Made by a program: the position numbers and the translations under genes
Source of the DNA: Bacillota bacterium
GTDB taxonomy: Bacteria; Bacillota; UBA994; UBA5500
Direction: 5' to 3'
DNA length: 49,298 nucleotides
Assembly: GCA_012735505.1 (NCBI GenBank)
Contig: JAAYHE010000073.1
Span: 1-49,298, forward strand
Shown: positions 1 through 49,298 of the stretch, piece by piece
Layout: each line of letters opens with the position of its first letter
Numbering within the stretch: position 1 is the stretch's first letter
Notes under the pieces: generated by a model
The model's input: the letters and a program-made list of their open reading frames with translations, nothing else
What the model was told of the DNA's origin: nothing
Databases searched by the model: none

Positions 1-271
1 CCTCAATCATTTCCAGCAAACGCTCAACATTGGCGCGGTCTGAAAGCAAATGAGCATATTCTTCTAAGGAATCCTCATCCACAAACAGACCGGCAACGGG
101 CGCAAAGAAAAACATCAGCTGGCTACCTAGGAAGGCCAAAGGCTTCCCCATGCTAAAGAAGATTGATGCCGGGGCGTAGAGCTTGTAGCGGGCAATGATG
201 TCTACCACCTTGCCCAACAGCTCGTCGCGCCTTTGGGGAGATACAGCATAGTTAGAGTCATTTCTTGTCAT
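1..271 (-). CDS. conserved hypothetical protein, 3' end outside the window
   Basis: An open frame of 90 codons starts at the ATG at 271 and runs off the left edge of the window. A strong Shine-Dalgarno sequence (TTAGGAGGAG, 7 bases before the ATG) fixes the start. The visible part has a polar, charged N-terminus (about 1-30), a hydrophobic stretch (about 36-62) that includes SQLMFFFAPVAG, and an acidic C-terminal part with DEDSLEEYAHLL and NVERLLEMIE. It looks like a small Clostridia-type conserved hypothetical protein, perhaps membrane-attached. I do not recognise a function. It is separated from the gene to its right by a strong hairpin at 448-492, so it should have its own promoter between 272 and 447. 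I could not identify that promoter convincingly. Confidence 0.75.
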   Translation of the reverse strand, partial: MTRNDSNYAVSPQRRDELLGKVVDIIARYKLYAPASIFFSMGKPLAFLGSQLMFFFAPVAGLFVDEDSLEEYAHLLSDRANVERLLEMIE

Positions 272-313
272 TGTTTGTCTCCTCCTAAGTGTCCGAGGCA
301 TCAGTTGTTCCTT

Positions 314-358
314 GCTACCTGAAATATTCGCTTCTAGTAGCCAATTTCCTGCTGCCTC
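314..358 (-). repeat. degenerate dispersed element, copy 1
   Basis: On the plus strand this stretch reads GCTACCTG, then ATATTCGC, TAGCCAATTTCC and TGCTGCCTC. It aligns with 1121-1162, which has the same blocks in the same order (GCTACTTG, TATTCG, AGCAAAATTCC, TTGCCT). Each copy lies 40-100 bp upstream of a minus-strand start codon. An imperfect inverted repeat, GAGGCA at 295-300 and TGCCTC at 353-358, frames this copy. What it does is unknown; it could be a leader or protein-binding element or an old repeat. Confidence 0.35.
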
Positions 359-447
359 TAGAAAATTTTTTTGAAATTTTGTTGGAAACGGAATAAGCAA
401 CTTAGTCTACCTGCTCATCCATTTGCAAATAAAGCTTTTTGAGGAAT

Positions 448-492
448 AAAAAGTAACCGTTGATACGCAGCGACGCTTAACGGTTACTTTTT
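448..492. terminator. bidirectional rho-independent terminator
   Basis: A perfect 14-bp inverted repeat (AAAAAGTAACCGTT at 448-461, AACGGTTACTTTTT at 479-492) surrounds a 17-nt loop, with a T-run on either strand. It lies 60 bp downstream of the stop of the minus-strand PH-like gene and fits as that gene's terminator. Confidence 0.8.
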
Positions 493-552
493 CGCCATTA
501 CGCTGTTACCCATAGCTGCCATCTTTAGTTTTATCTCGTGTGGCTAGGCCTA

Positions 553-1059
553 TTAATCTTCTGCCCGTCCTACCCGCTCAACAATAATTTCCTTGATGCG
601 TTCAGCATCCGCTTCACCAAAATAGATAAACTGCCCTTTTCTAATCCGCTCCCGCAGATGACGCTGCTGATACATCAGCTGCACACCATCGGGGTAGAAG
701 TGATAACTAGAGAACGCAGACCACCTATAATAAACGGCAGAGTTGAAACCGTTTTTGGTACGTATTCCTTCCTCCGTAATTCGGTAATCTGTGGGCAACA
801 AAAAGGAACTAAAGGCCCCGAAGCAGACCAATAATGCAAAAATAGCAGAAAACAGGTCAAACGCGTACCAAACCAGGCCACAAAAGGCTAAAGTACTAAT
901 AATTACAATAGCTAGTTTGCCTTTCTCCTGGCGATACGGACGAACTGTCCAACTCAAGAGTACATTGCCATCCTCCTTGCCCGAGGTAGCTGGTGCAGAT
1001 CGCTTGCTTTTAGTCTGTGCTTTGGCACTAGCTTTCCTCTTGGGTTTTGATTTAGCCAT
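553..1059 (-). CDS. small membrane protein with PH-like C-terminal domain
   Basis: A 168-residue protein of unknown function. It opens with a very basic tail (residues 1-20 are rich in Lys, Arg, Ser and Ala). Two hydrophobic segments follow at about 48-66 and 68-88, suggesting a membrane hairpin. The C-terminal half (about 90-168) alternates short strands, as in DYRITEEGIR and YYRWSAFSSYHF, and ends in a helix, IKEIIVERV. This resembles the bacterial PH-domain proteins that follow a two-helix membrane anchor. The ATG at 1059 is preceded by TAAGGAGGAAACAGC, a good ribosome binding site. It appears monocistronic, bounded by the hairpins at 448-492 and 1206-1229. The PH-like assignment rests on layout, not on conserved residues. 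Confidence 0.75.
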   Translation of the reverse strand: MAKSKPKRKASAKAQTKSKRSAPATSGKEDGNVLLSWTVRPYRQEKGKLAIVIISTLAFCGLVWYAFDLFSAIFALLVCFGAFSSFLLPTDYRITEEGIRTKNGFNSAVYYRWSAFSSYHFYPDGVQLMYQQRHLRERIRKGQFIYFGEADAERIKEIIVERVGRAED

Positions 1060-1120
1060 GCTGTTTCCTCCTTATCCTAAAAGTCTTAAGGCTGTCTTGG
1101 TAAAGATAAGCTAATCTAAA

Positions 1121-1162
1121 GCTACTTGCCTATTCGTTGGGGGTGAGCAAAATTCCTTGCCT
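1121..1162 (-). repeat. degenerate dispersed element, copy 2
   Basis: It shares ordered blocks with 314-358: GCTAC-TTG, TATTCG, GC-AAA-TTCC and GCCT. It lies about 60 bp upstream of the ATG of the PH-like membrane protein. The shared order of short blocks is visible, but overall identity is modest. Confidence 0.35.
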
Positions 1163-1205
1163 ACGAATAAACTATCTATTCTTAGTATCGACATAAATGA
1201 GCAAT

Positions 1206-1229
1206 AAAGGCCGGGAAATCCCGGCCTTT
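1206..1229. terminator. rho-independent terminator after the P1 peptidase gene
   Basis: The perfect hairpin AAAGGCCGGG / CCCGGCCTTT has a 4-nt loop. It lies 32 bp beyond the peptidase stop on the minus strand and is followed there by TTTATT. It closes the 1262-4076 operon. Confidence 0.85.
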
Positions 1230-1261
1230 TAACTATTGCCAAATTCAGCCTGAGGCTCCAG

Positions 1262-2368
1262 CTAACATTTGAGACGACCATATCGCTGCAACAGAGCTAC
1301 CGTCTGATCTAAAGGCAAGGCCGGAACTATACGGTCGTCGCGTCCTTTTACAGTTGTAGCCCTAAACAGGGAATTTAGCACAGCTTCTTCCACAGCTTCT
1401 ACTGTCGCCTGAAAGAGCAGGGACATCAACTTTCCATTTTCCACTAAAGCCGCCTCCTGCAGGTCTCCCGGCTGGCTACTATGGGGCTGGCCTAAATTGG
1501 TGGAAAAGGCAATGGCAAAATCTCCGCTGCCATTTGAGGCGATACTACCGGTACGCGCCAAACCGAAGGGAACCCGTTTCGCTAACCTGAGTAGTTGGCG
1601 TGACTTGAGAGGGGCATCGGTAGCGACGATCACCATGATAGATCCATCGTCGGGACACTCCTCTTTATAATCAACTAAGCGTGTTCCTACGGGCACGCCG
1701 GCAATAGTTAGCTGGCGACGGGAGCCAAAATTGGATAAAACCAGAACGCCTACCACAAAACCACCAACTTCGGCCGGTAACAAGCGCGAAGCAGTCCCGA
1801 TGCCTCCCTTAAAGCCAAAGGTCACCATGCCGGTACCTGCTCCTACAGCCCCTTCTGGCACCACTCCTGACCTTGCGCTCTCTAGAGCCTGCCACACATG
1901 TTCAGGCTGCACATGCCGCCCCTGGATATCATTTAAGTATCCGTCGTTACATTCACCCACTACCACATTGATAGTGCTGGTGGAAACACCTATCTCTGGA
2001 TTTCGTTGCAGCATGTAAGTGATAAGGGCATCTGCCACCTTAGGCGCATTGAGGGTGTTGGTGAGTAAAATGGGCGTCTCTAACTGCCCTAGTTCTTGCA
2101 ACTGGGGTAACCCTATCGACTTACCGAAACCATTGATGACATATGCAGCCGCCTCTAGTTTGCGGGTAAAACAGTTGCCTGCCTGCGGCAGAATGGCTGT
2201 AACACCAGTACGGGCTGGCCCTTGCCCTGGCACTAATGCACCTGAGCCAAAACTAACGGTACAATGCCCCACTTTTACACCGGGCACGTCGGTGATGCTA
2301 TTATAGGTTCCTACCGGCAGTTCCCCAAGAACTAAACCGATGTCTCTTACACGCGGGCGCTTTTTCAT
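1262..2368 (-). CDS. P1 family peptidase (DmpA-type aminopeptidase)
   Basis: This 368-residue protein is a self-processing N-terminal-nucleophile hydrolase of the DmpA/BapA family (L-aminopeptidase/D-amidase-esterase, beta-aminopeptidases). N-terminal family motifs include ITDVPGVKVGH (about 25-35) and GPARTGVTAILP. The autocleavage site is visible as ASNGSGDF, placing the expected cut between Gly280 and Ser281, with Ser281 as the new N-terminal nucleophile. Length fits the family. It is the last gene of a three-gene operon; its ATG overlaps the stop of the upstream amidohydrolase as ATGA. The exact substrate (D- or beta-amino-acid amides, or small peptides) cannot be read from the sequence. 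There is no signal peptide, so it is probably cytoplasmic. Confidence 0.92.
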   Translation of the reverse strand: MKKRPRVRDIGLVLGELPVGTYNSITDVPGVKVGHCTVSFGSGALVPGQGPARTGVTAILPQAGNCFTRKLEAAAYVINGFGKSIGLPQLQELGQLETPILLTNTLNAPKVADALITYMLQRNPEIGVSTSTINVVVGECNDGYLNDIQGRHVQPEHVWQALESARSGVVPEGAVGAGTGMVTFGFKGGIGTASRLLPAEVGGFVVGVLVLSNFGSRRQLTIAGVPVGTRLVDYKEECPDDGSIMVIVATDAPLKSRQLLRLAKRVPFGLARTGSIASNGSGDFAIAFSTNLGQPHSSQPGDLQEAALVENGKLMSLLFQATVEAVEEAVLNSLFRATTVKGRDDRIVPALPLDQTVALLQRYGRLKC

Positions 2369-3081
2369 TGCTGCTCCTTAGCTGCCTCAATAAAGGCTGT
2401 AAACAAGGCATCAAAATTGTAAGAATCCTGATTCCACATCCCCTCAGGATGCCATTGCACGCCCACCACAAAGCGGTGATTGAGGCTCTCTATCGCCTCG
2501 ATGACCCCGTCTGGGGCATGAGCGGAAACCCTAAACCCTGGCGCTATCTGGGCCACTGCCTGATGATGAAAGGAATTTACACCGATAGTTTCGGCCTGAA
2601 AAATGTCAGCCAGCATGGTATTAGGCACCAACGTTACCGGATGGCTGGAGAACCAACGAGGGGCTTGTTGCCTGTGCTTCAGCACATTTGGCAATGCTTT
2701 ACGCAAATCTTGATGCAGGGTACCACCGGCAACTACGTTCAGAACTTGCTCTCCCCGACAAATACCTAGTAAAGCTTTATCCATCTCTAGCACTAGTCGA
2801 ATTAGAGCATCTTCATAGGCATCCATCACCGGATTAACGCTACCTAACTCTGGGATTGGGTTTTCTCCGAAATACTGGGGATCCATATCCGGTCCACCGG
2901 AAACTAACAACCCATCAATCAGCTGGGCATGCATTTCAATAACGGTCGGATCGTTAACTGCCGGCAATAATACCGGCACCCCCCCGGCTTTGCGCACAGC
3001 TTGAATGTAGGTTTCGTTTTGCTGCTGCCGTTCTTCCTGTAAAACTACTGCACAGGTAATACCGATGATAGGCTTTTTCAT
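2365..3081 (-). CDS. class I glutamine amidotransferase-like hydrolase (peptidase C26, PuuD-like)
   Basis: A 238-residue protein of the gamma-glutamyl hydrolase family, which includes gamma-glutamyl-GABA hydrolase PuuD. The catalytic triad is visible: Cys108 in GICRGEQ, His211 and Glu213 in GVQWHPE. SGGPDMDP (61-68) is the usual glycine-rich loop. I choose the ATG at 3081, opening MKKPIIGIT, because GGGAGGGG precedes it and the family starts this way; a longer open frame reaches 3171 but has no such signal. The start overlaps the upstream stop as ATGA, and its own stop overlaps the P1 peptidase start, so all three genes are translationally coupled. It probably cleaves a gamma-glutamyl amide; the true substrate is unknown. 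Confidence 0.9.
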   Translation of the reverse strand: MKKPIIGITCAVVLQEERQQQNETYIQAVRKAGGVPVLLPAVNDPTVIEMHAQLIDGLLVSGGPDMDPQYFGENPIPELGSVNPVMDAYEDALIRLVLEMDKALLGICRGEQVLNVVAGGTLHQDLRKALPNVLKHRQQAPRWFSSHPVTLVPNTMLADIFQAETIGVNSFHHQAVAQIAPGFRVSAHAPDGVIEAIESLNHRFVVGVQWHPEGMWNQDSYNFDALFTAFIEAAKEQQ

Positions 3082-4076
3082 TTTTGGTTCCCCTCCCAAA
3101 AAATACTGTCGGCAAATAACGCTGGACTGCCACCAGTATGCCAAAACACTACATTGCTGCCTGCAGGCCAACGCCCCGCCTGCACTTCATACACCAAAGC
3201 TGCTGCTGCTTTAGCAGTATAAACTGGATCAATGATGATCCCTTCGTTCCGCGCAAATAGTTGCAACGCCGACTGCGACGCTTCTGTCGGCAGACCATAG
3301 CCTGCCCCTACATAGGCGTCGGTTACCTCTACATGATCGGTAGGATCTATATCACAATCAAGCAACGACAAGACAGCTTGGCAGAGCTGGGCTACCTGTG
3401 GCTGCAAAACAGCCTGCGAGCGACTAACGCTAACACCGATAATGCCGGTCGGCACATTATTTAGCAGCTTCCCAGCTAAGAGTCCGGCTTGCGTACCCCC
3501 AGAACCGCTGGCATGCACAATAGCTTCGAACTGAATTCCCAAAGCCTCGGCTTGCTGCAAGATTTCCTGCACAGCATAGACATAACCCATAGCGCCAACC
3601 TCATTGGAGCCACCCAACGGAATAATGTAAGGACGTCGCCCCTGCGCCTTTAGTTCCTCAGCAAGATTCGACATTTCCCGGGAAATATTCTCGATTTTAG
3701 CCGGATCACGCCAGTGTAACTTTGCTCCTAATAGCTCATCTAAGAGCAAATTGCCTTGTCTAATATCAAAGGGTCTACTATTGAAAACGAGGTGACACTC
3801 TAACCCTAGTTTAGCTGCCGCTGCAGCCGTCATCCGACAGTGGTTGCTCTGCGGCCCACCAGTAGTGAGCACAGTGTCACAGCCTTGGCGCAGCGCATCG
3901 GCAAGCAGAAACTCCAATTTGCGGGCCTTATTACCACCAATAGCTAAGCCCGTGTTGTCATCACGCTTAATCCAAATATTCACCTTGCCTCCCAAGGCAC
4001 GTGAAAGTCGCGGCGCTGGCTGTAAGGCTGTAGGCAAAGCAGCTAGCTCCACCCGCGGAAAATTGGCCATATCCAT
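3078..4076 (-). CDS. D-cysteine desulfhydrase / ACC deaminase family PLP enzyme
   Basis: A 332-residue fold-type II PLP enzyme. It would act on D-cysteine (giving pyruvate, sulfide and ammonia) or a related small D-amino acid. IKRDDNTG, IGGNKARKLEF (Schiff-base lysine Lys50) and TTGGPQSNHCR are the family signatures; the last holds the Ser/Asn pair near the cofactor. WHTGGSPALF near the C-terminus closes the phosphate site. The ATG at 4076 is preceded by AAGGAGGG with 7-base spacing; the GTG at 4094 lies before that site and is rejected. First gene of the operon with the C26 hydrolase and P1 peptidase. Desulfhydrase and 1-aminocyclopropane-1-carboxylate deaminase cannot be separated by eye. 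Confidence 0.88.
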   Translation of the reverse strand: MDMANFPRVELAALPTALQPAPRLSRALGGKVNIWIKRDDNTGLAIGGNKARKLEFLLADALRQGCDTVLTTGGPQSNHCRMTAAAAAKLGLECHLVFNSRPFDIRQGNLLLDELLGAKLHWRDPAKIENISREMSNLAEELKAQGRRPYIIPLGGSNEVGAMGYVYAVQEILQQAEALGIQFEAIVHASGSGGTQAGLLAGKLLNNVPTGIIGVSVSRSQAVLQPQVAQLCQAVLSLLDCDIDPTDHVEVTDAYVGAGYGLPTEASQSALQLFARNEGIIIDPVYTAKAAAALVYEVQAGRWPAGSNVVFWHTGGSPALFADSIFWEGNQK

Positions 4077-4230
4077 CCCAAGTCCCTCCTTCACGTTAGG
4101 CTACTTCCTGCCTTGTCAATAATTCGGCAAGCGCTACGCATTTCCTGTAGGATCTTTGAAAAGTTGGGGCTGCTTCGGTATAGCGGCCCTTTTTCCAAAC
4201 CTACCCTTCTGCAAAGCTTTTGGGGCAAAA

Positions 4231-4254
4231 AAAAGACCCCAAAAAAACAGGGGC
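4231..4254 (-). terminator. possible terminator after ndoA
   Basis: On the minus strand CCCC-TGTTTTTTT-GGGG is followed by TCTTTTTTTT, just after the ndoA stop. The stem is only 4-5 bp, but the U-run is long. An overlapping alternative stem (TTTTGGGG at 4218-4225, CCCCAAAA at 4237-4244) exists. Confidence 0.5.
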
Positions 4255-4258
4255 ATCC

Positions 4259-4609
4259 TTAAAAAGGAATAAGACCGAGGCTGATTTCCAGGGCCTCGTT
4301 CACACGTTCCATCACTTCTAGTTCCAAATGTGCAATTTTTTGTGCTAAACGCTGCTTATCGATTGTGCGGACTTGCTCTAAAAGAATTACCGAATCCTTT
4401 TCTAAGCTACTTTCAGCAGCGCTAATTTCCACGTGCGTAGGTAGTTTACCTTTGTCGATTTGCGAGGTAATGGCTGCCACTATTACTGTAGGGCTATACT
4501 TATTGCCGACATCGTTTTGTATCACCAAGACTGGGCGCATGCCCCCTTGCTCTGACCCGACGACGGGATTCAGGTCAGCAAAGAAGACATCGCCACGCTT
4601 GACGATCAC
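4259..4609 (-). CDS. ndoA: endoribonuclease toxin EndoA/MazF family
   Basis: A 116-residue PemK/MazF-family mRNA interferase. [21 protein letters not shown] at the N-terminus, RPVLVIQND (about 25-33) and AAITSQ (about 46-51) are the family's RNA-binding and catalytic segments; the Arg of GGMRPV and the Thr of ITSQ occupy the active-site positions. The family cleaves mRNA at short U-rich sequences. The GTG start at 4609 overlaps the antitoxin stop as GTGA, giving tight coupling. The gene order alr-ndoAI-ndoA matches Bacillus subtilis, which supports the EndoA name over a plasmid-type MazF. Confidence 0.95.
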
Positions 4610-4887
4610 TTATTCTTCACACCCACAGGCGGGCGCTGCCAGTATCCTTCGACCTCGTTTTCAGCCACAAAGGCTTCTTCAGCCAGCGCCAGATTAGTAC
4701 GAGCCATTTCCAGATATCCCTGTTTGAGCTGCTCCCTAATCCTGCGGCGCTTAACTTCTTGCAGATACATATGCATCGCCTCGCGAATCAATTCACTGCG
4801 GTTGCGATTCTCTTCGGCTACGAGCCCGTCAACTTCGGCCAGTAGAGAATCGGGTAAACTAATCATTATTCTTCTGGTTTGAGCCAA
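4606..4887 (-). CDS. ndoAI: ribbon-helix-helix antitoxin EndoAI
   Basis: A 93-residue antitoxin. The N-terminal part (about 5-45) is a ribbon-helix-helix DNA-binding domain, with [15 protein letters not shown] followed by [11 protein letters not shown]. The C-terminal tail ([20 protein letters not shown]) matches the EndoAI toxin-binding region. It neutralises the downstream EndoA and probably represses its own operon. The start is a TTG at 4887 with GGGGGTG upstream. The ATG of MISL, seven codons later, would cut into the first strand and is less likely. A consensus promoter lies 50-80 bp upstream. Confidence 0.92.
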
Positions 4888-4900
4888 GCCGACACCCCCA

Positions 4901-4935
4901 AGTATATCCGGGTTATGCCCATAATTAGCTATACT
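4901..4935 (-). promoter_or_regulatory. inverted repeat in the ndoAI leader, possible operator
   Basis: AGTATA at 4901-4906 and TATACT at 4930-4935 form an inverted repeat between the -10 box and the ndoAI start. The position fits an autorepressor site for the ribbon-helix-helix antitoxin, but no binding motif is established for this organism. Confidence 0.3.
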
Positions 4936-4937
4936 AG

Positions 4938-4967
4938 ATTATATACATCTCGATAGAATTGTGTCAA
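4938..4967 (-). promoter_or_regulatory. sigma-A promoter of ndoAI-ndoA
   Basis: Perfect -35 TTGACA (4962-4967) and -10 TATAAT (4938-4943) on the minus strand, 18 bp apart. It lies between alr and ndoAI, so the toxin-antitoxin pair can be transcribed independently of alr. Confidence 0.85.
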
Positions 4968-5054
4968 CTTCAGCCGGTATTTATACCTGCCGAGGCACAA
5001 AAACTAGGCAAGGTAGCAAGACGTGACAAGCATATGCCCAGGCCGACGTCATGC

Positions 5055-6215
5055 TCACCCCAGTAGCGTGCGCACCGCCACTATCTGACCCGATTGCAGA
5101 TAAAGCCGTGGCACACGTTTGCTGAGCATGGTGGTAACTTCGTAAACAATGGTACCCATAGCCCCAGCAAAGTCAGCAGCAGTGTTTTTGCTCAGATCAC
5201 TGCCCCAAACCAATACTTCATCTCCCGCCTGGGCCTCGGGCACCGCTGTGGCATCTGCCATGCATTGGTCCATACAAATGCTGCCTACCAACCGCACCTG
5301 CTGCCCCCGCAAATAGACAGAAACCTTCCCTCCGAGAGAGCGTGCCAAACCATCCCCATAACCGATAGGCAGCGTCACAATATAAGAAGGGCGTTGCGTG
5401 ATAAAGCGGCCACCGTAACTAATCGGAGTACCAACCGGCAACCATTTTGCATGGGTGACGGTCGTTTTCAGGCTCATAATAGGTATCAAACTGATTCCCT
5501 GCTCCTGCATGCCAGGATAGGGGTAAAACCCATACATAGCCAAACCTAGCCTGACGGCATTAAAGCGAGAGCGAGGAAAGCGTACAGCAGCTGCGCTGTT
5601 AGCAACATGTACTAATGGGGCACATATTCCAACCTGTTGGAGGCTGTTTAGAACATCAGAAAACATCTGTGTCTGCTTTAGTGTCGGCAAAGGATCTGGC
5701 TCGTCGGCACTCGCTAGATGAGTAAAGACTCCTTCTAGCTCACACCCGGGAAGGTCCCGCAAAAAGCTAGCCAAAGCAACGGCTTCGCTCGCCATGACTC
5801 CAAGGCGACTCATGCCGGTATCGACCTTGAGGTGCACCTTTAGGGTTTTACCTGTCTGTTTGGCGACCTCGACTAACCCCTCGGCCCCTCGCCGCTCGTA
5901 AACGGCTAAACTAACCCCTAAACGCGCTGCCACCGCACCTTGTTCTGGCGGCGTATAACCCATAACTAGAATGGGGGCTGTGATGCCAGCCTGGCGCAAG
6001 TTGACAGCCTCATCGAGCATGCTTACCGCTAGCCAAGTTGCCCCAGCCGCTAATGCTGCCCGTGCTATTTGAATACTGCCATGGCCGTAAGCATCAGCTT
6101 TTACTACAGCGATAATCTGACAATCGGGAGCCAGTTGTCGCCGGATCTGGCCAATGTTATGCGCCAAATAATCCAGGTTGATTTCTGCCCAAGTGGGACG
6201 GATCACCTGCTGCAT
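5055..6215 (-). CDS. alr: alanine racemase
   Basis: A 386-residue PLP-dependent racemase that interconverts L- and D-alanine for peptidoglycan. Lys39 in AVVKADAYGHG is the Schiff-base lysine, and Tyr267 in ISYGGR is the opposing catalytic base. KVDTGMSRLG (about 130-139) and the C-terminal SICMDQCMAD motif complete the alr signature. Length is normal. The ATG at 6215 has AGAGGATG upstream. It follows the GerS-like lipoprotein gene by 35 bp. In Clostridioides difficile the gerS partner is alr2, a racemase that influences germination and also accepts serine; whether this enzyme does so is not visible. Confidence 0.97.
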   Translation of the reverse strand: MQQVIRPTWAEINLDYLAHNIGQIRRQLAPDCQIIAVVKADAYGHGSIQIARAALAAGATWLAVSMLDEAVNLRQAGITAPILVMGYTPPEQGAVAARLGVSLAVYERRGAEGLVEVAKQTGKTLKVHLKVDTGMSRLGVMASEAVALASFLRDLPGCELEGVFTHLASADEPDPLPTLKQTQMFSDVLNSLQQVGICAPLVHVANSAAAVRFPRSRFNAVRLGLAMYGFYPYPGMQEQGISLIPIMSLKTTVTHAKWLPVGTPISYGGRFITQRPSYIVTLPIGYGDGLARSLGGKVSVYLRGQQVRLVGSICMDQCMADATAVPEAQAGDEVLVWGSDLSKNTAADFAGAMGTIVYEVTTMLSKRVPRLYLQSGQIVAVRTLLG

Positions 6216-6250
6216 TTGTTATCATCCTCTATCAAGAAAAGTACTAGAAA

Positions 6251-6859
6251 TTAGGGCTGAAATAGTTGCTCGCTTAAGACGGGGTTTAAGGTAATATTGC
6301 TAAAACGCAAGTGTACCGCATTGGTGTCGCCAGAAAAGAGGGTGAGTTCTTCTGGCAAGAGGGAACGCGAGTTGAGCCATAAGGTGCCTAGTTCTGGTTG
6401 GCCATTCACATGGCGCCAAGCAAACTCACCTAAGAAGCTGTGGGGCCGCTCCGCAACTTGCCGCCAGCTAGCTGCTAATGCCTCTTGCCACAGCTCTCGC
6501 AACAAGGGTGCTATGAACAGGATATTTTCACTGCCTAAAGCCAATTGCTCCACATGACCTGTTGGCACATGTCGCATCGTTAGCTGGTTGTGATGCAAAA
6601 AGAACTGATAATATAATTCACCGGTTGCCGCCCTTACGTCTGTGCGCAGATAATCTGGCGCTCGATACCACTGGGTAACTATTAACTCTTGTCCATTTTG
6701 CGGAGTTAAAACCATATCGAGTTGATAGCCAGTCATCTCCTCCAACTTTTTCGCTAGGTGTACTGGTAAATTGCCAAGATTAGTTTGCCGCCAGCAGGCA
6801 GCCAGCAAACAACTTAGAGTTAGCAGGAACAACAGGACTCGTGGCCAACGTCTGCCCAT
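6251..6859 (-). CDS. GerS/YdcC-like lipoprotein
   Basis: A 202-residue secreted lipoprotein. Residues about 6-22 form a lipoprotein signal peptide ending in the lipobox LLAAC, so the mature protein starts at the acylated Cys. The rest is rich in beta strands (YYQFFLHHNQLTMRH, AWRHVNGQPELGTLWLN), as in the LolA-like fold of YdcC and GerS. Direct similarity by eye is low; the assignment rests mainly on context: acpS-ydcC-alr-ndoAI-ndoA in Bacillus and the gerS-alr2 pair in C. difficile. GerS there binds the amidase CwlD and is needed to make cortex muramic-delta-lactam. The ATG at 6859 follows GAAGAGG with 8-base spacing. Confidence 0.7.
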   Translation of the reverse strand: MGRRWPRVLLFLLTLSCLLAACWRQTNLGNLPVHLAKKLEEMTGYQLDMVLTPQNGQELIVTQWYRAPDYLRTDVRAATGELYYQFFLHHNQLTMRHVPTGHVEQLALGSENILFIAPLLRELWQEALAASWRQVAERPHSFLGEFAWRHVNGQPELGTLWLNSRSLLPEELTLFSGDTNAVHLRFSNITLNPVLSEQLFQP

Positions 6860-6973
6860 ACATAACACCTCTTCCCTGACTGGGACAAGCAGGCAGACCC
6901 CCTTATGCCGGCGTGTCTAACCTGCCCGCCAGCCTCCGATCGCTCAGATTAGTATATGCAGACAATTTCTACT

Positions 6974-7354
6974 CTAGCACGAACCTTCCCCTATCGCCAT
7001 AGCTACAACATAGGCACGGCTATGGGAGATCGAAATCCAGAAACGGCTGATGCCCTGCTGCCTGGCCACAGCTAGCGCTCTATCTTGGAGAACGATCTGA
7101 GGCTGGCCCTGAGCATTGTGCAAGACGCAGACATCGGCAAACCCAAATCCGGAAAACCCAGTGCCCAGCGCCTTGGCCACTGCCTCTTTAGCAACCCAAT
7201 ATCCAGCCAAGGATTCCAGCCTAGCCCCCCGCTGGCGCCAAATATGCCGCTCTGGAGGCGTTAAGAGCCGCTCTATGAATTTATCCCCATACCTAGCCCA
7301 CACCCGGCCAATACGCTCAATTTCTACGATATCTATGCCTGTCCCGCGAATCAA
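6974..7354 (-). CDS. acpS: holo-[acyl-carrier-protein] synthase
   Basis: A 126-residue phosphopantetheinyl transferase that moves 4'-phosphopantetheine from CoA to acyl carrier protein. GTGIDIVEIERI near the N-terminus carries the metal-binding Asp, and WVAKEAVAKALGTG carries the second acidic metal ligand and the CoA-binding lysine. SISHSRAYVVA is the C-terminal family block. Two TTG codons are possible. I prefer 7354 because AAAGG lies 10 bases before it and the protein then opens (M)IRGTGIDIVEIERI as in the family; the TTG at 7363 touches the ribosome binding site. First gene of the acpS-gerS-alr group. Confidence 0.94.
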   Translation of the reverse strand: MIRGTGIDIVEIERIGRVWARYGDKFIERLLTPPERHIWRQRGARLESLAGYWVAKEAVAKALGTGFSGFGFADVCVLHNAQGQPQIVLQDRALAVARQQGISRFWISISHSRAYVVAMAIGEGSC

Positions 7355-7411
7355 TAGCGTCAATCCTTTCGCCCTAGTCGCATTTTACCACCCATTAGAA
7401 ATCATTGCCTT

Positions 7412-7443
7412 ATTATAACCTATTTCTCCCTCAAAAGGTACAA
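7412..7443 (-). promoter_or_regulatory. possible promoter for acpS
   Basis: A perfect -10 TATAAT (7412-7417, minus strand) lies about 60 bp before acpS. The best -35 is TTGTAC at 7438-7443 with a long 20-bp spacer, so only the -10 is convincing. Confidence 0.4.
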
Positions 7444-7472
7444 GCTATCCGCAACGCTGGCTGGGGAACATT

Positions 7473-7508
7473 AGAAACAGGGCTGACGCCTTTGCCGGCC
7501 AGCCCTGT
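7473..7508 (-). terminator. terminator after glmS
   Basis: ACAGGGCTG (7477-7485) pairs with CAGCCCTGT (7500-7508). On the minus strand the stem is followed by TTTCTAATGTT. It lies 24 bp after the glmS stop and ends the cdaA-cdaR-glmM-glmS group. Confidence 0.75.
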
Positions 7509-7531
7509 GAGCCCGTGATTAGCTTAGTTTT

Positions 7532-8653
7532 TTATTCTATAGTCACGCTTTTGTTCAGATTACGAGGTTTATCTACGTTGCAGCCTCGAGCTACAGCTAC
7601 ATAGTAAGCTAGAAGCTGTAAAGGCACAATAGACACTATTGGAGCCAGTAATGGATGCACCTGCGGCAATGACACACGCAAGAGGCCTGGATCTTCGGCC
7701 CCAGGAGAGGCATCGGTATCCACTAGCAGGATTTTGCCGCCTTTCGCCAAAACCTCCTGCATATTGCCCTGCATCCTGTGCCGTAGATGGGGTTGGGTCT
7801 GTAAACAGACCATAAATGCTTTCTCAGTGATCAAAGCAATTGGCCCATGCCTTAATTCGCCGGCAGCTAATGCCCCAGCATGAATATAAGAGGTTTCTTT
7901 TAGCTTTAGAGCAGCTTCTAAGGCACCGGCATAGTCAACTCCCCATCCCATAAAAAAGATGAGCTCTTGCTCGGCAATTTGGTTGGCTAGACCCTGCAGA
8001 AAGCTGCCATACTCTAAAGCGGCTTGCACAGCCTGGGGCAACTCGCGCAAACCCTGCCGGATAGCTGCTAAATCGGCCGCCGGCCTTGTTTGCCGCAGCT
8101 CTGCTAGGTGCACGGCCAATAACAAGAGAACAGCCAATTGGGCCGTGTAAGCTTTAGTGGAAGCGATAGCAACCTCGGTGCCAGCAAGAGTTGGCAGAAC
8201 AGCATCAGCCTGTTGGGCTATAGATGAATTCTGCACGTTAGTTATCGCCCAAACTGGACAACCGCGCCGTTGAGCTTCTTGTAGAGAAGCTAGGGTATCG
8301 GCTGTTTCCCCCGATTGGCTGATAACCAAGACCGCCGTATGCTCATCTAACAAGGGGTTGCGGTAGCGAAACTCCGAAGCGAGATCTACTTCAACCGATA
8401 AGCGCGCTAAACTTTCTATGGCATGCTTGCCCACTAAGCCAGCGTGATGGGAAGTACCGCAGGCAACTATATAAAGCTTGCGTAGAGACTGGGCCTGAGC
8501 CGCAGTCAAGAAGTTAGCCAAGGGCCCCGAATCAGTTTCTAAGTAAGGAGCGATAGTCTGCTGCAGTGCCTGGGGCTGTTCGTGAATTTCTTTTAACATG
8601 AAATGAGCATAGCCGCCTTTTTCCGTAGCTGCTATATTGCCATTTGCTTCCAT
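7532..8653 (-). CDS. glmS: GlmS isomerase half only: glutaminase domain missing, linker frameshifted
   Basis: This frame encodes the C-terminal fructose-6-phosphate isomerase part of glucosamine-6-phosphate synthase (two SIS domains). Recognisable GlmS blocks are AATEKGGYAHFMLKEIHEQP, VACGTSHHAG, ISQSGETADT, LKLKETSYIHAGALAAGELRHGP and the C-terminal VDKPRNLNKSVTIE. The N-terminal glutaminase domain (about 220 residues, starting Met-Cys-Gly) is absent; the 575 bp up to glmM encode nothing like it. Homology to the GlmS linker continues upstream in another frame: EIYSPL is read about 8690-8680, and one extra C in a CCCCC run near 8680 separates it from GMEVVD. I give the ATG at 8653 because GGAGG lies 8 bases upstream; the frame is open to 8710. 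It may be a pseudogene, an ammonia-dependent isomerase, or an assembly fault. Confidence 0.8.
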   Translation of the reverse strand: MEANGNIAATEKGGYAHFMLKEIHEQPQALQQTIAPYLETDSGPLANFLTAAQAQSLRKLYIVACGTSHHAGLVGKHAIESLARLSVEVDLASEFRYRNPLLDEHTAVLVISQSGETADTLASLQEAQRRGCPVWAITNVQNSSIAQQADAVLPTLAGTEVAIASTKAYTAQLAVLLLLAVHLAELRQTRPAADLAAIRQGLRELPQAVQAALEYGSFLQGLANQIAEQELIFFMGWGVDYAGALEAALKLKETSYIHAGALAAGELRHGPIALITEKAFMVCLQTQPHLRHRMQGNMQEVLAKGGKILLVDTDASPGAEDPGLLRVSLPQVHPLLAPIVSIVPLQLLAYYVAVARGCNVDKPRNLNKSVTIE

Positions 8654-8740
8654 ATCTACTACCTCCATTCCTAAGGGGGCTATATATCTCAAAAAACCTA
8701 TCTCGTTCAAGACTATTCAAAAACAGTGGATATAAGACAT
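8654..8740 (-). pseudogene. glmS: frameshifted remnant of the GlmS linker
   Basis: In the frame read from about 8740 the translation contains SLERDRFFEIYSPL, which fits the GlmS segment joining glutaminase and isomerase domains. Removing one C from the five-C run near 8680 would join it to GMEVVDMEANG in the intact downstream frame. A stop lies just upstream at about 8752, and no glutaminase coding precedes it. Confidence 0.55.
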
Positions 8741-8861
8741 AGCCCAAGGCCTATTTTCCGACTAAATGCGTGTATGTTGCAGTCATTTTGTCCGCCCCGA
8801 CGGCGTTGCGGTTACCCTCGGTCGCAGTCATGCCCCCACTCGTGGACGTTTATACGTCACA

Positions 8862-8883
8862 TATTGCTATATCGGTAGGGGCG
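8862..8883 (+). repeat. 22-bp direct repeat, copy A
   Basis: Differs from 9118-9139 at one position out of 22: TATTGCTATATC, then G instead of T, then GTAGGGGCG. It runs directly into the palindrome GGGGCGCCCC. Confidence 0.75.
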
Positions 8884-9046
8884 CCCCGGGTTCATACCGC
8901 ATTAACGTACGCGTCGCTGCGGTCATCCTCGCCGTGATCGCCAGCGACCGTAGGCAAGTGCTCCTTCACCAAGGGGAGTGGCCAGAAATGCGGGGGCCCC
9001 AATCTACTGCTGGGCACTCCTTTATCCTTGGCTCCTTCGGTTTATG

Positions 9047-9093
9047 GCTCCCATGCGCTTTACGGATGACACACACCGCCGCCGCATGGGAGC
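9047..9093. repeat. perfect 11-bp inverted repeat
   Basis: GCTCCCATGCG at 9047-9057 and CGCATGGGAGC at 9083-9093 surround a 25-nt loop. No T-run follows on either strand, so it is not a typical terminator. It lies just before copy B of the direct repeat. Confidence 0.75.
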
Positions 9094-9117
9094 ATTTGTT
9101 GTGCAATACAGATGACG

Positions 9118-9139
9118 TATTGCTATATCTGTAGGGGCG
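9118..9139 (+). repeat. 22-bp direct repeat, copy B
   Basis: Second copy, 21 of 22 bases identical to 8862-8883. It is embedded in the inverted repeats TACAGAT/ATCTGTA (9107-9113, 9127-9133) and GGGGCG/CGCCCC (9134-9139, 9155-9160). Confidence 0.75.
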
Positions 9140-9285
9140 TCATGAAAAATGAACCGCCCCTTGGCGGGACATTTTGAATCACGCCCGCCCGGGAGGCCAC
9201 AGGCCGACCGGGGAAAAGTTGCCCCAGACCGGTGCTAAAAGCCCCAAACTTAACGCATCACCCGCGACCTTTCATAGCAAAAGTG

Positions 9286-10644
9286 TTATTTTCCTTCCTG
9301 TTCGTTTACTTGTTCTATTACTCGGGCTACCAACTGTACCGCAGTTTCTGCTAGCGTCTCGGTAGCAGCCTCGGCCATCACTCTGATCACCGGTTCGGTG
9401 CCTGAAGGGCGCACCAAAAGCCTACCTTGACCTTGCATCATCTGCTCTGCCTGCTGTATGGCCTGCGTGACTGCAACCTCCTGCAAGATGTCGCGGTTGG
9501 CTACCGGCACGTTAAGCAAGACCTGCGGATAAGGTTTTACTACTGCTGCTAGATCTGCCAATGACATGCCGTTCTTGGCAACTATTTCAACCAACTTCAG
9601 CGCCGTCAAAACGCCATCCCCAGTCGTGGCATGATCGAGGAAAATAATATGGCCCGACTGCTCGCCCCCCAGACTGGCCCCCGCTTCCTGCATGGCGGCC
9701 AAGACATAACGATCACCTACTTGCGTTCGCAATAAGCGAATTCCTGCAGCTTCCATAGCCTTCTCTAAGCCGAGATTACTCATCACTGTGGTCACCAGCA
9801 GGTCGTTGGTTAAGTGCCCTTCAGCCTTGAGGGCTAAGGCACAAATAGCCATGATGGCGTCCCCATTTACGACACGCCCCTCATGATCAACAGCAATCAG
9901 GCGATCGGCATCACCATCGAAGGCTAGGCCCAGGTCAGCACCCACTTCTTGCACTTTCTGAGACAAAGCATTGGGATGGGTGGAGCCACATTCTACGTTT
10001 ATATTGAGGCCATTGGGAGCTGCATTGATTACTTCAGTACGGATACCTAGCCGGGTAAAAAGGGTAGGCGCTACCTGAAAGGCAGCCCCGTTAGCACAAT
10101 CTAGCACCACATGCAGGTCATGAAAGGATGGCACCGTCGCCAGATTAGCTAGGTAGTCAACATATAATTCTGACCAATGGAACACATGGTGTACCCGCCC
10201 GACTTGATCGCCGGCTGGACGTGGCAACTGGTGAGAATGATCTAACCAGTATTCAATTTCATCTTCCAGTTCGTCAGGTAATTTGCAGCCGTCGCAGGCA
10301 AAAAACTTGATGCCATTATCAGCAGCCGGGTTATGGGAAGCTGAAATCATGACGCCTGCCTCCAGCGATTGATGCAGAGTTAACCAAGCCACTGCCGGCG
10401 TAGGTACCACGTCTACTAAGTAAGCATCAGCCCCGACGGACAGAATACCAGCTAGCAAAGCATTAGCCAGCAAGTCTCCCGACAGGCGCGTATCTTTGCC
10501 CACTAAAATGCGAATCTTTTCTCCTGCCGCCTTATGCCGAGCCAAGACATAGGCTCCCGCTCGCCCTAGATCAAAAGCTAACTCAGGCGTCAGTACGGTG
10601 TTAGCTACGCCGCGCACCCCATCGGTGCCAAATCTCTTAGCCAT
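9286..10644 (-). CDS. glmM: phosphoglucosamine mutase
   Basis: A 452-residue enzyme converting glucosamine-6-phosphate to glucosamine-1-phosphate on the way to UDP-GlcNAc. The phosphoserine loop is MISASHNPAADNGIKFF, with catalytic Ser103. The Mg-binding loop is DGDADR at 243-248, and the C-terminal phosphate loop is RPSGTEPVIRVM. The start MAKRFGTDGVRG is the canonical GlmM N-terminus, and AAAGGAG precedes it. It sits 30 bp behind cdaR in the conserved cdaA-cdaR-glmM order; in other Firmicutes GlmM also binds and inhibits the cyclase CdaA. Its partner glmS next door is damaged. Confidence 0.98.
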   Translation of the reverse strand: MAKRFGTDGVRGVANTVLTPELAFDLGRAGAYVLARHKAAGEKIRILVGKDTRLSGDLLANALLAGILSVGADAYLVDVVPTPAVAWLTLHQSLEAGVMISASHNPAADNGIKFFACDGCKLPDELEDEIEYWLDHSHQLPRPAGDQVGRVHHVFHWSELYVDYLANLATVPSFHDLHVVLDCANGAAFQVAPTLFTRLGIRTEVINAAPNGLNINVECGSTHPNALSQKVQEVGADLGLAFDGDADRLIAVDHEGRVVNGDAIMAICALALKAEGHLTNDLLVTTVMSNLGLEKAMEAAGIRLLRTQVGDRYVLAAMQEAGASLGGEQSGHIIFLDHATTGDGVLTALKLVEIVAKNGMSLADLAAVVKPYPQVLLNVPVANRDILQEVAVTQAIQQAEQMMQGQGRLLVRPSGTEPVIRVMAEAATETLAETAVQLVARVIEQVNEQEGK

Positions 10645-10674
10645 TCATTCCGGCACTCCTTTTACGTGGTAAGA

Positions 10675-11589
10675 TTATTCTTTCTCAACTCTAATTCGTA
10701 CTTGCACCTGCTCTACCGCGCTAGCGACCACCCCATCGGGGAGTGACAGTTTTGCTACTAGCTCGGTGTCTTCCGAAAGTTCGTCTACGACAATAGGTTC
10801 GGTCTGTATTTGTTCTAATGTGACTAGTAGGTCGGCAGGCGCGTACACATAGACTGTCGCAGGGTCCGCTTGGCCTTCAATATGGTAAGGGGATTGCCCA
10901 CTAAAGGCAGGCACAACTGGTAGTAGTTTGCCAGGCCAACGCCTAACACCGACTTCTACCACCCCTGGCTCTATCACTAAACCTGTAATTTCTCGTCCAC
11001 TAGCGTCAACAGCTTTTACCGGCAACTTTAATTTGCCGTCTTGCTTGACAGCGTCTAGGTCTATTGTCACTTGCGCTTGCTGAATACGTTCTATGTGGCT
11101 ACGCCTACCAGTTATCTTTACCAGGGTAGGCTGTGTTGTAATATCTATATATTGAGTGGGGTCGGACACTTCTGCTCCCTGTAGCTGCACTGTAAAATCA
11201 GCCTGCAACTCCCGCTCCAAACGCACCTCTATTCGCGCAGGAGAAGCAGTTGCCTGCACACCTTGGGGATGAATCACTTTAACAGCATACTGACCCACCC
11301 CTTCATTTGCCCCACTTAATGATATATAAGCTAATAGATTCTCTTTTAATACTTGGTCGAGCACAGAAGCGCTACCGCGCAAGACCACACTTACAGTCGC
11401 GGGTATTTCGTTGGTCAAATGGAGGTCTAAGGGTAAATCGCGCACTTCTAACGGCACTTGATCGAGGGACACGCTTGTTTCAGGGCGCGCAGTAAAATCG
11501 GCAGTTTTAACATATGACCAAAGAGCTAAAGCCAGCAACAGAGCTAAGACATGCATGGTTACATTTTGTCTAAACAATCTATCGCTCAC
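10675..11589 (-). CDS. cdaR: CdaR, YbbR-domain regulator of diadenylate cyclase
   Basis: A 304-residue membrane-anchored protein. Residues about 9-28 (VTMHVLALLLALALWSYV) form one membrane helix; the rest is outside the cell and consists of YbbR repeats, recognisable in VPLEVRDLPLDLHLT, PATVSVVLRG and ITGRRSHIERI. The family regulates CdaA. The start is a GTG at 11589 with GGAGGGGG upstream and overlaps the end of cdaA by 11 bp, so the two are translationally coupled. Its length is on the short side for CdaR, with about three YbbR repeats. Confidence 0.93.
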   Translation of the reverse strand: MSDRLFRQNVTMHVLALLLALALWSYVKTADFTARPETSVSLDQVPLEVRDLPLDLHLTNEIPATVSVVLRGSASVLDQVLKENLLAYISLSGANEGVGQYAVKVIHPQGVQATASPARIEVRLERELQADFTVQLQGAEVSDPTQYIDITTQPTLVKITGRRSHIERIQQAQVTIDLDAVKQDGKLKLPVKAVDASGREITGLVIEPGVVEVGVRRWPGKLLPVVPAFSGQSPYHIEGQADPATVYVYAPADLLVTLEQIQTEPIVVDELSEDTELVAKLSLPDGVVASAVEQVQVRIRVEKE

Positions 11590-12406
11590 CTTTCAGCCCC
11601 CTCCAACTCCAAAAACCAGGCGCCTTTTCTGGCAGAAGTAGCTCCCGCAACTTAGCTTCTAACGACTGGGGTTCAAGATGCCTAGTTATTTCTCCCCCGG
11701 CAGCCAGAGAAATAGTGCCTGTTTCTTCCGAGACGATTATTGTTACTGCATCTGTTTCTTCCGTAATACCGATAGCTGCCCGGTGTCGGGTGCCCAACTC
11801 TTTGGCAATATTGAGATTTGAAGACAAGGGCAAGTAACAGCCTGCAGCCAAAATACGGCCATTACGGATAATAACAGCGCCATCATGCAGAGGGGTGTTA
11901 GGAATAAAAGTGTTGGTGAGCAGTTCTTTGCTGACTATAGCATCCATTTGCGTGCCCGTCTCTACATACTCGTTAAGGCCGGTTTCACGTTCTATAACGA
12001 TCAGGGCACCTATTTTATTTTTGCTGAGAATAGCCATGCTGGCCACTATATCAGCTATAGGCTGTTCCCAATCGTCCTCTTCCTGTAAAAGGGTAATCTT
12101 CTGCCCAAAAAAACTGGTGCGCCCTAATTGCTCTAGCCCACGGCGCAATTCGGGCCAAAAAACGATGGGAACGGCCAGAAAACCAGCTGCAATCGTACGA
12201 TCGAGAAGCCAATTAAGGGTCCAGAGGCGCAATTTGCCACTGAGCAAGGTAGCCGTCAAGAGCACGACTAGCCCCTTAATCAACTGCACAGCCTTAGTAT
12301 CTCGGATCAATAGGAGTAAACGGTAAATAACATAATAGACAATAATAATATCTAAGATATCGAGCAGGCTGATCTGCGCTAAGGCTTGCCACATTCTCTC
12401 CAACAT
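11579..12406 (-). CDS. cdaA: diadenylate cyclase CdaA
   Basis: A 275-residue membrane enzyme that joins two ATP molecules into the second messenger c-di-AMP, which controls potassium and osmolyte uptake and wall stress. Three hydrophobic segments occupy about 13-34, 41-58 and 68-84. The DAC domain follows, with the catalytic motifs DGA (175-177) and RHR (207-209). The ATG at 12406 has GGGGGTGAGG upstream. First of the cdaA-cdaR-glmM-glmS group. In B. subtilis the same group lies next to sigW-rsiW, as here. Confidence 0.97.
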   Translation of the reverse strand: MLERMWQALAQISLLDILDIIIVYYVIYRLLLLIRDTKAVQLIKGLVVLLTATLLSGKLRLWTLNWLLDRTIAAGFLAVPIVFWPELRRGLEQLGRTSFFGQKITLLQEEDDWEQPIADIVASMAILSKNKIGALIVIERETGLNEYVETGTQMDAIVSKELLTNTFIPNTPLHDGAVIIRNGRILAAGCYLPLSSNLNIAKELGTRHRAAIGITEETDAVTIIVSEETGTISLAAGGEITRHLEPQSLEAKLRELLLPEKAPGFWSWRGLKGER

Positions 12407-12513
12407 GGCCTCACCCCCGTTCGACTTAGCCCAGCCAGTTCACATATCTTTATTCGATAATACCACAAGATATCAGCTGAGCCGTAAGTGTAATGTTTAA
12501 CAATAGGCAGGTA

Positions 12514-12542
12514 GGGCTGCCCCGCCTAGCCTGGGGCAGCCC
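12514..12542 (-). terminator. hairpin between the TPR gene and cdaA
   Basis: Perfect 10-bp arms GGGCTGCCCC (12514-12523) and GGGGCAGCCC (12533-12542) with a 9-nt loop lie 48 bp after the TPR gene stop. The U-run is poor, so termination may be partial. Confidence 0.55.
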
Positions 12543-12589
12543 CTGTGCGTGTAAAGAACCTAGTACAAAGAACCTTTAGTTGAACTACC

Positions 12590-14011
12590 TTACTTGCGCA
12601 AGGCGCGTAACAACGAAGCCCAAAAACCTTTAGTCTGAGCTTCACTAGCTTGGGCACTCTCTGGGGTTGGCTGAGTTAGCTCTCCCGTCTCCAACAACTC
12701 ACGCAAGCTTTCTACTACGGGAGCATACTGGGGGCCAGCTGAGGCCAATAAGGCAGGGTCAAGCACAATTTTCGTTAATTCAGCATGTTGAGAAAAAATC
12801 TCCGGGTGAGCTGTGTGCAAATCTGCCAAGCTAGCCCAAGCCTGCTCGGAGTCACCCTGCTTCAGACGGCAAAGGGCTGCGATATACTGAAGATCTGGTT
12901 GATCTTTATGCTCATCAGCATCGAGCAAAGCTAAGGCAGACTCATAGTTTCCCTGCCGCAGATGTAAGGACATCACATTAACTCGGGCTACAATTGCCTC
13001 TGGTTCGAGTTCTAAAGCCTTCTGCCAAGCGGCAAGACTGTCTTCCCAGCGGGCGGCTTGAGCAAAGAAAGCACCTTGTGCCATATAGATGGGTAAATAC
13101 TTAGGATCGCGAGCCAGCGCTTTCTGCCAGTACTGTTCAGCCTTATTTAACAAGCCGTTATCAGCATAGGCCAAACCAATGTTATACAAGGGCTGCACTG
13201 CATCAGGATGCTGGGCAGCCGCCTGCTCCCACTGTTTGACACCTTCGTCGATTAAGCCCTTCTTGACATAGGCCTCGCCTAAGTTGAGACGGTTATTGAG
13301 GTCTTCGGGTTCGAAACGTACCGCCTTTTTCAGTTCTTCAATGGCAGCATCATAATTGCCCAAACGCAAATAGGCAATACCCAAATTAAAGCGGACGCCC
13401 CCGCCGTCCTGTCCTAGTTCGATGGCCTTCTTAGCGTAATCGATAGTCATTTGATAGTCGCCAGTATCTAGGGCAATAGCGGCCACGTTAAAAGCCATCC
13501 GCGGGTCGTCGGAGCTAGCATTGGCTGCCGTCAACCATTCCTTTTTGGCTTCTTCTAGCTCACCCTTGGCTAAGTGTATTTCCGCCATAGCATTCAATAC
13601 TAACGGATGATCTGCCAGCAGCTTTCTTGCACGGCGTAACTCCATTAGAGATGCATCCCACATCCCTTTCATACCGTATACCTTGCCGATAAAATAATGG
13701 GTCATGCCGTTTAATTTATGCTTGTTGCGCCTGTCCAGTGTTAGTACCTGTTTCCAGCTGCTAACAGCCTCATCCAAAAGCATTTTTTCGGCCTGAGCAA
13801 TACCCAATACGTAGTGGGAAAGCACACTCTTGGGGGCTAGCTCGACAGCTCTGGTCAGATGTTCTAAGGCCCCTTCTAAATCTTGCTTTTCAAATAGAGC
13901 CACACCTAGATCATGGTGGGCTGTTGCGTTATCGGGATTCTCTTTGAGAACCTGCTGGCACAATTCAATAACTTTATCAATATCTACAGCTTGTTGTTGG
14001 TTATTACCCAT
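12590..14011 (-). CDS. tetratricopeptide repeat protein
   Basis: A 473-residue soluble protein made almost entirely of about eleven 34-residue TPR units. Clear ones begin near DNATAHHDLGVALF, GGVRFNLGIAYLRLGNYDAA, DLNNRLNLGEAYVKKG and VQPLYNIGLAYADNG. No signal peptide or enzymatic domain is visible; the C-terminus is a low-complexity Thr/Ser/Glu/Ala tail ending in a short basic helix. It probably acts as a protein-protein scaffold; its partner is unknown. It interrupts the otherwise conserved sigW-rsiW-cdaA order, with hairpins on either side, so it is probably a separate unit. The ATG at 14011 has GAAGAGGTG upstream. Confidence 0.85.
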   Translation of the reverse strand: MGNNQQQAVDIDKVIELCQQVLKENPDNATAHHDLGVALFEKQDLEGALEHLTRAVELAPKSVLSHYVLGIAQAEKMLLDEAVSSWKQVLTLDRRNKHKLNGMTHYFIGKVYGMKGMWDASLMELRRARKLLADHPLVLNAMAEIHLAKGELEEAKKEWLTAANASSDDPRMAFNVAAIALDTGDYQMTIDYAKKAIELGQDGGGVRFNLGIAYLRLGNYDAAIEELKKAVRFEPEDLNNRLNLGEAYVKKGLIDEGVKQWEQAAAQHPDAVQPLYNIGLAYADNGLLNKAEQYWQKALARDPKYLPIYMAQGAFFAQAARWEDSLAAWQKALELEPEAIVARVNVMSLHLRQGNYESALALLDADEHKDQPDLQYIAALCRLKQGDSEQAWASLADLHTAHPEIFSQHAELTKIVLDPALLASAGPQYAPVVESLRELLETGELTQPTPESAQASEAQTKGFWASLLRALRK

Positions 14012-14048
14012 GGACTTTACACCTCTTCCCTAATCCTATCGGGACAGC

Positions 14049-14086
14049 AAAAACGGCAAGACGTGACGCTGATCACCATGCTTGCC
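14049..14086 (-). terminator. terminator after sigW-rsiW
   Basis: On the minus strand GGCAAG (14081-14086) pairs with CTTGCC (14055-14060). An inner GTGA/TCAC stem lies within, and GTTTTT follows. It closes the sigW-rsiW operon. Confidence 0.65.
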
Positions 14087-14211
14087 AAAAGCGACTTTAT
14101 ATCACACACCCGTAAAAGGGCCGTTAGTCGTTCTGTGGCCTAGCTACGTCCCACAGTTTAAGTATTGGCTAACTGAGCTTTGTTATCCTGCAATTATCTC
14201 AAACTATCGTT

Positions 14212-14826
14212 CTAGTCACCGCCCACCCGAAAGCGGGTAAGCTTCTCCCAAAGTTCCGCCAGTGCCAACGCTAACTTTGCTTGAACAGATGCCTCTATTT
14301 CACGGGTAACACCTAGGTGTTTTCCATGGGGTCCTAGCTCCACCTTAGCATCCACCGTCTGAATGGTACCCTGCACTTCACCATGAATCACCAATATACC
14401 CTTATAAACGGTGAGGTTGCCACGCACTACTTGCCCTGCAGGCACCACAAAACGATTTCCTTCCTGTACGATAGCCTGGGGAACATCCGTGACCAATTGG
14501 GGACTCGTTAACGTCCACCAAACGTAAATAGGAGAGGCAATTAGCAGGAAAAGCATTGCAGCGGAAATTGCCCTAAGCCATGCTTGTCTTTTACGGGGCC
14601 GCAACCTAACTCGCGGTAGCTGTTGCATACACCCCTGGGTGAAATTACTCGGCGCAGCTACCACTGCAAACTCCCCTACGAGTTGCGTGATTTCCTTGAG
14701 CGATGCTTCCACCTGTCGACAAGCCTGACAATTTTCCAGATGACGCTTAAGTTGCTCTGCCTGTGTTAGGTTAATACCGTCATCTAGGGAGTGATGCAGT
14801 AGACGCCTTGCTTCACGACAGTTCAT
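14212..14826 (-). CDS. rsiW: membrane anti-sigma factor with zinc finger (RsiW-like)
   Basis: A 204-residue anti-sigma factor. Residues 1-40 form a zf-HC2 zinc finger with Cys3, His29, Cys33 and Cys36 (HLENCQAC). A membrane helix spans about 83-105. The outer part (about 125-170) has short repeated strands, such as GNLTVYKGILVIHGEVQGTIQTVDAKVELG, resembling a bactofilin-like beta-helix rather than the usual RsiW outer domain. It should bind SigW at the inner face and release it on envelope stress after regulated proteolysis. The ATG at 14826 overlaps the sigW stop as ATGA; an in-frame ATG at 14844 has a less suitable ribosome binding site. Confidence 0.85.
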   Translation of the reverse strand: MNCREARRLLHHSLDDGINLTQAEQLKRHLENCQACRQVEASLKEITQLVGEFAVVAAPSNFTQGCMQQLPRVRLRPRKRQAWLRAISAAMLFLLIASPIYVWWTLTSPQLVTDVPQAIVQEGNRFVVPAGQVVRGNLTVYKGILVIHGEVQGTIQTVDAKVELGPHGKHLGVTREIEASVQAKLALALAELWEKLTRFRVGGD

Positions 14827-15407
14827 TCGCCCCCCGCCCCCCATAAGTCACGCTCTTTATTTAATTTCAATCGTAACGCCTCCCTGGCTCGAAACAAACG
14901 GGTCTTAACGGTGCTGACAGGCACCTGTAATATTTTAGATATTTCCTGATAGCTAAGATCATGCCCATGTCGGAGCAAAATTACACTACGATAATTCGGC
15001 GGTAAATCAGCAATCGCCTGAGCCAGATATGCTCTTAACTCTGCCTGCTCGTGCTGCTCTGCCGGTCCGAGGCTCTTGTCAGGCAGCTCAAAACGCAAAA
15101 GCTTATCGTCAGACACTGGTGCATCCAAGGATAGTACCTGCCTGCGTTTACGCAAGTGGTCAATAGCTAAGTTGCTGGCGATCCGGTATAGCCAAGGTCT
15201 AAATGGTTTCCCCAGTTTAAAGTTGTGCAAGTTACTATAAACTCGCAGAAAAGTCTCTTGCGCCAAATCGAGGGCATCCTCGCGGTTACCTACCATGCGA
15301 TAAAGGTAAGCAAAAATCCGATCCTTATATTTGTCGACCAGCTCTGCGAAAGCCGACTCTTCTCCTCGTTTGGCTCGGTGCACTAATTTCTGGTCAACTA
15401 AATCCAC
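14823..15407 (-). CDS. sigW: ECF sigma factor, SigW type
   Basis: A 194-residue group IV sigma factor. Region 2 (about 15-80) contains FAELVDKYKDRIFAYLYRM and DALDLAQETFLRVY, which bind the -10 element. Region 4 (about 128-180) contains LPPNYRSVILLRHGHDLSYQEI and VSTVKTRLFRAREALR, a helix-turn-helix for the -35. The GTG start at 15407 has GAGGG 7 bases upstream. A TGAAAC-16-CGTA promoter directly upstream is the classic SigW type, so the gene is probably self-activated. Position next to cdaA-cdaR-glmM matches B. subtilis. Confidence 0.92.
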   Translation of the reverse strand: MDLVDQKLVHRAKRGEESAFAELVDKYKDRIFAYLYRMVGNREDALDLAQETFLRVYSNLHNFKLGKPFRPWLYRIASNLAIDHLRKRRQVLSLDAPVSDDKLLRFELPDKSLGPAEQHEQAELRAYLAQAIADLPPNYRSVILLRHGHDLSYQEISKILQVPVSTVKTRLFRAREALRLKLNKERDLWGAGGE

Positions 15408-15434
15408 CAGCGAGCCCTCTTTTCTCTAATTTAT

Positions 15435-15460
15435 TACGTATTGCTCCAAATAAAGTTTCA
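15435..15460 (-). promoter_or_regulatory. ECF (SigW-type) autoregulatory promoter
   Basis: The -35 TGAAAC (15455-15460) and -10 CGTA (15435-15438) are exactly 16 bp apart on the minus strand. This is the established SigW consensus. It lies 28 bp before the sigW GTG, giving a leader of about 20 nt. Confidence 0.85.
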
Positions 15461-15540
15461 ACGGCTAGGTATAAAATATATGGTAATCGTCTTAATTATA
15501 TCGGGCCTGATAATAGCTGCCAAGGGTAATAAGGATAAGA

Positions 15541-15573
15541 AGACGACCCGCCGCTGCATTGCGGGGGTCGTCT
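15541..15573 (-). terminator. hairpin ending the ornithine/AMMECR1 operon
   Basis: AGACGACCC and GGGTCGTCT arms extend by GC/GC with one bulged base, about 20 bp after the GTPase stop. On the minus strand TTCTTATCCTTATT follows. This is the first strong hairpin downstream of ord on this strand. Confidence 0.65.
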
Positions 15574-15591
15574 CCTTAGATATCATCTATC

Positions 15592-16902
15592 CTATAGCTT
15601 TAATAACTTCAAAGCCTCTTCCAATGTTGGTTGGCCAATTTCTTGCAGCTCGTAGCGCACGCGGGTAGACGGCTGGTCAATATTCACCACCCGACGCAGA
15701 TCGATAGGAGTAGCTATTAAGACAGCGTCGCAAGGCACACGCTTGATAGTTTCCTCGAGATCTTGTACCTGTTTTTCACCGTAGCCCATAGCCGGCAAGA
15801 CTTCAGCTAGGTGATCATAAGTGGCGAAAGTGCTGGCGATAGATTCTACTGCATAGGGCCGTGGATCGACAAAGGCGACACCTAGCTTGCGAGCTGCAAC
15901 TACACCAGCACCAAAACTCATACCGCCATGAGTGAGGGTGGGACCGTCTTCTACAACCAAGATTTGCTTGCCTTTGACCACTTCTGGCTCATCAATTGTA
16001 ATAGGTGAAGCTGCCTCGATGATCATGGCGTCGGGGTTAAGGCGCATGACGTTATCGCGCACCGTAGCAATCCCTTCCGGAGAGGCGCTGTCAATCTTAT
16101 TGATCACGATTACGTCAGCTAGCAACACATTGACCTCGCCTGGGTAATAAGCAGCCTCGTCACCAGGTCGATGGGGATCAACCAGAGTAATATGTAAATC
16201 TGGCTTAAAGAAAGGCGTATCGTTGTTACCGCCATCCCAAAGAATAACGTCAGCTTCCTTTTCAGCCTCGCGCAAGATAGCCTCATAGTCGACACCCGCA
16301 TAGACAATGATGCCGCGGTCGATATGGGGCTCGTATTCTTCCCGCTCTTCAATAGTGGTTTTATGCAGGTCAAGATCTTCATAGGAGGCAAAACGCTGGA
16401 CAGCTTGCTTGGCTAAATCCCCGTAAGGCATAGGATGACGCACTACTACCACGCGTAATCCTTTGGCCCTTAGGATGTCAACGATCTTACGAGTAGTTTG
16501 GCTCTTACCAACTCCAGTCCGCACGGCACATACAGCAATAACAGGTTTATCAGATTCTAACATCGTCTGCTGGGCGCCTAGCATGGTAAAGCTGGCCCCC
16601 CAGGCATTGACTAAGGCTGCCTTGGACATGACTTCGGCATACGATAGGTCACTATAGGAAAGAACTACTTGGTCAACTTTTAGTTCCTTAATCAGCTCGG
16701 GCAGCTCCGACTCGGCGCAAATAGGTATCCCTTCCGGATAGAGCTTGCCAGCCAAAGCTGCAGGATAAACGCGGCCCTCTATATCGGGGATCTGAGTGGC
16801 AGTAAAGGCAACTACTTCATAATCAGGATTGTCACGAAATAGAACATTAAAGTTGTGAAAGTCTCTTCCGGCTGCGCCCATGATAAGGATTCTCTGTGCC
16901 AT
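15592..16902 (-). CDS. cyclic 2,3-diphosphoglycerate synthetase family GTPase-like protein
   Basis: A 436-residue P-loop protein. The N-terminal part (1-118) is Rossmann-like with RILIMGAAGRDFHNFN; the P-loop AVRTGVGKSQTT lies at 126-137; ILWDGGNNDTPFF and ADVIVINKID are the Walker-B-like and specificity motifs. Family members are annotated after the archaeal cyclic 2,3-diphosphoglycerate synthetase, but bacteria with this gene are not known to make that compound, so the true reaction is open. In many Clostridia it lies next to carbamate kinase and amino-acid or purine catabolic genes, as here (106 bp after arcC). It is the last gene of the apparent ornithine operon. The ATG at 16902 has GGAGGGAGAAAC upstream. 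Confidence 0.85.
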   Translation of the reverse strand: MAQRILIMGAAGRDFHNFNVLFRDNPDYEVVAFTATQIPDIEGRVYPAALAGKLYPEGIPICAESELPELIKELKVDQVVLSYSDLSYAEVMSKAALVNAWGASFTMLGAQQTMLESDKPVIAVCAVRTGVGKSQTTRKIVDILRAKGLRVVVVRHPMPYGDLAKQAVQRFASYEDLDLHKTTIEEREEYEPHIDRGIIVYAGVDYEAILREAEKEADVILWDGGNNDTPFFKPDLHITLVDPHRPGDEAAYYPGEVNVLLADVIVINKIDSASPEGIATVRDNVMRLNPDAMIIEAASPITIDEPEVVKGKQILVVEDGPTLTHGGMSFGAGVVAARKLGVAFVDPRPYAVESIASTFATYDHLAEVLPAMGYGEKQVQDLEETIKRVPCDAVLIATPIDLRRVVNIDQPSTRVRYELQEIGQPTLEEALKLLKL

Positions 16903-17008
16903 GTTTCTCCCTCCTGGTTTTTGGTCTAGTTAGCGATCCTGTCGGCTACCGCTAGCTAAGCCCGTGCGTAGCCAGTTGTCATTTCGTGTTAGTGTTACCA
17001 CCCCCCTT

Positions 17009-17947
17009 TTAGAGAATGAAGCGAGTACCTGCCTTTCCTTGTAATGCGGCAGACCCTGCCTCTAGAGATGTGATGATGGCAATCTCGCCACCTTCCTCTA
17101 CAAAACTACAAGCCGCCTCTACTTTGGGGCCCATGCTGCCAGCACGAAAATGGCCTTCCGCCTGATAGCGGCGTGCCTCGGCTACATGCACCTCACCCAG
17201 CCACTCTTGTCCCGGGCTTCCCCAATTGATGGCCACAGCTTTTACATCGGTAAGAATCAGCAAAATTTCTGCCCCAATATCGACTGCTAGCCGTTGGCTA
17301 GCCAAATCTTTATCAATAACCGCCTCAATTCCTCGCAGCCCCCGCTCAGTCTCGACGACGGGGATGCCGCCCCCTCCAGCTGCAATCACAACTGCCCCGC
17401 TCGCTAGCAAGTTCAAAATCGCCTCCCGCTCTTGTATACGCAAGGGTGTGGGTGACGGCACCAGGCGTCGCCAACCGCCTCGTGCCTTATCTTCCTGCAT
17501 TATGTAACCTTGCGTCGCCGCTAACTCTTGGGCTTGGGCGGCAGAAAAATACGGTCCGATCGGCTTGGTCGGCTGCTTTAAAGCAGGATCATCGGCAGCA
17601 ATACTCACTTGTGTCACTACAGTCACTACTGGTTGCAGATGACCGTGCTGCCGGAGGATATTAGTTAAGGATTGCTGCAAGAGATATCCGATCTGGCCCT
17701 GGGTTTGGGCGCCACAAACGTCAAGAGGCATAGCTGGAACTAAATCGCTAGCCTTTTCGTTTTGCAGAAGAATATTGCCTACTTGGGGACCATTACCATG
17801 GGTGATAACCACCCGATACCCAGCCATAATCATAGCTGCTATTTGCCCCGCTGCCTGGTCGATGTTGGCTAGCTGCTGCTCCACTGTGCCTGCCTGGCCC
17901 GCCTGTAAAATGGCATTGCCTCCTAAGGCAACTACTACCTTTTTCAC
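17009..17947 (-). CDS. arcC: carbamate kinase
   Basis: A 312-residue amino-acid kinase-fold enzyme that transfers phosphate from carbamoyl phosphate to ADP, giving ATP and carbamate. KKVVVALGGNAI at the N-terminus, THGNGPQVGN (about 49-58), the DKARGGWRRLVPSP block and VIAAGGGGIPV are the carbamate kinase signatures; DKDLASQRLA and DVKAVAINWG follow. Length is normal. No carbamoyltransferase or arginine deiminase gene lies in the window, so its carbamoyl phosphate must come from elsewhere. It follows amrS by 39 bp in the apparent operon. Confidence 0.96.
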   Translation of the reverse strand: MKKVVVALGGNAILQAGQAGTVEQQLANIDQAAGQIAAMIMAGYRVVITHGNGPQVGNILLQNEKASDLVPAMPLDVCGAQTQGQIGYLLQQSLTNILRQHGHLQPVVTVVTQVSIAADDPALKQPTKPIGPYFSAAQAQELAATQGYIMQEDKARGGWRRLVPSPTPLRIQEREAILNLLASGAVVIAAGGGGIPVVETERGLRGIEAVIDKDLASQRLAVDIGAEILLILTDVKAVAINWGSPGQEWLGEVHVAEARRYQAEGHFRAGSMGPKVEAACSFVEEGGEIAIITSLEAGSAALQGKAGTRFIL

Positions 17948-17986
17948 ACCAAATTACCCCTTTCTTCTCACTATGTCTTACCACCG

Positions 17987-18946
17987 TTAGCTAAGGCAAA
18001 ACGGCAATTTGCGCCCACAGTTTTGACACTTGCCTTGCTCTAGACCTAGAGTAAGAACCGATACGAAATCGCGTTGAACGACTAACTGCCCGCATCGGGG
18101 ACAGTAGGTGTCTACGTGCATCCCCACATTGCCTAGATAGACAAAGTTTAGCTTTTCTGCAGCTACTTGCCGCAACTGTTCCAAGGAAGATACTGGGGTA
18201 GCTGCAATTTTTAGCTTATAATTGGGAAAATATCGTGTCAAGTGCAGGGGTATGTCTGGCGACAAAGAAGCTACCCAATCTGCCAAGCGAGCCATTTCTT
18301 CCGGCCGATCGTTTTTTCCCGGGATCACCAAATATGTCAGCTCTACATGGCTTTGCTCATAAGCTAGGGCCACATTCCTCAATACTGGTTCAAGGCTAGC
18401 ACCACATAATTCCCGGTAGAATTCTTCGGTGAAAGCTTTGACGTCAATATTCAAGGCATCGATGTGCTGTAGTAGCGCTTGCCACGGTTCGGGCTGGAGA
18501 TAGCCATTGGTAATCAGTGCCGTCTTCAGCCCTTTATCTTTAGCTAGCCTCGCCGTGTCCAAGACGAATTCATAGTCCATAGTCGGCTCGTTATAGGTGA
18601 AGGCTATCCCGATCTGTTTGGGATCCGACCTTTGCTCTGCCAGGGCCAAGGCTACCACTTGGGCTGGAGTCATCTTTACTGTTTGGGCCTGTTGATGGGC
18701 TATATGGTAATTCTGACAAAAGGAGCAGCTCAGGTTGCAACCTAGCCCACCGATGGAAAGGACATGGGTGCCCGGATAAAAATGATAGAGGGGCTTTTTC
18801 TCTATGGGGTCAACAGCAATAGCCGTAATCTGGCCATAGTTGATAGGCACTAGCTGTCCTTGGCGCACAGTCCGCTGCCGGCACCGCCCTACTTTACCTT
18901 CAGTTAAACGACAGGCATGGGGACAAAGGCGGCAAATAGTTGGCAT
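17987..18946 (-). CDS. amrS: AmmeMemoRadiSam system radical SAM enzyme
   Basis: A 319-residue radical SAM protein (formerly grouped as PflA-like). The N-terminus has a cysteine cluster (Cys5, Cys8, Cys12, Cys22). The radical SAM 4Fe-4S motif is Cys70-X3-Cys74-X2-Cys77 in GCNLSCSFCQNYH. FTYNEPTMDYEFVLDTA and TNGYLQPEPW are AmrS family blocks. The C-terminus carries a second zinc-ribbon-like set (CPRCG, CQNCG). The substrate of the AmmeMemoRadiSam system is unknown in the literature as I know it. The ATG at 18946 has TAGGAGGTAGAC upstream and lies 13 bp after amrA, so the two are co-transcribed. Confidence 0.93.
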   Translation of the reverse strand: MPTICRLCPHACRLTEGKVGRCRQRTVRQGQLVPINYGQITAIAVDPIEKKPLYHFYPGTHVLSIGGLGCNLSCSFCQNYHIAHQQAQTVKMTPAQVVALALAEQRSDPKQIGIAFTYNEPTMDYEFVLDTARLAKDKGLKTALITNGYLQPEPWQALLQHIDALNIDVKAFTEEFYRELCGASLEPVLRNVALAYEQSHVELTYLVIPGKNDRPEEMARLADWVASLSPDIPLHLTRYFPNYKLKIAATPVSSLEQLRQVAAEKLNFVYLGNVGMHVDTYCPRCGQLVVQRDFVSVLTLGLEQGKCQNCGRKLPFCLS

Positions 18947-18959
18947 GTCTACCTCCTAA

Positions 18960-20378
18960 TTAATGAAAGCGAGTGACCGTAAAGCGATATAGTTTGACCG
19001 GCTCCTGCGGGCCGATGCCGGCTTTAAGCTTAGCCACACGCACTTGTTCCTGGATGCTGTCAATGCCTGGCAGGTCAGGCAAGAGTAGCCCCCGGCGACG
19101 ACCACGCTCAACGATAACCCCGTAAGTCTCAGGGTCGAGTTCTTCTTCATTGGCGATAGCTTCAGGCTCACCTAGAACATCAACCGAGTAGACTAGGCTA
19201 GCCAACTCCTCGGGCTCTACCCTATAAAAGCGTGGGTCTTCGGTGGCAGCGCTGATAGCGTTTCTCACTATTTCAGCTGCCAAGGTAGGGCAAGTCGGCT
19301 CAGTAGTACCGATACAACCTCTCAGTTGGCCGTGTTTATAAATAGTTACGAAAGCACCCGCCCTAACCGGCAATTCTGCCGGCAGCGGTGGCAGTTGGCT
19401 CAGTACGCGTCCTTCACCCACATAGGTCTCTACCGCTTGTCTAGCCAGACGCACCAAGGGCGACTCGTTAGCTCTTTGTTCGGCTACTCGTGCCTGACGC
19501 GACGCCAACAATCGCGGCAGATTAACAGCCCCTTGCCCCTCGCTTACCTGCTGCCAGGCTACTAAATAGCCTACGCCCCAAGGCGCTTCGTATGACAAGA
19601 CCTTGCTTTCACCAGCTAAGCCTTCAAAGCAACCTAAGAAGACGACCAAGGGCCGCAAGCCACATTCACCGGCCACCTGCCCCAGTTCTTCTAAGCGAGC
19701 TAGATCCCAGGGCGACTGGGAGGCAAATATCTCGGTTACCGCCTCGTCAAATAGATGGGCTTCGGGGTGATATCCAGCCGGAGCAACAGGGCTGAGGCGA
19801 TGAGACAAGTCGCCGCTAGCAATGATGCCTACCCTTTTCCCCTGCTCTTGCACCGCTGCTTGAATTGCTACTCCTAGGGCATAGTGTTCTTCCAAGGGTA
19901 ATCCGGCCACATTGATAATGACTAGCGGTGGCAAATCGCCTGACCCCGCCTGGCGCAAATACCAGAGGGGGACTAATGCTCCATGATCTAAACTTAGCGG
20001 CAAATTCATCCTCCGCTTGAGACGGTCTGTCAAGCCAGCCAAAGGCAGCTGCTTCTGCTCGGCAACGGACAAAACGGCTGTTAGCAAGCTTTGGTCACAA
20101 GTCACAGTAATACACTCGCCAGCTGCGCCAAAACTGGCGAAACTGCCGCTTAGATTCGGGCCCACCTCTAAAGAAAAGGAGTCGGAAAAGATGGGGCCAT
20201 GGGAGCCGATTAGGATAATAGTCTCTGGTTTGAGGTCGACCATAGCCGCAGCGGCTTGCTGCATTGCCTCGATGGTAGCCTGCGCCTCTTTTTCTTCGCC
20301 TTGGCCAACGGCAGGGATGATGATAGGCGGATGCGGGCTATACCAGCCACCGATAATTCCTGCGTTCACATGGTTCAC
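18960..20378 (-). CDS. amrA: AmmeMemoRadiSam system protein A: LigB/Memo-like domain fused to AMMECR1
   Basis: A 472-residue two-domain protein. Residues 1-275 resemble the class III extradiol dioxygenase (LigB)/Memo fold, with GGWYSPHPPIIIP, ETIILIGSHGPIF, LDHGALVPLWYL and IIASGDLSHRL supplying His/Asp residues at the usual metal-site positions. Residues about 304-472 are AMMECR1, with the invariant LRGCIG at 352-357 and the ISAATEDPRF block. The fusion implies that Memo-like and AMMECR1 activities act together, next to the radical SAM partner. The GTG start at 20378 overlaps the ornithine racemase stop as GTGA. The reaction is unknown. Confidence 0.9.
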   Translation of the reverse strand: MNHVNAGIIGGWYSPHPPIIIPAVGQGEEKEAQATIEAMQQAAAAMVDLKPETIILIGSHGPIFSDSFSLEVGPNLSGSFASFGAAGECITVTCDQSLLTAVLSVAEQKQLPLAGLTDRLKRRMNLPLSLDHGALVPLWYLRQAGSGDLPPLVIINVAGLPLEEHYALGVAIQAAVQEQGKRVGIIASGDLSHRLSPVAPAGYHPEAHLFDEAVTEIFASQSPWDLARLEELGQVAGECGLRPLVVFLGCFEGLAGESKVLSYEAPWGVGYLVAWQQVSEGQGAVNLPRLLASRQARVAEQRANESPLVRLARQAVETYVGEGRVLSQLPPLPAELPVRAGAFVTIYKHGQLRGCIGTTEPTCPTLAAEIVRNAISAATEDPRFYRVEPEELASLVYSVDVLGEPEAIANEEELDPETYGVIVERGRRRGLLLPDLPGIDSIQEQVRVAKLKAGIGPQEPVKLYRFTVTRFH

Positions 20379-21451
20379 TCCTCGTAGTTCTTGTATACTT
20401 TATGCACATAAGCCGATGTGCTAGCTGCCAACAAGGCAGCATAGTTGAGGCCAAAACTAAATACCTGGCCTACTTTTACCTTACCCGGATAAGCGCCTAC
20501 ATCTAACAGCAGATGGTCGCTGCTGGCACCAAGCACTGTTATACCCGGATCCAGAGGAGCCAGTCCCCCAGGGTCCACGTCTTGCTTACCGATAGCTACA
20601 ATAGCCCTCCTTTGTAACCCCCGGTCGACAAAAACGGGCTTGTTACCAAAGGCGTCTTGGCCAATATGTCCGACGGGCACCGAGGGCTTTTGCTTCACTT
20701 CTACTACTTCGGCCTGCAAAACCACAGCATCAGTATGAAGGCCCGCAATAGGGTGACGAGACACAGTTTCTCTGCCTAAAATCAAGGATTCGCCCAGACG
20801 CAAATTGTTGATACCCCTGGGTATCTTGCCCTCCTGTAGTAACTGCAAACTGCTCGAGTTTCCCCCCGAGACGATTTCGCATTGTACTAGCCCCTGGCGT
20901 TCCAGCTCGCGCGCCAAGTCGACCAAAATGCCTAGGTTTTTTGGGCTGGGGATTACTCCTCCATAACAAGTCAGGTTCGTGCCCAAACCAGCTATTTGCA
21001 GACCAGGGAGCCCTATAGCCCGCTTGACAAACGGAATGACTTGATCGGGCCAAAGCCCCTCCCGTAGATCCCCTACATCCACCATTAACAAGACACGGTG
21101 TTGCCGCTGGGCGGCAACTGCCGCCTGGCTGAGAGCCTGCAGGGTCGTCCATTCGCTGTTGAGGCTACAAGCGGCAATATGCACCACCGCCTCCGCTTGG
21201 CGCGGGCTGGGTAAACGCAATAATACTTTAGGTGTGTCTGGGAAACTGCTGGCGAGGCGTCTAAGATTGGTCAAGCGTGAATCGGCTAAAGCGGTAACAC
21301 CACCAGCCAACATGGCTGCCCCTACCGGAGGCGCACCACCTAAGACCTTTGTCACACCCCAAATGCTAATTGAAAAGGACTTGGCCAAATCCACCAAGGT
21401 CTGAGCGTTATGACGCAGCTTAGCCACATCTATACGCAAAAGCGGATACAC
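20375..21451 (-). CDS. orr: ornithine racemase
   Basis: A 358-residue fold-type III PLP enzyme with an alanine-racemase N-terminal barrel. Lys35 in WGVTKVLGG is the Schiff-base lysine. NNLRLGESLILG, LGTNLTCYGGV and the C-terminal ASSDHLLLDV match ornithine racemase rather than alanine racemase. It makes D-ornithine for the aminomutase OraSE. I take the GTG at 21451 because AAAGG lies 8 bases upstream and the protein opens (M)YPLLRIDVAKL as in the family; the frame is open to a GTG at 21478. Its stop overlaps the amrA start. The identification relies strongly on the adjacent ornithine genes. Confidence 0.92.
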   Translation of the reverse strand: MYPLLRIDVAKLRHNAQTLVDLAKSFSISIWGVTKVLGGAPPVGAAMLAGGVTALADSRLTNLRRLASSFPDTPKVLLRLPSPRQAEAVVHIAACSLNSEWTTLQALSQAAVAAQRQHRVLLMVDVGDLREGLWPDQVIPFVKRAIGLPGLQIAGLGTNLTCYGGVIPSPKNLGILVDLARELERQGLVQCEIVSGGNSSSLQLLQEGKIPRGINNLRLGESLILGRETVSRHPIAGLHTDAVVLQAEVVEVKQKPSVPVGHIGQDAFGNKPVFVDRGLQRRAIVAIGKQDVDPGGLAPLDPGITVLGASSDHLLLDVGAYPGKVKVGQVFSFGLNYAALLAASTSAYVHKVYKNYEE

Positions 21452-21522
21452 CTTTATCACCCTTTCAGTCGCGACCACCGATGCAGCCTAGCGTTGCTTG
21501 CACACCAGCCAGCGATCTCCAG

Positions 21523-22878
21523 CTAAATCCCCAAGCTTTGGTACATTAGCTGCAGGGCGGCGTCGGGGAATAGGTTGGCCAACACACCTAGGGCGGCCAA
21601 GTTGTAATGGCGATCAATAAGCACTTCCGCAGTCGTTGGTGGCAATAGCATGCCGCGACGAGGGCGATGCAAGAGGGTACGCAACAGTTGTTTGCCGTTA
21701 GGCAACTTAGTCAGGGGCCCTCCCGTGCCTATCACATAGCGCACATTGCCCAAATCTTTACCGCTAGCGATAGTCACTTGCCCCTGGGGACCATAAAGCT
21801 GTTTGAGGCGACCGGCATGCCGCTCGAGCGCAATGCCAGCGGCTGCCTCGGTCAGTGCCTGTAAGAATTGCAGATGGGTTGCAGACGTAGGCATAGCCTC
21901 CCAGCCGGCTAACAGACTAGCGACATCTATACTTAACCGCTGGGATAAGTTAGCTGCGCCTATGCTTTCTACCACATGGCCTGCATTGATAAAAACCCCT
22001 AGGTCACCTTCCACCGTGCGCTTAGCCAAGGGTTCGGGATGGAGCAGCAGGCGTCTGGTCGCATCGGAGCCAGGTGTAACCGAGTGGACGTCGGTAGTTG
22101 CACCGCCGACATCTATTACCAATAGGTCACCGATAGCCGTATACAGTAGCTCTGTGGCAGCCAAAACAGCCCCCGGTGTGGGCATAATCGAACCAGTGAC
22201 CATCTGCCTGATCCTTTCCATCCCCGGGGCAAACACAATATGTTCTGCAAAAACCTGTTGGATAACCTGCCGCGTTGGCTCTACATTCAGCTCGTCGATA
22301 GCAGGATAGACATTGGCTACCACATAGTGGGGTAGGCCAGCTACTTGCATAATAGCTTTAAATTCGTTGGCAGCAGCGCGGTTGCCAGCGTAAACAATGG
22401 GAGCGCTGAGCTTAGCTGCAGCCAGCTGCCTAGCATTAGTCAAAATGGTAGCTGTATCTCCATAGTCGACTCCGCCCGCGAGAAGGATAATATTAGGCCG
22501 CAGTTGTTTAAGGGCTGTAATGTCTGCCGCCGTCAGCTCCCCAGCCGTAACCATGCTAACAACGGCTCCTGCTCCCAGCGCTGCCTCTCTTGCTGCCCGG
22601 ACTGTCATATCCAACACCAGGCCGTGGACACTCATACGCAGTCCCCCGGCCGCACTGCTGCAGGCTAACATCGCATCCCATTGTAAATTCTGGCCAGCGC
22701 GAGATTCGAAATCTAGAATAGCCTGCTTGAGGCCGATAGTAACGTCACCCAGCTTGACCGAGGTCGGGGCTTGCCCCTGGCCGAGCCAGCGAGGCTCGGC
22801 CGTATCTAGGTCGGTGAAGGCGTTGACGACAGTAGTGGTGCTACCGATTTCAGCCACCAACACTTCTGCGTACAGCAT
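21523..22878 (-). CDS. MutL/GlmL-type accessory ATPase of the ornithine aminomutase cluster
   Basis: A 451-residue member of the glutamate mutase L family, with the ASKHA/actin-like ATPase fold. VAEIGSTTTVVNAF (about 7-20) and VIDVGGATTDVHSVT are its two phosphate-binding loops, and IILLAGGVDYGD is the adenosine-side motif. Such proteins accompany B12-dependent carbon-skeleton and aminomutases and are thought to reactivate or remake the cobalamin-bound enzyme. It lies 20 bp after oraE and 71 bp before orr, the usual place in ornithine clusters. The ATG at 22878 has AAAGGA 9 bases upstream. Confidence 0.93.
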   Translation of the reverse strand: MLYAEVLVAEIGSTTTVVNAFTDLDTAEPRWLGQGQAPTSVKLGDVTIGLKQAILDFESRAGQNLQWDAMLACSSAAGGLRMSVHGLVLDMTVRAAREAALGAGAVVSMVTAGELTAADITALKQLRPNIILLAGGVDYGDTATILTNARQLAAAKLSAPIVYAGNRAAANEFKAIMQVAGLPHYVVANVYPAIDELNVEPTRQVIQQVFAEHIVFAPGMERIRQMVTGSIMPTPGAVLAATELLYTAIGDLLVIDVGGATTDVHSVTPGSDATRRLLLHPEPLAKRTVEGDLGVFINAGHVVESIGAANLSQRLSIDVASLLAGWEAMPTSATHLQFLQALTEAAAGIALERHAGRLKQLYGPQGQVTIASGKDLGNVRYVIGTGGPLTKLPNGKQLLRTLLHRPRRGMLLPPTTAEVLIDRHYNLAALGVLANLFPDAALQLMYQSLGI

Positions 22879-22898
22879 GGTTGCCCGTCCTTTCTGGC

Positions 22899-25088
22899 CT
22901 ACTGGTCGGAGCGCAAGGCCCGTCGCCGTCTCACCAAAAAGCTAGCCACGTGTATACCCTTAGTTCCCCGGCCAAAACCAGCGTCTAGACCACATTCTAG
23001 AGCCATTTCGTTATTGACCTGTGTGCCACCACCGACAAGGATGAAGCGCTCCCGCACGCCTTTTTCTACACAGAGCTCGTGCAAACGGCGCATATTGAGG
23101 CGATGGACGTCGGCATGGGTAATGATAGTACTCACCAAGATAGCATCGGCAGCCGTTTCGATAGCTGCATCGATCACTTTTTGTACTGGCACCGATGTAC
23201 CTAGGTAAATGCACCGGATCCCAAAGCCCTCTAGGCCGCCATGTTTAATATCGATGATTTCCCGCATGCCGACCGAATGTTCATCCTCCCCGATTGTCGC
23301 GGCCACCACTGTCAGAGGATGTTTGGCTATATCCTCTCTAATCGCAGCTTCCGACAACAGAGGCGTTGGTTCGGGAATAACTAGGCTAGCGGGATTGATA
23401 TTAAAAGGCACTCGCCCCTTCATCTCCAGATAAGTGCCTTCAGCCGGTTGCATGACCTGCTTATGAATTACCTCACAGTCAGTCAACCCTAAGCGTTCGC
23501 CCATGGCTAGGGCAGCAGCTTCGGCTGTACGCACGTCGGTAGGTAAGAAAATCTGCAGATTGATATAGCCGTCGCCTGCCCACTCCACCTCGGGCACAAT
23601 TCCGCCCCCGCTGGCCGCGGCCACTTGCTGCAGCCGCTTCTCAACATTGTCTTCGGGGTCAAGTTCATCGATATAAGCTATCTTTTCTGGCCGACAGAGG
23701 GTACAACCACCTACCAGTTGGCAAGGGCTAGCCAGCTCCGCCGGTAAATTGTTATAACCGAAATGGGCACAAACCGGAGCAAAATAATCAGGATCCCGCG
23801 GTACAACCGTATTAGCACCAACCCCTCCCTGCGGATCACGCGCGATACCATCTCCGCTGCGCTCGGGGTAATAACCAGAGTCAACGAAGAAGCCCTGGCT
23901 TACTGCCGCAAAATAGCCCCCTACCTCTAAGATTTCCTCCATAAAGAGCACGGCTCGCTCTTTAATCTCCCGCACCTGTTGCCGCAATGGCCCATCAATT
24001 TTAAATTCTATCATATCGGTAATGCCATCTAGGGCCAAGAGGGCTTGTTTAGCTGTATTGATAGCGTGGATGCTGTTATAATGCCATGGCACATTACGCC
24101 CCTCGTCTGGCGTAATGGTGCTTTGAATGTCGGCCGAGGTCAGCCGGGAAATTAAGACGTTAAGCGTATGGGTGACAATCGCTTCGCGGGTATCCGACTC
24201 GATGTATTTGGTATTCATCTGGGCCCGCATGCGATAGCCCGCAAAGAGCTCCCGCAAGGCGATAGCATAGGGCAAATCATAGCGCAAAGCCGGGGCTGGG
24301 CTAGCGCTTGGCGGCACGGTAGACAGGCAGATCATATCTTTAGGCATTCCCACCTGTACCGAAAAGGCGCTATTGATGGCATGCTGCACCAAAAGCTCGG
24401 GCATCACTTTCCAAGCCTCTCTCGCCGTGGCATTGGCGTTATGAGCGCCGTCAATCTGGGCCATACCGGCATAGGCCATAAGCCGTTTAGCCACTGCTGC
24501 GTCGACAAAGGAGCGTTGCATGTTTACATTACGATAGAGCACGTTGTATTGGGGGTCTTGATGGGCGCCATTTACTCCTTCTTCTGCAAACAAAACAGCA
24601 ATTTCGGGGCCGGCTACACCACTAACATAGGAATGAAAATTGATAGGGCGCCCGACCTCATCCTCGATCAGATCTAGGGCCTTACGTGTGGCCCGCACCT
24701 GTTTGCGAGTAATCGGAACACCACCGACACCCTCCGGCGTACCTTCGATTAAGCCATCATAGTGACTTTGGCCCGCGGTACGAATCACCATAATATGATC
24801 AGCCCCATGCCAAGCTGCCATCCGCATCCGCCGCAAGTCGTCTTCAAAACGTCCCGAAGCAATTTCGGCTGTAATCACACAATCGGGCTGGGGATCTATA
24901 TCACCAAAATACTTGCTAGCAGGTAAAGGTATACTTTGCTTTAAGGGTTGGGAAGTTTGTTTGTAAGTAAACGGGCCCATTTTCTGCTCTGGTACGGGTT
25001 GCCGCCAGGTCCAGCCGCGGCGCCTGGGCCGATAATGCTCTAGATCTTTTAGAATAAGCTGTATATCTAACTTATCCTCAGGCTTCAT
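22899..25088 (-). CDS. oraE: D-ornithine 4,5-aminomutase, large (B12/PLP) subunit
   Basis: A 729-residue adenosylcobalamin- and PLP-dependent enzyme converting D-ornithine to 2,4-diaminopentanoate. The N-terminal two-thirds is the TIM-barrel substrate domain; the C-terminal Rossmann domain binds B12. The DXHXXG motif is DEHSVG (602-607), so His604 should be the lower cobalt ligand. Lys615 in IDIKHGG, 11 residues later, occupies the spacing of the known PLP lysine (His618/Lys629 in Clostridium sticklandii OraE). The start is the ATG at 25088, behind AAGGAGG with 9-base spacing; it overlaps the oraS end by 11 bp. Confidence 0.97.
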   Translation of the reverse strand: MKPEDKLDIQLILKDLEHYRPRRRGWTWRQPVPEQKMGPFTYKQTSQPLKQSIPLPASKYFGDIDPQPDCVITAEIASGRFEDDLRRMRMAAWHGADHIMVIRTAGQSHYDGLIEGTPEGVGGVPITRKQVRATRKALDLIEDEVGRPINFHSYVSGVAGPEIAVLFAEEGVNGAHQDPQYNVLYRNVNMQRSFVDAAVAKRLMAYAGMAQIDGAHNANATAREAWKVMPELLVQHAINSAFSVQVGMPKDMICLSTVPPSASPAPALRYDLPYAIALRELFAGYRMRAQMNTKYIESDTREAIVTHTLNVLISRLTSADIQSTITPDEGRNVPWHYNSIHAINTAKQALLALDGITDMIEFKIDGPLRQQVREIKERAVLFMEEILEVGGYFAAVSQGFFVDSGYYPERSGDGIARDPQGGVGANTVVPRDPDYFAPVCAHFGYNNLPAELASPCQLVGGCTLCRPEKIAYIDELDPEDNVEKRLQQVAAASGGGIVPEVEWAGDGYINLQIFLPTDVRTAEAAALAMGERLGLTDCEVIHKQVMQPAEGTYLEMKGRVPFNINPASLVIPEPTPLLSEAAIREDIAKHPLTVVAATIGEDEHSVGMREIIDIKHGGLEGFGIRCIYLGTSVPVQKVIDAAIETAADAILVSTIITHADVHRLNMRRLHELCVEKGVRERFILVGGGTQVNNEMALECGLDAGFGRGTKGIHVASFLVRRRRALRSDQ

Positions 25089-25458
25089 TAGCGAGAGCCT
25101 CCTTTTCAGCCAACTGGGCACTGACTAGATCCCAGCCTTCACCCTGTAGCAAGCGGCGGCCGGCCGTGAGACAATCTGTTCCCCACGCCTCGGCTGCTAT
25201 ATAGACAAGATGGCCTGCGCCTTTACCGAGCAGGTCACGCTCTAATATGGCTTGCACCAATGCCTGAGCCTCTAAGCTATTAAAACCAAGGCGCAACAAA
25301 ACCGACCGCTCCACCGATGGGGACGTATTCTTCTCGGCTAGCTCCACCAAAGGGGCGACGATAGCCTCGGCCAACTGCCAGAAGCGAGCTGCTAACTCGG
25401 CATCAGTCAGCCCCGCCAGGTGTTGCCGCCTCGTCGCGTAGTCTTCTTTACGCTGCAC
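25078..25458 (-). CDS. oraS: D-ornithine 4,5-aminomutase, small subunit
   Basis: A 126-residue helical subunit that pairs with OraE. REDY-type residues near the start (MQRKEDYATRRQHLAGLTD), FWQLAEAIVAPLVELAEKNTSPSVERSVLLRLGF and GAGHLVYIAAEAWG match OraS. It has no cofactor-binding motif of its own; the family role is structural. The GTG start at 25458 follows AAAGGAGTGGTCAA. It overlaps oraE by 11 bp, as expected for subunits made in equal amounts. Confidence 0.95.
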   Translation of the reverse strand: MQRKEDYATRRQHLAGLTDAELAARFWQLAEAIVAPLVELAEKNTSPSVERSVLLRLGFNSLEAQALVQAILERDLLGKGAGHLVYIAAEAWGTDCLTAGRRLLQGEGWDLVSAQLAEKEALANEA

Positions 25459-25491
25459 TTGACCACTCCTTTATGCTAATTTGGCAAATTT

Positions 25492-26907
25492 CTAAGGCAC
25501 CCTTACCTCTAGCTCCCGCGCTACCTGCAAAACCAGTTTCCGGCTAGCGCGAGCGTCAGCCTGTAGGAAAGCTATATCTTCGGGGCTTAGCTCGGTAATG
25601 GCGGTGCGACGCAAGGCATTGCGCACATAGGAACGGCGTAAGTCGTCCAAATCATAATCGCGCACTGCTATCTGCGCCGGGTCTTCTGGGATAAGGATCG
25701 AGTGTCCCGGCCGACTATCGCGCGGGTCTCCCCGTCTTACCTCAATTCCCTGCTGGCGAGCAAAGGTCAACTGGGCCAGCGGATGTTTGCCGGCACCTGT
25801 ATACTCGGTTTCTTGCACTACTAAAATCTGGTCTGCCGGCATGGTCTGGGCCACCGCAAAGGCAGCAGCCAGTGACGTGTTGCCGGCGGGGCCGCGCTCT
25901 AAGCCCTCCAATTGGGCCAACATCTCGGTAGCGTAAAAAACCTCTCCTTGGGTTACGGTTACGTAACGGTCTAAATAGCGGAGAGGACGGGCCGCATTAC
26001 GGGGCACATCCGCCCGGTCAGGCCAGGTAGCGAAGGGAACTCCAAAGCCAGTGTGGCCGGTGGTAAACGATTTGCGGTTAAAGTCGCGATCGCTGGCCAT
26101 GTGCAAGCCACTCAGGTCGACACTGGCCCCGACTACCTGCGTCGTGCTTGCGCCTGCTTGCTGCAGGCCGCGAGCTGTGCCGGTAACATTGCCACCACCG
26201 GCATGGGTTACCATGACTACATCAGGGAAGCGTCCAGTTCTAGCTAAAATCTCTTCCGCAATTTCAGCTCCTAAACTCTCCACCCCCGCGATGGCATAGG
26301 GGGTATATAGACTGGCATTAAAATAGCCGGTCTCCTCTAGGAGAGTGAGAAAAACATAAAACAATTCGGGTCCGACAGTAAGCTGGCAGACCTCTGCACC
26401 ATAGGCTTCACAGGCTCTAGTTTTTTCTAGAATTTCGGGCTGCCCCACACCGCGACTGTCAAATACCTCCTGCACTACAATACAAGCGAGCCCTCGCATA
26501 GCTGCCTGGGAAGCAACGGCTGCGCCGTAGTTGCCGCTGGTAGCAGCGATTACACCCTTATAACCCAGCTGTTGGGCCTGATATACCGAGATAGCAGCTC
26601 GACGAGCCTTAAAGCTACCCGAAGGGTTACAAGCTTCATCTTTGAGGAAAATGCGGGCGCCAAAAGCAGGGGGAGCCAACTGGCGGGCTAAACGTGTTAT
26701 GTTTTTCAGTTCCAGGAGGGGCGTCTGCCCCACACCCGTCTCGGCCTGAATACGGCGCACACTGGCCAAATCATAACCGGTAGCAGCCATCATGCCCTCA
26801 TAGTCGAAGGCTATGGCCGACTGCTCAAACTGCTGATAATCGAATCCGATCGCCTTTTTCATAATTTCATTTTGACGGGCCATGACCGACTGATAACTAC
26901 TTGGCAT
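25492..26907 (-). CDS. ortB: 2-amino-4-oxopentanoate thiolase, PLP subunit
   Basis: A 471-residue fold-type II PLP enzyme. With OrtA it cleaves 2-amino-4-oxopentanoate with CoA to acetyl-CoA and D-alanine. KDEACNPSGSFKARRA holds the Schiff-base lysine (Lys100), and AATSGNYGAAVASQAA is the phosphate/substrate loop typical of threonine-synthase-like enzymes. The ATG at 26907, opening MPSSYQSVMARQNEIMKKA, has GGAGGG upstream and overlaps ortA by 11 bp; a longer open frame to 26982 is unsupported. Length fits OrtB. Confidence 0.96.
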   Translation of the reverse strand: MPSSYQSVMARQNEIMKKAIGFDYQQFEQSAIAFDYEGMMAATGYDLASVRRIQAETGVGQTPLLELKNITRLARQLAPPAFGARIFLKDEACNPSGSFKARRAAISVYQAQQLGYKGVIAATSGNYGAAVASQAAMRGLACIVVQEVFDSRGVGQPEILEKTRACEAYGAEVCQLTVGPELFYVFLTLLEETGYFNASLYTPYAIAGVESLGAEIAEEILARTGRFPDVVMVTHAGGGNVTGTARGLQQAGASTTQVVGASVDLSGLHMASDRDFNRKSFTTGHTGFGVPFATWPDRADVPRNAARPLRYLDRYVTVTQGEVFYATEMLAQLEGLERGPAGNTSLAAAFAVAQTMPADQILVVQETEYTGAGKHPLAQLTFARQQGIEVRRGDPRDSRPGHSILIPEDPAQIAVRDYDLDDLRRSYVRNALRRTAITELSPEDIAFLQADARASRKLVLQVARELEVRVP

Positions 26908-27217
26908 CTCTGCTTCCCTCCAATAGCCGGCGCAACTCGGCACCGATAGTGAGTAACTCGGGCACTGGTTCGCCAAAATCATGGCTGTGTCTGGGGTTAA
27001 TTGCGGTTACAAGGCCCCGTTGGGTGCGTCCGATGACAGTCGTAATCTCAGCTTCCTGCCCTAAGGCTGCAGCCTGCTTAAGGAAACCTTTGACCCGTAA
27101 TTCCAACGGCACCTGGGCAGTATCTGCTGGCAGCTGAGGCGCTCTTTCACCCGGCTGCAGTATAATGCGCCGGATCTCCACCCAAGTACCCGCCGGCCAA
27201 ATCCTTTTGTCTGACAT
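26897..27217 (-). CDS. ortA: 2-amino-4-oxopentanoate thiolase, small subunit
   Basis: A 106-residue partner of OrtB. WPAGTWVEIRRIILQPGERAPQLP followed by PLELRVKGFL and ITTVIGRTQRGLVTAINPRHSHDFG matches OrtA. It carries no recognisable catalytic domain. The ATG at 27217 lies 2 bp after the ord stop, and its end overlaps ortB by 11 bp. Confidence 0.95.
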   Translation of the reverse strand: MSDKRIWPAGTWVEIRRIILQPGERAPQLPADTAQVPLELRVKGFLKQAAALGQEAEITTVIGRTQRGLVTAINPRHSHDFGEPVPELLTIGAELRRLLEGSRDAK

Positions 27218-27219
27218 AC

Positions 27220-28221
27220 CTACACCCCTTTCAGTATCGGTAGGTCAAGCATAGTCTTTAAACCTGGGGAAGCAACACAAAGCAGGGGCAACATGTTCAC
27301 CGCCATAGCTATCGTGCCGATGCCCCCTGGAATCTCTGGCCTGATAGCCAGATTAATCTCTGGCGTGCCAGCGATATGAATAAAGTCACCTGTGTTCACG
27401 TTCTCTAGCTCTGGTCTAACCTGTTGGGGATGTTCTAAGGTGATCAAGATCTTACCATTCTTCTTCCCATAAGCTATATGCCGACAACCTGCCACCATGC
27501 CAGGTTGAACCTTGACATGGGGAGTTTCCCGGTAGACGGAAGAAACGATGGGCTCCTGGGTTTGCACTATTTCGTCTAGCTCCCAGCCTAAAGCTTCGGC
27601 TATCATCTGGATAGATTCGGGAAAGCCTACGTGACCAACGATGGTGCCCGCTGCCAAACCGGCTTCGAATTCTGCCACCGTAGTGCCCACCCCTTGGGTG
27701 CGCATCACCGCTGGGCCAAAAGGTGATAAGTCGTTCACCCGGATAGCATGAATAGACTTGATGTCTAGGCAAACACGGGTTAAAGCGATGATCAGGCTAT
27801 CTAGGACGAAACCCGGATTGATGCCTGTACCAAGAATAGCAACCCCCTGCTCTCTTGCCAGCTGGTCAAGTTCGCGGGCTAGATCTGGGCTTTGTGCCGC
27901 CGGATAAGCCATTTCCTCTGCTATAGTGACTACATGCATACCAGCCTGCACTGCCTGTTTAATTTGAGGTGCAACCTCATGCGTAAACGACGCCGTCGAG
28001 ATAATAACGGCATCGGCAAGGCCCGGCTGCAGCAGTGCCTCTGGCCGGGCGGTGGCGACAACAGTAGAATTGCCGGCACCGATTATCTCGGCCAAGGAAC
28101 GACCCCGGCTAGAACTACTGATGACACCAACAATTTCATAGTTCGGGCGCTCCAGAAGGGCAGAAGCGATACCCCGCCCCATGGCCCCCATGCCCCAAAG
28201 AACCACTCTGATCTTTTTCAT
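27220..28221 (-). CDS. ord: 2,4-diaminopentanoate dehydrogenase
   Basis: A 333-residue NAD(P)-dependent dehydrogenase that oxidatively deaminates 2,4-diaminopentanoate at C4 to 2-amino-4-oxopentanoate. The Rossmann glycines are visible in VLWGMGAMGRGI (Gly10, Gly12, Gly15). The dihydrodipicolinate-reductase-like C-terminal part contains GVGTTVAEFEAGLAAGTIVGHVGF. I choose the ATG at 28221 because GAGG lies 7 bases upstream; the ATG two codons earlier is too close to it. It is the first gene behind the sigma-54 promoter at 28296-28311. Confidence 0.96.
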   Translation of the reverse strand: MKKIRVVLWGMGAMGRGIASALLERPNYEIVGVISSSSRGRSLAEIIGAGNSTVVATARPEALLQPGLADAVIISTASFTHEVAPQIKQAVQAGMHVVTIAEEMAYPAAQSPDLARELDQLAREQGVAILGTGINPGFVLDSLIIALTRVCLDIKSIHAIRVNDLSPFGPAVMRTQGVGTTVAEFEAGLAAGTIVGHVGFPESIQMIAEALGWELDEIVQTQEPIVSSVYRETPHVKVQPGMVAGCRHIAYGKKNGKILITLEHPQQVRPELENVNTGDFIHIAGTPEINLAIRPEIPGGIGTIAMAVNMLPLLCVASPGLKTMLDLPILKGV

Positions 28222-28295
28222 GCACATACCTCACTCTTATTAAAATCTAGTCGGGCAACAGTGTGACAAGGCACTTTTCATTTAAGATTAATAAA

Positions 28296-28311
28296 AGCAA
28301 GGAACGTGCCA
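28296..28311 (-). promoter_or_regulatory. sigma-54 (RpoN/SigL) promoter of the ornithine operon
   Basis: The minus strand carries TGGCAC-GTTCC-TTGCT, an essentially perfect -24/-12 element: GG and GC are correctly spaced and the N5 is exact. Transcription would start near 28284, giving a 63-nt leader before ord. Sigma-54 promoters require an enhancer-binding activator; none is encoded in the window. Confidence 0.85.
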
Positions 28312-28337
28312 AATATGTTGGCTGAAAAGTAAGACCC

Positions 28338-28349
28338 TTGCATATGCAA
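28338..28349. promoter_or_regulatory. 12-bp palindrome upstream of the sigma-54 promoter
   Basis: TTGCATATGCAA is a perfect palindrome centred about 60 bp before the predicted start site. It could be an upstream activator site, though it is closer than usual and touches the cwlD terminator hairpin. Confidence 0.35.
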
Positions 28350-28388
28350 AGACCAATACCCAGACACTAATGCCGGGTATTGGTCTTT
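28348..28388. terminator. terminator after cwlD
   Basis: Perfect 14-bp arms AAAGACCAATACCC (28348-28361) and GGGTATTGGTCTTT (28375-28388) with a 13-nt loop lie 17 bp after the cwlD stop. It insulates the ornithine operon from the ribosomal side. Confidence 0.8.
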
Positions 28389-28405
28389 AGATGCCCAAAA
28401 ATGAG

Positions 28406-29095
28406 CTATCGACAGCTGGCAGCCAGCCAATTGTAGAGCCCAAGATAAATAGCCCAAACAATTTTACTACGATAGTCGGCATTGGCCAGGAGGGCTGCCT
28501 CCTCGGGGTTGCTGATAAATCCGACCTCAATCAATACTGCCGGAACCTGCGAGTCGGTCAAAATCCGATAATCGCCAGGTTTGGGCATGCGGTTAGTATT
28601 TTTGAGTACTTTGGCGAGAGCAGCTTGAATAGTGTTTGCCAATTCTTCGGAAGCAGGGTTGTCGGCCTGATAAAATACCTGTGCTCCACGCCAGCGGCTG
28701 GAGCCGATAGCATTAACGTGGAGTGATAAGACGGCGTCGGGTTGCCACTCGTTGACTAAATCTACCCGCCGCAAAATGTCTTTCCGTTTTCGCCCCCCGC
28801 TTACTTGGGGGTTTTGATCGGCTAAGTCAGTGTCAGTATCCCGCGTCAGGTAGGTGATAGCTCCCGTCCCTTGTAGCAGATCCCTCAGTTCGAGACCTAA
28901 GTCTAAGACGATATCTTTTTCCAACAAGTCTCCTCTAGTGGCGCCTGGATCAGGCCCGCCATGCCCCGGGTCGATAGCAATCACCCGGGTAAAAAGGGGA
29001 AGGCTGGCGTAAGCCGGTAAAGCCGCTGTCGGCACCAAAAGCTGCATGCCTAATAGCGCCATTAGCACTGCCAGCAAAGAAATTTTTCGCTGCAT
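28406..29095 (-). CDS. cwlD: spore cortex N-acetylmuramoyl-L-alanine amidase CwlD
   Basis: A 229-residue secreted Amidase_3 enzyme. Residues about 1-30 form a signal peptide. Zinc ligands are His45 (DPGHGG), Glu59 (LLEKD) and His126 (SLHVN); the catalytic Glu is Glu190 (LIEVGF). CwlD removes stem peptides so that muramic-delta-lactam, the germination mark of spore cortex, can form. The position behind rpsI is the classic place of cwlD in Firmicutes, which favours CwlD over a vegetative amidase. A sigma-E-like promoter lies upstream. In Clostridioides difficile CwlD works with GerS; a GerS-like gene lies at 6251-6859. The ATG at 29095 has GGAGG 7 bases upstream. Confidence 0.9.
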   Translation of the reverse strand: MQRKISLLAVLMALLGMQLLVPTAALPAYASLPLFTRVIAIDPGHGGPDPGATRGDLLEKDIVLDLGLELRDLLQGTGAITYLTRDTDTDLADQNPQVSGGRKRKDILRRVDLVNEWQPDAVLSLHVNAIGSSRWRGAQVFYQADNPASEELANTIQAALAKVLKNTNRMPKPGDYRILTDSQVPAVLIEVGFISNPEEAALLANADYRSKIVWAIYLGLYNWLAASCR

Positions 29096-29212
29096 ATGAG
29101 CGCCTCCTCTAGCTGTCGCAGCAAACTCAATTTTTCTTCTCCCATTTAGTCTGCGCTATGGCTGCTAGAAACATTAGCAGGTATTGTTTAGTGCTCAAAA
29201 TATGGACAAGCC

Positions 29213-29242
29213 ATTGTATAACACTCACCCGCCAAATGCATA
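29213..29242 (-). promoter_or_regulatory. possible sigma-E-type sporulation promoter of cwlD
   Basis: TATACAAT (29213-29220, minus strand) differs from the sigma-E -10 consensus CATACAAT at one base. A weak ATG/CATTT -35-like stretch lies about 14-18 bp upstream. cwlD is sigma-E controlled in B. subtilis, which raises the prior. Confidence 0.35.
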
Positions 29243-29284
29243 AAGGCTACGGTTCATACGCACAGCACAGCCAAACACAAATAC

Positions 29285-29319
29285 AAAAAGCCCTCACTGG
29301 CCAAGCCAGTAAGGGCTTT
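29285..29319 (-). terminator. terminator of the rplM-rpsI operon
   Basis: The stem AAAGCCCT-ACTGGC / GCCAGT-AGGGCTTT with a short loop is followed on the minus strand by TTTTT. It lies 16 bp after the rpsI stop. Confidence 0.85.
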
Positions 29320-29334
29320 CTTATTAAAGACAAA

Positions 29335-29727
29335 TTAACGCTTAGAGAACTGAGGTGCGCGCCGAGCTTTCTTCAAGCCGTACTTCTTGCGTTCCTTCAT
29401 ACGCGGGTCACGCGTTAGAAGGCCAGCTGGCTTGAGAATGGGGCGCATCTGGTCGTCTACTTGCAATAGGGCGCGGGCAATGCCGTGGCGAATTGCACCA
29501 GCTTGGCCAGAGAAACCACCGCCATGCACGTTAGCATAGACATCAAAGCGATGCAGAGAATCGGTCAGCTCTAGAGGCTGCCGCACGATCAGTTTCAGAG
29601 TCTCTAAACCAAAGTATTCGTCAATGGTTTTTCCGTTAATGTAGATATTGCCAGTACCGGGAAGCAAGCGTACACGGGCAACAGCTTTCTTACGCCGTCC
29701 GGTACCGTAGTAAAATACCTTCGCCAT
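29335..29727 (-). CDS. rpsI: 30S ribosomal protein S9
   Basis: 130 residues. [17 protein letters not shown] is the S9 N-terminus, and the long basic tail ending RRAPQFSKR reaches the P-site tRNA. The ATG at 29727 follows AAGGAGGAAAACAC; a longer open frame to 29766 overlaps rplM and is rejected. It lies 20 bp after rplM, its usual partner. Confidence 0.98.
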
Positions 29728-29747
29728 GTGTTTTCCTCCTTCCCAGG

Positions 29748-30185
29748 TTAACCCCGAATAACCCAAGTCTCGGGTTTTTGGGCTTGATGGGGATGCTCAG
29801 GTCCGCTATATACCTTCAGCTTCTTGGCCATGGCCCGGCCCAAACGGTTACGGGGTAACATGCCCTTGACAGCCTTTTCCACGACGTATTCGGGCTTCTT
29901 TTCCATTAGCGTGCGATAGCTGGTCGCACGTATTCCACCTGGGTACCCGGAATGACGATAGGCCATTTTTTGATCAAGCTTCTTGCCAGTCAGTACAACT
30001 TTATCAGCATTTATTACAATTACAAAATCGCCAGTATCAACATGGGGAGTAAACGTTGGCTTGTGTTTACCGCGTAAAATACTGGCAACCTCACTAGCCA
30101 AGCGTCCTAAAGTTTGGCCGGCAGCGTCAACGACATACCATTGGCGCGTTATGTTCTGCGCATTGGCCATGAAGGTTGTACGCAT
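29748..30185 (-). CDS. rplM: 50S ribosomal protein L13
   Basis: 145 residues. [38 protein letters not shown] and [10 protein letters not shown] are L13 signatures. I start at the ATG at 30185 ([16 protein letters not shown]) because GGAGGG lies 7 bases upstream; the ATG at 30200 overlaps that site. L13 binds 23S rRNA early in assembly and in other Firmicutes represses its own leader. Confidence 0.97.
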
Positions 30186-30317
30186 GATGATTCCCTCCAA
30201 TTATATGAGAATTTAAGACGGCCAGCCAGTCAGTCTTGCTTTTGCCGATCGCTAAGTCATCGGCACAAGACAGAAAGCGCACGGCCCAATGGTTGACCTG
30301 CGGGGCTAACCAGGCCA
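30186..30317 (-). ncRNA. rplM leader, possible L13 autoregulatory RNA
   Basis: The 130 nt between promoter and rplM contain a GCCGAT/ATCGGC stem and a CTGACTGGCTGGCC stretch that could fold. L13-binding leaders are established upstream of rplM in Firmicutes. I cannot confirm that this sequence fits the known consensus. Confidence 0.4.
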
Positions 30318-30323
30318 ACCAAC

Positions 30324-30352
30324 ATTCTATCGTAGCGTTTTTCCAGTGTCAA
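30324..30352 (-). promoter_or_regulatory. sigma-A promoter of rplM-rpsI
   Basis: The -35 TTGACA (30347-30352) and -10 TAGAAT (30324-30329) on the minus strand are 17 bp apart. It overlaps the 3' end of truA, so rplM-rpsI need not depend on upstream transcription. Confidence 0.8.
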
Positions 30353-31112
30353 GGTAAGTTCTGTCGTAAAAAACTTTCTCTAAACATAAGCCTTGGGGTG
30401 GAGCCGTAGGGCCTGCTTGGCTGCGGTCCCGGCTCCTCAGAATCTGGGGCATTGCCTCGGGGCCGAGCCGCCCACTGCCTACCCAGACAAGTGTACCTAC
30501 CAAGATGCGCACCATGTTATACAAGAAGCCATTACCTTCAACGCAAATAAGCAGGCGCCCAGGTTGTACTTCTCGTACCGATAAGTGACTCAAATTGCGC
30601 ACAGTGTTTTGGACCGAGCTCCCCGCCGCTTGGAAGGCTGCAAAATCGTGTTCACCTTGCAGCATGGCTGCCGCTCGGTGCATAGCGGCCAAATCCAGAG
30701 GACGCGCTACATGATAGCTATAGCGACGCCTCAAAGCTGAAGGTAGCGGCCGATTGATAATCTCGTAAATATACCTTTTGCCAACAGCATCATAACGGGC
30801 ATGAAATTCAGGGGCTACTTCCTCGGCCTGCAAGACAACTATGCTAGGAGGCAAGTTGGCATTGAGGGCATAGGGAATACGCTCCGTCGGAATACGGCTC
30901 GTAGTGTAAAAGTTGCAGACTTGCCCAGCCGCATGCACCCCAGCATCGGTACGGGAAGAACCAGTTACACGCCGAGGCTCTCCTGTTACCCTCAGTATAG
31001 CTGCCTCCAGCTCCCCTTGTATGGTGGGAGCGTTCGGTTGTATCTGCCAGCCATGCCAGTCGGTGCCATCATACTCTACAAGCAATTTGATATTGCGTTC
31101 GTTGCCCTTCAT
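30327..31112 (-). CDS. truA: tRNA pseudouridine(38-40) synthase TruA
   Basis: A 261-residue enzyme isomerising U38-U40 in the tRNA anticodon arm. The catalytic Asp56 lies in TGSSRTDAGVHA; IKLLVEYDGTDWHGWQ and ARYDAVGKRYIYEI are family blocks. The ATG at 31112 overlaps the ecfT stop as ATGA; the longer open frame to 31172 runs inside ecfT. This end of the ecf-truA group is conserved in Firmicutes. Confidence 0.96.
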   Translation of the reverse strand: MKGNERNIKLLVEYDGTDWHGWQIQPNAPTIQGELEAAILRVTGEPRRVTGSSRTDAGVHAAGQVCNFYTTSRIPTERIPYALNANLPPSIVVLQAEEVAPEFHARYDAVGKRYIYEIINRPLPSALRRRYSYHVARPLDLAAMHRAAAMLQGEHDFAAFQAAGSSVQNTVRNLSHLSVREVQPGRLLICVEGNGFLYNMVRILVGTLVWVGSGRLGPEAMPQILRSRDRSQAGPTAPPQGLCLEKVFYDRTYLDTGKTLR

Positions 31113-31918
31113 GCCCACCGCCCCAAATAGAAAGCGATCACGAAAGCTAAGGCTGATAGTGCGAAAGCCCATGCATCAAGGGAAGTATACCGTAAAGCTT
31201 TGAGACGGGTTCTGTTCTTCCCCCCGCGATAAGCCCGAGCTTCCATAGCCATCGCTAATTCATCGGCACGGCGGAAAGCACTGACAAACAAGGGCACCAA
31301 CAAGGGCAGCAAGCTCTTGGCCCTCTGAATCAGGCCGCCCGATTCAAAGTCGGCACCCCGTGCTAACTGGGCACGCATGATTTTGTCGGCCTCGTCAATC
31401 AATGTTGGAATAAATCTCAGCGCAATGGTCATCATCATCGCTAGTTCGTGTGCTGGTAAGCCAACCCGCTCGCCCGGACGCATGATGTACTCCAAGCCAT
31501 CGGTCAAGGCTATCGGCGAGGTGGTTAGGGTGAGGATAGATGTTGCTACTACCAGCAGCACTAGGCGGAAGACCAAAAGAGCCCCTTGGATTAGGCCTTG
31601 ACTATCTACTCGTAAAAAGCCTAACTGCCACAAGGTAACCCCACCGCGGGTGGTAAAGGCATGCAGGATAAAAGTGAGTAGAATAATAAAGGTTAAAGGC
31701 CTTAATCCCTTCAGCATTTGCTTTAGGGGTATTTCGGCTATCTGGGCAATTAAGACCACTAGGGCCGCGAACCACAGATAGGCTAAGAAGCCCTTGACTA
31801 GGAAGAGCACCACAATAAAAGCAAAACTAAGGCCGAGTTTGGTGCGAGGGTCTAATCGATGTACTACCGAGTCGCCAGGGTGATATTGCCCAAAGGAAAT
31901 ATTTCTGAGAACGCTCAT
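31109..31918 (-). CDS. ecfT: energy-coupling factor transporter transmembrane protein EcfT
   Basis: A 269-residue membrane protein with about six hydrophobic segments (for example 28-45, 48-65, 75-92, 120-135, 245-265). It joins the two EcfA ATPases to interchangeable vitamin-binding S subunits. The cytoplasmic coupling helices carry RADELAMAMEARAYRG, the family's Ala-Arg-Gly motif. No S-subunit gene is nearby, so it is probably a shared, group II ECF module. Start overlaps ecfA2 as ATGA. Confidence 0.95.
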   Translation of the reverse strand: MSVLRNISFGQYHPGDSVVHRLDPRTKLGLSFAFIVVLFLVKGFLAYLWFAALVVLIAQIAEIPLKQMLKGLRPLTFIILLTFILHAFTTRGGVTLWQLGFLRVDSQGLIQGALLVFRLVLLVVATSILTLTTSPIALTDGLEYIMRPGERVGLPAHELAMMMTIALRFIPTLIDEADKIMRAQLARGADFESGGLIQRAKSLLPLLVPLFVSAFRRADELAMAMEARAYRGGKNRTRLKALRYTSLDAWAFALSALAFVIAFYLGRWA

Positions 31919-32778
31919 CGCTCTTGCCCCCCGTCTAGCAAGGCAAGAATAGCCTGCTTTGCTTCCTCTACCGTCAGGGCAACCGGCGGCACTGCCAAAC
32001 CCCGCTGACGCAAGGCTATCATCAGTTCGGTCACTTGGGGCACACCCAAACCTATCTCTGCTAATTTCTTGGCATTGGAAAAGACTTGGCGGGGCGGCCC
32101 GTCGGCCACTATTTGCCCTTGTTCTAACACGACGAGGCGGGTGGCTACCCGGGCTATCTCGTCCATGCTATGGGATACGAGAATGATGGTCATCCCACTT
32201 TTGGCATGCAGTGTAGACAGTTGATCCAGCAGTTCATCTCGCCCTCGCGGATCGAGCCCGGCTGTGGGTTCGTCTAGAATGAGAACCTGCGGGCGCATAG
32301 CTAGGACACCGGCAATGGCCACACGGCGCATCTGTCCCCCACTTAATTCAAAAGGGGAACGGTCTTTGAACTCGTCAGGGTCGAGGCCCACCCAGGTCAA
32401 AGCTTCAACCACCCTCTGCTCGATTTCTTCTGGGCTCAATTTTTGGTTAGTAGGGCCAAAAGCCACGTCTTTAAAGACGGTCTCTTCAAAGAGCTGATGT
32501 TCAGGATACTGGAAGACGAGCCCGACCCTTTGGCGTACGGCTTTAAGGTTGGTTTTAGGATCAGCCAAATCTTGCCCAGCAACGAATACTTGTCCGAGCG
32601 CAGGTCGGATTAAACCATTCATGTGCTGAATAAGGGTAGACTTACCACTGCCTGTCTGACCAATTATGCCAACAAATTCGCCCGCGTTAATAGACAGTGT
32701 AATACCATCTAGAGCCCGTACCGCGAAAGGGGTGCCCTCGTTGTACACGTAGCTTAAGTTTTTGATAGCAATCGGCAT
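31915..32778 (-). CDS. ecfA2: energy-coupling factor transporter ATPase EcfA2
   Basis: A 287-residue ABC ATPase. Walker A GQTGSGKST at 40-48, Q-loop VFQYPEHQLF, signature LSGGQMRRVAIAG, Walker B VLILDEPT and the switch His in ILVSHSMDE are all present. The C-terminal EcfA extension is present too. It overlaps the ecfA1 end by 25 bp and ecfT by 4 bp. Paired with EcfA1 it powers vitamin and metal uptake. Confidence 0.95.
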   Translation of the reverse strand: MPIAIKNLSYVYNEGTPFAVRALDGITLSINAGEFVGIIGQTGSGKSTLIQHMNGLIRPALGQVFVAGQDLADPKTNLKAVRQRVGLVFQYPEHQLFEETVFKDVAFGPTNQKLSPEEIEQRVVEALTWVGLDPDEFKDRSPFELSGGQMRRVAIAGVLAMRPQVLILDEPTAGLDPRGRDELLDQLSTLHAKSGMTIILVSHSMDEIARVATRLVVLEQGQIVADGPPRQVFSNAKKLAEIGLGVPQVTELMIALRQRGLAVPPVALTVEEAKQAILALLDGGQER

Positions 32779-33596
32779 AAATGGCTCACCATCTCTTCGA
32801 CTGTTAGGATATCTGTAGGCACGTCGAGACCTGCTTGTTTCAGTGATTTAGCTAAGCTGGTCACCTGCGGTACGTCAAGGCCTAATGCCTGCAAGCGCTC
32901 CCCTTGGGCGAATACCTCGCGATTGGTCCCTTGCAAAACAACGCGGCCTTCGTCAAGCACAATAACACGCTGTGCCTGCACTGCTTCGTCCATATGGTGG
33001 GTAATCAGTACGACTGTCATGCCCTTGGCTCGGTTCAGGCGTAATACCGTTTCCATGACTTCTTTTCGCCCTACCGGGTCCAACATGGCAGTAGACTCAT
33101 CGAGAACAAGCACTCGAGGCTGCATTGCTAATACTCCAGCGATGGCTACCCTTTGTTTTTGCCCGCCAGAAAGCAAGTGGGGCGGGTGCAAGGCATATTC
33201 GCTCATGCGAACCTGTGCTAAAGCCTGGTCGATGCGGCGGCGAATTTCTGCTGGAGGTACTCCTAGATTTTCCGGACCAAAAGCGACATCTTCTTCTACA
33301 ACGGTGGCCACTATTTGATTGTCAGGGTTTTGGAAAACCATGCCTACTGTTTGGCGGATAGCGAAAAGTGAAGCTTCATCTTTAGTGCTAATGCCATCCA
33401 CCCATACCTCTCCCGAGGTAGGGGTTAGGATGGCATTAAAATGTTTCGCTAAAGTAGATTTTCCAGACCCGTTGCGACCAACTATGGCCACAAATTCACC
33501 CTGTTCGATACTCAAGGAGACGCCCTGTAACGCTGTTTTTGGTTGGGGACCATCGTAAGTGAAGGATACCCCTTCCATTCTGATGATAGCGGACAC
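32754..33596 (-). CDS. ecfA1: energy-coupling factor transporter ATPase EcfA1
   Basis: A 280-residue ABC ATPase. Walker A GRNGSGKST at 40-48, VFQNPDNQIV, LSGGQKQRVAIAG and VLVLDESTAMLDP are the motifs; the Ser in DEST instead of DEPT is normal for EcfA1. I choose the GTG at 33596 because AGGAGGG lies 6 bases upstream; a TTG at 33614 precedes that site. It is 18 bp after rplQ, the standard Firmicute junction. Confidence 0.95.
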   Translation of the reverse strand: MSAIIRMEGVSFTYDGPQPKTALQGVSLSIEQGEFVAIVGRNGSGKSTLAKHFNAILTPTSGEVWVDGISTKDEASLFAIRQTVGMVFQNPDNQIVATVVEEDVAFGPENLGVPPAEIRRRIDQALAQVRMSEYALHPPHLLSGGQKQRVAIAGVLAMQPRVLVLDESTAMLDPVGRKEVMETVLRLNRAKGMTVVLITHHMDEAVQAQRVIVLDEGRVVLQGTNREVFAQGERLQALGLDVPQVTSLAKSLKQAGLDVPTDILTVEEMVSHLCRLLSKT

Positions 33597-33614
33597 GGCA
33601 GTCCCTCCTATCAA

Positions 33615-33956
33615 CTACTCTACTAGCTCTAGAATCGCTAAAGGCGCGGCGTCACCCTTACGTATTCCAGTCTTAATAATGCGGGTATAGCCCCCAGGGC
33701 GGTCCGCATAACGAGGGCCTAGCTCGTCAAACACTTTACTAACAACAGTTTCGTCCAAGATATAGGCTAGTGCACGACGACGAGCATGCAGGTCGCCACG
33801 CTTGCCTAGAGTAATCATTTTTTCAGCAATGGATTGTATTGTCTTTGCCCGTGTTTCCGTTGTTTCAATCCGACCATTGGCTAGGAAACTAGTAACCAAA
33901 TTTCGCAGCATTGAACGGCGATGGTTAGTCGGGCGACCTAATTTACGATATGCCAT
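33615..33956 (-). CDS. rplQ: 50S ribosomal protein L17
   Basis: 113 residues, short bacterial form. [20 protein letters not shown] and the C-terminal [21 protein letters not shown] are diagnostic. The ATG at 33956 has GGGGGAGGTG upstream; an in-frame start at 33965 overlaps that site. Last ribosomal gene of the alpha operon, 16 bp after rpoA. Confidence 0.97.
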
Positions 33957-33972
33957 GGAGAACACCTCCCCC

Positions 33973-34920
33973 TTAGTCTTCAGGTTTGCGCAAAGATAGC
34001 CCTAGCTCAGCTAATTTCCGATTGACTTCCTCTAGAGACTTCTTGCCGAGATTGCGGACCTTCATCAGATCTTCTTCCGTTTTCTCGATGAGTTCAGACA
34101 CTAGATTAATTCCGGCCCGTTTGAGGCAATTGTAGGAACGGACCGATAGATCGAGTTCTTCAATGGTCATATCTAATGCCCGGTCGCGATCTTCATCCTC
34201 TTCGGAAACTAAAATCTGTTCATGCTGCGCCCGTTCGGTTAAACCGACAAATAATTCAAGGTGGCTAGTCAAGATTTTAGCCCCCACGCTAATGGCCTCT
34301 TCTGGACAGAGGCTACCATCTGTCCAAACCTCCAGGGTCAACTTATCGAGGTCGGTAATATCCCCGCGCCGGGTATTTTCCACCTGATAATTAACCTTCC
34401 TGATAGGCGTAAAGATGGAATCAATCGGAATCACCCCAATAGCCTGCTCGGGGTGCTTATTGCGTTCAGCAGAAACATAACCACGGCCCTGCTTCGCAGT
34501 CATTTCCACAAACAGACGCCCGTCATCCTCCAGATGGGTGATCACTAGGTCGGGGTTTAAGATAGTTACGTCAGCATCACAAATGATGTCTGCCCCAGTG
34601 ACCACCCCTGGCCCTACCTTTTCGATGCGAAGCGTCTTTTCCTCGTCGCTGGAAATGCGTAGCCGGAGTTCTTTCAGGTTGAGGATCATTTCGGTTGTAT
34701 CTTCTACTACTCCTGGAATAGTAGAAAACTCATGGAGAACACCTTCTATTTTGACGGAAGTTATGGCCGCACCTGGTAGCGAAGAGAGTAGCACGCGCCG
34801 TAAAGCGTTCCCCAGGGTCGTACCATATCCCCGTTCCAAAGGCTCAATTACGAAACGCCCATAAGTCTTCTCCTCATTAACCTCTGCGCACTCGATCTTT
34901 GGCTTCTCAATCTCGATCAT
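33973..34920 (-). CDS. rpoA: RNA polymerase subunit alpha
   Basis: 315 residues. The N-terminal domain (about 1-230), which dimerises and assembles the enzyme, shows [28 protein letters not shown]. The C-terminal domain (about 245-310), which contacts UP elements and activators, shows [22 protein letters not shown] and [16 protein letters not shown]. An acidic linker ([12 protein letters not shown]) joins them. The ATG at 34920 has AAGGAGGG upstream. Confidence 0.98.
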
Positions 34921-34980
34921 ATTGGCGTTAACCCTCCTTACTTCCCCATCTTCGCTCCGGTTGACTGCTCGAGGGTGCCA

Positions 34981-35610
34981 TTATCTAGAGTATCTTTCTA
35001 CGATGTATTGCTCCTGAACCGGAATATCTATTTCACTACGCTCAGGCAGACGCACAACTCGGCCAGCCATGTTCGCCGCATCTAGAGTTAACCATTCCGG
35101 TGGGCGGCGGTCCCCTAAAACCTCACTGAGGTTCTTGAAATAGGTCTTGCTGCGACTGGATTCGCGCACCGTAATTTCATCGTTTTCTTTAACCAAGTAT
35201 GAAGGAATATCGACCTTCCTGCCATTTACAGCAAAATGGCCATGGTTAACCAGTTGCCGTGCCTGACTGCGAGAATCAGCAAAACCAAGACGGTATACGA
35301 CATTATCTAAACGTAGTTCCAACAGCTGCAAAAGACGTTCACCGGTTACGCCTTTAGAACGGTTGGCTTCTGCGTAATACCTACGGAACTGTCTTTCCAG
35401 TACGCCGTAAATGCGACGAGCTTTCTGCTTTTCGCGTAACTGCAAACCATAGTCAGTCACGCGGCCGCGGCGTCTCTGACCATGCTGCCCCGGCGGATAC
35501 GGCCGCTTAGCTACGGGGCACTTATCAGAATAGCAGCGTTCTCCCTTAAGAAATAGCTTGGTACCTTCGCGTCGGCATAGACGACATACCGGTCCTGTAT
35601 ATTTAGCCAC
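34981..35610 (-). CDS. rpsD: 30S ribosomal protein S4, zinc-binding form
   Basis: 209 residues. Cys9, Cys12, Cys26 and Cys31 form the zinc site of the C+ form. The S4 RNA-binding domain (about 97-160) contains [27 protein letters not shown]4 nucleates 30S assembly. The start is a GTG at 35610 with GGAGGTG upstream at a long spacing of 11. Confidence 0.97.
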
Positions 35611-35634
35611 TTATGCATACACCTCCGTTCTTCC

Positions 35635-36030
35635 TTAAACTCTCCGCCGTTTAGGCGGGCGACAACCGTTATGCGGAACTGGAGTGACATCCTTGATCAT
35701 ACTCACTTCCAATCCGGCAGCTTGTAGTGAGCGAATAGCGGCCTCGCGCCCACTCCCAGGTCCCTTAACACGCACTTCCACTTCGCGCATGCCATGCTCC
35801 ATAGCAGCCTTGGCAGCCGTCTCGGCTGCAATGCCTGCAGCAAAGGGAGTACTCTTACGCGAGCCTTTGTAGCCAACGTTTCCGGCGCTAGACCAAGAAA
35901 TGGTGGCACCAGCTTTGTCGGTTATGGTAACAATAGTATTGTTAAAGGTGGAACGAATATGAGCAATACCGAACTCGACATTCTTTCGTTCGCGCCGTCT
36001 CGTTCTGCTTGAACCTCTTCTTCTTGCCAT
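35635..36030 (-). CDS. rpsK: 30S ribosomal protein S11
   Basis: 131 residues. [26 protein letters not shown] and the C-terminal [18 protein letters not shown] are S11 signatures; it lines the mRNA exit region of the platform. It lies 21 bp after rpsM. The basic N-terminus ([20 protein letters not shown]) is typical of Clostridia. Confidence 0.98.
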
Positions 36031-36051
36031 TAGCTACATTTACCCCCTTTC

Positions 36052-36423
36052 CTATTTGCGACGACGGACGCCGACCGTCTTCGCTTTACCCTTGCGAGTG
36101 CGCGCGTTAGTCTTAGTGCGTTGGCCACGCACTGGCAAGCCTCGCCGGTGGCGCAAGCCACGATAGCAGCCAATTTCCATCAGCCTGCGAATGTTAAAGT
36201 TGATCTCGCGCCGCAGGTCGCCTTCTACCTGGTAGTCTCTATCGATAACTTCACGTAGACGATTGACTTCGTCTTCGGTCAAATCACGTACACGCGTGTT
36301 CGGATCGACGCCAGTCTTCTCGAGGATCTCTTTCGACCGGCTGTGGCCTACACCAAAAATGTAGGTGAGGGCTATTTCCACCCGCTTGTCGCGGGGCAAG
36401 TCAACGCCGGAAATACGAGCCAT
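36052..36423 (-). CDS. rpsM: 30S ribosomal protein S13
   Basis: 123 residues. [25 protein letters not shown] and [25 protein letters not shown] are S13 signatures; the tail touches tRNA in the P site. The ATG at 36423 has GGAGGTG upstream at a longer than usual spacing of about 12. Confidence 0.98.
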
Positions 36424-36479
36424 GCTTTGCTCTACACCTCCTATGATAAATCAAACGCTCTATTTATAAGCCTTACGGC

Positions 36480-36593
36480 CTAACCTTGCCTCTGTTTGTG
36501 TTTCGGATTCTCGCAAATGACCATCACACGGCCTTTACGACGAATTAGTTTGCATTTCTCACACATTGGTTTCACAGACGGCCGAACCTTCAT
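36480..36593 (-). CDS. rpmJ: 50S ribosomal protein L36
   Basis: A 37-residue protein, beginning [15 protein letters not shown] and ending NPKHKQRQG. Cys11, Cys14, Cys27 and His32 form the zinc ribbon of the C+ type. The ATG at 36593 has AAGGAGGTGCCATC upstream. It sits 20 bp after infA and 56 bp before rpsM, the standard position. Confidence 0.97.
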
Positions 36594-36613
36594 GATGGCA
36601 CCTCCTTCAGCCA

Positions 36614-36832
36614 CTATTTATGCCGGTAGCGTATGCGCCCCCGGGTCAGATCGTATGGGGAAAGTTCTACAGTAACAAGATCGCCCGGCAGAATGCGAAT
36701 GAAGTTGATCCGGATCTTGCCGGAAATATGGGCCATAACCTGGTGGCCATTCTCAAGCTCTACTCGAAACATCGCATTGGGCAAAGCCTCAATTACCCTT
36801 CCTTTGACTTCAATAGCATCTTCTTTTGCCAA
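36614..36832 (-). CDS. infA: translation initiation factor IF-1
   Basis: 72 residues, a single OB fold. [29 protein letters not shown] and [21 protein letters not shown] are diagnostic. It blocks the A site during initiation. The start is a TTG at 36832 with GGGAGGGG upstream; no ATG or GTG fits the family N-terminus. Confidence 0.97.
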
Positions 36833-36890
36833 GTGCTCACCCCTCCCTTATGCCCGCCAAAGCAGGTCTAAATTAAGCGTTCCTCAGCTA

Positions 36891-37637
36891 CTAAATCCTA
36901 GTCAGGATTAAGGGGCCGTCTTCTACCAACGCAACTGTATGCTCAGCGTGGGCCGATAAGCTACCATCTGCAGTAACAACGGTCCAGTCATCCGGCATGA
37001 AGTTGATATCGCAAGTCCCTACATTAAGCATAGGCTCTATAGCCAGTACGAGCCCAGGAACAAGCCTAATACCTCGGCCAGGTCGGCCAAAGTTAGGCAC
37101 CTGCGGCGCTTCATGCAGTTTCCGCCCGATTCCATGCCCCACTAAATCCCGTACAACTGAGAAACCTGCAGCTTGGGCATGGGTCTCGATAGCATGGGAA
37201 ATGTCGGATAGTCTCCCGCCTGGTTTGAAGGCTGCGATACCCCGGGCTAAAGCCTCTTCCGTCGTATCGATTAAGCGTTGGGCTAATGGAGATATTTCGC
37301 CAACTGCGAATGTCTTTGCCGTGTCTCCATGATATCCAGATATTTCTGCCCCGATGTCAATACTAATAATATCGCCATCTTGCAATCGTTTCAAACCAGG
37401 AATACCGTGCACAACCTCATTGTTAATAGAGGCGCAAATGCTCGCCGGGAAACCATTGTAGCCTTTAAAAGACGGCTTGGCTCCGTAACTCAAAATGGTT
37501 TTCTCTGCTATAGCATCTAGCTCGCCAGTAGTAACGCCAGGGGCGATGGCTTTGGCAACCTCTGCGAGGGCCAGAGCGGCAATGCGCCCCGCGTCCTTCA
37601 TAAGCTCGAGTTCCCGCTCGGTCTTGAGGGTGATCAT
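36891..37637 (-). CDS. map: type I methionine aminopeptidase
   Basis: A 248-residue metalloenzyme removing initiator methionine. Metal ligands lie in [17 protein letters not shown] (two Asp), [12 protein letters not shown] (His), LAIEPMLN (Glu) and the C-terminal [11 protein letters not shown] (Glu region). Its ATG overlaps the adk stop as ATGA. There is no KOW-domain gene between map and infA, unlike some relatives. Confidence 0.97.
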
Positions 37638-38278
37638 TGACGTGCCTCCAAATGCTGAGCAATGTCCTGGAACACCTGGTCAATCGCCTGGTCACCATTA
37701 ATACTGACCAATTTCTCTTGCTCTCGATAATAAGCAATTAGAGGCTCTGTTTGCTGCTTGTAAACCTCTAGGCGATTCTTAACAGTGCTGACCGTGTCAT
37801 CGGCACGGTGATGCAAGCGCGCACCACATTGGTCACAGACATCCTCACGCTGAGGCGGATTAAAGTGAATGTGGAATGTTGCCCCACAGTCCTTGCAGAC
37901 GCGTCTGCCAGTGAGGCGTTTTATCAGTTCAGCATCGGGCACCTCTATACTGAGCACTAGGTCGATCGGGTTGTCCTCTAAAATCTGGTCTAGAGCCTCC
38001 GCTTGAGCTATGGTGCGGGGAAACCCATCTAGCAAGAACCCATTGGCGCAGTCTGCCTGTGCTAAGCGCTCACGTACAATCCCGATGGTTACTTCATCTG
38101 GTACTAGTAGCCCCTGGCTCATATACTGTTCGGCTTTTTGCCCCAAAGGGGTGCCAGCCTTAACAGCCTCACGGAACATATCCCCAGTAGAGATATGCGG
38201 TATACGACAATGCTCTGCAATCCGCATAGCTTGCGTACCTTTACCTGCACCAGGCGGCCCTAACAGGATAATATTCAC
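37634..38278 (-). CDS. adk: adenylate kinase
   Basis: A 214-residue enzyme for ATP + AMP to 2 ADP. The P-loop GPPGAGKGT is at 7-15 and LDGFPRT at 83-89. The lid (about 125-160) has the zinc cysteines Cys128, Cys131, Cys148 and Cys151, the Gram-positive form. It lies 11 bp after secY and is coupled to map. Confidence 0.98.
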
Positions 38279-38289
38279 AGATGCACCTC

Positions 38290-39546
38290 CTAGCGCATAA
38301 ACCCGCCGTAATGCCGCACCGCCATCTGAGCCTCAATTTGTTTCATAGTCTCGAGAGCCACACCAACAACAATCAGAAGGGCGTTACCGCCTAGGCTGAT
38401 GTTGTATTTAAAGACGGCACTAAGAGCTAACGGCATCAAAACGATGATCGAGAGGAAGACAGCACCAACCAAGATTAGCCTGTTGACCACCTTATAAAGG
38501 TAATCTGCCGTTGGCCTACCAGGTCTCAGGCCTGGAATGAAACCTCCCGACTTCTTGAGGTTATCTGCAATATCTTTTGGGCTAAATTGCATGAACGTGT
38601 AGAAATACGCGAACATGATGATAAAGGCAATGTATAGGGCGATGTGCAAAGTCGAGCCAAAGGCAAACCATTCCGCAATACGCTTCGCCCAAGGTTTGTC
38701 GACAAATTGGGTTAACATCTGCGGTAGCGCCAAGAGCGACGAGGCGAAGATAACAGGGATAACGCCTGCTTGGTTAACGCGCAAAGGTATGTGCGTCGTC
38801 TGCCCACCGTACATCCTGCGCCCGACAACTCTCTTAGCGTACTGCACTGGAATACGTCGTTGCCCTTCTTGTACGATAACTACACCAGCAACTACTATCA
38901 AGCCCAAGACGGCCAATAGGAGTACCACGAAGATGTTGAGCACACCTGTTTTTACAGCGGCGTAAAGGGATAAGATTCCACTAGGCACGCGCGACACAAT
39001 GTTGGCAAAAATGATTAGCGAAATTCCGTTGCCAATACCCTTGCTAGTAATCAACTCGCCAATCCACATTAAGACTGCCGTACCAGCAGTGAACGAAAGA
39101 GCAATCAGCAACAAGCTGCCGAAAGAGGTATTTAACACAGCGCCGGTATTGCGCAAGCCAAAGGCTGTGGCAAAACCCTGGATAAAGGCCAAGATGATTG
39201 CTCCATAGCGTGTGTATTGTTCGAGTTTTTTCCGGCCTTCTTCGCCCTCTTTAGCTAGCTGTTCCCAGCTCGGAATAATGACCATCAGCAGGTTAACAAT
39301 GATCGAAGCAGTAATATATGGCCCTATACTCAGAGCAAAAATAGAAAGCTGAGCCAGGGCACCCCCGGAGAGCAGGTCGACAAAACCAAATATGCCTTGG
39401 CTGAACAGCTGTTCTACCGCTGTTGCGTCCAGGCCGGGCACCGTGATATGGGCACCCACCCTAAAGACCAAGAACATTCCGAGGGTAAACAAAATCTTTT
39501 TGCGCAGATCAGCGATCTTCCAGGCATTACGGACCGCTTCAAACAC
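38290..39546 (-). CDS. secY: protein translocase subunit SecY
   Basis: A 418-residue channel protein with ten predicted membrane helices. [41 protein letters not shown] (plug and helix 2 region) and [17 protein letters not shown] are SecY signatures. It starts 1 bp after the rplO stop. Confidence 0.98.
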
Positions 39547-39547
39547 T

Positions 39548-39991
39548 TTAAACCACCTCGGCCTTGCCGCCAGCGGCTGTTATTTTCTCCTCTGCCGACT
39601 TACTGAAAGCGTTTGCCTGCACCAGCAGGTTCTTCGTTAATTCTCCCTCGCCTAGAACCTTGACGCCATCCTTCAAAGCCTTTACTAGACCGGCCTTACG
39701 CAAGGCTTCTACGTTAACAACGCTGCCTGCCTCAAACCTCTCTAAATCGCCAATATTGACAACGGCATATTCGGTTTTGTAACGCGCATTGCTAAAACCG
39801 CGCTTAGGCACACGGCGCTGCAGGGGTAGCTGTCCTCCTTCAAATCCAGGACGCACTCCGCCGCCGGAACGAGCATTTTGACCGTTGGAACCACGGCCCG
39901 AAGTCTTGCCGTGACCAGATCCTGTACCGCGACCGACTCGCTTCCGTCCCTTAGTGGAACCAGGTGCTGGCTTCAGTTCGGATAAGTTCAC
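39548..39991 (-). CDS. rplO: 50S ribosomal protein L15
   Basis: 147 residues. [32 protein letters not shown] is the flexible basic, glycine-rich N-terminus; [20 protein letters not shown] is the core motif. It assembles late and organises 23S rRNA. 27 bp after rpmD. Confidence 0.98.
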
Positions 39992-40018
39992 TGTCGCACC
40001 TCCTCGCGCATGATTTGT

Positions 40019-40198
40019 CTAAGCTTCAACAACTTTAACCAGGTGGGAGACCTTGTTAAGCATGCCACGGATTGCCGGGCTATCCTCGTGTTCCACCGTC
40101 TGGTGCAACTTGCGCAGCCCTAAGGCTTGCACGGTTAGGCGCTGCTTCTCCGAGCAACCTATCGTGCTTTTCACCAAGGTGATGTATAACTTAGCCAC
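40019..40198 (-). CDS. rpmD: 50S ribosomal protein L30
   Basis: A 59-residue protein starting (M)[19 protein letters not shown] and containing [31 protein letters not shown]: a typical short bacterial L30. The GTG start at 40198 has AGGAGGG upstream. It fills the gap between rpsE and rplO. Confidence 0.97.
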
Positions 40199-40209
40199 GT
40201 CTATCCCTC

Positions 40210-40710
40210 CTAGCCTAACAGCTCTTCTACCGATTTGCCACGCAAGCGGGCAACTTCCTCTGCTCGCTTCAATTGCTTGATGCCTTCGATAGTGGCATAA
40301 GCAGTGTTAATGGCATTTGGCGACCCTAAAGACTTGGTCAAAACATCACGGATACCGGCTAGCTCCAAAATTGGCCTTACAGCTCCGCCAGCAATAACAC
40401 CCGTACCTTCGGAAGCAGGCTTTAGTAAAACTCGAGCTGCTCCAAACCGCCCGATGATCTCGTGCGGGATAGTGGTGTTAACCATGGGCACCGTGATAAT
40501 GTTTTTAATGGCGTTTTCTCTGCCCTTGCGGACCGCATCCACAACCTCCTTGGCTTTGCCAAGACCAACGCCGACATGCCCGTTATGGTCGCCTACAACG
40601 ACAAGAGCGCTAAAGCTTATATCGCGCCCACCTTTGCGGGTCTTGGCGACGCGATTAATCTTAATAACTTGATCTGTCAGATCGAGAGTGCTTGGATCAA
40701 TACGCTCCAA
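40210..40710 (-). CDS. rpsE: 30S ribosomal protein S5
   Basis: 166 residues. [27 protein letters not shown] and [20 protein letters not shown] are S5 signatures; mutations in this region influence accuracy and spectinomycin response in other bacteria. The start is a TTG at 40710 with GGAGGG 9 bases upstream. Confidence 0.97.
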
Positions 40711-40735
40711 TGGTGTTTTCCCTCCTTTTTGCCTG

Positions 40736-41104
40736 TTAGAATTTCAGGCCTGCTGCACGCGCTGCTTCAGCTAAAGCAGCAACTCTGCCGTGGTAGAGGT
40801 ACCCACCACGATCGAAGACTACTTCCTTTATGCCTCGCTCTAATGCTTTCTTAGCAACAAGTTCGCCGACCTGTTTAGCGGCTTCAATATTGCCTCCACT
40901 ATTGCGCAGATGCGACAACTCGGGACTTAGCGTGGAAGCGCTAAAAAGTGTGGTCCCTGTCACATCGTCTATTGCCTGAGCGTAAATGTGATTGGAGCTA
41001 CGAAAAACGTTGAGCCTCGGCCGTTCTGGAGTGCCTTTTACCGTTTTGCGTACGCGTGCATGCCGTTTCTTACGAGCCACATTCCTATCTACTTTCTTAA
41101 TCAA
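40736..41104 (-). CDS. rplR: 50S ribosomal protein L18
   Basis: 122 residues. [34 protein letters not shown] and the C-terminal [26 protein letters not shown]-like block identify it. It binds 5S rRNA. The start is a TTG at 41104; no ATG is available. Confidence 0.97.
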
Positions 41105-41131
41105 CCCTCATTCACTCCTTCCTAGGCCGCA

Positions 41132-41695
41132 CTACCTAGCTGTTTTGCCAGCCTTCCGGCGGATTTTTTCACCTTGATACTGGATCCCCTTGCCCAAATA
41201 GGGTTCGGGTTTGCGGATGGAACGAATGGTTGCTGCCGTCTGACCAACCTTCTCTTTATCAATGCCAGAAACAGTAATCAGAGGAACCATACCATAAGGT
41301 GGATGGGCCACTGTTTCAGCCTTGAATTCGATCCCTTCGGGCGCCTCAATTTCAACAGGATGGGAATAGCCGACGTTTAGAACTAGCTTGTTCCCCTGCA
41401 CACTAGCCCTCCAACCGACCGACACGGCTTCGAGTTTCTTTTCAAAACCCTTGGTGACACCCTCCACCATATTGGCCAAAAGCGTACGCGTCAGGCCGTG
41501 CAACGAGCGGTGCTCCTTCCCATCAGTAGGCCTGTGTACCTCGAGAACGCCGTCGTTTAGCACTATCTGCATATCCGGGTGTAGATCTCTGCTTAAAGTG
41601 CCCTTAGGGCCCTTAACAGTTACCCGGTTGTTTTCCTCAACTTTTATTTCAACCCCGTTAGGTACCTCAATCGGTTTCCTGCCTATACGTGACAT
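41132..41695 (-). CDS. rplF: 50S ribosomal protein L6
   Basis: 187 residues, a few longer than usual because of a basic C-terminal tail ([13 protein letters not shown]). [15 protein letters not shown] and [19 protein letters not shown] are L6 signatures. It supports the factor-binding site near the sarcin-ricin loop. The ATG follows GAAGGAGGTGTACTG. Confidence 0.97.
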
Positions 41696-41716
41696 CAGTA
41701 CACCTCCTTCGCCGGC

Positions 41717-42115
41717 CTACCAGATATAGCAGACGACTTCGCCACCTACGCCTGCTTGGCGGGCCTGCTTATCTGTCATCAACCCTTGAGATGTAGAAAT
41801 AACAGCGACACCCAAACCGCCCAAAACGCGCGGGATTTCATCCTTGCGAACGTAAACTCGCAGGCCAGGGCGGCTGATACGTTTCAACCCTGTAATTACG
41901 CGCTCTTTGTTCGGACCATATTTTAGTTGCAGGCGCAAAATACCCTGCTTGTTATCTGCGATATATTCATAATCCCGGATGTAACCTTCTGCCTTTAAGA
42001 TTTCAGCCAGACTAGTCTTCATCTTAGAAGCGGGTACATCCAGAGTTTCATGATAGGCAATGTTGGCGTTGCGAATTCGTGTTAAGAAATCCGCAATAGG
42101 ATCAGTCATCACCAT
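41717..42115 (-). CDS. rpsH: 30S ribosomal protein S8
   Basis: 132 residues. [23 protein letters not shown] and [26 protein letters not shown] match S8, which binds the central domain of 16S rRNA and represses the spc operon in some bacteria. The start at 42115 matches the B. subtilis N-terminus. Confidence 0.98.
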
Positions 42116-42149
42116 TTACCACACGACCTCCTTCCCGTGTGCTGGGGCA

Positions 42150-42335
42150 TTACCAGCTAGCCTTTTTTACTCCCGGAATCTGCCCTTCATGAGCAAGTTC
42201 ACGGAAGCAAACCCGGCAAATGCCAAATTTACGCATGTAGGCGCGCGGGCGACCACAAATCCGGCACCGATTGTAGCGGCGCGTAGAAAACTTAGGCTCG
42301 CGCTTCTGCTTTGCAATCATCGACTTTTTGGCCAC
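42150..42335 (-). CDS. rpsZ: 30S ribosomal protein S14 type Z
   Basis: 61 residues, the short zinc-binding form. CRICG and CRVCF provide the four zinc cysteines; [23 protein letters not shown] is the basic N-terminus. The GTG start at 42335 has GGAGGG 6 bases upstream. Confidence 0.97.
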
Positions 42336-42353
42336 ACTTGTCCCTCCTTTGTT

Positions 42354-42893
42354 TTATTGGCGAAACGGCATACCGAGGAACTCCAGTAGCGCCTTAGCTT
42401 CTTCGTCGGTGCGAGCAGTAGTAACTATCGTTATATCCATGCCCTGGATCTGCTCAATCTGGTCGTAGTCAATCTCTGGGAAAACAAGTTGTTCCCTAAT
42501 GCCTAGCGAATAGTTGCCTCTACCATCAAAAGATGTAGGCGAGACTCCTCGGAAATCGCGAACGCGAGGCAAGTTAATGTTCATCAGCTTATCTAAAAAC
42601 TCATACATACGGTCTCCCCGCAGGGTGACTTTGGTGCCGATGGCCATTCCTTGACGCACTCTAAAGTTCGAGACCGACTTACGGGCACGGGTGATAACCG
42701 GCTTTTGCCCGGCGATCGTTGCTAGATCTCTAGCAGCTGCTTCCAGAACTTTGGGGTTGCCGATAGCCTTACCCACGCCCATATTTATGATAACCTTCTC
42801 CAAACGAGGGGTCTGCATCACATTCGTATAACCGAATTTCTTCTGCATCGCAGGTATGACTTCGTTCTGATACTTTTCTTTTAACCGTGGCAT
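42354..42893 (-). CDS. rplE: 50S ribosomal protein L5
   Basis: 179 residues. [27 protein letters not shown] and [18 protein letters not shown] are L5 signatures; it binds 5S rRNA and the P-site tRNA. I choose the ATG at 42893, six bases after GGAGGG, over a TTG at 42899 that touches it. Confidence 0.97.
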
Positions 42894-42913
42894 AGCCAAC
42901 CCTCCCTTCCTAA

Positions 42914-43243
42914 CTACTTGTCAACGTTTTCGTTGCATTTCCGGCAAGCACGCACTTTGGTTCCGTTTTCCAAAATGTGATGCCGAATGCGGGTAGGTTG
43001 TTTGCAAGCCGGGCAAACCAGCATCACTTTAGAAGCATCAATTGGAGCTTCTCGCTCGATTAGCCCGCCTTGTTGCATAGTGGGGGTTGGCCTCTGATGC
43101 TTAGTAACAACGTTAACTCCTTCTACCACCACTCTGCCTTCACTGGGTAAGGCTACTAGTACTCTACCCCTCTTACCCTTATCCTTGCCAGATAATACAA
43201 CGACGGTATCACCTTTGCGAACGTGCAGCTTATGCTGACTCAT
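42914..43243 (-). CDS. rplX: 50S ribosomal protein L24
   Basis: 109 residues. A KOW motif ([22 protein letters not shown]) is followed by a C-terminal zinc-ribbon-like part with CPAC and CRKC, common in Clostridia. L24 starts 50S assembly. The ATG follows GGAGGAGG. Confidence 0.97.
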
Positions 43244-43267
43244 ACCAAAGCCTCCTCCCTCACTGGC

Positions 43268-43636
43268 CTATAGCACTTCGGGAGCAAGAGAGACGATCTT
43301 CATAAAATTCTTCTCTCGTAGCTCACGGGCGACTGGGCCAAAGATACGGGTTCCACGTGGATTGCCCTGATTATCTATAATGACGGCTGCATTGTCGTCA
43401 AACCGAATATGGGAACCATCTTTCCGATGGACGCCGGATGACGAGCGAACGACTACAGCCCGGACTATGTCACCCTTTTTAACAACTCCACCGGGCGTGG
43501 CCTCTTTAACAGTTACAGTGATAACATCACCTACATTAGCATAGCGGCGGTGATGCCCACCAACTACATTGATGCACAAGACCTCTTTAGCACCCGAGTT
43601 GTCGGCCACACGCAAGCGGCTTTCTTTCTGGATCAT
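43268..43636 (-). CDS. rplN: 50S ribosomal protein L14
   Basis: 122 residues of the exact usual length. [22 protein letters not shown] and [29 protein letters not shown] are diagnostic. It contacts L19 and the 30S subunit. Confidence 0.98.
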
Positions 43637-43668
43637 GCTCTGGGCCTCCCTTCCTCTGACAAATGCAG

Positions 43669-43929
43669 TTACTCAGCTTTCCTAACAACCTCAACCACAC
43701 GCCAGCGCTTGGTCTTGCTTAGGGGACGGGTCTCCATGATCCGTACCACATCACCAACCTTGCTCTGGTTATCTTCACAGTGCGCCACAAACTTGGCCGT
43801 CTTCTTAACGGTCCGGCCGTAGAGAGGGTGTTGGTAGAAGGTTTCTACGGCTACAACTACCGTTTTGTCCATCTTGTCGCTGATGACAACACCCTGACGT
43901 ACCTTGCGTAAATTGCGCTGCAACGTCAT
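43669..43929 (-). CDS. rpsQ: 30S ribosomal protein S17
   Basis: 86 residues. [32 protein letters not shown] identifies this OB-fold primary binder of 16S rRNA. The ATG at 43929 is only 3 bases from GGAGG; the in-frame TTG two codons later has ideal spacing and may be the real start. Confidence 0.97.
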
Positions 43930-43943
43930 ACGCCTCCTTCCCC

Positions 43944-44141
43944 TTAGCTAATATGGAGTTCGCGCTCCCGCAAAACTGTTTTAATGCGGGCGATAGATTT
44001 GCGCACTTCCTTAATGCGCATGGGGTTATCCAATTGACCGGTTACCGAGCGGAAACGAAGGTTGAACAACTCATCCTTCAGATCCACAAGCTTCTGCTCG
44101 AGTTCTGCTTCGGACATGTTGCGAATTTCTTTAACCTTCAT
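43944..44141 (-). CDS. rpmC: 50S ribosomal protein L29
   Basis: 65 residues, two-helix protein at the tunnel exit. [31 protein letters not shown] and [27 protein letters not shown] are typical. The start at 44141 overlaps rplP by 11 bp with GGTGG upstream; a GTG at 44153 would add four residues. Confidence 0.97.
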
Positions 44142-44565
44142 TGCTCTCACCACCCATATCCTTGCGAGTTATAAATTTGGTCTTCAGTGGTAGCTTGTGC
44201 GCTGCTAGACGCATCGCCTCTCTGGCCACTTCTTCGTCGATTCCGGCCATCTCGAAAAGCACTCTACCAGGTTTGACAACAGCTACCCAGTACTCGGGAG
44301 AACCTTTTCCAGCTCCCATACGCGTTTCAGCTGGTTTTTGGGTGATTGGGCGATCAGGGAAAATCTTGATCCACACCTTACCGCCTCGACGAGCATAACG
44401 TGTCATCGCAACACGGGCAGCCTCGATCTGACGGCTCGTCACCCAGGCCGGTTCTAATGCCTGCAAACCGTATTCACCGAAAGCAATTTCGGTGCCCCCT
44501 TTAGCTTTACCTTTGAGAGAGGGCCGATGCGGTCTGCGGTATTTAACACGTTTTGGCATCAACAT
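44131..44565 (-). CDS. rplP: 50S ribosomal protein L16
   Basis: 144 residues. [24 protein letters not shown] and the PRTP-like core [36 protein letters not shown] are signatures. L16 shapes the A-site tRNA path near the peptidyl transferase centre. 2 bp after rpsC. Confidence 0.98.
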
Positions 44566-44567
44566 GA

Positions 44568-45224
44568 TTACTCGCCCCCTTTCGCCGTCTTCTTGGCCTG
44601 CGGCAGAACTTCTCCTTTATAGATCCAAACTTTTACGCCAATCTGGCCGTAGGTTGTATGAGCAGTAGCAGTAGCATAGTCTATATCGGCACGTAGGGTA
44701 TGCAGAGGAATAGTCCCCTCGCGCGCCCACTCGGACCTCGCAATTTCAGCCCCGTTCAGACGCCCTGCTACGTTCACTCTGATCCCTTTAGCCCCAGCAC
44801 GCATGGTGCGCATCATAGCTTGCCGCATAGCCCGTCGATGCCCAACACGCCGTTCTAGCTGGGCTGCAATATTTTCAGCCACTAACTGAGCGCTGAGTTC
44901 TGGGACTCTGATTTCGATTACGTTGACATAGACCTGCTTACCAGTCATTTCTTCTAGTGCCGCGCGCAAGTCTTCAACGCCGGAGCCTCCCCGCCCAATT
45001 ACCATGCCGGGTTTAGCTGCATGAATAAAGGTACGTAAGACATTGCCAGCCCGCTCAATCACAATATGGGAAATACCGGCATCATATAGCCTCTCTTTCA
45101 GGTATTGGCGGATCTGGTAGTCCTCTAGGAGGTAATCTGCGAAGTTCTTTTCAGCATACCACTTAGAGTCCCAGTCTTTGATGATACCTACCCTCAATCC
45201 CTTAGGGTGAACCTTTTGACCCAT
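44568..45224 (-). CDS. rpsC: 30S ribosomal protein S3
   Basis: 218 residues. [32 protein letters not shown], the KH-domain [15 protein letters not shown] and the C-terminal [29 protein letters not shown] identify it. The ATG at 45224 follows GGAGGG; longer frames to 45263 lie inside rplV. Confidence 0.97.
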
Positions 45225-45243
45225 TTTTGCTAGATCCCTCCTT

Positions 45244-45576
45244 CTATCGTTCTTTAACCACAACGGTAATGTGACAGGTACGTTTTAGCACAGGGTAAAC
45301 GCGACCTTGCGCCCGTGGACGATAACGCTTAATCGTAGGGCCTTCATCTACACGTGCTTCTGCCACATAAAGTTCGTCTGCGTTCATGTCGTAGTTATGC
45401 TCTGCGTTAGCTACTGCCGACCAGATAACCTTTTCAATAGGCTTGGCAGCAGCCTTGGGGGTGTAGCGAAGAATATTGACTGCCTCATCTACGCTCTTGC
45501 CGCGAATGAGGTCAATAACAACCCGCGCTTTACGAGGTGCAATGCGGATGTATCTTGCCACCGCCTTAGCTTCCAT
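45244..45576 (-). CDS. rplV: 50S ribosomal protein L22
   Basis: 110 residues. [25 protein letters not shown] and the tunnel-loop block [22 protein letters not shown] are L22 signatures. The extended loop lines the exit tunnel. Confidence 0.98.
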
Positions 45577-45598
45577 GCGTCTGTTCCCTCCTCACCAC

Positions 45599-45883
45599 TT
45601 ACTTCAGAGCTGTAGAGCGCTCCGTGTGACCGCCATGACCGCGGAAGGTCCGAGTCGGGGCAAACTCGCCAAGTTTATGCCCTACCATATCTTCGGTAAT
45701 GTATACCGGTACATGCTTCCGTCCGTCATGCACAGCTATTGTATGGCCCACCATTTGCGGAAAGATCGTCGAACTGCGAGACCAAGTCTTAATGACCCGT
45801 TTCTCATTCTTTTCATTCATAGCCTCAATACGTGCCAGCAAACGCTTTTCTACGTATGGGCCCTTCTTTAAAGATCTGGACAA
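45599..45883 (-). CDS. rpsS: 30S ribosomal protein S19
   Basis: 94 residues. [22 protein letters not shown] and [43 protein letters not shown] are diagnostic. The start is a TTG at 45883, 9 bases after GGAGG. Confidence 0.97.
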
Positions 45884-45921
45884 AGTGTGTGGCCTCCTTT
45901 CCTAAAAGCATTTGCGCCAAA

Positions 45922-46749
45922 CTACGGCTTGCGCCGGCGCACGATGTACTTATCGCTTTGTTTCTTACGCCGCGTACGTGCACCCAGGGTTGGCTTACCC
46001 CAAGGGGTAACAGGAGCTGCACGTCCGATAGGCGCCCGACCTTCACCACCACCATGCGGGTGATCTACCGGGTTCATAGCTGAACCACGTACGCTAGGCC
46101 TTCTACCTAACCAACGAGATCTTCCGGCCTTACCGATAGACAGGTTCTCATGATCGATATTGCCCACCTGGCCAATAGTTGCCCGGCAGTCAACGTGAAT
46201 TAACCGCACTTCGTTAGAAGGCATGCGTATATGGGCATAGTCGCCTTCCTTAGCCATCAGCTGAGCAGCTGTGCCGGCAGCCCTAACTAGCTGGCCGCCT
46301 TTACCAGGCTTCAATTCGATGTTGTGCAACAAGGTTCCCACAGGTATATAGCGAATGGGCATAGCATTACCAGGCAAAATGTCGGCCTTTTCACCGGATA
46401 AGACCGTATCGCCAGGCTTTAGACCTAGTGGAGCCAGGATATACCGTTTTTCTCCGTCAGCATAGCTAAGCAAAGCGATATTCGCCGAGCGGTTAGGGTC
46501 ATACTCGATGCCGACCACTTTTGCTGGTATACCGTCTTTATTGCGACGGAAATCGATGACGCGATATTGACGCTTATGGCCGCCACCCCGATGCCGCACA
46601 GTGATGCGCCCGGTGGAGTTACGCCCGCCTTTACGCTTGAGAGGTCTGAGCAGACTCCGCTCTGGTTCAGACTTGGTGATCTCGTCAAAAGCAGATACCG
46701 TCATAAACCTGCGCCCGGGGGTTGTCGGCCGGAACTTCTTAATAGCCAT
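45922..46749 (-). CDS. rplB: 50S ribosomal protein L2
   Basis: 275 residues. [25 protein letters not shown] and the C-terminal [21 protein letters not shown], with the His important near the peptidyl transferase centre, are typical. 18 bp after rplW. Confidence 0.98.
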
Positions 46750-46767
46750 CTTCTCTTCCCTCCTTGA

Positions 46768-47058
46768 CTAGACCGTCTCTAGAATCGAAATGCTCTTGCT
46801 ATCTTTAGTCAAAGTGACGATCGCCTTCTTCCAGCTGGGAGTACGCTTATAACCATAGCGGTTGCGTTTCAGCTTGCCTTTGACCCGCATGGTATTAACC
46901 GATTCCACCTTGACGTTAAAAATGGTCTCGACAGCCTTAGCAATTTCTATCTTATTGGCATCTGGAGCAACTACGAAAGTATACTTACGCTGCTCCATCA
47001 TTTCCGTGCTGCGCTCACTGACTACGGGGCGAAGGATTATATCCCTTGCATCACGCAT
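46768..47058 (-). CDS. rplW: 50S ribosomal protein L23
   Basis: 96 residues. [25 protein letters not shown] and [30 protein letters not shown] identify it. L23 is the docking site for trigger factor and SRP at the tunnel exit. 1 bp after rplD. Confidence 0.98.
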
Positions 47059-47059
47059 T

Positions 47060-47680
47060 TTAGGCCAGCACCTCCTCGAATTTAGCTACTGCATCCTTAG
47101 TCAAAATCAAAGATTTATGCTTGAGCACCTCATAGACATTAGCTTCATTAGTGTCGATAACTGCCACACCAGGAATATTACGAGCAGATAGGGCCACGTT
47201 ACGATCAACGCCATCTGCAACGACCAAAGCATTTTCAGTCTCGAGGGCTTTCAACATGGCAACCATAGCCTTGGTTTTCGGAGCATCCATAGCTAATCGG
47301 TCTAACACGACGAGTTGGCCGTTTTTAGCCTTAACCGAAAGAGCTGATTTTAAGGCAAGCCGACGCACTTTCTTAGGCATAGCCAGCTTATAGCTCCTGG
47401 GGTGCGGACCGAAAGCAACGCCACCGCCCCTCCAATGGGGTGCGTTACGGCTACCGGCACGAGCGCGGCCTGTACCTTTCTGACGCCACGGCTTTTTCTT
47501 ACCACCGCGCACTTCAGCGCGAGTCTTAGTATCATGGGTGCCGCGCCTTTGCGCTGCTAAATGCCTAACAACGGCTAGGTGCATGACATGTTCATTCGGT
47601 TCAATGCCGAAAACAGAGTCAGCTAGCTGCATCTGCTCGACAATTTCGCCCTGCATGTTTCGCACATCAACTGTAGGCAC
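47060..47680 (-). CDS. rplD: 50S ribosomal protein L4
   Basis: 206 residues. [20 protein letters not shown], the tunnel loop [35 protein letters not shown] and [20 protein letters not shown] are L4 signatures. The start is a GTG at 47680, 7 bases after GGAGG; the frame open to 47710 is unsupported. Confidence 0.97.
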
Positions 47681-47722
47681 GAAAAATCCTCCTTTCACAA
47701 CCAGCCGCAAAGAAAACCTGTA

Positions 47723-48349
47723 TTAGGCCTTTACGGAGTTCTTGATGGTAACGACGCTGCCCTTTGCGCCCGGTATAGAACCTTTCACTAAGAGCAGGTT
47801 TCGCTCTGGATCAACCTTTACTACTTGCAGGTTTTGCACAGTGCGGCGAACAGCCCCCATATGGCCAGGCATTTTACGCCCTTTGAAAACCCGCGCTGCA
47901 TCGCGCGCCTGCAAAGAACCGACGCCACGATGATATTTGGAACCATGCGATTCAGGACCCCGGCTGAAGCCCCAGCGCTTAATACCACCGGCAAAACCCT
48001 TACCCTTGGAGATACCTGTTACATCAACTGCATCTCCTGGCTGGAAAGAAGCCACCGTAAGCTCGTCACCAACCTTGTATTCTGCCGCATTATTCAAGCG
48101 GAACTCCTTTAAAATACGGTGGGGTTTTATATTAGCCTTGGCAAAATGACCGCGCTCAGGCCGGTTCAGCTTGCGCTCTGGCACAGGTTCATAAGCCACC
48201 TGTACGGCCTGGTAACCGTCTCCTTCCAAGGTCTTTACCTGGACAACCGGGCATGGCCCCGCAAGGATTGCTGTTACTGGGATTAGCTCACCTGTTTCGG
48301 TGAACATTTGGGTCATGCCCAACTTTTTCCCAATAATCACCTTCTCCAT
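47723..48349 (-). CDS. rplC: 50S ribosomal protein L3
   Basis: 208 residues. MEKVIIGKKLGMTQMFTETGELIPVT and KGFAGGIKRWGFSRGPESHGSKYHRGVGSLQA (the loop near the peptidyl transferase centre) identify it. The ATG at 48349 follows GGAGGTGGCATTC; the longer frame to 48400 lacks a site. Confidence 0.97.
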   Translation of the reverse strand: MEKVIIGKKLGMTQMFTETGELIPVTAILAGPCPVVQVKTLEGDGYQAVQVAYEPVPERKLNRPERGHFAKANIKPHRILKEFRLNNAAEYKVGDELTVASFQPGDAVDVTGISKGKGFAGGIKRWGFSRGPESHGSKYHRGVGSLQARDAARVFKGRKMPGHMGAVRRTVQNLQVVKVDPERNLLLVKGSIPGAKGSVVTIKNSVKA

Positions 48350-48413
48350 GAATGCCACCTCCACAACAAATTTCCTGTAAATCTTCCGCCGCAAGCGCAA
48401 TTAACAATTGCAC

Positions 48414-48722
48414 TTAGAGTTTAATCTCGATATCGACGCCAGCCGGCAAATCCAGGCGCATCAGAGCGTCCACAGTTTTCGGCGTGGGATTTAGAATATC
48501 GATCAGGCGGCGATGAGTGCGCATTTCAAACTGCTCGCGATGATCTTTTTCAATGTGAGGAGATCGTAAAATAGTATATAACGACCTCTCAGTCGGCAAC
48601 GGAACTGGCCCAGACACACCAGCACCAGTCTTTTTGGCTGTTTCAACAATCTTCTCAGAAGACTGGTCCAAAATCTTATGGTCAAAAGCTTTCAGACGTA
48701 TTCTGATCTTTTGCTGTGCCAT
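48414..48722 (-). CDS. rpsJ: 30S ribosomal protein S10
   Basis: 102 residues. [39 protein letters not shown] and [33 protein letters not shown] are S10 signatures. It is the first gene of the S10 operon and in other bacteria also serves in NusB-dependent antitermination. The ATG at 48722 has AAGGAGGG upstream. Confidence 0.98.
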
Positions 48723-48942
48723 GTACTTGATTCCCTCCTTTTAACCCTATCGGGAATGGAGCAAAACCCAATTCCCCCTGCGCTCGCTTGGTCAGCGAAC
48801 CTGCTCCGCAGGAATTTCCTATGGCGACATGGCCGCGCATGAGCAACCTCCTGCATCATCACTGTGGCTAGGCCAAAACAACAGCCTCGCCACCTGTAGT
48901 AAGAACTTTGCGCCGCGGTCCCAGGGACGTAATATACATTAG

Positions 48943-48970
48943 GTGTGCTGCGGCCTGCACCGCAGCACAC
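48943..48970 (-). terminator. hairpin after tuf
   Basis: Perfect 11-bp arms GTGTGCTGCGG (48943-48953) and CCGCAGCACAC (48960-48970) with a 6-nt loop lie 12 bp after the tuf stop. The following minus-strand bases (CTAATGTATATT) are not a clean U-run, so read-through into the S10 operon is possible. Confidence 0.6.
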
Positions 48971-48981
48971 GCATCAACTAA

Positions 48982-49298
48982 CTAGCCAATAACTTCGGTC
49001 ACAACGCCAGCGCCTACAGTACGGCCACCTTCACGAATAGCAAAGCGTACGCCTCTCTCCATGGCGATCGGAGTGATGAGCTCTACTTCTAGATTGACGT
49101 TATCGCCAGGCATTACCATTTCTACGCCTTCAGGCAGGGTGATAACGCCAGTAACGTCGGTAGTACGGAAGTAGAACTGGGGACGATAGCCAGCGAAGAA
49201 AGCGGTATGACGGCCACCCTCTTCCTTACGCAAGACGTAGACTTCGGCCTTGAATTTGGTATGAGGCTTGATGGAACCAGGTGCCGCCAAGACCATAC
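48982..49298 (-). CDS. tuf: elongation factor Tu, C-terminal part (5' end outside the window)
   Basis: The visible 104 residues and a partial codon are the last quarter of EF-Tu, the GTPase that brings aminoacyl-tRNA to the ribosome. [35 protein letters not shown] and [43 protein letters not shown] are its domain 3. The gene continues beyond the right edge. It lies 259 bp before rpsJ, its common place at the end of the str operon. Confidence 0.98.

Follow-up and report, generated by a model that had tools for sequence, protein, structure and literature searches.

A GlmS isomerase without its glutaminase half next to glmM in a Bacillota genome, probably an ammonia-using glucosamine-6-phosphate synthase

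The window analysed here is a stretch of 49,298 nucleotides from the genome of a Bacillota bacterium (1.92 Mb in 87 contigs, 98.9% complete). At 7532..8653 on the minus strand it contains a gene for a stand-alone GlmS isomerase of 373 amino acids, identified by an ATG start with a Shine-Dalgarno sequence, profile matches and an AlphaFold model. The gene is located directly after an intact glmM (9286..10644, minus strand), coding for phosphoglucosamine mutase, the next step of the pathway. The longest open reading frame of the isomerase extends over 7532-8710 of the minus strand from a TTG start at 8710; it is open throughout and has two SIS domains and a conserved, intact C-terminus, as the original prediction, made from the sequence of the window, had described this half of the protein. 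Translation probably begins at the ATG at 8651-8653, which follows a GGAGG ribosome-binding site (8662..8666, minus strand) situated 8 bases ahead of it, again as predicted, and yields the product of 373 residues. The gene begins at the linker, like the other stand-alone forms described below.

No glutaminase is found in any frame between this gene and glmM, and 8600-9285 holds no remnant of one. When the full-length GlmS of G001, the closest relative that has the gene, was compared with all frames of the window, nothing matched upstream of about 8630-8640. The space was said to be too short for the lost domain, and the distances agree: 575 bp separate the TTG at 8710 from glmM vs the ~710 bp that the GlmS of G001 needs before the equivalent linker point. 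A one-base shift of the linker in a CCCCC run (8675-8679) had been proposed too, a claim that finds no support because there is no recognisable linker homology upstream to be shifted. The place of the lost half is filled by an interspersed repeat (8832..9243, no strand assigned) of which the genome has tens of copies at 70-90% identity. It is made of at least two blocks, ~9122-9231 and 8915-9082, which in some copies have opposite orientation, and it has no match in Rfam. The locus contains no Ns. Neither a glmS ribozyme nor any other Rfam element was detected at 7300-9500 (there was one chance match), and a scan of 7400-9400 gave no sigma-70-like promoter.

In G001, a member of the same family as the window's organism, glmM is followed by a full-length GlmS, acpS, a lipoprotein gene and alr, which is also the gene order of the window. 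The window locus is therefore the orthologous place minus the glutaminase half. The original prediction had called for a search of the genome for a second full-length glmS or a split glutaminase, and neither turned up in the assembly: there is no second GlmS and no GlmS-type glutaminase, the sole match to the GATase_6 profile being PurF. A NagB-type protein, which would be an alternative source of glucosamine-6-phosphate, is equally absent from the window's genome. Two more members of the family, G002 (L181, 86% complete) and G003 (L182, 94% complete), have no match to the GlmS isomerase or to the GlmS glutaminase. Canonical NagB (PF01182) is present in both and in G001. This enzyme interconverts glucosamine-6-phosphate with fructose-6-phosphate and ammonia reversibly and therefore could serve the same need as the window enzyme, making glucosamine-6-phosphate from ammonia when run in reverse in these three genomes, but it has an unrelated fold. 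The window also contains the full set of ornithine fermentation genes that had been anticipated (Orr, the GlmL-related Or-4, OraE, OrtB, OrtA and Ord; 20375..28227, minus strand), a likely source of ammonia. Beside this cluster, at 17009-20378, are found a carbamate kinase and genes of the AmmeMemoRadiSam system (radical SAM enzyme and protein A domain).

GlmS opens cell-wall amino-sugar synthesis and is generally described as depending on glutamine, from which the ammonia is delivered through a sealed channel. The best solved relatives of the window protein are GlmS isomerase domains, and its AlphaFold model (mean pLDDT 87.8) has the E. coli GlmS isomerase domain as best PDB match, with a TM of ~0.9. 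It shares with GlmS (TIGR01135 / PRK00331; E. coli 1jxa, 2j6h) this fold, the position after glmM and the catalytic residues E481, K485, E488, H504 (codon at 7847..7849, minus strand) and K603, numbered here and below as in E. coli, but it differs in lacking the glutaminase domain with its nucleophilic Cys1 and in the substitutions V399I, I489T and A602N. It passes the PRK00331 cutoff (428.8 vs 381 bits) and narrowly misses the curated one of TIGR01135 (410.3 vs 418.05 bits); this miss and the absent glutaminase keep it from being classed as a glutamine-dependent GlmS. NagB-II (8eol, NF046059) is similar in being SIS-only without a glutaminase, in handling the same metabolites and in having a polar residue at 602, but it keeps Val at the position equivalent to 399, where the window protein has Ile, and the assignment as a NagB-II deaminase fails on a score of 143.6 bits against the NF046059 cutoff of 430. 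The synthetase module of the two-subunit GMP synthetase can use external ammonia (PMC10526850), but that system retains a separate glutaminase subunit, and none was found in the window's genome.

Isomerase-only GlmS proteins of 360-390 amino acids with the same linker start recur in other genomes. They are found directly after glmM in G029, G137, Pelotomaculum sp. UBA5255 (L072), G414, G249 and G053. The carriers include genomes resembling that of Syntrophomonas wolfei, one of which, G029, is complete in one contig of 2,936,195 bases. In G249 (L142) glmM, a stand-alone isomerase (I399) and a full-length GlmS (V399) stand in tandem. The genomes with the stand-alone form only, several of them incomplete assemblies and G029 a single contig, have no NagB and no GlmS-type glutaminase; their best matches (E ~1e-15 to 1e-20, compared with ~1e-75 for a true GlmS) have the size of PurF or AsnB. 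Some members of the class have a canonical paralogue or are located away from glmM, so that neither the sole copy nor the linkage is universal; the window gene is both the sole GlmS of its genome and linked to glmM. The first survey of the phylum collected best matches only and gives no frequency of the stand-alone forms.

A maximum-likelihood tree built from 64 isomerase domains places the window protein together with the full-length GlmS of G001 (support 100/99). The glutaminase-less or glutaminase-dead state requires eight changes on this tree, and branches with good support force at least seven of them. Spread of the stand-alone class by transfer from one origin was rejected, since forcing one clade gave a p-AU of 4e-89. 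The bootstrap is incompletely settled, and some placements are uncertain owing to the long branches of L165, L054 and the window protein; L072 may group with L165 for this reason.

The stand-alone forms differ consistently from other GlmS proteins at three positions. We compared 104 domain-complete GlmS isomerases with the first 14 stand-alone forms found, and V399I, I489T and the change of A602 to T, N, V, S or Q were each present in all 14, the window protein included, with the five catalytic residues kept in every one. The window codons are Ile at 399 (8165..8167), Thr at 489, beside the catalytic Glu488 (7892..7894), and Asn at 602, beside the catalytic Lys603 (7553..7555), all on the minus strand. 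Among the domain-complete enzymes V399 is found in 103 and A602 in 102 of the 104, T489 in three, and a substitution of A602 in 1-2. The only one with I399 is L058 (Clostridia bacterium AS09scLD_21), which starts with M-S-G instead of M-C-G and so has lost the glutaminase nucleophile (Cys1 to Ser). The arginine and tyrosine of the E. coli 26/28 motif are also changed in this protein, which has T489 and keeps A602. For a paired-loss test the tree was rebuilt without sites 399, 489 and 602; V399I accompanied the loss of the glutaminase in seven of seven independent pairs (sign test p 0.016), I489T in 5-7 and A602X in 5-6 of the seven, and for none of the three substitutions did any pair go in the opposite direction.

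When 399 Bacillota genomes were searched blind with a degenerate DNA pattern encoding the I399 motif, there were nine matches, five of them known stand-alone forms and four new. By type, six are isomerase-only and three are full-length proteins with a dead glutaminase. One of the new matches, G053, is a stand-alone form adjoining glmM; the other three, G192 (L164), G256 (L163) and G472 (L162), are full length, start with L/M-S-G (C1S) and carry R26H and W74L. A canonical GlmS is also present in G256 and G053, so both forms coexist there. The dead-glutaminase genes of G472, G256 and G192 adjoin glmM.

V399 and A602 are among the isomerase-site contacts reported in docking studies of GlmS, whose channel is solvent-inaccessible and whose only glutaminase catalytic residue is Cys1 (reviewed in PMC9272926). 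The isolated isomerase domain of E. coli is reported to have a phosphoglucose-isomerase-like activity (Leriche 1996, as cited in PMC7948480), which weighs against an ammonia-using isomerase. A602 flanks the catalytic lysine. In three glutaminase-free enzymes of the SIS deaminase type position 602 is Asn (3fj1 and 7kqa) or Lys (8eol), and two of the three have Thr489. The simplest reading of the three substitutions is that they would help the isomerase to take free ammonia. The E. coli GlmS, to our knowledge, does not use it, another point against an ammonia-using window enzyme.

The same loss at least seven times with the same active-site changes points to a working free-ammonia enzyme and not to a broken gene. 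We consider it highly probable that the window gene codes for a functional stand-alone GlmS that uses free ammonia and is the only glucosamine-6-phosphate synthase of the organism. This option, which the original prediction had listed beside a pseudogene and a misassembly, is strongly favoured by the recurrence of the architecture, the purifying selection on the relatives, the shared convergent changes and the conserved catalytic residues, to which are added the synteny with G001 and an assembly that has no other GlmS or glutaminase. The activity of the product and ammonia as its nitrogen donor are what we infer from the sequence. The isomerase would bind fructose-6-phosphate, and free cytosolic ammonia would replace the ammonia channelled from glutamine. 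The chemistry of E488, H504 and K603 would then give glucosamine-6-phosphate, to be passed to the adjacent GlmM. V399I, I489T and A602N, lining the sugar and ammonia site, would have been acquired after the loss of the glutaminase, as independently in other anaerobes. Fold and chemistry are those of GlmS, and architecture and nitrogen source would be new. We found neither a natural GlmS lacking its glutaminase nor the residue signature described in the open-access literature searched; subscription papers lie outside that search, and this is weak evidence of novelty.

The stand-alone class evolves under purifying selection, as derived from dN/dS values of 0.10-0.16 in stand-alone pairs (0.10 in a dead-glutaminase pair and 0.05-0.08 in pairs of intact GlmS). 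Synonymous sites are saturated between the window gene and G001, and this evidence comes from the relatives only. In relative-rate tests the window isomerase has evolved at roughly twice the rate of its G001 counterpart (50 vs 23 changes), with no such acceleration in glmM (27 vs 22). Other loss lineages are accelerated too (35 v 13, 58 v 13, 48 v 19 and 29 v 9), that of G020 weakly (55 v 43). In addition, R472W and E495G are found in the window protein alone, at positions unchanged in all the other stand-alone forms. Together with the fast evolution they could represent early decay, and they would fit, as would the repeat near the break, a pseudogene whose glutaminase half was deleted by recombination between repeats and whose remaining isomerase no longer functions. 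We nevertheless judge such a decaying gene unlikely: its 373 codons are open and include all the catalytic residues, the three convergent changes are common to independent lineages under purifying selection, and glmM is intact although no other source of glucosamine-6-phosphate was found.

The isomerase might instead be partnered by an unlinked glutaminase subunit, with nitrogen still taken from glutamine. Split amidotransferases are known, the two-subunit GMP synthetase being an example, but the lack of a GlmS-type glutaminase in the window's genome and in the stand-alone-only genomes, one of them complete, and the change of residues beside the catalytic Lys603 and Glu488 at each loss make this very improbable. 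We give an equally small chance to a catabolic, NagB-II-like glucosamine-6-phosphate deaminase working mainly towards fructose-6-phosphate: the SIS-only architecture and the resemblance of Asn602 and Thr489 to NagB-II-type enzymes are outweighed by the 410-429 bits to GlmS models vs 144 to the NagB-II model, by the adjacency to glmM, which points to biosynthesis, and by the fact that in several genomes this protein is the only candidate for glucosamine-6-phosphate synthesis. Scarcely credible is a misassembly in which repeat DNA was joined to the second half of an existing full-length glmS; the genome is in many contigs and the break is close to a member of a repeat family, but this repeat shares no exact run of more than 32 bases with any other fetched copy and a false join through it is therefore unlikely, ~190 bp of non-repeat sequence separate it from the first conserved GlmS residues, the missing half is nowhere in the assembly, and the window protein bears the signature of glutaminase loss, not expected in an intact GlmS.

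Beyond the window, an ammonia-using enzyme of this type would rather probably represent an unrecognised class of ammonia-dependent GlmS with at least seven origins in anaerobic Bacillota. The changes at 399 and 489 on each occasion, and at 602 on nearly all, would be determinants of the switch from channel-fed to free ammonia, and the nitrogen source would be predictable from residue 399 alone. Repeated natural losses of the glutaminase, accompanied by convergent substitutions, provide ready-made evolutionary experiments in which the residues that keep free ammonia out of GlmS become directly testable, and they may tie the enzyme to ammonia-rich anaerobic habitats. Annotation pipelines may label genes of this kind as truncated or as pseudogenes, and GlmS inhibitors that are glutamine analogues should have no action through a stand-alone enzyme. 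Two other genes deserve mention. In L148 (G126) a canonical GlmS is broken by an apparent frameshift within the glutaminase region, probably a sequencing or recent fault because its isomerase keeps V399. The full-length GlmS L151 (G444) is placed as sister of the S. wolfei-type stand-alone clade. Its glutaminase looks intact and it keeps V399, but it already has T489 and T602, as would suit a possible intermediate or dual-donor enzyme.
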